DNA of 34,887 nucleotides, taken from positions 1 to 34,887 of IMG/VR virus record IMGVR_UViG_3300036846_001602; one strand, 5' to 3'. How positions within the stretch are numbered: position 1 is the first letter of the stretch; each line of letters begins with the position of its first letter. A model generated the notes under the pieces. The model did not search any database and was not told where the DNA came from. It worked only from the letters and a program-made list of their open reading frames with translations. Positions 1 through 34,887 of the stretch are shown here, one piece after another. Made by a program: the position numbers and the translations under genes. This stretch comes from a virus.

Positions 1-1011
1 CTACACTGTGGACACAATGTGGACACTCTGAATGTCAGTACCCCCCTTCAAAGGATTGAGTAAAACGGCATCCTGTAGATACTCTGGTGCAAAGTGTGCG
101 TAGACCATTGTCTGCTCAATACGCGAATGACCGAGTATCCGTTGAAGAGTGATAATGCTGCCTCCGTTAATCATGAAATGCGTCGCGAAACTGTGGCGCA
201 AAGCATGTGTTGCCTGACCCATTGGCAAATCAGGTTTTAATTCCTTCATCGTTCGCCTGAAGACTGGATAGGCGGCATCAGGAAATAGAAAACCTCGCTT
301 GTTGCAGGCAATCATTTTTGCCACTTCCTCAGAGACAGGAACGGTGCGCGGTTTGTTCGTTTTAGTTTTAACGAACGTGATGCGATTTTGAATGATGTTT
401 TCTGCCTTCAATCGCGCCGCCTCACTCCATCTGGCCCCTGTACTCAAGCAGAGGATTGCAATTTTTTTGTTGTCGCCTTCGAGCCTTGAGAGCAGCAGAG
501 CGATTTCGTCTTGTGTCAGATAGCCTGTTTCTGGTTTTTGCTCTTTCAGTCTTTTAGTTCCGCGTATCGGGTGCTCACCAAAGAATAATTCAGCTTCAAT
601 CAGTGCCGTGAACATCCCGCTAATGCAGGTCAGATCTCGGTTAATGCTTGATGGCTTTATCCCCTGGCTTCTCCTGGCCGCGCTGTACTGGCTGATAAGT
701 GCTTTAGTAATCTGGAATGCACATGGGTCATCAGTAATCCGGGTGAAGATTTCAATTTTCCCGAGATTCGATTTTCCGTGTTCTTCGTGCTTGCCCTTCA
801 AATTCCACCAGACTTGGGTCAGTTCAGACAGACGCCGCTTATCTGTCGGTTTTGATAGCCAGTCTTTATTGTGGTGATTGAACTGCGTGTGTTTCTCAAA
901 TGCGATAGCTTCGCTTTTCTTGTCAAACTTCCTGCGGATACGCTTTCCGTCGCGCCCAGCAGGTCTGATGTCCACTTCATATCGACCATCATCGAGCTTT
1001 TTAACAGACAT
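1..1011 (-). CDS. int: P2-type tyrosine recombinase (integrase)
   Basis: Site-specific recombinase that integrates and excises the prophage at att. The sequence is very close to P2 Int along its length. It has an N-terminal arm-binding region (about 1-60), a core-binding domain (60-165) and a catalytic domain. The catalytic residues are visible: Arg194 in GARWSEA, a Lys near 217 in KTKTNK, His269 and Arg272 in HALRHSF, His295 in LGH and the nucleophile Tyr304 in VYAHF. I chose the ATG at 1009-1011 (336 aa, beginning MSVKKLDDGR like P2) because a GGAGG lies just upstream. An upstream in-frame ATG would add 11 residues. The stop codon is the first three bases of the window, so attL lies outside it. 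As in P2, int lies downstream of C and is probably transcribed from the same leftward promoter. Confidence 0.97.
   Translation of the reverse strand: MSVKKLDDGRYEVDIRPAGRDGKRIRRKFDKKSEAIAFEKHTQFNHHNKDWLSKPTDKRRLSELTQVWWNLKGKHEEHGKSNLGKIEIFTRITDDPCAFQITKALISQYSAARRSQGIKPSSINRDLTCISGMFTALIEAELFFGEHPIRGTKRLKEQKPETGYLTQDEIALLLSRLEGDNKKIAILCLSTGARWSEAARLKAENIIQNRITFVKTKTNKPRTVPVSEEVAKMIACNKRGFLFPDAAYPVFRRTMKELKPDLPMGQATHALRHSFATHFMINGGSIITLQRILGHSRIEQTMVYAHFAPEYLQDAVLLNPLKGGTDIQSVHIVSTV
7..26. promoter_or_regulatory. Candidate integrase arm-type binding sites (two direct repeats)
   Basis: TGTGGACAC occurs twice (7-15 and 18-26) with an 11-bp period, within the last codons of int. As I recall, P2 Int binds arm sites with consensus TGTGGACA, so these look like the int-proximal arm of the attachment site. 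The att core itself would lie to the left of the window. Confidence 0.5.
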
Positions 1012-1107
1012 AAAGCCTCCCGATGATGTTACTGCGTACTTCAATTTCCTGATTTAAATAACAAAAACTCACCGTGCATTTACTGCACAGATAAGCGCCG
1101 TAAATGG

Positions 1108-1407
1108 TTAGCCAGTTTTCTGGTCTGAGTGGGACGACGTTGTTGTCTGCTGCCCAAAGTGCGCGAGAGCCGGTGCAATCTGCCCAGCTTCCGGTGCTAT
1201 TTGGTCAGTCATGAACCACATGGTGTACTTCATGAAACGAGGGTGTTGGAGGATCTTCATGATGGATTCCACACCTGCGTTTTTTGAACGACCTTCATAG
1301 CTCGAAAGTGAACTATAGGGTACGCCAGTTAACTCACTGACTTCCCTACGGTTTAATCTTTCCGACTCACGCATGAGCTTTAGCTTCTCTGAAACGTGTA
1401 TTGACAT
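1108..1407 (-). CDS. C: P2-type C immunity repressor
   Basis: Lysogeny repressor of the P2 C family. It is 99 aa, the same length as P2 C. It has an N-terminal helix-turn-helix (about 5-40, including VSELTGVPYSSLSSYE) and shares with P2 C the C-terminal stretch around WFMTDQIAPEAGQIAPALAHFG. It binds direct-repeat operators upstream to shut off the early rightward promoter and to adjust its own synthesis. A strong AGGAG lies upstream of the ATG. The N-terminal half differs clearly from P2 C, so operator specificity and immunity group probably differ from P2 (inference). Confidence 0.92.
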   Translation of the reverse strand: MSIHVSEKLKLMRESERLNRREVSELTGVPYSSLSSYEGRSKNAGVESIMKILQHPRFMKYTMWFMTDQIAPEAGQIAPALAHFGQQTTTSSHSDQKTG

Positions 1408-1526
1408 AATTACTCCTATTGCGTAATTTTGTGTTTATCGTAGTCTGTGTTTTGCATTCGTAGTCACATTAAAGGCAATTATAAGCCATTAAGAGCAATT
1501 AAAACGCTAACGGAGAAGTGTATCAG
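1408..1526. promoter_or_regulatory. C/cox switch region: face-to-face promoters and operators
   Basis: This is the intergenic region between the divergent C and cox genes. A TATAAT on the minus strand (bases 1478-1483) is a candidate -10 for the C promoter. A TATAAG on the plus strand (1480-1485), with TTCGTA 17 bp upstream, is a weaker candidate for the early promoter. The two overlap, in keeping with the face-to-face Pe/Pc arrangement of P2. Two near-identical 15-bp direct repeats flank these elements and are listed separately. Promoter hexamers are read by eye only. Confidence 0.5.
1467..1501. repeat. 15-bp direct repeat pair, candidate C or Cox operator
   Basis: CATTAAAGGCAATTA (1467-1481) and CATTAAGAGCAATTA (1487-1501) agree at 13 of 15 bases and are 20 bp apart, about two helical turns. 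P2 C binds direct-repeat half-sites about two turns apart. The first copy also contains TTAAAGGCA, which fits the P2 Cox-box consensus as I recall it. I cannot tell from sequence which protein uses them. Confidence 0.5.
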
Positions 1527-1802
1527 ATGAAGAAGTCTTTAGAGAGCGCCAGTGACGCAGTTCCCTATCAGGAGTTCGCCCGACTGATAGGTAAAAGTCC
1601 GATCGCTGTTAAGGGGATGATTGAAAAGGGCAAATTACCCATCATAGAGATGACTGACCCACAATCTGCTACTGGCAGGGCTGGCGAATATTGGGTCTAC
1701 CTACCAGCCTGGAATAATGGAATGAAACTTGCCTATGAAAGCCGTCCGAAGGAAATACGTGAAGGATGGCTAATGTGGCTCGGCTTAGGGGGCGGAGTAT
1801 GA
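1527..1802 (+). CDS. cox: Cox: excisionase and repressor of the C promoter
   Basis: P2 Cox homologue. It directs excisive recombination with Int and represses the lysogenic promoter. The 91 aa equal the P2 length. It has a winged-helix/MerR-like DNA-binding N-terminus (YQEFARLIGKSPIAVKGMIEKGKLP) and the hallmark segment SATGRAGEYWVYLPAWNNG followed by LAYESRPKEIREGWLMWLGLG. I chose the ATG at 1527 because GGAG at 1512-1515 is well spaced for it. A GTG at 1518 is too close to that site. It is the first gene of the early operon, and its TGA overlaps the next ATG. Confidence 0.95.
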   Translation: MKKSLESASDAVPYQEFARLIGKSPIAVKGMIEKGKLPIIEMTDPQSATGRAGEYWVYLPAWNNGMKLAYESRPKEIREGWLMWLGLGGGV

Positions 1803-1993
1803 AGCGTAGCGAATGTGTGAAAGAACCACGTTGCATTGCTCAACTTTTACGTAACCAAAGTCCGGCCCCGATTAACTTCACCATCACTCACGGTCGGGGG
1901 CGCAAAGGCATCATTATCCGTACCCGCAAGCCGGGCGTGATCAGCACAGCGCTCGCTTCCATAAAAACCCGGAGGTTTTGCAAATGGCTGTGA
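1799..1993 (+). CDS. Small early protein, Fil/orf78-like
   Basis: A 64-aa basic protein (MKRSECVKEPRCIAQLLRNQ...). Its ATG overlaps the cox stop (ATGA), so it is probably translationally coupled. It sits where P2 has orf78 and where 186-like phages have the filamentation gene fil. The central segment QLLRNQSPAPINFTITHGRG followed by a basic RTRKPG resembles what I remember of the Fil family, but I cannot confirm it. If that is right, it would interfere with host cell division when expressed. No membrane segment or catalytic motif is seen. Confidence 0.65.
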   Translation: MKRSECVKEPRCIAQLLRNQSPAPINFTITHGRGRKGIIIRTRKPGVISTALASIKTRRFCKWL

Positions 1994-2484
1994 TGACGCC
2001 CGGTATTGTAGAGAAACAACCCGCTGGTCTGCGCGGCCTGATTGGAAAACATCTGGCTCAGCCTCGCTGGCAGGATAGCTGCAATTTTTACAACAAAATG
2101 ATGGAGCGTGAGCGCCTGACTGTCTGTTTTCATGCGCAGTTAAAGCAGCGTCACGCGACAATGCGTTTTGAGGAAATGAACGACGTCGACCGTGAGCGTC
2201 TGGCATGTGCCATCGATGAAATGCGTACAGCCTTTTCAAAGCGTCGGCAGGTTGGGGCAGGTGAAGTGGTGTATATCAGTTATTTAACTGTCAGTCAGCG
2301 GCGCTCTTTATTTATGCATGCCGGATTAACTGAGAATGAATTTAATCAGCCTTATTGGCGTATTGATGAGGAATCATGTTACTGGCGCGAAAAACTCTTC
2401 CGTGCACTGCGTGAGTTATTCAGCCTTTTTGAATACGCCCCGACAATAATGACCTCGGTGAAACCCGAACAATATTTGCATTAA
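1984..2484 (+). CDS. B: Replication protein B (helicase-loading helper)
   Basis: Homologue of P2 gpB, which is needed for lagging-strand synthesis and interacts with host DnaB. It is 166 aa, matching the P2 length, and opens with a segment similar to P2 B (GLRGLIGKHLAQPRWQD, then YNKMMERERLT). The ATG at 1984 follows a GGAGG at 1971-1975 with good spacing. A TTG two codons upstream is less likely. It lies between the fil-like gene and the small early genes, exactly as in P2, which supports the assignment. Confidence 0.85.
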   Translation: MAVMTPGIVEKQPAGLRGLIGKHLAQPRWQDSCNFYNKMMERERLTVCFHAQLKQRHATMRFEEMNDVDRERLACAIDEMRTAFSKRRQVGAGEVVYISYLTVSQRRSLFMHAGLTENEFNQPYWRIDEESCYWREKLFRALRELFSLFEYAPTIMTSVKPEQYLH

Positions 2485-2552
2485 TTAATTACTGCCAAGC
2501 TTTTAAACGTACTTAAATGTGCGTGGCTTCTTTTTGCCTGGAGAAAGTCATC

Positions 2553-2774
2553 ATGACCAAAGCAAAAAATCAGTCAGGTAAGTTTTCTCTGCTATTACAG
2601 CAGGCCAGAAGTGAGGCACAGGCTGACGCCGCGACCCGATTCTCATCTCATCTTGACGGGCTGATTCGCCACATTGCTGAGCGAGAGCTGAACAGGGTCG
2701 AGATTGTTGAATTACTGAGTCAGGAATCCACAAAGTTTCATGACGTTGGATTGTTACGTGGGGAGTCCTGTTAA
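2553..2774 (+). CDS. Small early protein (P2 orf80-like)
   Basis: A 73-aa mostly helical protein, [20 protein letters not shown]..., with a charged tail. In position and character ([27 protein letters not shown]) it resembles the P2 orf80 family, which I believe is DUF2732. Function is unknown. GGAGAAAG just upstream supports the ATG at 2553 over the longer reading from 2517. Its TAA overlaps the ATG of the next gene, so the two are coupled. Confidence 0.75.
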
Positions 2775-3061
2775 TGGTTTCGCAAAAATCTGCGCTACTG
2801 AATAACTGGCTAAAAGTCACCTTAATGAAAAGTGGTGATTTCACATTGGCAGATATTAGACGTGACAAAGAAACGGGAAATAAAGTTGAGTCGGTCATCG
2901 CCATTTATTCGAACCCATTAAACCTCTTGTCGGACATGGTTAACCTGCTGGTGAAGCGTGCCATCTATTTAAAGCAGATAACCCGTTTTGACGAGTTTAC
3001 CCAATTAACCGAAGAGTTTAGCGCCGCCTGTCGGGTTGAACTCGAAAAGCTGAATGCATAA
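2774..3061 (+). CDS. Small early protein (P2 orf81-like), unknown function
   Basis: A 95-aa soluble protein, [20 protein letters not shown]..., with a beta-rich first half and a helical second half (LLSDMVNLLVKRAIYLKQ). It is conserved in position within the P2-type early operon but I do not recognise a function. Its ATG shares the last base of the preceding stop codon (TAATG), implying coupled translation. No metal-binding or catalytic motif is seen. Confidence 0.75.
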   Translation: MVSQKSALLNNWLKVTLMKSGDFTLADIRRDKETGNKVESVIAIYSNPLNLLSDMVNLLVKRAIYLKQITRFDEFTQLTEEFSAACRVELEKLNA

Positions 3062-3074
3062 AGGAGTGGAGTCA

Positions 3075-3299
3075 ATGCCAGATTATATGGATCACGTTCA
3101 GGAGTTACAGGCCGATTCACTTGCCCGTCACGTTGACGCCGCCCGGCTGAAATCCTGTGGCGCTGCGGTATTGGTTTGTGTCGATTGTGATCGGCCTATC
3201 CCGGCAGCACGCCGCGCCGCACATCCGACAGCGCTGCGCTGCGTTTATTGCCAGTCATTACTGGAAGCTAACGCAAAGCACTTCCGGGGGCAGGCATGA
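3075..3299 (+). CDS. TraR/DksA-type zinc-finger protein (P2 orf82-like)
   Basis: A 74-aa protein with a C4 zinc finger: Cys-X2-Cys in VCVDCDRPIPAARR and Cys-X2-Cys in LRCVYCQ. This is the layout of the TraR/DksA short zinc-finger family. P2 has a homologue at the same place (orf82). Such proteins may act on host RNA polymerase, but for the phage version this is inference. The ATG at 3075 follows GGAGTGGAG. Its TGA overlaps the next ATG (ATGA). Confidence 0.88.
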   Translation: MPDYMDHVQELQADSLARHVDAARLKSCGAAVLVCVDCDRPIPAARRAAHPTALRCVYCQSLLEANAKHFRGQA

Positions 3300-3571
3300 G
3301 CATTCGTATCGAGATTGGTGACCGTTATGTCGTCACCAGTGACCCGTTTCAGTTTATTTTGCAGGAGAAGAAAACAGCCAAAACCGGGAAGAATGCCGGT
3401 AATGAATGGCTGGATGTCGTCGGCTATTACCCGAAAGTGAATCAGCTCGTTTCGAGTCTGATGCTGCATGATGCTTTAACGGGTGAGGCCCGCACTTTCG
3501 CCGAACTGGCTGCGCAGATTGAGCGAGTCGGTCAGGCGTGTGCTGAGGCATTTGGCGTTAATGGCCGTTGA
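3296..3571 (+). CDS. Small early protein (P2 orf83-like), unknown function
   Basis: A 91-aa protein, MSIRIEIGDRYVVTSDPFQF..., with a beta-rich N-terminus and a helical C-terminus (AELAAQIERVGQACAEAFG). It occupies the slot just before the replication gene A, as P2 orf83 does. I do not know its function. It begins in an ATGA overlap with the zinc-finger gene and ends inside the start of A, so translation of the whole early block looks coupled. Confidence 0.75.
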   Translation: MSIRIEIGDRYVVTSDPFQFILQEKKTAKTGKNAGNEWLDVVGYYPKVNQLVSSLMLHDALTGEARTFAELAAQIERVGQACAEAFGVNGR

Positions 3572-5867
3572 AAGAAGGGGGCGCAACGCCCCTACACCTC
3601 CACCGCTATTTTCCAAAAGCACCGGCGAGCCGTTTGTCAGTGCTTATCCCTTCAATGCTCCCCGCGATGCCATAGGGCGAGAGAGACCTCTTACACGTGA
3701 CGAACTGCGTCAGGTGCAAGGCGTTTTGTCAAAGATTGACTACCTGCCATATTTCCTGAGCTCACTCTTTACCTCGCGATATGACTATATCCGCCGGAAT
3801 AAAAGCCCGGTGCACGGGCTGTATTTTCTCAAGTCTACATTTTTGCGCCGGTTATGGCCGCGCATCGAGCGCGTAAATCAGCGTAACGAAATGAATGCTG
3901 ATGCCTCGCTGCTGTTTCTGACCGAGCGGGAGAATTACGCCCGACTGCCGGGGATGAATGACAAAGAGCTGAAGAAATTTGCTGCACGCATCGCCTCACA
4001 ATTTTTCATCATGTATGAGGAATTAAGCGATGCGTGGGCGGAAGCGCATGATGGTAAAGAATCGCTGTTTACTGATGAGGCACAGGCTCACCTTTATGGT
4101 CAGGTCGCTGGCGCGGCCCGTGCGTTCAACATCACGCCGCTTTTCTGGAAGAAATACCGCAAAGGTCAGATGACGATCCGCCAGGCATTTTCCGCCGTGG
4201 CGCGTTTTATCAATGATGAGTGGTGGATTAACCAGTTTAAGGCGCAGCGAATGCGCTGGCATGAATCGCTACTCATCGCCGCCGGTGAAGTGAATAAAGA
4301 CCGTTCACCGTATGCCAGCAAAAGTGCCATCCGTGACGTACATTCTCGCCGTCTGGCTAACCTTGAATACCTGAAATCCTGCGAGCTCGAAAATAAGGTC
4401 ACCGGCGAGCGCATCGATCTCATCAGTAAGGTGATGGGGAGTATTTCTAACCCGGAAATTCGCCGAATGGAGTTGATGAACACCATTGCAGGTATCGAGC
4501 GTTATGCCGCTGGTGAGGGCGATGTCGGGATGTTTATCACGCTGACCGCGCCGTCGAAATATCACCCGACCCGTCAGGTTGGAAAAGGCAAAGAAAAAAC
4601 CGTTCAGCTTAATCATGGCTGGAATGATGAGGCTTACACCCCGAAAGATACGCAGCGTTATCTGTGCCATATCTGGAGCCTGATACGTACGGCATTTAAG
4701 GATAACGATTTACAGGTTTATGGAATGCGCGTGGTTGAGCCGCATCATGATGGCACGCCACACTGGCACATGATGCTGTTTTGCAAACCCGGCCAGCGTA
4801 AACAAATTACCGAAATCATGCGTCGCTATGCTCTGAAAGAGGACGGTGACGAGCGGGGCGCTTCGAAACAGCGCTTTCAGGCGAAGCATCTCAATCAGGG
4901 TGGTGCGGCGGGCTATATCGCAAAGTACATCGCAAAAAACATTGACGGTTACGCCCTCGATGGTCAGCTCGATCATGACACTGGCAAACCGCTACAAGAT
5001 ACCGCTGCCGCAGTGACAGCGTGGGCGTCGACGTGGCGCATCCCTCAATTTAAACCGATTGGTCTGCCGACAATGGGCGCTTATCGCGAACTGAGAAAAC
5101 TGCCTCGCGGTGTCAGCATTGCATCAGAATTTGACGAGCGCGTCGAAGCAGCTCGCGCTGCTGCCGATGAGGGGGAATTCGATTTATACATCGCTGCACA
5201 GGGTGGGGCGAATGTGCCACGCGACAGCCAGACCGTCAGGGTGGCCCGCAACGTGACTGATGAGGTCAACGACTACGAAGAAGACATAGAGCGCATCGTC
5301 GGGATATATGCCCCGCATATAGGCGCTAATCATATCCACGTAACCCGGTCAGCAGACTGGCGCATTGTTCCAAAGCTTTTGGCCGTTGAGCCTTTGACTT
5401 TAAAAAGCGGTATCACCGCGCCTCGGAGTCCTGTCAATAACTGTGGAAAGCTCACCGGCGGTGACGTACCGGTTATGACCCCTACACCGTCTGAGCATGC
5501 CGCAGCGGTGTTAAATCTGATTGATAGTGGCGTTATCGGGTGGGATGACCCTGATGTTGTGACGGCGCTCAGGGGCGCGTTAAAACATGACGCGCCACAG
5601 CCAAACCGGCAACAAAGAAGCGGTGAGCCATTAAAACCGCATCAGATAGCGCCATCAGGACGAATGACGAAAGCTGAACGGGCGCAGATTCCGCGCATCC
5701 GCTTCGAGTTGGCGCAGCAGGGCATCACGCCGCAGCGCTGGGAGCTTCAGGCGCTGGCACGTGGCGCAACGATAATTTATCATAATAAATCATTCAATTA
5801 CTTCAGTAGCATGGCCGGTTGGCCCGGCTTTGAAAGTAATGAAGACTTTAGTAAAGAGCAGAAGTAA
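3561..5867 (+). CDS. A: Rolling-circle replication initiator A
   Basis: Homologue of P2 gpA, the cis-acting endonuclease that nicks the origin and stays bound to the 5' end during rolling-circle replication. It is 768 aa (P2 about 761). A metal-binding motif is visible as PHHDGTPHWHMMLF. The twin catalytic tyrosines Tyr452 and Tyr456 lie in GYIAKYIAKNIDGY and correspond to P2 Tyr450/Tyr454. I chose the ATG at 3561 (MAVERRG) by analogy with P2. A reading from 3483 adds 26 residues that are out of register with the overlapping upstream gene. It overlaps the previous gene by 11 bases. The C-terminus differs from P2, ending in SNEDFSKEQK. Confidence 0.96.
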   Translation: MAVERRGRNAPTPPPLFSKSTGEPFVSAYPFNAPRDAIGRERPLTRDELRQVQGVLSKIDYLPYFLSSLFTSRYDYIRRNKSPVHGLYFLKSTFLRRLWPRIERVNQRNEMNADASLLFLTERENYARLPGMNDKELKKFAARIASQFFIMYEELSDAWAEAHDGKESLFTDEAQAHLYGQVAGAARAFNITPLFWKKYRKGQMTIRQAFSAVARFINDEWWINQFKAQRMRWHESLLIAAGEVNKDRSPYASKSAIRDVHSRRLANLEYLKSCELENKVTGERIDLISKVMGSISNPEIRRMELMNTIAGIERYAAGEGDVGMFITLTAPSKYHPTRQVGKGKEKTVQLNHGWNDEAYTPKDTQRYLCHIWSLIRTAFKDNDLQVYGMRVVEPHHDGTPHWHMMLFCKPGQRKQITEIMRRYALKEDGDERGASKQRFQAKHLNQGGAAGYIAKYIAKNIDGYALDGQLDHDTGKPLQDTAAAVTAWASTWRIPQFKPIGLPTMGAYRELRKLPRGVSIASEFDERVEAARAAADEGEFDLYIAAQGGANVPRDSQTVRVARNVTDEVNDYEEDIERIVGIYAPHIGANHIHVTRSADWRIVPKLLAVEPLTLKSGITAPRSPVNNCGKLTGGDVPVMTPTPSEHAAAVLNLIDSGVIGWDDPDVVTALRGALKHDAPQPNRQQRSGEPLKPHQIAPSGRMTKAERAQIPRIRFELAQQGITPQRWELQALARGATIIYHNKSFNYFSSMAGWPGFESNEDFSKEQK
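5418..5437 (+). other. ori: P2-type replication origin (nick site) inside gene A
   Basis: The stretch GCGCCTCGGAGTCCTG... at this position matches the P2 origin nick region as I recall it. It lies within the coding sequence of A, as in P2, and encodes APRSPVN. Gene A protein would cut here and start unidirectional rolling-circle synthesis. The assignment rests on memory of the published P2 origin. Confidence 0.7.
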
Positions 5868-5916
5868 TGGTATGATGCATGATCATTTGTTGAATTTATA
5901 GCATGGTTATCTGAAT

Positions 5917-7068
5917 ATGAATGTAGTTGATTTATTCTCTGGAGTTGGCGGGTTAAGCTTGGGGGCGACGCGAGCTGGGTTTAACTTGGCTGGTGCTGTT
6001 GAGTTAGATAAACATGCTATTTTTTCCCATGAATTAAACTTTCCAAAATCAACTCATTTACATCGTGATGTAAGTTCCCTTACAGCGAAAGATATTTTGT
6101 CAGCATGCGCCGTAACTGAAGTGGATTGTGTCATTGGCGGTCCTCCCTGCCAAGGCTTTAGCACTATTGGTAAAAGGAATGCCGATGATTCTAGAAATGA
6201 ATTATATATTCATTTTTTTAGATTGGTGAGTGAGCTATCGCCTATGTGTTTTCTGGCTGAAAATGTTCCAGGGATTATGAATGAAAAATATAACTCTGTT
6301 AGAGAGGAAGCGTTTTCTTTAGTCAGAGATGAGTATTGTTTATTACATCCGATTAAAGTTAATGCATCAAATTACGGAGCTCCAACAACGCGTACGCGTA
6401 TATTTTTCATGGGATTTAGGAAGGATTTAATAAATCAGCTAAAAGAATCTGATTTTTTCCCTAAAAATATTATTGAGCAAACACTTGTAAAAGATGCACT
6501 CCATGGGCTTCCTCAAGTCATAAGTAAAGAATGGCAGACTGAAGAGCAGGGATGGCGTTCTGTAATAATGGATAAAAATGGTTATTACTATGAAAGACTT
6601 TGGGGGCATATACCTCCTAATGTAGGTGATGCTGAGTCTATTTGTAACTTAAAAAAAGGATTAGTTTCTGGATTTCTAGGAACTGTTCACAATGACGAAA
6701 TACTTAAGAGATACGGTCAGCTTTCTTTTGGTGAAACCGATAAAATTTCGAGATCGCAACGACTTAATCCCAATGGTTTTTGCCCAACATTAAGAGCTGG
6801 GACTGGAAGCGACAAAGGGAGTTATCAAGCAGTTAGACCAATTCATCCGACCCAACCTAGGGTGATAACCCCGCGCGAAGCGGCTAGGCTGCAAGGATTC
6901 CCTGATTGGTTTCGTTTCCACCCTACAAAATGGCATAGTTTTAGACAGATTGGTAATAGCGTTAGTCCGCTTGTAGCTGAAGCTATGCTATTACCATTGT
7001 ATGAATATTGTTCCAAGGTCAAAAAAGAACCTTTGAATACCATGGAACGACCTTGTAGTATTCGATAA
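5917..7068 (+). CDS. DNA (cytosine-5) methyltransferase
   Basis: Transfers a methyl group from SAM to C5 of cytosine in DNA. It is 383 aa with all the landmark motifs: motif I DLFSGVGGLSLG (5-16), motif IV GGPPCQGFS with nucleophile Cys78, motif VI ENV at 115-117, motif VIII TRTRIF near 158-163, motif IX REAARLQGFPDWF and motif X QIGNSVSP. The target-recognition region between VIII and IX (about 200-310) gives no specificity I can read. AT-rich codon use contrasts with the phage core. It starts 49 bp after gene A, in the tin/old position of P2, and its 3' end overlaps the convergent neighbour by 50 bp. No Vsr or recognisable restriction nuclease is adjacent. It probably protects DNA from the system encoded by the next two genes (inference). 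Confidence 0.93.
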   Translation: MNVVDLFSGVGGLSLGATRAGFNLAGAVELDKHAIFSHELNFPKSTHLHRDVSSLTAKDILSACAVTEVDCVIGGPPCQGFSTIGKRNADDSRNELYIHFFRLVSELSPMCFLAENVPGIMNEKYNSVREEAFSLVRDEYCLLHPIKVNASNYGAPTTRTRIFFMGFRKDLINQLKESDFFPKNIIEQTLVKDALHGLPQVISKEWQTEEQGWRSVIMDKNGYYYERLWGHIPPNVGDAESICNLKKGLVSGFLGTVHNDEILKRYGQLSFGETDKISRSQRLNPNGFCPTLRAGTGSDKGSYQAVRPIHPTQPRVITPREAARLQGFPDWFRFHPTKWHSFRQIGNSVSPLVAEAMLLPLYEYCSKVKKEPLNTMERPCSIR

Positions 7069-8011
7069 AGTTACTGAGGTCTGAATTGGCTCCTGATGAG
7101 TTGGAGCCAATATAAAAACCTAGGTCGTCATGAATATTTTCAACTGTTGCTTCAGGTAACAGAGATTCAATATGTATCCTCTCTTTTAAAGACATGGCTG
7201 GTACGTTTATATTCTTAGGTTTGCGCCACTCTCCATCGTAAAATGGCCAGTTTCTAATTCTTGAAGAATCAATAAATTTAGCTTCTTCCTCATCTGAATT
7301 TTCGAGAACTATAGCCGTTAATGTGACCATTTGCTGTCCATCTTTATATACGAAAGAGGTTAATGGATGAATTCTAATATCACTTCGCCCTCTTAAACCA
7401 TGCCCTATTGCTCTTTTCATTGCATTTACAAGCAACGTTGGGTATTTTTTAAATCCTACATCTTCCTCAGTTGTATTTGTTGGGAGAAAATCTTCAGTTA
7501 ATATCTCAGCGATTTTTTGATATCTATATGCGCGTGGATCTCGCTCATTTGGGTCTTTGCCTAATGTTTCAGGTGTGGCATTTAGAGTGATTTTAAAGAT
7601 ATCTTTAGGTTTAAGCTTTGTAATTAGGCTAACAATTTCATTTAATTGAGAATTTAACTCAGAAGGCATGGCGTAGTCTAGCCAGATGATTGTTTTATCA
7701 TCAAAATTATAGCGGTTAATAAAATCCCCGCTCATTTCGGGAGTTTCACCTAAATTTATACATGATAGAGGTTTGTTAAAGTATTGTCGGCGATGTACGT
7801 TTTCATCCCCTTCAATAGAGATCATTTTGTTCACTTTTAGTAGATTGTGAACTTGTTTGAAATCTTCAAGAAATGGGCCACCGAATCCTATATATACATA
7901 CTCGGATATATTTGTGTAGTTGTTAAGTCTTCTTAAGGATTCGATATAAAGATTCCTTTCTATGGCTTTGTTTTGCCTTAAGTGATATGGGATACTTCCG
8001 CCGGTACTCAT
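7019..8011 (-). CDS. Unknown protein with Rossmann/methyltransferase-like N-terminus, partner of GHKL ATPase
   Basis: A 330-aa protein I do not recognise by name. The N-terminal part looks like a class I SAM-methyltransferase fold: a glycine loop after a strand (YVYIGFGGPFLEDF, about 38-51), an acidic end of a second strand (MISIEGDEN, Glu67/Asp69) and IIWLDYAMP (108-116) in the motif IV position. The C-terminal half (about 200-330) has no recognised motif. Its ATG overlaps the TGA of the GHKL gene (ATGA), so the two are made together. It could be an active methyltransferase, a degenerate one or an effector. No nuclease signature is visible. Its last codons overlap the 3' end of the convergent methyltransferase gene. 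Confidence 0.7.
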   Translation of the reverse strand: MSTGGSIPYHLRQNKAIERNLYIESLRRLNNYTNISEYVYIGFGGPFLEDFKQVHNLLKVNKMISIEGDENVHRRQYFNKPLSCINLGETPEMSGDFINRYNFDDKTIIWLDYAMPSELNSQLNEIVSLITKLKPKDIFKITLNATPETLGKDPNERDPRAYRYQKIAEILTEDFLPTNTTEEDVGFKKYPTLLVNAMKRAIGHGLRGRSDIRIHPLTSFVYKDGQQMVTLTAIVLENSDEEEAKFIDSSRIRNWPFYDGEWRKPKNINVPAMSLKERIHIESLLPEATVENIHDDLGFYIGSNSSGANSDLSNFIEYYKVVPWYSKVLF

Positions 8012-9432
8012 TGTTTAGCCTTCTTTAAAAAATCATCGAAACAGAACTGGCCAACCTCGGTAGGAGGTTGAGTTGCATCATCAAAAATAAATTCTGATAC
8101 CAATTTTATTTCACTATGTCTGCGGCTAAACTTTATTTGGCGTAGTGGATCTGAATCTCTTGGCATCGGAAGTTTTGGTTTGAAAACTTGTCCTCCAATA
8201 GAGCGTCGAACAGTAGACCAGTTTTCTTGAGGGATCGATTTTGTAAAATCAGTTTCGGTCGTCGAAACCATATTAGAAGCTGTGCTAACAAGTTGTTTTC
8301 TTTCTTCTGTATTACTTTTCCATTTATTTGTGAAGTCGGTAAAGAATTTTAAGCCTTCGCGCATGAAATCTTTGGTAGAAAGATATAGTTCAGAATTACC
8401 ATCAACCCCGCGTTTAGTTGTAGTTATTGGTAATAGTTCAGCATTTGATGACGTGAATATTACAACACCAGAAATACCGATAAACTGCGTATGATATTGA
8501 GGGACTCCAGCTTCCCCCCACCCCGTGAGTTTGGTTTTATCAGCATGAAGAACTACACGGTCATTGCATATGATTGTCCAACCAGCCTTTTCGGTTGTGG
8601 AACGACCTGATAACAAACTCTCCTCTTCTTCTTCGCTAGGCAGGTTACGATAGAAACCAACAGCAACTTTGATTGATACACCATTTGAATCGTTTCTATA
8701 AACATAAGGGGCGATACCATCCGTATTGCCTTTTATTGCTTCCTCATCAAAAATTAAATTAGTACTATTTGGCTTGACGAGATGTCCATTTATTTTAACT
8801 TCAAAACCTTTCTTTATAATTAAACTGTAATGATTTGCTATGATGTTAACTAATTCATCTTCAAATCCTCGATCTTTTGATAATGACGCTTTAATATCTT
8901 TTCGTAGGTTATTAATTTGAATGCTTACACCGGTTTCACTTAAGTCAACACTATTCCTTTCTAACTCCAATGACCAATTATCATCATCAGTCATCCATTC
9001 AGGGGATATAGTAACAGAGAATTGTTCCGTTTGTGTTTTACTCAATATTCGCGCAGAAGTCCCCATCTTGAAAATGGCGCGTTTCATACCGATACCATAT
9101 ACGCCAATTGTTGGGAGATCATCAGCCTCTCTTTCAGAAGGGCGACCTAGTCTAAATGCATAGTTTTCTGCGAGTTTTCCCGGGATTCCCCCACAGTTAT
9201 CTGTGATCTTGAAGCTGTTTTCATCAAATTCAATATGAGCATGATAACCGTTGTAAACGTCTGATTTTCCGAAAGTTTGTTCTGGTGTGAAATTGTTCTT
9301 TCTCAGAACTCCGTCAAGGCAATTATCTAGCAAATCTAAAATTGAGTCAGATAACTCAATATCTCGGGTGAGCATTTCGACAAAGAATCTTTTTGCTGGA
9401 AATGCTTGGATTTTAACATGTGGCGAAACCAT
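8008..9432 (-). CDS. GHKL-family ATPase (MORC/MutL/Hsp90-like)
   Basis: A 474-aa protein with an N-terminal GHKL ATP-binding fold. The N-box is DSILDLLDNCLDG (29-41) with Asn37 for Mg2+. The G1 box is ITDNCGGIP (76-84) and the G2 box is GVYGIGMKRA (110-119). The usual catalytic Glu of the N-box is Asp33 here. The region after about 230 resembles the second domain of MORC/MutL-type proteins in general layout, but I cannot fix its family. MORC-like ATPases linked to DNA methyltransferases have been described in bacterial restriction-modification contexts (Iyer, Abhiman and Aravind), which fits this neighbourhood. An AAAGGAT precedes the ATG. It is the first gene of the minus-strand pair and presumably has its own promoter in 9433-9600. 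Confidence 0.85.
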   Translation of the reverse strand: MVSPHVKIQAFPAKRFFVEMLTRDIELSDSILDLLDNCLDGVLRKNNFTPEQTFGKSDVYNGYHAHIEFDENSFKITDNCGGIPGKLAENYAFRLGRPSEREADDLPTIGVYGIGMKRAIFKMGTSARILSKTQTEQFSVTISPEWMTDDDNWSLELERNSVDLSETGVSIQINNLRKDIKASLSKDRGFEDELVNIIANHYSLIIKKGFEVKINGHLVKPNSTNLIFDEEAIKGNTDGIAPYVYRNDSNGVSIKVAVGFYRNLPSEEEEESLLSGRSTTEKAGWTIICNDRVVLHADKTKLTGWGEAGVPQYHTQFIGISGVVIFTSSNAELLPITTTKRGVDGNSELYLSTKDFMREGLKFFTDFTNKWKSNTEERKQLVSTASNMVSTTETDFTKSIPQENWSTVRRSIGGQVFKPKLPMPRDSDPLRQIKFSRRHSEIKLVSEFIFDDATQPPTEVGQFCFDDFLKKAKQ

Positions 9433-9638
9433 AAATTATCCTTTCTAAACTATTATATTAACGTTAAGGCGTAATGACTGTGTGTATAGATCTATTTTGG
9501 CGTAAGTTTGTTTGGTCATGCCTGATTCTGCATCAAAATGTATGTAAAAAAAAGTTGTCTGTCTATAGTGTTAGCCTTGAAGCTTCCTGATTTGAGAGGT
9601 TAATGCAACTGCATTAAAACCGACCCATGAAGCGGGCA
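9433..9638. other. Intergenic region between cargo block and cos
   Basis: No gene is supported here. The cargo-proximal part is AT-rich and presumably carries the promoter for the GHKL gene. A perfect inverted repeat, TTAATGCA-AC-TGCATTAA, lies at 9600-9617, 22 bp before cos, and could be a terminase-binding element or an operator. The segment from about 9613 on (AAACCGACCCATGAAGCGGG) resembles the conserved DNA next to cos in P2 and P4 as I recall it. Confidence 0.5.
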
Positions 9639-9657
9639 GGCGTGGCGGGGAAAGCAT
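9639..9657. other. cos: cos site (19-base cohesive end sequence)
   Basis: GGCGTGGCGGGGAAAGCAT is the 19-base cohesive end of phage 186 as I recall it. It differs from P2/P4 (GGCGAGGCGGGGAAAGCAC) at two positions. It lies between the tin/old-equivalent cargo and portal gene Q, as in P2. The terminase of genes P and M would cut here when packaging circular monomers. Confidence 0.85.
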
Positions 9658-9799
9658 TGCGCGCCCGGCGTGGTGCTCATTATTATTTTCTCGCGTCTGA
9701 TTGCGTCACTATGAAGTCATGATATGTGCGGGTGAGTCGCAAGGTGTCATGGAGTGATGTCATTGTGTGGCGTTGCTGCGGGATTCTGGTGCGGGGTAG

Positions 9800-9822
9800 T
9801 AAAAAGCCGCCTCTCGGCGGCT
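9800..9822 (-). terminator. Rho-independent terminator after Q
   Basis: On the minus strand, AGCCGCC-GAGA-GGCGGCT is followed by TTTTT. It lies 10 bp past the stop of Q and ends the leftward P-Q operon. Confidence 0.85.
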
Positions 9823-9831
9823 GTGGGGCAA

Positions 9832-10875
9832 TTACTCGCTGTCCGATTCCAGCGAGTATTTTTCGAAGCGGATGATCTCTTCGCCTGCCCACTCGTTCAG
9901 CTCCATGAAGCGTGCCTGCAACGGATTGAGCTCATTACGCACAAAGACCTTCGCCACCTTCTCAACGTCGCCTAATGACCCGACGTTTTCCGGCTTGCCG
10001 CCCATGAGCTGGAACGGGATGCGGTGTGCATCAAGCATATCGGCGGCGCTGACTTTCTTGATGTTAAAAAAATCATCTTTCGTCGCGACTTCGCTCAGCG
10101 GCACAATTTTAATGCCGTCTGCCTTGCCATTCGGCGCGTAGAAAAACAGATTCTTAAAATTCCCTAATCCCTTCGAATCGCGCATCGCCTTGCGCAGCGC
10201 TTCGACGTCGGTGCTGCTCTGTGCCGCGTCGGTCACATACATGATGTACCCGGCGTGCGCCCCATTCTGGTAATACTTGCGGCGGAACAGCGTCGCGGAT
10301 TCATTCAGCCAGGCGGAATTGAGTGCGCTCAGGTATTCCGGCAGGCCGTACAGCTCCTGATTGATGTCGGGCTCCAGCAGGTGAAACACCGAGCCGGGCG
10401 CGAACGGGTGCGCCTGCGCGTAGGACTGAATATACCAGTAAGCATCCTCTTCCACGCCGCGCCGGGTGTATTTGGCCGGTGAGGTCTCAAATTTGACGGT
10501 CTTTCCGGTCACACTGCGACGGGTTTCTAGAAAGGCGTTACCAAAGACCAGAAAATCGAGCACAAACCGGCTGAAATCCTGTCGGGATAATTTCGGGTGC
10601 GGAATATACGTCGACACCAGAATATTGCGCTTCACGTAAATCGGTGAGCTGTGGTGTACCGCTGCCCGCATACTTTTCGCCAGCCCCGAAAAACTCACCG
10701 GCGGCTCGTACCACTGACCGTTATCGACGCATTCCACATAATCGAGAATATCGCGCCGGTCGAGCACCGCCGTCGGTTCGCCAAAGGTGAACGCTTCCAT
10801 GCTCTGAGCGGGCGCGGCGATATGCTGTGGTTTCGCGATGTACGATTTTTTCTTGTGACTGCTGCGTTTGCTCAT
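9832..10875 (-). CDS. Q: Portal protein (P2 gpQ)
   Basis: Forms the dodecameric portal ring at one capsid vertex, through which DNA is pumped. It is 347 aa (P2 about 344). The ATG at 10873-10875 (MSKRSSHKKKS...) matches P2 and overlaps the terminase stop as ATGA. An upstream ATG would add 28 residues that lie inside P. Family features include LDYVECVDNGQWYEPPVSF, IQSYAQAHPFAPGSVFHLLEPD and the SGLAKSMRAAVHHSSPIYVKRN-type region. It is transcribed leftward after P and ends at a terminator. Confidence 0.96.
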   Translation of the reverse strand: MSKRSSHKKKSYIAKPQHIAAPAQSMEAFTFGEPTAVLDRRDILDYVECVDNGQWYEPPVSFSGLAKSMRAAVHHSSPIYVKRNILVSTYIPHPKLSRQDFSRFVLDFLVFGNAFLETRRSVTGKTVKFETSPAKYTRRGVEEDAYWYIQSYAQAHPFAPGSVFHLLEPDINQELYGLPEYLSALNSAWLNESATLFRRKYYQNGAHAGYIMYVTDAAQSSTDVEALRKAMRDSKGLGNFKNLFFYAPNGKADGIKIVPLSEVATKDDFFNIKKVSAADMLDAHRIPFQLMGGKPENVGSLGDVEKVAKVFVRNELNPLQARFMELNEWAGEEIIRFEKYSLESDSE

Positions 10876-12644
10876 CAGTTCCATTCCATGATTGAGGATG
10901 ACGGCTGGCCGCTGGCGGCGGTCAGTGGCTCGTTGATTAAGACGTGCATGGTTGCCCATGCCAGATCGGCATGACTCGCTTCTTCGGTGCGGCTGGCCTC
11001 ATAGGTGGCGCTGCGCCCGCTGCTGGTCATGGTTTTACGGATGGACATAAACGACTGCGTGAGGTCGGTCGCGCCGACGTCGTACTCGAGACAGCCGCGG
11101 GTGATGGTGTCTTTAGCTTTGAGCACCATCGCGGTTTTCATCTCCGGCGTGTAGCGGATTTCACGTGCGGCCGGGTAGAACGAGCGCACAAGCTGGAAAA
11201 CACCCTGACCGAGCCCGGTCGCATCGATGCCGATGTAGTCGACGGTGTATTTCAGCGTCAGCTCGCGTATGGATTCGGCCTGCTGTGCGAAGTCCATGCC
11301 TTTCCACTGGTGACGCTCAAGGATGCGGAATTTGCCCCCGGCGACCACCGGTGGCGCAATGACCACGCACCCGGCACTGTCGCCGCGTAATGACGGGTCA
11401 TAACCGACCCATACAGGACGGTGACCGAATGGCCGGTCGGCGAACGGTGCGACGTCTTCCCATTTCTCCAGACTGTCGACCATGCAGCGCTGTAATTCCT
11501 CGAACGGGAATACCGATGCTTTATCGTCGACAAACTCGCACATAAACAAATTGCGGAAGTCGTCGACACTGTTTTCGCGGCGCAGTGTGTCGATGTTAAA
11601 CAGGGTACAGCCTTTGGCGAGGGCGTCCTCAAGGGTGACAATCTGCCGCCACTGGCCGTCGGGGCAGGCGACACCCTTTGCCAGTGCGGCGTGCGTGATG
11701 TCGATGTCGACGCGCTCACCTGCATTTGACCGGCCCCGGTTGAATTGTTCCCCTGACCAGAACGGGTAAGCGCCATGCGCGAGCGACGAGGGCGTAGAAA
11801 AATAGGTCGTGCGCAGATGCTCCTGCGACGACATACCGGATGAGACTTTTTTCAGTTGCTGGAAATTGGGGATCCAGAAAATTTCATCGACGTACAAATC
11901 GCCGTTATGGCTTTGCGCGGTGTTGGAATTGGTGCCGAGGAAAATCAGCTTTGCGCCGTTGTTGCCGATGACAATCGGGTCGCCGGTGAGCTCCACCTCC
12001 GCCAGTTTGGCAAACTGGATGATGTATTCACGGAATACATACGCCTGCGTTTTACTGGCTGACAGGAAAATCTGATTGTTCCCTGTTTTCAGCGCCCGCA
12101 TCAGCGCTTCACGCGCAAAATAAAATGTCGCGCCAATCTGGCGGGATTTGAGAATGTGACGGATGCGATGTGCCAGTCCGGCACGATACCAGTCGAGCTG
12201 ATAGTCGAATGACTGGTCGAGGAAAATGTCTTCCAGCTTTTCGATAGCTTCATCGCTGAAAAAATTCTTTTTCGGCTTCTTCTTCTCGCCCTTGTTGCGG
12301 TTGGCGACGTTGGGGTTTAAATCCGCCTCACTGCCGGTCTGACTGTAGCGGTTAACCCGCGCAAGCCGTTCCATTTGTCGCGCCAGAAAGTCGGCAACTT
12401 TGAAATCGTGCGCTGTCAGGTCGGGCTTTGCATAGAGCTGAATAAGCCGCGCTTCGAGCGTGGTTTCGACGCGTGTAAGCGGCGCGGTCGCTTCCCACTG
12501 GTCGCGCTGTTTCCAGCTCTGCACCGTGGGGCGTTTGGTCTGCAACATCTCCGAGATTTGCGGCACGGAAAAGCCCTGCCAGAACAGCAGCGCCGCCTGC
12601 CGTCGCGGGTCGCTCAGAAGTGTGGTGTCAGTGGTGATGGTCAT
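10875..12644 (-). CDS. P: Terminase large subunit, ATPase (P2 gpP)
   Basis: Packaging ATPase that works with gpM at cos. It is 589 aa (P2 about 590). It has an N-terminal helix-turn-helix (FSVPQISEMLQTKRPTVQSWKQRD, about 24-50) and an ATPase with a Walker A-like LKSRQIGATFYFA and Walker B GDLYVDEIFWI. A C-terminal RNase H-like nuclease fold is suggested by VGYDPSLRGDSAG and YIGIDATGLGQG. I chose the ATG at 12642-12644 (MTITTDTTLL, as in P2) with GAGG upstream, not the ATG 10 codons earlier. It heads the leftward P-Q operon, divergent from O. Confidence 0.97.
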   Translation of the reverse strand: MTITTDTTLLSDPRRQAALLFWQGFSVPQISEMLQTKRPTVQSWKQRDQWEATAPLTRVETTLEARLIQLYAKPDLTAHDFKVADFLARQMERLARVNRYSQTGSEADLNPNVANRNKGEKKKPKKNFFSDEAIEKLEDIFLDQSFDYQLDWYRAGLAHRIRHILKSRQIGATFYFAREALMRALKTGNNQIFLSASKTQAYVFREYIIQFAKLAEVELTGDPIVIGNNGAKLIFLGTNSNTAQSHNGDLYVDEIFWIPNFQQLKKVSSGMSSQEHLRTTYFSTPSSLAHGAYPFWSGEQFNRGRSNAGERVDIDITHAALAKGVACPDGQWRQIVTLEDALAKGCTLFNIDTLRRENSVDDFRNLFMCEFVDDKASVFPFEELQRCMVDSLEKWEDVAPFADRPFGHRPVWVGYDPSLRGDSAGCVVIAPPVVAGGKFRILERHQWKGMDFAQQAESIRELTLKYTVDYIGIDATGLGQGVFQLVRSFYPAAREIRYTPEMKTAMVLKAKDTITRGCLEYDVGATDLTQSFMSIRKTMTSSGRSATYEASRTEEASHADLAWATMHVLINEPLTAASGQPSSSIMEWN

Positions 12645-12809
12645 GTTTGCCTCGCCGTGGTTGATACAGGGCAAGGCTAAAGAAACAGGGGCAGCGAATC
12701 GCTAAAGCCCTGTTGTGTCAGGGGTACGCCATCCGCAATGGATAGCCGGTGCGGGGATGAGTCGGGAAACTAAGCCTGATCCGAAAACCCAACATCAGGA
12801 CACTGACTC
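12645..12809. promoter_or_regulatory. Divergent late promoter region between P and O, candidate Ogr box
   Basis: This 165-bp gap separates the leftward P-Q and rightward O-N-M-L operons and in P2 holds two Ogr-dependent promoters. TGTTGTGTCAGGGGTACG (12711-12728) approximates the Ogr/Delta motif TGT-N12-ACA as I remember it, with one mismatch at the last base. It is centred about 55-60 bp from plausible starts on either side. Read by eye only. Confidence 0.35.
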
Positions 12810-13676
12810 ATGGCAAAAAAAGCCTCCAAAATTTCTAAATGGTTCCGCATCGGTGTCGAGGGTGACACCTGCGACGGTCGTGTCATCGGCGCGTCCGATA
12901 TTCAGGAAATGGCTGACACCTTCGATCCGCGTGTCTACGGTTGCCGCATCAATCTCGAACATATCCGCAGCATCAATCCCGACGGTCAGTACGGGCGTTA
13001 TGGCGATGTTGCCGAGGTGAAAGCCGACATCATCGATGATGACTCCGCGCTGAAAGGTAAGCTGGCGCTGTTTGGCAGAATTGCCCCGCTCGACAACCTC
13101 GTCGACATGGTGGCGAAAGGCCAGAAGGTTTACACCTCAATGGAAATCCGCCCGAACTTTGCCAACAGCGGCAAGAGCTATCTCGTCGGGCTGGCCGTCA
13201 CCGATGACCCCGCAAGCCTCGGTACCGAATACCTCGAGTTTTGCAGCCGTGCCACCGCCAATCCGCTGAACGGCAAGAAAGACCAGCCGGGCGATCTCTT
13301 CTCAGTGGCGACACTCGCCGAGCTGGAATTTGAAGACCAGCCCGACACGCTTCTCACCAAACTGACCGACTCCGTTAAGGCCATTTTCAGTCGCCAGCAA
13401 CAGAGCGACGACGTGCGTTTCGCCGACGTGCATGAGGCGGTGACGTCTATCGCGGAACGTGTGCAAACCGGCGAGGAAGCGACGGAAACCCGCTTCGCGG
13501 CGCTGGAAAATGAACTCGCGACACTGAAACAAAACGTAGCCGCGCAGGGGGATGAAACTGCGCAGCAGTTCAGCACTATCCAGACCACCCTGGACAAAAC
13601 CGAGAGCATTACACAGCCGCGCCGTTTGCTGAGCACAGGTGGTGATGCCGGGGATGTGACGCTGACCGACTGCTGA
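12810..13676 (+). CDS. O: Capsid scaffold and maturation protease (P2 gpO)
   Basis: Internal scaffold whose N-terminal serine protease trims N, L and O itself during head assembly. It is 288 aa (P2 284). The triad known from P2 (Asp19/His48/Ser107) aligns to Asp22 (in DTCDG), His51 (INLEHI) and Ser110 (YTSMEI), shifted by three residues. The C-terminal half (about 160-270) is a charged scaffold helix region. The ATG at 12810 matches the P2 start (MAKKxSK). It is the first gene of the rightward head operon. Confidence 0.96.
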   Translation: MAKKASKISKWFRIGVEGDTCDGRVIGASDIQEMADTFDPRVYGCRINLEHIRSINPDGQYGRYGDVAEVKADIIDDDSALKGKLALFGRIAPLDNLVDMVAKGQKVYTSMEIRPNFANSGKSYLVGLAVTDDPASLGTEYLEFCSRATANPLNGKKDQPGDLFSVATLAELEFEDQPDTLLTKLTDSVKAIFSRQQQSDDVRFADVHEAVTSIAERVQTGEEATETRFAALENELATLKQNVAAQGDETAQQFSTIQTTLDKTESITQPRRLLSTGGDAGDVTLTDC

Positions 13677-13721
13677 GTCCTCCATTTTAACGCCCACTTT
13701 CTGACAGGATAAAAAAACACT

Positions 13722-14882
13722 ATGCGTAAAGAGACCCGTTTTAAATTCAATAAATACCTGAGCCGCCTCGCCGAACTGAACGGCGTCGAGGTGCCTGACC
13801 TTGATAAAAAATTCAACGTCGAGCCGTCTGTCACGCAGAAACTCTTCGATAAAATCCAGCAGTCGTCCTCCTTCCTGCAACTCATCAACATGGTGACCGT
13901 GGGGGAACTGACCGAGGAAAAAGTCGGTATCGATGTGACCGGCACCATCGCCAGCACCACCGACACCGATGGCGGCGTAGAGCGTAAAACGGCGGATTTC
14001 TCGAAGCTGGATGCGTTCCGTTACTTCTGCAAACCGGTCAATTTCGATTACAATCTGAAGTACAACAAGCTCGACCTATGGGCGCGTTTTGAAGATTTTC
14101 AGATCCGCATCCGTAACGCCATCATCAAGCGTCAGGCACTGGACTACATCACCATTGGTTTTAATGGTGTGAGCCGTGCCGCGACGTCTGACCGTGCGAA
14201 AAACCCGTTGCTTCAGGATGTGGCTGTCGGCTGGCTGCAAAAATACCGCGAAGACGCGCCAGAGCGTGTGATGTCGAAGGTTCTTGATGATGACGGCACG
14301 GTCATTTCGGACACGATCAAGGTCGGTAAGGGCGGGCATTATGCCAACCTTGACGCGCTGGTGATGGACGGGCATGAATCGCTGATTGAAGAAATCCACC
14401 GCGAAAACCCGGAAATGGTGGTGATTTGTGGTCGCCGCATCCTGACCGACAAATATTTCCCGATGATTAACAAATTCCAGGCAAACAGCGAACAGCTCGC
14501 CGCTGAGTTGATTGTCAGCCAGAAAACCATCGGTCAGTTACAGGCCGTGCGTGCGCCGTTCTTCCCGGCTAACAGCATCTTTATCACCACGCTGGATAAC
14601 ATTTCCATCTACCTGTACGAAGACGCGCACCGCCGTCATATCGTTGAAAACCCGAAACTGGATCAGGTGGAAAACTACGAGCAGGTGAAAGTCGATTTCG
14701 TTATCGAGGATTATGCGGCCGGTTGCCTGATTGAAAACATCGAAATCCTTGAGCAGGAAGAGGGGGCCACCCCGGAAGCGACCAGCGCGAGCGTGTTCGC
14801 GGCTGAAATGGTGAAAGCCTTGCAGGCGATGAATGCAGGTAGCGCCCCAAAGGGTGAGACTACCGACGGCGCGGAGGCTTAA
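13722..14882 (+). CDS. N: Major capsid protein precursor (P2 gpN)
   Basis: HK97-fold capsid subunit, cleaved near its N-terminus by gpO. It is 386 aa (P2 357). The N-terminal region MRKETRFKFNKYLSRLAELN and the core (GFNGVSRAATSDRAKNPLLQDV, SEQLAAELIVSQKTIGQLQAV) follow P2 N. The extra length is mostly a C-terminal tail rich in Glu, Ala and Thr (EQEEGATPEATSASV onward). It follows O by 45 bp and precedes M by 3 bp. Confidence 0.96.
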   Translation: MRKETRFKFNKYLSRLAELNGVEVPDLDKKFNVEPSVTQKLFDKIQQSSSFLQLINMVTVGELTEEKVGIDVTGTIASTTDTDGGVERKTADFSKLDAFRYFCKPVNFDYNLKYNKLDLWARFEDFQIRIRNAIIKRQALDYITIGFNGVSRAATSDRAKNPLLQDVAVGWLQKYREDAPERVMSKVLDDDGTVISDTIKVGKGGHYANLDALVMDGHESLIEEIHRENPEMVVICGRRILTDKYFPMINKFQANSEQLAAELIVSQKTIGQLQAVRAPFFPANSIFITTLDNISIYLYEDAHRRHIVENPKLDQVENYEQVKVDFVIEDYAAGCLIENIEILEQEEGATPEATSASVFAAEMVKALQAMNAGSAPKGETTDGAEA

Positions 14883-14885
14883 CCG

Positions 14886-15653
14886 ATGGCGAGCCCCGCA
14901 CAGCGTCACGCGATGCGGGTCTCGGCTGAAAAGGCATCGCAGCGGGAACAACACCCGCTGCGGCATGCCACAGCTTACGAGCAGATGCTCGTCAAGCTGG
15001 CCGCAGACCGCCGGACGCTAAAACAAATCCATTCTAAAGAGCGCAAAGCTGAGAAAAAGCGCGAGCTGTTGCCGTTCTATCTGCCGTGGGTCACCGGTGT
15101 ACTGGAGACCGGCACCGGCGCTCAGGATGACATCCTGATGACCGTGATGCTGTGGCGTCTTGATGTCGGTGATATTCCCGGCGCGATTGAGATTGCCCGC
15201 TATGCACTGCACTTTGGCCTGTCGATGCCTGACGGTCACTCGCGCACCGCACCGTACATGCTCGCAGAAGAGGTGGCCCTCGCCGCCATTCGCGCCCGCA
15301 TCGCCTGTCAGCCGGTGGATGTTCAGTCACTGCTAAGCGTTATCGGGATGACCCGTGTCGCTGATATGCCCGACGAGGTTCGCGCCCGTCTGCATAAGGT
15401 CGTCGGTCTCACGCTGCGTGATAACGGACAACTTGCGGACGCTATGACACACCTGCAACGCGCCATTCAGCTTGATGAAAGCTGTGGCGTCAAAAAAGAC
15501 ATCGAGCGACTCGGCCGTGAGCTGAACCCGAAACCCCGGCCTGTTGCACCGGTGAAGAAAACACCGCCGAAGCCCGCGAAAAAGGTCATGAAAAAAACAT
15601 CCGATTCACCGGTGAAACGCGGGCGAGGTCGCCCGAGAAAAGTCGCCGGTTAA
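14886..15653 (+). CDS. M: Terminase small subunit, cos endonuclease (P2 gpM)
   Basis: The DNA-cutting subunit of P2-type terminase, which pairs with gpP. It is 255 aa (P2 247). It opens with MASPAQRHAMRVSAEKASQR, typical of the family, and the central region PFYLPWVTGVLETGTGAQDDILMTVMLWRLD is well conserved in P2-like phages. The C-terminus is a basic Pro/Lys-rich tail ending in an AT-hook-like RGRGRPRK, which may help DNA contact (inference). It is followed by a large hairpin before L. Confidence 0.94.
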   Translation: MASPAQRHAMRVSAEKASQREQHPLRHATAYEQMLVKLAADRRTLKQIHSKERKAEKKRELLPFYLPWVTGVLETGTGAQDDILMTVMLWRLDVGDIPGAIEIARYALHFGLSMPDGHSRTAPYMLAEEVALAAIRARIACQPVDVQSLLSVIGMTRVADMPDEVRARLHKVVGLTLRDNGQLADAMTHLQRAIQLDESCGVKKDIERLGRELNPKPRPVAPVKKTPPKPAKKVMKKTSDSPVKRGRGRPRKVAG

Positions 15654-15671
15654 CAGAATGCGCCCCGCGCC

Positions 15672-15730
15672 GGGCGGCACGCTGGCCGATGTCGGTGTTT
15701 CACCACAACTGAGGCCAGCGTCCACCGCCC
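15672..15730 (+). other. Large GC-rich hairpin between M and L
   Basis: GGGCGG-C-ACGCTGGCC (15672-15687) can pair with GGCCAGCGT-CCA-CCGCCC (15713-15730): a 9-bp stem, a small internal loop and a further 6 bp, with a 25-base loop. There is no T-run, so it is not a standard terminator. It could stabilise mRNA ends or tune M/L ratios. Confidence 0.6.
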
Positions 15731-15749
15731 ACCTATTTCCGAGGTAGTC

Positions 15750-16250
15750 ATGACGACGCTAGTAGTAAACAACCCGACGCAAAAGCGCGAGACGGTGGTT
15801 ATCCCGCCCGTGCCGGAAGCGGAACCGGTGATTCAAAATACCGCCTTTTTCCCGGATGTGGATCCGAAGCGAGTGCGGGAAGAAATGCGCCTTGAGCAGA
15901 CGGTTTCCTCTGTACGACTGCGCCGGGCGATTAAGGCCGGGATAGCGGAAACCAACGCCGAGCTGCGTGAGTGGCGTGACCTTCAGCGTGATGCCGGTTA
16001 TGCCCGTCTTGAGGATGTACCCACCGATGAGCTCGATGGCGAGAGCGTGCGCGTTTTCCATTACTTCAATGCCGTGAGTGCGATGACCACCGCCACGCTG
16101 TATGAGCGTTATCGCGGGGTGGATGCGAGCGCCAAAGGTGACAAAAAAGCCGACAGCATCGACAGTACCATCGATGAGATGTGGCGGGATATGCGCTGGT
16201 CAGTGGCCTGTATTCAGGACAAGGCCCGCTGCATCGTGGGGCAAATCTGA
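15750..16250 (+). CDS. L: Head completion protein (P2 gpL)
   Basis: Closes and stabilises DNA-filled heads and connects to the tail. It is 166 aa (P2 169). The family region VRLRRAIKAGIAETNAELREWRDLQRDAGYARL and IDEMWRDMRWSVACIQDKARCIVG is present, and its length and position match P2 L. The TGA overlaps the ATG of X (TGATG), so the two are coupled. Confidence 0.95.
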   Translation: MTTLVVNNPTQKRETVVIPPVPEAEPVIQNTAFFPDVDPKRVREEMRLEQTVSSVRLRRAIKAGIAETNAELREWRDLQRDAGYARLEDVPTDELDGESVRVFHYFNAVSAMTTATLYERYRGVDASAKGDKKADSIDSTIDEMWRDMRWSVACIQDKARCIVGQI

Positions 16251-16453
16251 TGAACGTCATCGCGCAGCAGGGCGACACCCTCGATGCCCTGTGCTTTCGT
16301 CACTACGGGCGCACCGGGGGCATTGTTGAGGCCGTGCTTGAGGCTAATCCGGGGCTCGCCGAACTGGGCGCGCTCCTGCCGCATGGCACCGCTGTCAGCT
16401 TGCCGGACGTCGACACGGCCCCTGTCACGGAGACCGTCAACCTGTGGGATTAA
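16250..16453 (+). CDS. X: Tail protein X (LysM-like)
   Basis: 67 aa, the P2 X length. The sequence IAQQGDTLDALCFRHYGRTGG followed by EANPGL is the LysM-like motif of the P2 X family, needed for tail assembly or attachment. The ATG at 16250 overlaps the L stop. It is followed two bases later by the holin gene. Confidence 0.95.
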   Translation: MNVIAQQGDTLDALCFRHYGRTGGIVEAVLEANPGLAELGALLPHGTAVSLPDVDTAPVTETVNLWD

Positions 16454-16455
16454 CG

Positions 16456-16665
16456 ATGGAAAAAATAACAACTTTTCTGACGTACTGGTTTTCCGTGGCG
16501 CTGGCCTATTTCGGCACGCAGACCCCGGAAAAACTCGCGCTGTATGTCGGCGGCGGTTGCGCCATTTTCACCGCGCTGGTGAATTTCTGGTACCGCCGCC
16601 AGACCTACCGCTATCTCGTTGCAGCCGGAATCGATAAGGGGGTAATGCGTGGCCTCAGTCGTTAA
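16456..16665 (+). CDS. Holin, probably pinholin of the phage-21 S type
   Basis: A 69-aa protein with two hydrophobic segments, about 5-21 (weakly hydrophobic, TTFLTYWFSVALAYFG) and 28-46 (ALYVGGGCAIFTALVNFWY), then a basic tail (RRQTYR). It opens MEKITT, like MDKIST of the phage 21 pinholin, and has the same size and layout. It does not look like the 93-aa, three-span P2 Y that holds this position. Its role would be to depolarise the membrane and release the SAR endolysin encoded next. It overlaps the lysozyme gene by 17 bp. Confidence 0.75.
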   Translation: MEKITTFLTYWFSVALAYFGTQTPEKLALYVGGGCAIFTALVNFWYRRQTYRYLVAAGIDKGVMRGLSR

Positions 16666-17158
16666 ACGTTGCAGTGTGGCCGTTGTGCTGGCGCTGGCGG
16701 CACTGGTGCCTGATTTTCGTCTGCTGAATACCTCGCCAGACGGTCTTGCCCTGATTGCCGACCTTGAAGGGTGCCGGTTGCGCCCCTATCAGTGCAGCGC
16801 GGGCGTGTGGACATCAGGCATCGGCCACACTGCCGGGGTGGTACCGAAACGCGACATCACCGAGCGTCAGGCGGCGGCAAATCTGGTCGCCGATGTGCTC
16901 AGCACTGAGCGGCGGCTGGCGGTATGCGCACCGGTCAAAATGCCGCAGCCGGTCTATGACGCGCTCGTCAGCTTTGCCTTTAACGTCGGCACCGGTGCGG
17001 CCTGTCGCTCGACACTGGTTTCGTTTATTCAGCGTCAGCAGTGGGGGCTGGCATGTGACCAGCTCGGCCGATGGGTGTATGTGAACGGGGTTAAAAACAC
17101 CGGACTTGAAAACCGTCGCGCCCGGGAATGGTCGCGCTGTATGGAAGGGGCAAAATGA
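16649..17158 (+). CDS. SAR endolysin, GH24 lysozyme (gpK position)
   Basis: 169-aa muramidase that degrades peptidoglycan at lysis. Residues 9-21 form a weakly hydrophobic signal-anchor (SVAVVLALAALVP), typical of signal-anchor-release endolysins. The catalytic pattern is Glu40-X8-Cys49-X5-Thr55 (DLEGCRLRPYQCSAGVWTSG). The usual Asp is replaced by Cys, a variant I recall from some SAR endolysins. Later GH24 features are FNVGTGAACRSTL and ENRRAREWS. The start is a GTG preceded by a purine-rich stretch. An ATG at 16645 belongs to the holin frame. The TGA overlaps the lysB start. Confidence 0.93.
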   Translation: MASVVKRCSVAVVLALAALVPDFRLLNTSPDGLALIADLEGCRLRPYQCSAGVWTSGIGHTAGVVPKRDITERQAAANLVADVLSTERRLAVCAPVKMPQPVYDALVSFAFNVGTGAACRSTLVSFIQRQQWGLACDQLGRWVYVNGVKNTGLENRRAREWSRCMEGAK

Positions 17159-17568
17159 AAACACTGATGATTTTACTGGCTCTGTCCGTCGTGGCGCTGG
17201 CCTGGCTAAAGCATGAGAACAGCAAACTCAACCGCGCGTTTAACCGTGCAAACGACGTTGCCACTGACCAGAAACGCACTGTCGACATGCTGAAAGACCA
17301 GCTCATTACCGCGCAGCGCCTGGGTGCTGACATTGACCGCGCGCAGGTAAAACTGCGCCAGAAACTCGACACTGCGGCAAAGCGCGCACAGCGTCGCGAG
17401 CAAACCATCACGAGGCTACTCAATGAAAACGAAGATTTACGGCGCTGGTACGCTACTGAGCTGCCTGATGTTGTGCGCGGCCTGCACCGACGCGCCCCTT
17501 GTGCATCAGCCGGTCGTTGTGCTGAACGCCTGCCCGAGGGTGAGTCTGTGCCCGATGCCGGGGAGTGA
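17155..17568 (+). CDS. lysB: Inner-membrane spanin subunit (LysB/Rz-like)
   Basis: 137 aa (P2 LysB about 141). It has an N-terminal transmembrane anchor (TLMILLALSVVALAWL, about 3-18) followed by a long periplasmic coiled coil (20-105) rich in Lys, Arg, Gln and Asp. This is the i-spanin layout: with the outer-membrane partner it fuses the two membranes in the last lysis step. The ATG overlaps the endolysin stop. The partner gene lysC starts inside its second half in another frame. Confidence 0.9.
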   Translation: MKTLMILLALSVVALAWLKHENSKLNRAFNRANDVATDQKRTVDMLKDQLITAQRLGADIDRAQVKLRQKLDTAAKRAQRREQTITRLLNENEDLRRWYATELPDVVRGLHRRAPCASAGRCAERLPEGESVPDAGE

Positions 17569-17713
17569 TCCACTCACCAATGGTGACCTGAGCGCCGATA
17601 TTCGCCAGCTCGAAACCGCGCTCGAAAGCTGTGCGCTTCAGGTCGAAACGCTTAAAGAATGCCAGGACAAAACAGATGCTCAAACCGACGAGTCTGCGCA
17701 AGGCCTTAACTGA
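17423..17713 (+). CDS. lysC: Outer-membrane spanin lipoprotein (LysC/Rz1-like), nested in lysB
   Basis: 96 aa, starting inside lysB in a different frame, as Rz1 does in Rz. The signal sequence GAGTLLSCLMLCAACTDAP contains a lipobox LCAAC with Cys21 as the lipidated residue. The mature part is Pro- and Cys-rich at first (VHQPVVVLNACPRVSLCPMPG). It extends past the lysB stop and overlaps the start of R by 38 bp. Sequence features and placement make the o-spanin role very likely. Confidence 0.88.
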   Translation: MKTKIYGAGTLLSCLMLCAACTDAPLVHQPVVVLNACPRVSLCPMPGSDPLTNGDLSADIRQLETALESCALQVETLKECQDKTDAQTDESAQGLN

Positions 17714-18143
17714 TGCCGTGCCGGTACTGAAAGCTAACCCCGAAATGCTGCGTGTGTTTATCGACAGCGGAAAACTGGCCTCGACGCTCGCCACTTCGCT
17801 GTCGTTTGAAAATCAGTACACGCTGAACGTTATCGTGACGGATTTTCCGGGGGATATAGACCTGATCCTCGTGCCGATTCAGGCGTGGTTACGCGTTAAT
17901 CAGGCCGACATCATGACCACTGATGAGGGGCGTAAGCACGGCTTCACCTATGAAGCCGATATTAACAACGACGACAGCATTGACCTCAGCATCAGCCTGT
18001 TACTGAGCGAGCGCACGATAGTCAAAGAGGTCGGAGTTGAGCTGCACATCGAGCACGCGCCTGAACCGCAGCCGCCCGAGCCTGTAACCCGGCCGATGCA
18101 GCTCTATGTTCACGGCGAGCTTGTGAGCGAATGGGATGAATGA
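17676..18143 (+). CDS. R: Tail completion protein R
   Basis: 155 aa, equal to P2 R. The start MLKPTSLRKALTDAVPVLKANPEMLRVF and the end PEPVTRPMQLYVHGELVSEWDE follow P2 R closely. It acts at the tail terminus in the joining of tail and head. I used the ATG at 17676 by this match. The longer reading from 17631 adds 15 residues that overlap lysC. It overlaps S by 8 bp. Confidence 0.96.
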   Translation: MLKPTSLRKALTDAVPVLKANPEMLRVFIDSGKLASTLATSLSFENQYTLNVIVTDFPGDIDLILVPIQAWLRVNQADIMTTDEGRKHGFTYEADINNDDSIDLSISLLLSERTIVKEVGVELHIEHAPEPQPPEPVTRPMQLYVHGELVSEWDE

Positions 18144-18591
18144 ATTTAAAGCCTTTGACGACCGACTCGCCGGGCTGATTGCCGCGCTGTCACCGACGAA
18201 CCGTCGACGGATGGCGGCTGATATTGCGAAGACGCTGCGCACTTCACAGCAACGTCGTATTAAAACACAGACCGCACCGGACGGCACTCCGTATACCGCC
18301 CGTAAGCGCCGGCCGGTCAGAACCAAAAAGGGCAGGATTAAGCGCGAGATGTTCGCGAAGCTGCGCACCAACCGCTACCTGAAAACCATTGGGCGCGATG
18401 ATGCTGCTGTGGTGGAGTTTACCGGCAAGGTGCAGCGCATGGCTAAGGTGCATCAGTATGGGCTTGAAGACCAGCCGAATCGTAATAGTCAATATATCCG
18501 GTACGAGACGCGTCCGTTACTTGGTTTCACTCCAGAGGTTAATCAGCTCGTTGAGCAGTGCATAATTAATAATTTGAATTTAAAGCCATAA
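18136..18591 (+). CDS. S: Tail completion protein S
   Basis: 151 aa (P2 150), belonging to the phage virion morphogenesis family. It has the typical start MNEFKAFDDRLAGLIAALSP, the basic middle TQTAPDGTPYTARKRRPVRTKKGRIKREMFAKLR and the end YETRPLLGFTPEVNQLVEQCI. It works with R in tail completion. GC content falls abruptly right after its stop, marking the edge of the second cargo block. Confidence 0.95.
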   Translation: MNEFKAFDDRLAGLIAALSPTNRRRMAADIAKTLRTSQQRRIKTQTAPDGTPYTARKRRPVRTKKGRIKREMFAKLRTNRYLKTIGRDDAAVVEFTGKVQRMAKVHQYGLEDQPNRNSQYIRYETRPLLGFTPEVNQLVEQCIINNLNLKP

Positions 18592-18799
18592 TTTAAGGTG
18601 GCTATGATTGGTGAGAGTGCGCTGCAATGCTTTGCAAACTATTATGATAGATAAGCAAGCATTTAAACTTTCATTGTGATAGATGTAATCTTGCCACTTC
18701 ATGCTCTTGCTGAATAAAAACCATACAAATGTTGTATAGATAACCTCGTCTTTCCCATCAATGCTTCTCATATATTAACATCTTAAAGAGAGGTATCGA
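18592..18799. promoter_or_regulatory. AT-rich leader of the muramidase-protease cargo
   Basis: About 208 bp without a supported gene. A perfect dyad, ATACAA-ATG-TTGTAT, sits at 18723-18737 and overlaps a possible -10 (TATAGA, 18735-18740). It may be an operator. AAGAGAGG lies just before the ATG at 18800. The cargo may thus have its own promoter, independent of the late operon. Confidence 0.4.
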
Positions 18800-19624
18800 A
18801 TGGAAAGACGAAGTTTTATACTACTTATGATTTCTTATGCACTTATAAGGAATACCCCCTTTGCCTATGCTGATGAACACCATACTTTTAAACAGCTACT
18901 GGCAGGACTTACTCTCAATGAGGTGCTAAATTCTAAAAAATATGTGGAGCCTGAGGTTGCAAGTGTTTTTAGAGTTGAAACTCAAGGCCCACTGAAGGGA
19001 GCGCGTTCGAACATAAAAATATCTGAAGACGCCATTTCACTTATTATCGCCTGTGAGGTGACGAGCAAGTCTAAATATAATAAATCTCTAACGCATCCAA
19101 TTTGGCCTAAAGGTCATTCAGGTGCAACGCTTGCATTCGGATATGATATTGGGCAAGCATCAGAAGAATCAATAAGAAATGCTTGGGTGAAATATCTTCC
19201 CATCGAAACTATTGATGAGATCGTTAAATGCGCAGGTAAAGTTGGCGAGCAAGGAAGAATATGTACTAAAACTATTAAACACGTTACGATTCCATGGGAT
19301 GCTGCAAATTCTCAGTTTCGTTTTTACCTTCCATATGTTATTGCTCAAACAGCATCTGCATTTGATAATTTTGAACATTTATCGCCTGATTCAAGAGGTG
19401 CGCTGGTTTCTCTCGTTTATAATCGAGGGGCTGATACATCCTTAACAAAGAGAAGGGAGGAAATGTATAACATTGGTGAATTAATGGCATCAATGAAATT
19501 CTCAGAAATTCCTAAGCAAATACGTTCAATGAAGAGACTTTGGCCTGGCGCTGATCAAAAAGGATTAATCAAAAGAAGGGAGTTGGAAGCCACATTATTT
19601 GAAATTGGTATGGTGAAAAAATGA
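18800..19624 (+). CDS. Exported pesticin-type muramidase (cargo)
   Basis: 274-aa protein with a signal peptide (ERRSFILLMISYALIRNTPFAYA, cleavage near 24). The catalytic domain resembles pesticin and T4-type lysozyme. Glu86 (ACEVTSK) and then WPKGHSGATLAFGYDIG supply Thr110 and Asp116. The spacings of +24 and +30 from Glu nearly equal those of the pesticin residues Glu178, Thr201 and Asp207. SLVYNRGAD and a final KRRELEA also fit this lysozyme-like family, which is found in bacteriocins and type VI effectors. The phage already has a lysis endolysin, so this one likely has another role. It is AT-rich, unlike its neighbours. Its TGA overlaps the protease start. Confidence 0.8.
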   Translation: MERRSFILLMISYALIRNTPFAYADEHHTFKQLLAGLTLNEVLNSKKYVEPEVASVFRVETQGPLKGARSNIKISEDAISLIIACEVTSKSKYNKSLTHPIWPKGHSGATLAFGYDIGQASEESIRNAWVKYLPIETIDEIVKCAGKVGEQGRICTKTIKHVTIPWDAANSQFRFYLPYVIAQTASAFDNFEHLSPDSRGALVSLVYNRGADTSLTKRREEMYNIGELMASMKFSEIPKQIRSMKRLWPGADQKGLIKRRELEATLFEIGMVKK

Positions 19625-20955
19625 GATGCTTACAGTTATTTACCCCTGCGTTATTAGTGTTGCTTTGCAATAAAGGTTTGTCTATGCCAGCAAACTATGT
19701 TGATGGCGTTATGGGTGATATAAATCAGAATCAATTACCAGGTTACAATCTAGATAATAAAAGTGTGGATAAGGGTAGGTCTTTTTTAGATAATACCCCT
19801 GCTCCTGATGAAGATGTTAGAACCACATACTTTCATAGCACATGTCTTGATTGCATGCCAGGCGCGCCTGTTGATGCAATCATCTCGACACAAAAGAAGA
19901 TTGAAAGCACTCCTCCCAAAGAAATGGAGGAGCTAATTGAACAAATAAACAATAATAGACAATCAATAGTTTTAGACAAATTGAAGGCGTGCAATAAGAC
20001 TGTACTTGATATGAGGAAACCTATTAAGGCGGATGGAGTGGATAGGCAATTTGATATGATTCAAGGCTTCGATAAATTATGTATTGGAAAGGGAGTTTCC
20101 AATTTGACATTATCAAGTTGCAGATCCAACTACGACTCATATATAGATGACTGTTTGTCTGGCGTGAAAAACGTGGCAGATCAGAGAATAGTGAATAGAG
20201 TCGGGCTACTTGTAGTATCCAAAGGTAACTTCAAAGGAATGCCTGCCTGTACAGCTACTATCATTTCCAATCGATACTTGTTAACTGCCCGTCATTGTTA
20301 TGTTGGCAAAGATGGCGACAAAGAAGGCATTGGAAATGATTACTTAACTTTCTCCCCAAATCAAAATATCGAGGATCTAAATAAAAATTTAGACGGAAAG
20401 ATAATAGGAGAACTCACAGAAGATGGAATTAAAGATATCAACATGCTAGATGTTCAACCAACAATATCACAAGATGTAATTATACTCGTACTTAAAGATT
20501 CAATTCAGCTAGAAAAACCCGAGATTAAAATAAAGTTCGCACAGGAAGTTAAAAACTGGCAGCAACTTACTTTACTGGGGTATCAAGAAATGTTGACAAG
20601 GAAAGATGATTTGTATTCACAAGGGTATCACTTGCCTGATGGTAAAACAGTTCGATACTTTCTTCAGAATTTCTTGATGGATGACTCAAAATCATGCTTT
20701 GTCGGTGCATATAAGCCCGGGGGGTTTCAGCATTCTTGTCAAAGTTTGTATGGCACCAGTGGTGCTCCGTTGTTTATTGGCGATTTGAAAGACTCTAATG
20801 TTGCTAGTGATACTGTTTATATAGCAGGAATCCAATCAAGAGGAAATGAATCAACAGCTATTGATCTCGAAAAGCAAGGTGCGGCAAACTCAGCATCTGC
20901 AATCAATGCTACAACCTTAACTGCTTTATTAAAAAATGGTGTTGATATGCGTTAA
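19621..20955 (+). CDS. Exported trypsin-like serine protease (cargo)
   Basis: 444-aa protein with an N-terminal signal sequence (RCLQLFTPALLVLLCNKGLS). The N-terminal 190 residues are a Cys-containing region of unknown role. The trypsin-type domain follows: His225 in LLTARHCYVG, Asp285 in SQDVIILVLKD and Ser380 in GTSGAPLF, a complete triad with the oxyanion glycine. It begins in an ATGA overlap with the muramidase gene, so the two are made together and are probably both periplasmic. It might process the muramidase, act on envelope proteins or serve as a toxin. The sequence does not decide between these. Low GC and absence from P2 mark it as acquired cargo. Confidence 0.82.
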   Translation: MRCLQLFTPALLVLLCNKGLSMPANYVDGVMGDINQNQLPGYNLDNKSVDKGRSFLDNTPAPDEDVRTTYFHSTCLDCMPGAPVDAIISTQKKIESTPPKEMEELIEQINNNRQSIVLDKLKACNKTVLDMRKPIKADGVDRQFDMIQGFDKLCIGKGVSNLTLSSCRSNYDSYIDDCLSGVKNVADQRIVNRVGLLVVSKGNFKGMPACTATIISNRYLLTARHCYVGKDGDKEGIGNDYLTFSPNQNIEDLNKNLDGKIIGELTEDGIKDINMLDVQPTISQDVIILVLKDSIQLEKPEIKIKFAQEVKNWQQLTLLGYQEMLTRKDDLYSQGYHLPDGKTVRYFLQNFLMDDSKSCFVGAYKPGGFQHSCQSLYGTSGAPLFIGDLKDSNVASDTVYIAGIQSRGNESTAIDLEKQGAANSASAINATTLTALLKNGVDMR

Positions 20956-21154
20956 ATTAAGAGTGTGAGAGAAATAAAAGATTTATTGCGGCTGGTGAAA
21001 AATATGCTCTGATGTAAAGTTAGAAATTTATTTTTCTCTTTGTATATGCTAACAAGACAATCATTAGTCAATCGACCAGTTCTGATTGTTTTTCTATAGT
21101 ACACCAAACTTTACTGAATTGCCGTCATCTCCTCCTGACGGCATCCTTTCCCGT
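20956..21154 (+). promoter_or_regulatory. Candidate late promoter of the V operon
   Basis: Gap before V. TGTATATGCTAACAAGACA (21041-21059) is close to the Ogr box as I remember it (TGT...ACA, spacer 13 where I expect 12). It is centred about 57 bp before a start that would follow TATAGT at 21095-21100. A hairpin, GCCGTCA-loop-TGACGGC (21121-21142), lies just before the V start with no T-run after it. All read by eye. Confidence 0.35.
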
Positions 21155-21796
21155 ATGAAAACTCAAGCAACTCTTCAGGACATTTTGCGCCTGCTGCGCA
21201 ACCTTATCCGCACTGGCGTCATCATCGAGACTGACCTCGATGCGGGGCGCTGTCGCGTTCAGACCGGCGGCATTGTTACCGACTGGCTTCAGTGGCTGAC
21301 TTCCCGCGCCGGGCGCTCGCGCACGTGGTGGGTTCCTTCTGTAGGCGAGCAGGTGCTCATTCTTGCCGTCGGCGGCGAGCTCGATACCGCCTTTGTGCTT
21401 CCCGCCATTTTCTCTGATGACTTTCCCGCACCTTCGGCCTCTGCCGATGCGTTTCATATTGCCTTTCCTGACGGCGCGGTTATCGAGTACGAACCCGATA
21501 CCGGGGCGCTCTCGGTTAGCGGCATTACCACCGCAGACGTCACCGCGAAAGAGTCCATTACCGCCACGGTGCCTCTCGTCATGATTAAGGCCGATACCCG
21601 CGTCACGCTTGATACGCCCGAGGTGGTGTGTACCAACAAACTTATCACCGGCACGCTCGAAGTACAGAAGGGCGGGAAGATGAGCGGTGACATTGAGCAT
21701 GCTGGCGGGAAATTTACCTCCAACGGCGTGCAGGTGGATGACCACGACCACGGCGGCGTCGAACGTGGTAACAGCCGGACGGAGGGAACGAAATGA
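21155..21796 (+). CDS. V: Baseplate spike protein V
   Basis: Membrane-piercing spike at the tail tip. It is 213 aa (P2 211). The start MKTQATLQDILRLLRNLIRTG parallels P2 V. The beta-helix repeats (GAVIEYEPDTGALSVSGI, DTRVTLDTPEVVCTNKLITGTLEVQKGG) are clear. Near the C-terminus VDDHDHGG provides a His-X-His of the type that binds an iron ion at the spike tip in P2. The upstream reading from 21086 adds 23 residues not found in P2. Its TGA overlaps W (ATGA). Confidence 0.96.
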   Translation: MKTQATLQDILRLLRNLIRTGVIIETDLDAGRCRVQTGGIVTDWLQWLTSRAGRSRTWWVPSVGEQVLILAVGGELDTAFVLPAIFSDDFPAPSASADAFHIAFPDGAVIEYEPDTGALSVSGITTADVTAKESITATVPLVMIKADTRVTLDTPEVVCTNKLITGTLEVQKGGKMSGDIEHAGGKFTSNGVQVDDHDHGGVERGNSRTEGTK

Positions 21797-22140
21797 CGAG
21801 TCGTTATATCGGCATGCATCGCGATACCGGGCGCACCATCACCGACGCTGACCATATTCGCCAGAGCATGAGTGACATCCTGCGCACGCCGGTCGGGTCG
21901 CGGGTGATGCGTCGTGAGTATGGTTCGTTGCTGTCTTCCCTGATTGATATGCCACAAAACGATGCGCTGGATCTCCAGTTGATGTGCGCCTGTTATATGG
22001 CGCTGCTGAAGTGGGAGCCACGTGTCACCCTCACGTCGCTGACGATTGAGCGCCAGTTTAACGGTCAGATGATGGTTGAGCTGACAGGCGTTATCAAAGG
22101 CAGCAGCGCCCCGTTATCCCTGACCATTCCAGTGAGTTGA
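21793..22140 (+). CDS. W: Baseplate wedge protein W (gp25-like)
   Basis: 115 aa, the P2 W length, of the gp25-like baseplate family. Typical features are SDILRTPVGSRVMRREYGSLL and the C-terminal strand-rich region. It nucleates sheath assembly at the baseplate. It is coupled to V by an ATGA overlap and followed by J after 4 bp. Confidence 0.96.
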   Translation: MTSRYIGMHRDTGRTITDADHIRQSMSDILRTPVGSRVMRREYGSLLSSLIDMPQNDALDLQLMCACYMALLKWEPRVTLTSLTIERQFNGQMMVELTGVIKGSSAPLSLTIPVS

Positions 22141-22144
22141 ACCT

Positions 22145-23053
22145 ATGGCCATTATCGACCTGAGCCAGCTCCCCGCGCCCGACGTGGTGGAAACGCTGGA
22201 TTATGAATCCATTCTTGCTGAACGAAAGGCGACCCTGATTTCGCTCTACCCGGAAGACCAGCAGGAGGCCATTGCCCGCACGCTCGCTCTGGAGTCTGAC
22301 CCGCTGGTCAAATATCTGGAAGAAAACACCTACCGGGAAGTGCTCTGGCGTCAGCGGGTGAACGAGGCGGCGCTGGCCGTCACACTGGCTTATGCCGAAA
22401 AGAATGACCTCGATGTGATGGCCGCCAACACCAATACCGCGCGCCTGATTATAACCGTGGCTGACGACACCACGCTCCCGCCGACCCCGGCGGTGATGGA
22501 ATCCGACACCGATTTTCGACTGCGCGCACAACAGGCGTTTGAGGGCTTAAGTGTCGCGGGGCCGGTGGGGGCGTATGAGTTTCACGGTCGCAGCGCCGAT
22601 GGCCGGGTCGCCGACATTTCGGTCGTCAGCCCTGAGCCTGCGTGTGTGTCCGTTTCCGTACTTTCTCGCGAAAACAATGGCGCAGCGTCTGAAAATCTGC
22701 TTGCGGTGGTGCGTAACGCGCTCAACGATGAAGACGTGCGACCAGTCGCCGACCGGGTGACGGTTCAGTCGGCGGCGATTGTCGACTACACCATTGATGC
22801 GACGCTCTATATCTACCCCGGCCCGGAAAGTGAACCCATTACCGCCGCGGCTGAAGCGAAACTGAAAGCCTATATCAGCGCTCAGCATCGCCTCGGGCGC
22901 GACATTCGTCAGTCAGCCATTTACGCCGCGCTGCATGTGGAAGGCGTGCAGCGGGTCGAGCTGGCGGCACCGGTCGCTGACATCGTGCTCGATAAAACGC
23001 AGGCGTCTTTCTGCACCGCATATCAAATCCGGCTCGGGGGTTCCGATGAGTAA
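22145..23053 (+). CDS. J: Baseplate wedge protein J
   Basis: 302 aa, the same length as P2 J, of the gp6/J baseplate family. MAIIDLSQLPAPDVVETLDYESI, YREVLWRQRVNEAALAVTLAYA and DVRPVADRVTVQSA are family hallmarks. It forms the baseplate rim with I. The last 8 bp overlap the start of I. Confidence 0.97.
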   Translation: MAIIDLSQLPAPDVVETLDYESILAERKATLISLYPEDQQEAIARTLALESDPLVKYLEENTYREVLWRQRVNEAALAVTLAYAEKNDLDVMAANTNTARLIITVADDTTLPPTPAVMESDTDFRLRAQQAFEGLSVAGPVGAYEFHGRSADGRVADISVVSPEPACVSVSVLSRENNGAASENLLAVVRNALNDEDVRPVADRVTVQSAAIVDYTIDATLYIYPGPESEPITAAAEAKLKAYISAQHRLGRDIRQSAIYAALHVEGVQRVELAAPVADIVLDKTQASFCTAYQIRLGGSDE

Positions 23054-23576
23054 TGTCCGTCTGCTGCCGGTCGGGTCATCCCCGCTGGAGGTCGCTGCTG
23101 CCCGCGCCTGTGCGGAAATTGAAAATATCCCGGTCCCGCTGCGCCGCCTCTGGAGCCCGGACAACTGCCCGGTGAATCTGTTGCCGTGGCTGGCGTGGGC
23201 GTACTCGGTCGACCGGTGGGACAGTGACTGGCCGGAAGAGACTAAACGTGAGGTTATCCGGGCTGCTTTTTATATTCACAGTCGCAAAGGCACCATCGGT
23301 GCCGTGCGACGTGTGGTCGAGCCGCTGGGGTATGTGATTAACGTGACGGAATGGTGGGAAACCCGTGACCCGCCCGGCACCTTTCGCCTCGATATCGGCG
23401 TACTGGAAACCGGCATTACCGAAGAAATGTATCTCGAGATGGAGCGCCTCATCGCGGATGCCAAACCCGCCAGCCGACACCTTATCGGGCTCAATATTAT
23501 TCAGGACGTCACCGGTTATCTTTTCACCGGTGGCGTCAGTTACGACGGCGACATCATGACCGTTTATCCGGGCTAA
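23046..23576 (+). CDS. I: Baseplate wedge protein I
   Basis: 176 aa, equal to P2 [37 protein letters not shown] and [21 protein letters not shown] are the conserved segments. It connects the baseplate to the tail fibre H. I chose the ATG at 23046 by P2 homology. A longer reading from 22935 lies inside J in another frame and is not real. Confidence 0.96.
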
Positions 23577-23587
23577 GTGAGAGCAGA

Positions 23588-25375
23588 ATGACAGTGAAAT
23601 ATAAAACCGTTGTCACCACGGCCGGGGCAGCAAAATTCGCGGCCGCACTGGTACCGGGGGGCAAAAAGGTCAACATCGTGGCGATGGCTGTCGGGGATGG
23701 TGGCGGCACGCTGCCGGAGCCGAACGCCGCGCAGGCAACGCTGATTAATGAGGTCTGGCGCAATGCCCTGAACAAAATCAGCCAGGACAAAAAACATAAA
23801 AATTATGTTGTGGCGGAGCTGGTGATCCCGCCGGAGACGGGCGGCTTCTGGCTGCGTGAAATGGGGCTCTATGACGACACCGGCACGCTGGTCGCCGTCG
23901 GCAATATGGCCGAAAGCTACAAGCCAAAACTCGAAGAGGGGTCCGGTCGGGCGCAGACCCTGCGCATGGTCATCATTCTGTCAGACCTTGAGTCTGTCGA
24001 GCTGGCTATCGATGCCTCGATGGTGATGGCAACACAGGATTATGTGGATGACAAAATCGCGGAGCATGAACAGTCACGCCGTCATCCTGATGCCACGCTG
24101 AAAGAAAAAGGGTTTACCCAACTGAGCAGCGCCACCGACAGCACGTCGGAGACGCTCGCCGCGACGCCGAAAGCCGTTAAGGTGGCATATGACCTCGCTA
24201 AAGAGAAATACACAGCGCAGGACGCGACCACAACGCAAAAAGGCATTGTACAACTCAGCAGCGCCACCGACAGCCCATCCGAGACGCTGGCCGCAACCCC
24301 AAAGGCCGTGAAAGCGGCGAATGACAATGCCAATGCGCGCGTGCCCGCCACGCGCAAAGTGAACGGAAAAGCGCTGAGTGATGACATCAGTGTGACCTCG
24401 CAGGATATTTTCGACACGCAGGCCATCGGCCTGACGGCGGAAGACCTCGACACGCTGAAAAAACCGGGGCTTTACTGTCAGCCCGCAAACGCCAATGCAA
24501 CAACCGCCCGGCACTATCCCGAGAACAGCGCCGGGACGCTGATAATTTATAAAAACGCCGGGGTTACGCAGATTTACTGTGTGTACAACTCATCGCGCAG
24601 TTATTCCCGCAGCCAGTATTCCACCGGCGGCTGGACCGTGTGGACGCCCGCCGACACGTTCCCGGTCGGGGCCCCTGTCGCGTGGCCGTCTGACAGTATT
24701 CTGACCGGTTACGCTTTCATGCAGGGCCAGACGTTTGATAAAGCAGTGTACCCGCTGCTGGCGATGGCCTACCCGTCGGGCGTTATCCCGGATATGCGTA
24801 CCTGGACGATTAAGGGCAAACTGGCCAGTGGTCGTGCGGTGTTGTCGCAGGAGCAGGACGGCAATAAATCCCATACTCACGGCGCGAGTGCGTCATCGAC
24901 CGACCTCGGCAGCAAAAATACCGGTGCATTCGACTATGGCACCAAAACCAGCAACGCCTTTGATTACGGGACGAAAACCTCGAATAACACCGGTGCGCAC
25001 ACGCACAGTATCTCAGGGACCGCAGCCAGCGCCGGGAACCACCACCACGCCCAGCGTGCATGGCGGGACGGTGGCGGCGGGAATAACCGCTATATCGACC
25101 GCAATGCGTTCCAGAAAAATGGATACGAAGACACCAGTACCACGACGACCGACGCCGGGGCGCATACCCACTCCATCAGTGGTACGGCGGCCAGCGCGGG
25201 CGCGCATGCGCATACCGTTGCCATCGGATCACATACCCACACCGTCGGGATTGGGTCGCACACCCATTCCATCGCTCTCGGGGCGCATTCCCACACGGTG
25301 ACCGTTGCCGCTGCCGGTAACGCCGAAACCACAGTCAAAAACATCGCATTCAACTACATCGTGAGGCTCGCATAA
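23588..25375 (+). CDS. H: Tail fibre protein H
   Basis: 595 aa (P2 H about 669). The first 150 residues are the conserved baseplate-binding part ([28 protein letters not shown]). Next come two 44-residue shaft repeats ([21 protein letters not shown]), then a region with no P2 similarity that I can recall. The distal part is rich in HTHS, HHHA, HAHT and HSHT motifs and ends [11 protein letters not shown]. The distal region sets host range and is unlike the P2 tip. The His-X-His motifs probably bind metal in a trimeric needle. Its TAA overlaps the start of G. Confidence 0.94.
24109..24320 (+). repeat. Two 44-codon fibre repeats in H
   Basis: The DNA from about 24122 recurs from about 24254 (132-bp period) with many silent changes. 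Both copies encode QLSSATDS(T/P)[12 protein letters not shown]. This is the Phage_fiber_2-type shaft repeat. Synonymous divergence shows that it is old and kept for the protein sequence. Confidence 0.85.
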
Positions 25376-25950
25376 TGACGTTCAAATTCTCTCCCCGTGA
25401 CCGCACCATTAAGGTCTATAACCTGCGGGCCGATACGCGTGAGTTTATTGGCATCGGGGATGCGTATCTCCCGGCGCATACCGGATTACCGGCTGACTGC
25501 ACCCATATTGCGCCGCCGGACGTTTTACCCGGCAACGTGGCGATTTTTAACGGTGAAACATGGCGTCAGGTGGAAGACCATCGCGGTGAGGCGGTGTTTG
25601 ATACCGTGTCAGGTGAGCCGGTGTTTATTACTGAGCCGGGCGCATTGCCGTCAGGTGTTACATCGGTTGCGCCGCACGGGCCGTATATGAAATGGGATGG
25701 CAAGGGCTGGGAAAGTGACACTGACGCTGAGCGCGATGCCGCGATTGCCTTTGCACGGGAAGAAAAGACCCGTCTGACGCATGCCGCCACGCTCACCATC
25801 AGCACCCTCGAGGATGCGGTTGAGCTGGGGATGGCGACGGATGAGGAACAGGTGCGCCTGACGGAATGGAAAAAATACCGGGTGCTGATTAACCGGGTTG
25901 AACCGGAAGATGCGCCGGAGGTGAGCTGGCCGTCACCCCCGGTCGCATAA
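25375..25950 (+). CDS. G: Tail fibre assembly chaperone G
   Basis: 191 aa, of the Tfa/gpG family that folds and protects the fibre tip. The N-terminal half (KFSPRDRTIKVYNLRADTREFIGIGDAYLPAHTGLP) and the C-terminal WKKYRVLINRVEPEDAPEVSWP signature are present. It starts by a one-base overlap with the stop of H, consistent with matched synthesis of fibre and chaperone. Confidence 0.93.
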   Translation: MTFKFSPRDRTIKVYNLRADTREFIGIGDAYLPAHTGLPADCTHIAPPDVLPGNVAIFNGETWRQVEDHRGEAVFDTVSGEPVFITEPGALPSGVTSVAPHGPYMKWDGKGWESDTDAERDAAIAFAREEKTRLTHAATLTISTLEDAVELGMATDEEQVRLTEWKKYRVLINRVEPEDAPEVSWPSPPVA

Positions 25951-25953
25951 AAA

Positions 25954-25976
25954 TGAAGCCCGCGTCGCGGGCTTAT
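25954..25976 (-). terminator. Terminator between G and the small membrane gene
   Basis: The hairpin AAGCCCGC-GAC-GCGGGCTT is followed on the minus strand by CATTTTTATG, so it best serves the minus-strand gene. On the plus strand it may also end the V-G transcript, though the U-run there is poor. Confidence 0.65.
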
Positions 25977-26092
25977 TCATACGGGCATTCCTGATATTCG
26001 TCATCGTCGTCATCCGCGAACCAGTGGCACCAGATAAAACCGACTGCCCCCCACGCCAGCGCACCGCCCACAATCCACAGTAAATACGTCAT
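25973..26092 (-). CDS. Small one-span membrane protein with acidic tail (cargo site between G and FI)
   Basis: A 39-aa protein in the gap where P2 carries Z/fun. It reads MTYLLWIVGGALAWGAVGFI, then WCHWFADDDDDEYQECPYE. Residues 3-21 form one transmembrane helix, followed by a Cys/Trp-rich juxtamembrane part and an acidic tail. A GAGGG seven bases before the ATG and a terminator at its 3' end support a real transcription unit antisense to the late operons. I do not recognise a family. It could be a lysogenic conversion or exclusion factor (inference). Confidence 0.6.
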   Translation of the reverse strand: MTYLLWIVGGALAWGAVGFIWCHWFADDDDDEYQECPYE

Positions 26093-26299
26093 GTTTACGC
26101 CCTCATTGATGGCGAAACGATAGCGGCATTATTCCCCTATTGATAATGGGTATTAACGATCGATACCGGCGGGATTGATCGCTGAAAACGATCGTAATAT
26201 TTCCCCGGGTTGTACCAGCGTCAGGCCAACCCGTACACATAGCCCCGCCCACGTCGCCCCCGGACAATGTCAGTCACCCCACTCAACGGAGTTAAACGG
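26093..26299 (+). promoter_or_regulatory. Candidate late promoter of the FI operon
   Basis: Gap before FI. GGTTGTACCAGCGTCAGGCCAACC (about 26209-26232) is an imperfect dyad. Its TGT-N12-CCA part (26211-26228) partly fits the Ogr box I recall and is centred about 55 bp before a start suggested by GACAAT at 26263-26268. The region must also hold the promoter of the small minus-strand gene. Confidence 0.35.
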
Positions 26300-27490
26300 A
26301 TGACTGATTTTCATCACGGCGTGCAGGTCGTCGAGGTCAACGACGGCACGCGCACCATTTCTACGGTTTCCACCGCCATTGTCGGGATGGTCTGCACGGC
26401 CAGTGACGCCGATGCAAAGACCTTCCCGCTCAATGAGCCGGTGTTAATCACCAACCCGCAAAGCGTCATCGGTAAGGCTGGCACCAGCGGCACGCTGGCG
26501 ACGGCGTTACAGGCCATCGCGGACCAGTCAAAGCCGGTGACTATCGTCGTGCGTGTCGAAGAGGGCACCGGCGACGACGAAGAGGCGGCACAGGCGCAGA
26601 CGATTTCCAATATCATCGGCACCACCGATGAGAACGGGAAATACACCGGGCTGAAAGCGCTACTGACAGCGAGCGCCGTCACCGGCGTGAAACCGCGCAT
26701 TCTCGGCGTGCCGGGACTGGATTCACAGGAAGTCGCGACCGCCCTTGTACCGGTGGCGCAGAAGTTGCGTGCGTTCGGGTATGTCTCGGCGTGGGGCTGC
26801 AAAACCCTGTCTGATGCCATCAAGTATCGTGACAATTTCAGCGCCCGCGAGCTGATGGTTATCTGGCCGGATTTCCTGTCATGGAATACCACCACCAGTG
26901 CCACTGAAACGGCTTACGCCACTGCACGCGCACTCGGTCTGCGTGCGAAAATCGACAATGACATCGGCTGGCACAAAACCCTGTCGAACGTCGGCGTGAA
27001 TGGTGTCACTGGTATCAGTGCCTCGGTGTACTGGGATTTACAGGAGCCCGGCACCGATGCCGATGTGCTCAATGAAGCGGGCGTGACCACGCTTATCCGC
27101 AAAGACGGTTTTCGTTTCTGGGGGAACCGTACCTGCTCAGATGACCCGTTATTCCAGTTTGAAAACTACACCCGTACCGCGCAGGTCATCGCCGACACGA
27201 TGGCCGAGGCGCACATGTGGGCGGTGGATAAACCGATTACCGCCACGCTCATTCGCGACATCATCGATGGCATCAATGCCAAATTCCGCGAGCTGAAAAG
27301 CAACGGCTATATCGTCGATGCCACCTGCTGGTTTGACGACAACGCCAACGATGAAGAGACGCTGAAAGCCGGGAAGCTGTATCTCGATTACGACTACACG
27401 CCGGTACCACCGCTGGAAAACCTGACCCTGCGCCAGCGCATCACCGATAAATACCTGGCGGATCTCATCTCGTCTGTGAACGGCCAATAA
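26300..27490 (+). CDS. FI: Tail sheath protein FI
   Basis: Contractile tail sheath subunit. It is 396 aa, the P2 length, and extremely similar to P2 FI (HHGVQVVEVNDGTRTISTVS, SNVGVNGVTGISASVYWDLQ, PVPPLENLTLRQRITDKYLA). The ATG at 26300 gives the P2 start. The upstream ATG at 26267 adds 11 residues with no counterpart in P2. It is followed by FII after 12 bp. Confidence 0.98.
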   Translation: MTDFHHGVQVVEVNDGTRTISTVSTAIVGMVCTASDADAKTFPLNEPVLITNPQSVIGKAGTSGTLATALQAIADQSKPVTIVVRVEEGTGDDEEAAQAQTISNIIGTTDENGKYTGLKALLTASAVTGVKPRILGVPGLDSQEVATALVPVAQKLRAFGYVSAWGCKTLSDAIKYRDNFSARELMVIWPDFLSWNTTTSATETAYATARALGLRAKIDNDIGWHKTLSNVGVNGVTGISASVYWDLQEPGTDADVLNEAGVTTLIRKDGFRFWGNRTCSDDPLFQFENYTRTAQVIADTMAEAHMWAVDKPITATLIRDIIDGINAKFRELKSNGYIVDATCWFDDNANDEETLKAGKLYLDYDYTPVPPLENLTLRQRITDKYLADLISSVNGQ

Positions 27491-27502
27491 GGAGCCTGAA
27501 TC

Positions 27503-28021
27503 ATGGCATTACCGCGTACGTTAAAGCTCATGAACCTGTTTATCGACGGCACGAGTTTTCTCGGGGTCGTTCAGTCGATGACGCTGCCCAAACTGACCCG
27601 CAAACTCGAAAAGTACCGCGGCGGCGGGATGAATGGCTCTGCCTCGATTGACCTCGGCCTCGATGATGACGCCCTGGCGGCGGAGTTTTCCACCGGCGGT
27701 TTCCCGGATGACGTCATCTGGTCACTCTATGGCGCTGCGAATGCTTCTGCGGTGCCGCTGCGCTTTTCGGGCTCATACCAGCGCGACGACACCGGCGCGA
27801 CCGTGCCGGTTGAGGTGGTGCTGCGTGGTCGTCAGAAAGAAGTCGACACCGGCGAGGCCAAACAGGGCGAGGTCGCGACATCCAAAATCGCAATGGACTG
27901 CACCTATTACAAGCTCACCTATAACGGCAAAGAGCTTATCGAAATTGACACGGTCAACCTGATTGAAAAGGTCAACGGCGTCGACCGCCTTGCGGAGCAT
28001 CGTCGCAATATCGGTCTGTAA
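27503..28021 (+). CDS. FII: Tail tube protein FII
   Basis: 172 aa, equal to P2 FII. MALPRTLKLMNLFIDGTSFL, the KYRGGGMNGSASIDLGLDDD region and the end LAEHRRNIGL are family hallmarks. It forms the inner tube through which DNA passes. A strong hairpin follows in the gap to E. Confidence 0.98.
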   Translation: MALPRTLKLMNLFIDGTSFLGVVQSMTLPKLTRKLEKYRGGGMNGSASIDLGLDDDALAAEFSTGGFPDDVIWSLYGAANASAVPLRFSGSYQRDDTGATVPVEVVLRGRQKEVDTGEAKQGEVATSKIAMDCTYYKLTYNGKELIEIDTVNLIEKVNGVDRLAEHRRNIGL

Positions 28022-28027
28022 TCTTCA

Positions 28028-28050
28028 CCCGGTCAGCGCCGCTGGCCGGG
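28028..28050 (+). other. Hairpin between FII and E
   Basis: CCCGGTCAG-CGCCG-CTGGCCGGG forms a 9-bp stem with one G-U pair and a 5-base loop. There is no T-run, so it is not a full terminator. It could protect the abundant FI-FII mRNA from 3' decay, allowing tube to be made in excess over E (inference). Confidence 0.55.
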
Positions 28051-28078
28051 CATCCCTGAATACTGAGTGAGAGAACCC

Positions 28079-28363
28079 ATGAAAAAAGCTGAAAACCCAC
28101 ACGTCATTACCCTGGTAAAAGCCATCCAGCGCGGTGAAACCGAAATCACACAGGTCACTCTTCTGAAACCCACGGCCGGAACCCTGCGCGGTGTCGGTCT
28201 GGCGGCGGTGGCTAACTCAGACGTTGATGCCCTGATAAAGGTACTGCCACGCATGACCCTGCCGACCCTGACCGAGCAGGAAGTTGCCGCACTGGAGCTG
28301 CCTGACCTGCTGAGCTTTGCCGGTGAGGTGGTCGGTTTTTTGTCGCCGAGTTCGGCAGCTTAA
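28079..28363 (+). CDS. E: Tail assembly protein E (zero frame)
   Basis: 94 aa, the P2 E family: KPTAGTLRGVGLAAVANSDVDALIKVLPRMTLPTLTEQEVAALELPDLL. E acts with E+E' as tape-measure chaperone. The ATG at 28079 gives MKKAENPHVI. A GTG four codons earlier is possible. A slippery TTTTTTG near the 3' end lets a fraction of ribosomes shift into E'. Confidence 0.93.
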   Translation: MKKAENPHVITLVKAIQRGETEITQVTLLKPTAGTLRGVGLAAVANSDVDALIKVLPRMTLPTLTEQEVAALELPDLLSFAGEVVGFLSPSSAA

Positions 28364-28515
28364 ATTTCGGGGCAAATTTTACGGTCGATGACCTGATGGC
28401 CGACGTTGCAGTGATTTTTCACTGGGGGCCATCAGAACTCTTTCCGATGAGTCTCACCGAGCTCGTCACATGGCGCGAAAAGGCGCTCCAGCGAAGCGGG
28501 AACACGAATGAGTAA
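28079..28515 (+). CDS. E+E': E+E' tail assembly fusion made by -1 frameshifting
   Basis: The slippery heptamer T-TTT-TTG is at 28336-28342. A -1 slip there continues as VAEFGSLNFGANFTVDDLMA... and ends RSGNTNE at the TAA 28513-28515, with no stop before it. The extension contains SELFPMSLTELVTWREKALQR, very like P2 E'. The product is analogous to G-GT of lambda and chaperones the tape measure T. The E' end overlaps the start of T by 8 bp. Confidence 0.9.
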
Positions 28516-30946
28516 TAACCTTAAACTCGAAGTGCTGCTGAAAGCGGTCGACCAGGCAACCCGGCCGTTTAAATCCATCCAGACCGCGAGCAACACGCTG
28601 TCGGGGGATATTCGCTCGACGCAGAAGTCGTTACGCGACCTGAATGGTCAGGCATCCCGCATCGAGGGCTTTCGCAAGGCCAGTGCACAACTGGCGGTAA
28701 CGGGTCAGTCGCTCGCTAACGCGAAACAGGAAGCGGCCGCACTGGCGGTGCAGTTCAGGAACACGACAGCCCCAACGCGGGCGCAGGCTCAGGCACTGGA
28801 AGCGGCGAAGCGCGCTGCGTCTGAACTGCAAACGAAATACAACAGTCTGCGTGTCTCGGTACAGCGCCAGCGCAGCGAACTACAGCAGGCGGGCATCAGT
28901 ACCCGCACGCTGTCGGGGGATGAGCGCCGTCTTAAAACCTCCATCAGTGAGACCACCACACAGCTCAATCGTCAGCGCGATGCGCTGGCGCGCGTCAGTG
29001 CGCAGCAGGCAAAACTGTCGGCCGTGAAATCCCGCTATGAGTCCGGGCAAAAACTCGCGGCCGGGGCTCGCAATGCTGGCATGGCCGGGGTCGGTGTCGC
29101 GACGGCGGGTCTGTACGGTGCATCACGGTTTATCGCACCGGGCATCGGTTTTGATAAACAGATGTCCGGCACACAGGCGATCCTTGGTCTGGAAAAAGGT
29201 GATGACAAACTGGCGCAGATCCGTAAGCAGGCCCGCGATATTGGCGCAAGCACGGCATTTGCACCGAGTGACGTTGCCCGGACGCAGACCACGCTTGCCC
29301 GCTCAGGCTACAAAGCAGAGGACGTACTGGCCGCGACCGGCTCCACGGTTAACCTGAGTCTCGCGGCAGATGTGGATATTGCCGAAGCGGCCGACATCAT
29401 CACGAATATGCAGTCTGCATTTAACCTGCCGACGACGGAAATTCAGCGTGTCGCTGACGTGATGACAAAAGGTTTTACGTCATCCAATACCGGCCTTATC
29501 GAGCTCGGCGAGGCGATGAAGTATGTTGCGCCCGTGGCTGAGGCGGCAGGGGCCAGCATCGAAGATACGACCGCGATGCTCGGGATTATGGCGGATAACG
29601 GGATCAAGGGCTCGATGGCGGGTACCGGCGCGAGCGCCATCTTTAACCGGCTTCAGGCCCCGATGGGAAAAGCCGTTGAAGCGATTGCCGAGCTCGGTGT
29701 CAAAACCCGCGATGCCAAAGGCAACATGCTGCCGGTGGAGCAGATCCTCAAATCGATTAATCGCTCGTTTGTGAAAAACAAACTCGGTACCGCTGAAACC
29801 GGCGAATACCTTAAGGTGATTTTCGGTGAAGAAGCCATGAAGGGCGCGATTAAGCTTGTCGCCGCTGCCGGTGATGGCTCGCTCGACAAAAAACGCAGCG
29901 AGATTAAAAACGCCACCGGCACCACTGAGCTCATCGCAAAAATTCAGACCGACAACCTCGACGGGGATTTAAAAAACCTCCAGTCGGCGTGGGAAGACCT
30001 GCAAATTGAAGTCTTCGAGAAAGAAGATTCGGCCCTGCGAAAACTGACCCGTTCGGCGACGGAATGGCTCGGTACTGTGGCCGCATGGACCAAGGCCAAC
30101 CCGGAACTGACAAAGACCCTGTTTAACATCGTGACCGGTGCACTGGCTCTGATTGGGATTTTGGGCGGTATTGGTCTGATTACATGGCCGGTTATCGCCG
30201 GGATAAATGCCGTTATTGCAGCGGCTGGCCTGCTGGGTACGGTGTTTTCAACGGCTGGGGCGGTGATTGTTGCCGCGCTCGGCGCGGTTACGTGGCCGAT
30301 TGTGGCCGTCGTGGCGGCGGTTGTCGCCGGGGCATTGCTTATCCGTAAATACTGGGAGCCCATCAGCGCCTTTTTCTCGGGGGTGGTGCAGGGCCTTATT
30401 GCGGCTTTTTCTCCCGTCGGCGAAATGTTTGCGCCTCTGGCCCCGGTTTTTGACAGTCTCGGGCAGAAGCTCAGCGCCGTGTGGCAGTGGTTTAAGGACT
30501 TTATTGCGCCGGTGAAAGCCACACAGGACACACTGGATAGCTGCAAAAATGCCGGGGTGGTATTCGGTCAGGCGCTGGCCGATGCGCTGATGTTACCGCT
30601 GAACATCTTCAACAAGCTGCGCGGCGGTCTCGATGTGATCCTCGAAAAGCTTGGCCTCGTAAAAAAAGAATCAACTTCCCTCGATGCTGCCCCCGCCAAC
30701 ACACCGCCGGTCAGTCAGGGTGGCGGGTATAGCCCGGCGACCCGTTCACCCGGTGGCTATCAGGCGTATACCCCGGTCACCGCTCCGGCTCCGCGCACTT
30801 ATGTCGACCAGAGCAGCCCGACATATCAGATTAATTTGCAGGGCGGTGCACCGGGCGGTGCGCTCGGGAACCAGCTACAGGATGCGCTCGAAAAATATGA
30901 TCGCAACAAGCGAGCGAAAGCCCGTGCCAGCATGATGCATGATTAA
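28508..30946 (+). CDS. T: Tape measure protein T
   Basis: 812 aa (P2 T 815), setting the tail length. The N-terminal third is helical coiled coil (SNTLSGDIRSTQKSLRDLNGQ...). The middle has the phage tape-measure core (IGFDKQMSGTQAILGL, GSMAGTGASAIFNRLQAPMG). A hydrophobic stretch around 540-615 can form membrane helices (TLFNIVTGALALIGILGGIG and following). The C-terminus is Pro/Gln-rich and ends with a basic segment. The start overlaps E'. Confidence 0.96.
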   Translation: MSNNLKLEVLLKAVDQATRPFKSIQTASNTLSGDIRSTQKSLRDLNGQASRIEGFRKASAQLAVTGQSLANAKQEAAALAVQFRNTTAPTRAQAQALEAAKRAASELQTKYNSLRVSVQRQRSELQQAGISTRTLSGDERRLKTSISETTTQLNRQRDALARVSAQQAKLSAVKSRYESGQKLAAGARNAGMAGVGVATAGLYGASRFIAPGIGFDKQMSGTQAILGLEKGDDKLAQIRKQARDIGASTAFAPSDVARTQTTLARSGYKAEDVLAATGSTVNLSLAADVDIAEAADIITNMQSAFNLPTTEIQRVADVMTKGFTSSNTGLIELGEAMKYVAPVAEAAGASIEDTTAMLGIMADNGIKGSMAGTGASAIFNRLQAPMGKAVEAIAELGVKTRDAKGNMLPVEQILKSINRSFVKNKLGTAETGEYLKVIFGEEAMKGAIKLVAAAGDGSLDKKRSEIKNATGTTELIAKIQTDNLDGDLKNLQSAWEDLQIEVFEKEDSALRKLTRSATEWLGTVAAWTKANPELTKTLFNIVTGALALIGILGGIGLITWPVIAGINAVIAAAGLLGTVFSTAGAVIVAALGAVTWPIVAVVAAVVAGALLIRKYWEPISAFFSGVVQGLIAAFSPVGEMFAPLAPVFDSLGQKLSAVWQWFKDFIAPVKATQDTLDSCKNAGVVFGQALADALMLPLNIFNKLRGGLDVILEKLGLVKKESTSLDAAPANTPPVSQGGGYSPATRSPGGYQAYTPVTAPAPRTYVDQSSPTYQINLQGGAPGGALGNQLQDALEKYDRNKRAKARASMMHD

Positions 30947-30957
30947 GGAGTCTGACG

Positions 30958-31422
30958 ATGATGCTTGCTCTTGGAATGTTTGTTTTTATGCGCCAGACGG
31001 TCCCGTTTCAAAATCTGCAACGCAGTGCGGATTATCGCTGGCCGTCGAATGCCCGTGTCGGGAAGCGCGACGCGTTTCAGTTCCTCGGCCCGGGTGAGGA
31101 AAAAATCACGCTCACCGGTGAGTTATACCCCGAACTGACGGGCGGCACGCTGTCGATGCTGGCGCTGAATAAGATGGCAGATGAGGGGCGCGCGTGGCCG
31201 CTCATCTCCGGCATCGGGATGATTTACGGGATGTTCGTCATCAATAACGTGAGTGAAACGGGGAGTGTATTTTTTGCCGATGGTTCCCCCCGGAAAATCA
31301 GCTTTACACTGTCACTGACCCGCGTCGATGACTCGCTTGTTGCCCTCTACGGTGATATCGGGAAACAGGCCGAATCTCTGGTCGGTCGGGCGGGTAATTT
31401 GCTCTCACAGGCAGGAGGTTAA
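30958..31422 (+). CDS. U: Tail protein U
   Basis: 154 aa (P2 159), P2 U family: MMLALGMFVFMRQTVPFQNLQRS..., FQFLGPGEEKITLTGELYPELTGG and GMIYGMFVINNVSETG. It is involved in tail tip or baseplate assembly. AAGGAG at 30944-30949 fits the first ATG at 30958. D follows after 2 bp. Confidence 0.95.
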   Translation: MMLALGMFVFMRQTVPFQNLQRSADYRWPSNARVGKRDAFQFLGPGEEKITLTGELYPELTGGTLSMLALNKMADEGRAWPLISGIGMIYGMFVINNVSETGSVFFADGSPRKISFTLSLTRVDDSLVALYGDIGKQAESLVGRAGNLLSQAGG

Positions 31423-31424
31423 CC

Positions 31425-32600
31425 GTGCCGGATATTGTGACCGGCGCAGGTGCCACGCTGACACCTGCGTTTATGCTGACCCTCAACAGCCAGGACATCA
31501 CCGGTAATATTAGCGACCGGCTGATTAATCTGACGATGACCGATAATCGCGGGTTTGAAGCTGACCAGCTCGACATCGAGCTCGACGATACCGACGGCCT
31601 TGTCGAGCTGCCGGTGCGCGGCGCGGTATTGTCGCTGTATCTCGGCTGGAAAGGATTTGCGCTGGTCGGCAAGGGGGATTTTACCGTCGATGAGGTGGAG
31701 CATCACGGCGCACCGGATACGGTGACGCTGCGTGCGCGGAGTGCGGATTTTCGCGGTACGCTCAATTCACGTCGGGAAGAATCATGGCATGACACCACGC
31801 TCGGCGCAGTGGTAGAGGCCATTGCGGCACGCAATAAATTAAAAGCCAGTGTGGTGACATCGCTCGCGGGGATCCCAATCCCACATATTGACCAGTCGCA
31901 GGAATCAGACGCCGTGTTTTTAACCCGCCTTGCTGAACGCAATGGCGGAGCGGTATCGGTCAAGGCAGGCAAGTTGCTGATGCTGAAAGCCGGGAGTGGC
32001 ACAACCGTCAGCGGCAAGGCGATTCCACAAACCAGCATTGAACGCAGTGACGGCGACCGGCATCAATTCGCCATTGCCGACCGGGGAGCGTATACCGGCG
32101 TGACGGCGAAATGGCTGCATACCAAAGACCCGAAACCTCAAAAGCAGGCGCAAAAAGTGAAGCTGAAGCGCAAGCCAAAAGAGCAGCATCTTCGGGCGCT
32201 CCAGCATCCAAAGGCTCAGCCGGTCAGCAGTGTGGCAAGGGCCAAAAAACAGAAAGAGCAGGAAGCCCGCGAGGGAGAGTATATGGCAGGCGAAGCGGAT
32301 AATGTTTTCGCGATGACCACGATTTACGCATCAAAAGCGCAGGCCATACGGGCGGCGCAGGCTAAGTGGGATAAATTGCAGCGTGGAGTCGCGGAATTTT
32401 CAATCAGCCTCGCGACCGGCCGGGCCGATATTTATCCTGAAATGCCGGTGAAGGTATCAGGCTTTAAGCGCGTCATAGACGAGCAGGCATGGTTAATCAG
32501 TAAGGTGACCCATAACCTCAACAATAACGGCTTCACGACGGGCGTAGAGCTTGAGGTGAGGCTTTCGGATGTGGAGTATGAGTCTGTAACTAATGAGTGA
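31425..32600 (+). CDS. D: Baseplate hub protein D (late control protein)
   Basis: 391 aa (P2 387). Together with V it forms the central hub (gp27-like). TLTPAFMLTLNSQDITGNISDRLINLTMTDNRGFEADQLDIELDDTDG is the conserved N-terminal signature. A Lys/Gln-rich linker (about 228-285) precedes the C-terminal FSISLATGRADIYPEMPVKVSGFK part. The start is a GTG with GGAGG just upstream. Confidence 0.97.
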   Translation: MPDIVTGAGATLTPAFMLTLNSQDITGNISDRLINLTMTDNRGFEADQLDIELDDTDGLVELPVRGAVLSLYLGWKGFALVGKGDFTVDEVEHHGAPDTVTLRARSADFRGTLNSRREESWHDTTLGAVVEAIAARNKLKASVVTSLAGIPIPHIDQSQESDAVFLTRLAERNGGAVSVKAGKLLMLKAGSGTTVSGKAIPQTSIERSDGDRHQFAIADRGAYTGVTAKWLHTKDPKPQKQAQKVKLKRKPKEQHLRALQHPKAQPVSSVARAKKQKEQEAREGEYMAGEADNVFAMTTIYASKAQAIRAAQAKWDKLQRGVAEFSISLATGRADIYPEMPVKVSGFKRVIDEQAWLISKVTHNLNNNGFTTGVELEVRLSDVEYESVTNE

Positions 32601-32680
32601 GTAATGTTTTTTATCTGTTTGTTTTAAATGAATTTAATGGATAAAATGGCGTTATTAAATCATTAGGTGAGGTGATAAAA

Positions 32681-32902
32681 ATGTTCCATTGTCCGTTATG
32701 CCATACAGCCGCTCATGCCCGTACCAGTCGCTACTTTACGGACACGACTAAGGAACGTTATCACCAGTGCACAAACATCAATTGCAGTTGCACGTTTGTC
32801 ACGACTGAGACGGTCGAGCGCTACATTGTTAAGCCGGGCGAAGTGAAGCCAGCTTTACCTCACCCAACAGCGACAGGACAGCAACAAATCGCCTGGATGT
32901 AA
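32681..32902 (+). CDS. ogr: Late transcription activator Ogr
   Basis: 73-aa Ogr/Delta zinc-finger activator (P2 72 aa). Cys4 zinc site: FHCPLCHTAAHARTSRY then YHQCTNINCSCTF. TKERYHQC and VERYIVKPGEVKPA follow P2. It recruits host RNA polymerase through the alpha subunit to the late promoters. The ATG at 32681 gives the P2 N-terminus MFHCPLC. A GTG three codons earlier is less likely. AGGTGAGGTGA lies upstream. It ends in a strong terminator. Confidence 0.97.
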   Translation: MFHCPLCHTAAHARTSRYFTDTTKERYHQCTNINCSCTFVTTETVERYIVKPGEVKPALPHPTATGQQQIAWM

Positions 32903-32937
32903 AAAAGAGGCCTCGCAATTGCGAGGTCTCTTTTTTT
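32901..32937 (+). terminator. Rho-independent terminator after ogr
   Basis: The stem GAGGCCTCGC-AATT-GCGAGGTCTC is flanked by A6 and T7, so it should work in both directions. It directly follows the ogr stop and marks the right end of the phage genes. Confidence 0.92.
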
Positions 32938-33124
32938 GTACCGATAATATTATTTTTGTGATTTGACTTAAGGTGAAAGCCTATCAGGTGCCAACAGTAA
33001 ACGTAGCTAACTAAGAGGTTTATATATTACGGGGAGCAAGTTACGAGTATGCAAAGAAAAAGCTTTGACTAAGGAGTAAGCTGGTGCATGAGTCCCGGTT
33101 TACTCCCAAAGAGTGAACTACTGA
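32938..33124. other. Presumed right attachment region (attR), not resolved
   Basis: About 190 bp, AT-rich, with no gene I can support. In P2 the att core lies directly beyond ogr, so the phage-host junction should be here. Without the left junction the core cannot be identified. I see no TGTGGACA arm site. GGAGTAA (33073-33079) and TTACTCC (33100-33106) form an inverted repeat that may be a hairpin beyond the next gene. Confidence 0.35.
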
Positions 33125-34159
33125 CTAGGAATTATTTTTCCAGTGGTGTATCACAAGTGGTCCTGCCCACGAAGGCATTAAGGAGTTGTTGAATAAGCAG
33201 AAAAGATCATTAGGTTCATCAGGGTTTTCCCTGCGAAATTTCCAAGCCTTATTTGTACCTTTCTCATGAATACCCAACCCACCGTCATCAAACATCATTA
33301 TCTGAAATTCAGGCTTATCTATGCCACTAGATTTTAATTCTTTCAGGAATGGTCCGTCTACATTCATTAATGTCTTTTCAATTTCTTTTGCATAATAAGA
33401 AATTCTATTGCTGAATACTGAAACGCGCGTGGCAGTCACTGCTGTAGTCATCCCCATACCGATTGGCGCATAAATTTTTCCGTCTACCTCGAAGGGCATG
33501 TTTATTCCGTTGTTCCTCATGTTTGCTATATCTGCATCGGTAATGGGTTGAGTGTTAGCCAAGCTTATAGCACCCTTCATATGATAAGGTTCGGCTTCAT
33601 CAGGCCAGTTTCGAATAAAGGTCTCAACTAAATCTCGTTGAGAATAAAGATTGGGCTCAACATCTTTATCATGATGTTTTATATCGATAAAAAGCACAGC
33701 ATCATTGTAAACTTTCAGGAATAACACCCATTCTGAGCGGTCCGAGTACTTATTCATTGAATCGACCGGATTCAGTGGTAGATGCAGGTGATGGATACCC
33801 CAGTCCGCCCAGAGGCCATCAGTTCTTTTCTTTTCTTTTTTACCACTGGTGTCGTTAAAAAGCGTCAATGTCTTACTCTGATAAGGATTGACGTCGCCGC
33901 CTGCAGTAAATAAATCTTCAATTCTTTGCAGTCCTGCTTTTGAATCATCAGAAATATTAACGGGGAATCGGTCTGATTTAAGAATTGTACGTTTTGCTGG
34001 GGCTATATAGCGTAAAAGAAAATCACACCATCTCAGCAGCGGATCGTGAAGATTAGAATGCGCAGTTTTAACATATGATAGCTCAAAGGCTTCAATAGCT
34101 TTTTCCGCAATTTCATCGATTTCTTTATGTAAATCTATAGTTTTTGTTGTTCCTGACAT
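33125..34159 (-). CDS. Unknown 344-aa protein in right flank
   Basis: A soluble 344-aa protein I do not recognise. The N-terminus is helical (IDLHKEIDEIAEKAIEAFEL). The centre has a striking strand-rich His region: ADWGIHHLHLPLN (about 117-129), WVLFLKVYNDAVLFIDIKHHDKD, then VETFIRNWPDE. The paired HHLHL and IDIKHH could form a metal site, but no known nuclease motif is complete. A GGAG precedes the ATG. It is AT-rich, unlike the phage core, and lies beyond the ogr terminator, so it is probably flanking host or island DNA. It may be an accessory or defence gene (weak inference from location). Confidence 0.7.
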   Translation of the reverse strand: MSGTTKTIDLHKEIDEIAEKAIEAFELSYVKTAHSNLHDPLLRWCDFLLRYIAPAKRTILKSDRFPVNISDDSKAGLQRIEDLFTAGGDVNPYQSKTLTLFNDTSGKKEKKRTDGLWADWGIHHLHLPLNPVDSMNKYSDRSEWVLFLKVYNDAVLFIDIKHHDKDVEPNLYSQRDLVETFIRNWPDEAEPYHMKGAISLANTQPITDADIANMRNNGINMPFEVDGKIYAPIGMGMTTAVTATRVSVFSNRISYYAKEIEKTLMNVDGPFLKELKSSGIDKPEFQIMMFDDGGLGIHEKGTNKAWKFRRENPDEPNDLFCLFNNSLMPSWAGPLVIHHWKNNS

Positions 34160-34267
34160 AATAACTCCATTTGAATGTACAGTTTATTTATTACGATGAT
34201 TTAATGCATGCCCGTCGTAATGGCTGGACTGTCCAATGACTTGAGGATACCCATCAGTGATACAGAT

Positions 34268-34408
34268 ATGACTACAATAACTGTTCATCTGAAAAAAGAG
34301 TTCAAGCGACAAACATGTAAATACTATCCTTCTGAAACGAGCATTGCTGAGATTCAGCTCCCAGACTTAGTGGTAGAAGACTTAAATTCCATTAGCACAC
34401 CCCATTGA
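34268..34408 (+). CDS. Doubtful small ORF
   Basis: 46 codons from the ATG at 34268 (MTTITVHLKKEFKRQTCKYY...), or 66 from 34208. Neither start has a clear ribosome site. The product has a strand-helix look and no recognisable motif. It is divergent from the 344-aa gene. It may be a gene remnant or chance. Confidence 0.2.
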   Translation: MTTITVHLKKEFKRQTCKYYPSETSIAEIQLPDLVVEDLNSISTPH

Positions 34409-34617
34409 AATACAGTTTTGGCCAAAAGATAAAGATTTTACAGAACGGATAAGTAATTAACAATTGATAAAATCTTGGAGACGAAAATACACACTCTACT
34501 ACTAAAAAAGATTCATCCTCGAAGCTTTGGTACGAGGTTGAATGTCTTGATCTCGCTCACCGCAGGCCAACTCGCTTCAAGGAACAGGCCAGAGTCCATG
34601 TGCAATCGTCGTTAGGC
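34409..34617. other. Non-coding AT-rich flank
   Basis: About 209 bp with no supported gene, tRNA or clear hairpin with T-run. I see nothing specific. Confidence 0.4.
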
Positions 34618-34887
34618 TTACTTCTTTCGAAATAAAGAAGCCAATGCTGCTGCTAAAAATCCGATCAGGGGCATAGTACCTGCACCAGCAAGAAAGTTAT
34701 TGTGGTCTATCTTGTTATTTCTGCGAATATCCACGAAACGAGAACGTGCGTTTTCTTCATTCGTGGCGTAAACCTCTTCAAACTGTCTTTCATAACCCTC
34801 TGTTGCCAGTTGAGAAGCTTTGTCAGTGGCAGAGCGTTCCAGCGCAATGACTTCCTTACCTTTTTGGAAAAAACAGTAATCTGGCAT
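34618..34887 (-). CDS. Small protein with C-terminal membrane helix, at window edge
   Basis: 89 aa if the ATG at 34885-34887 is the true start. That codon is the last of the window, so an upstream start cannot be excluded. It is charged and helical for the first 60 residues (KEVIALERSATDKASQLATEGYERQFEEVYATNEENARSRFVDIRR). One hydrophobic segment follows (GTMPLIGFLAAALASLF, about 70-86), then RKK. This is a tail-anchor-like layout. I do not know its function. It is probably outside the prophage. Confidence 0.6.
   Translation of the reverse strand: MPDYCFFQKGKEVIALERSATDKASQLATEGYERQFEEVYATNEENARSRFVDIRRNNKIDHNNFLAGAGTMPLIGFLAAALASLFRKK

Follow-up and report, generated by a model that had tools for sequence, protein, structure and literature searches.

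A conserved 39-codon membrane peptide gene beside the tail-fibre genes of P2-like phages, preceded by a putative Dam/OxyR-type switch element

Morons, Dam/OxyR switches and exclusion genes are all known kinds of genetic element, and the regulator that acts at the agn43, Mu com and P22 gtr sites is known. Three GATC sites precede agn43 (flu) of E. coli, at spacings of 19 and 13, and three precede Mu com/mom, at spacings of 18 and 13. The P22 gtrABC genes, a three-gene enzyme operon convergent to the tailspike gene, have four GATC in two pairs of the form ATTGATCG-N7-CGATCAA, with an extra OxyR half-site between them. For this operon, OxyR binding, its loss upon methylation and phase variation have been measured (PMC2909390), and such elements have been taken as a signature of phase variation (PMC3688519). 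In Salmonella, the 34-aa inner-membrane peptide OpvA is encoded together with the Wzz-like OpvB under Dam/OxyR control and phase variation (PMC3350482), and opvAB expression leads to altered O-antigen length and phage resistance (PMC4652898), showing that O-antigen can be affected by loci encoding a peptide of this kind (PMC3350482). Among phages, cor of phi80, mEp237, N15 and HK022 is a small conversion gene that adjoins tail-fibre genes and confers superinfection exclusion, while P2 itself carries fun(Z), a 1587-bp gene, on the minus strand between G and FI. Our literature search, with subscription literature largely outside it, returned no paper linking a Dam/OxyR element to cor, to the P2 G/FI slot, or to tail-fibre or prophage exclusion genes.

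Here we describe a much smaller gene in that same slot. The window, meaning the whole stretch of DNA analysed, consists of a single virus record, 34,887 bases long, that is P2-like by gene content (gene A, tube FII, baseplate J and sheath). The features on which the argument draws are as follows.

23588-25375, plus strand: gene H, tail fibre (profile match)
25375-25950, plus strand: gene G, tail-fibre assembly protein (Caudo_TAP; profile matches), the convergent neighbour
25956-25974, minus strand: terminator hairpin beginning at the peptide stop codon (terminator scan and folding)
25973-26092, minus strand: ECPY membrane peptide gene, ATG start, 39 codons plus stop (open reading frame, homologues, dN/dS)
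26100-26104, minus strand: ribosome binding site GAGGG, 7 nt before the peptide ATG (read from the sequence)
26117-26122, minus strand: predicted -10, TATCGT (near-invariant block)
26141-26146, minus strand: predicted -35, TTATCA, inside the near-invariant block CCATTATC (conservation)
26146-26160, minus strand: putative OxyR half-site 2, ATCG-N7-CCAT (comparison by eye)
26158-26193, no strand assigned: GATC triplet (26158, 26177, 26190), Dam/OxyR-type element (pattern match, homologue conservation, geometry)
26178-26192, minus strand: putative OxyR half-site 1, ATCG-N7-CGAT (comparison with P22 gtr)
26267-27490, plus strand: gene FI, tail sheath (profile matches), the divergent neighbour

A preliminary description of this locus had proposed a small gene with a ribosome site and its own terminator, encoding one membrane segment and an acidic tail, on the minus strand between G and FI, the place occupied in P2 by fun(Z), and all of these points are borne out. 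A T-run on the minus strand directly follows the hairpin, and the 61-nt terminator stretch has a folding energy of -19.9 kcal/mol, with a z of -2.5 relative to shuffled sequences. The terminator scan is by itself at chance level (two found, against a shuffle mean of 1.1), but a GC hairpin recurs right at the stop of the homologous genes. Kinship with fun(Z) fares differently: the P2 gene is 1587 bp long against 39 aa here, our tblastn search of the phage collection with the peptide gave no P2 match, and the 300 bp upstream of fun(Z) hold no GATC. The antiviral hotspot of P2-like phages in the accessible text of PMC9122126 is old-tin rather than the G/FI slot, and we do not equate the two. What we observe is an extra gene between two conserved genes, with a terminator and a predicted promoter, in a slot that in P2-like relatives holds other genes or nothing. 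By analogy, the ECPY peptide gene is best read as a moron, or lysogenic-conversion gene, that would be expressed from the prophage.

Homologues of the 39-aa product, MTYLLWIVGGALAWGAVGFIWCHWFADDDDDEYQECPYE, were found by tblastn and by fetching the matching loci. They are carried by P2-like IMG/VR contigs (85-97% identity), Buttiauxella prophages (51-59%), Enterobacter phage ENT4 (52%) and Enterobacter hormaechei IncFIB plasmids that are phage-plasmids (55%). Seven records matched in the phage collection, ENT4 alone significantly (E 6e-5), and the plasmid collection returned 27 matches, 10 of which cover at least 80% of the peptide. At least 6 of 392 genomes had a match in a family-wide search that scored the first 19 candidates of most genomes, and in which the three weakest (L240, L241 and L242, E 6e-7 to 2e-5) are possible relatives only and one (L239) is frame-shifted; an order-wide search gave matches in 6 of 394 genomes, from which five weak ones within long frames were dropped and one (G001) was retained. 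A scan of IMG/VR with a degenerate DNA pattern built on the C-terminal motif recovered 67 stretches, five of them on contigs already found by other searches. Of the 67, 64 have an intact start and are hydrophobic over their N-terminal half, and the other three are cut by a contig end. Locus counts throughout are not independent, because many of the loci are near-identical prophages.

The homologues preserve start, frame and stop. Pooled dN/dS is 0.21 across 16 distinct 117-nt coding sequences and 0.22 across 37 distinct 120-nt coding sequences, a value of about 0.2 that indicates purifying selection on the peptide gene, while the remaining five frames are open in 7, 0, 2, 0 and 10 of 54 distinct coding sequences. 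The ECPY[DE] ending occurs in all 42 distinct peptides with 125 nt of upstream sequence, where it is largely imposed by the search pattern, and a C-x-Y-[DE] end is retained in relatives found without the pattern (the chromosomal L240-L242 and the Mu-like L322). Judged by these comparisons the 39-codon gene is a real, conserved gene, and the preliminary description's call for a conserved reading frame is answered by the 64 complete IMG/VR homologues and their dN/dS. Its further remark that such genes are usually missed in annotation applies to one of the ten plasmid records with the whole gene, which leaves it unannotated, and to the ENT4 record, which is without any annotation; it does not apply to the other nine plasmid records, where the gene is entered as a hypothetical protein.

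The predicted product has a hydrophobic segment at residues 4-22 (the best 19-residue window, mean Kyte-Doolittle 1.85) and a tail of five Asp followed by Glu. No Lys or Arg precedes the hydrophobic window in 41 of the 42 distinct peptides, and at least one lies within the ten residues after it in 33 of the 42, a charge distribution that, by the positive-inside rule, would place the acidic tail in the cytoplasm. Pfam, NCBIfam and PADLOC contain no entry for the family, none of its PHROG matches is significant, and no homologue of known function appears among the peptide matches. Weak hits to phrog_1270 (E 0.84) and DUF4031 (E 0.18) were dropped as chance, and a CydX-like subunit, a reading prompted by an N-terminus that we took to be CydX-like, was rejected for want of such a match in Pfam or NCBIfam. 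We also rejected identity with Cor, a lipoprotein of about 77 aa that is encoded in the same direction as the tail genes and to which the ECPY peptide bears no sequence similarity: inspection of the peptide reveals no lipobox, and apart from host genus the tblastn lists for the two differ.

Upstream of the peptide gene lies the only match in the window to GATC-N14/15-GATC-N9-GATC, against 0.03 expected. This triplet has the geometry of agn43 and Mu com, although in both of these the element is oriented oppositely with respect to its gene, and their products are unrelated to the peptide. It shares with P22 gtr the 13-bp GATC pair and similar flanks, and the convergence of gtrABC on the tailspike gene is like that of the peptide gene on the tail-fibre assembly gene (Tfa), but the window's triplet has no counterpart to the fourth GATC or to the half-site between the gtr pairs. 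Likeness to opvAB is one of description rather than sequence, in that both would be tiny inner-membrane peptides under Dam/OxyR phase variation; opvAB has four GATC, is chromosomal and includes OpvB. The full triplet is present in 52 of 60 distinct homologue upstream regions, and two of the three GATC in five more, at about -100, -87 and -69 from the ATG with almost no gaps. In one lambdoid contig (L303) it sits farther up, ahead of the first gene of a pair, and the two members linked to a GT25 gene (L243 and L292) lack it. By eye, putative half-site 1 is as in gtr, and putative half-site 2 is one base off, with CCAT in place of CTAT.

Two blocks that follow the triplet, CCATTATC and TATCGTT, hardly vary among homologues. 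We infer that they form the promoter, with a -35 and a -10 placed 18 bp apart, while a consensus promoter scan picks a different candidate. Given the set GATC spacing upstream of the gene, as in agn43, Mu com, phi80 cor and the P22 pairs, the peptide promoter looks like one that carries a Dam/OxyR-type switch element, at which OxyR would bind and expression would switch. The gene is probably phase-variable, by analogy with these systems. The preliminary description had mentioned neither this element, nor a linkage to tail-fibre genes across phages, nor a connection to cor or to glycan enzymes.

The same element precedes other small genes. Upstream of cor in phi80 and mEp237 we find the same GATC triplet at -109, -96 and -78 (spacing 13 and 18); in N15 (L433) and HK022 (L435) cor has one GATC only, and the switch may have been lost there. 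A general triplet pattern matched at least 120 IMG/VR stretches, 104 of those listed being new, and among the matches listed cor is nearby in 64 of these 104. Cor was identified by record annotation (111 records matched with Cor), and the records name it a superinfection-exclusion protein. A tail fibre, Tfa, H or FI gene lies within 4.5 kb in 87 of the 104, again among the matches listed, by a generous criterion that roughly a third of positions in a P2-like genome such as this one would pass on an uncomputed estimate. In P2-like loci, the 1.5 kb before FI contains the triplet in 12 of 80 genome loci and 3 of 80 IMG/VR loci, after three matches inside tail-fibre coding sequence (L114, L117 and L119) had brought 15 down to 12; elsewhere in those loci we count two matches in 1.30 Mb, as compared with 0.23 Mb of slot.

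A pattern for the peptide-type promoter found 62 IMG/VR stretches. Three of these (L320, L321 and L323) and one genome locus (L325) have no ECPY gene and encode instead a 61-84-aa membrane protein with CxxC...CxxC; of three such proteins scanned, one gives a weak match to a ClpX-type zinc finger (E 8e-5, under the curated cut-off). This CxxC-pair family appears as a second small membrane protein family under the same element, and in L303 it (12899-13153) stands in tandem with an ECPY peptide; L322 has a divergent ECPY peptide. In Rahnella-type phages a 46-49-aa protein follows the triplet, in the Rahnella prophages L082 (4600-5000) and L086 a 47-49-aa protein (MELTQQETEIIAGFLAENWAAF...) codirectional with FI does so, and in a Pectobacterium prophage (L093) the same slot and triplet are followed by an Acyl_transf_3 enzyme gene. 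No evident gene follows the triplet in the slot of the Serratia prophages L090, L092, L098 and L099 or of L080 and L102 (Brenneria, Pectobacterium), where a terminator-like hairpin lies 100-150 nt past it; empty cassettes or small RNAs are suggested alternatives for these.

By analogy, the peptide gene is best read as serving exclusion or conversion. On balance we favor a moron under host Dam/OxyR control whose product would alter the cell surface, or exclude phages that use the linked tail fibre. The host Dam methylase and OxyR would set peptide expression in a bistable manner, so that lysogens would probably split into ON and OFF cells. The product would be a single-pass inner-membrane peptide with its N-terminus outside and its ECPY[DE] tail in the cytoplasm, and in ON cells this tail might dock on a partner in the inner membrane or cytosol, for which an LPS/O-antigen or other envelope-glycan enzyme is the likeliest candidate. 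Docking would then alter or hide the receptor of phages with the linked tail fibre. We lean towards the unmethylated state being ON because the predicted OxyR sites lie just upstream of the -35, the position of an activator. Such a polarity would be like that of opvAB, where a dam mutant is reportedly locked ON, and unlike that of agn43.

Three converging lines of evidence lead us to surface change or exclusion. The genes under the same element are cor, gtr and an acyltransferase. The slot in other P2-like phages holds Acyl_transf_3 (L071, L093 and L133) or GT25 (L116) genes, along with hexapeptide-repeat transferases below the cut-off (L073 and L153), a theme that is not general, since many relatives, chiefly E. 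coli types, hold unrelated genes there. Finally, relatives of the ECPY peptide occur directly after a GT25 gene (contig L292, Pfam), after a similar GT25-like gene judged by eye (chromosomal L243) and beside a GT9-type gene (L245). A different way of excluding phages would be for the inner-membrane peptide to block entry of related phage genomes while leaving the surface unchanged. A small protein with a single transmembrane segment is what one would expect of such a block, as is an element shared with cor, the exclusion gene of lambdoid phages. Yet the GT25-linked and GT9-adjacent relatives and the surface enzymes of the slot point to glycans, and a block acting independently of the surface needs no linkage to tail fibres, and we regard it as unlikely.

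That linkage is close. In the window, the neighbours are G and FI, and a convergent Tfa gene is present for 63 of the 64 complete pattern-scan members, the exception (L303) having its Tfa gene (Caudo_TAP) convergent too but farther off. The stop-to-stop gap to the convergent gene is 18-47 bp, and that gene is Tfa-like in all 86 cases tested, a set that includes repeated fetches of some loci. FI lies divergently upstream in 55 of the 64, and some of the other nine are cut by contig ends. The family extends to P2-like phages with an inverted tail operon (L271 and L309), to a lambdoid phage with a J-type tip protein (L303) and to a Mu-like phage with GP46 and Baseplate_J (L322). In its position among these sequences, the peptide gene is linked to tail-fibre genes across phage types. 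The plasmid copy and ENT4 share one 2,654-bp block at 96.4% identity, which spans an FI remnant (272 aa), the region upstream of the peptide gene with its element, that gene itself and Tfa, so that all of these moved together. This block is what one would see if the peptide gene and its promoter merely rode along with the tail-fibre module, through recombination ending just past Tfa, with a function unrelated to receptors. We find such passive carriage quite improbable, given that the peptide adjoins tail-fibre genes also where FI is not beside it (the Mu-like and lambdoid members) and that surface change or exclusion is also the common theme of the other genes under the element.

The GATC cluster could conceivably be a phage repressor operator, or a regulator of the divergent FI promoter, with no part for Dam or OxyR. 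The window's GATC sites do form an inverted repeat, ATTGATCG-N7-CGATCAAT, and FI is close in P2-like members. However, the triplet keeps a constant distance to the peptide ATG and not to FI, it occurs in other phage types and in a phage-plasmid with an FI fragment only, and the sites that it matches, those of agn43, Mu com and P22 gtr, have a known regulator, so we give the operator reading little credence. A type I toxin or antiholin-like lysis peptide, which would likewise be short and hydrophobic with a predicted promoter and a terminator of its own, is hardly tenable for a product with a strongly acidic, highly conserved tail, no match to a known family and no lysis genes nearby.

More broadly, and with somewhat less than even confidence, we propose that the Dam/OxyR triplet is an exchangeable control cassette beside the tail-fibre genes of P2-like, lambdoid and Mu-like phages and a phage-plasmid. 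It would stand before interchangeable conversion genes (cor, the ECPY peptide, the zinc-ribbon-like membrane protein, the 47-aa Rahnella protein and an acyltransferase) and allow lysogens to hedge between phage-proof and phage-open states, with ECPY as a new exclusion peptide family steering an envelope-glycan enzyme. If so, a new peptide family joins the prophage conversion genes, and Dam/OxyR switching, as in gtr, opvAB, agn43 and mom, extends to the superinfection exclusion class, of which cor would be the best-known member. Exclusion by phi80 lysogens would then be expected to be heterogeneous and to change in dam and oxyR mutants, and the triplet could serve as a DNA signature for finding conversion genes too small for annotation.

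The record has further features of its own. Near its right end, a 344-aa protein encoded at 33125-34159 on the minus strand matches the anti-phage defence gene PD-T4-7 in PADLOC (E 2e-142). Adjoining gene A, the stretch 5917-9432 encodes a C5-cytosine methylase together with one Methyltransf_35 and one HATPase_c_3 protein and has the look of an island for defence or modification. At 18800-20955, upstream of the baseplate genes, two extra genes encode a 274-aa protein that matches nothing in Pfam and a trypsin-like protease of 444 aa, each with a signal-like N-terminus.
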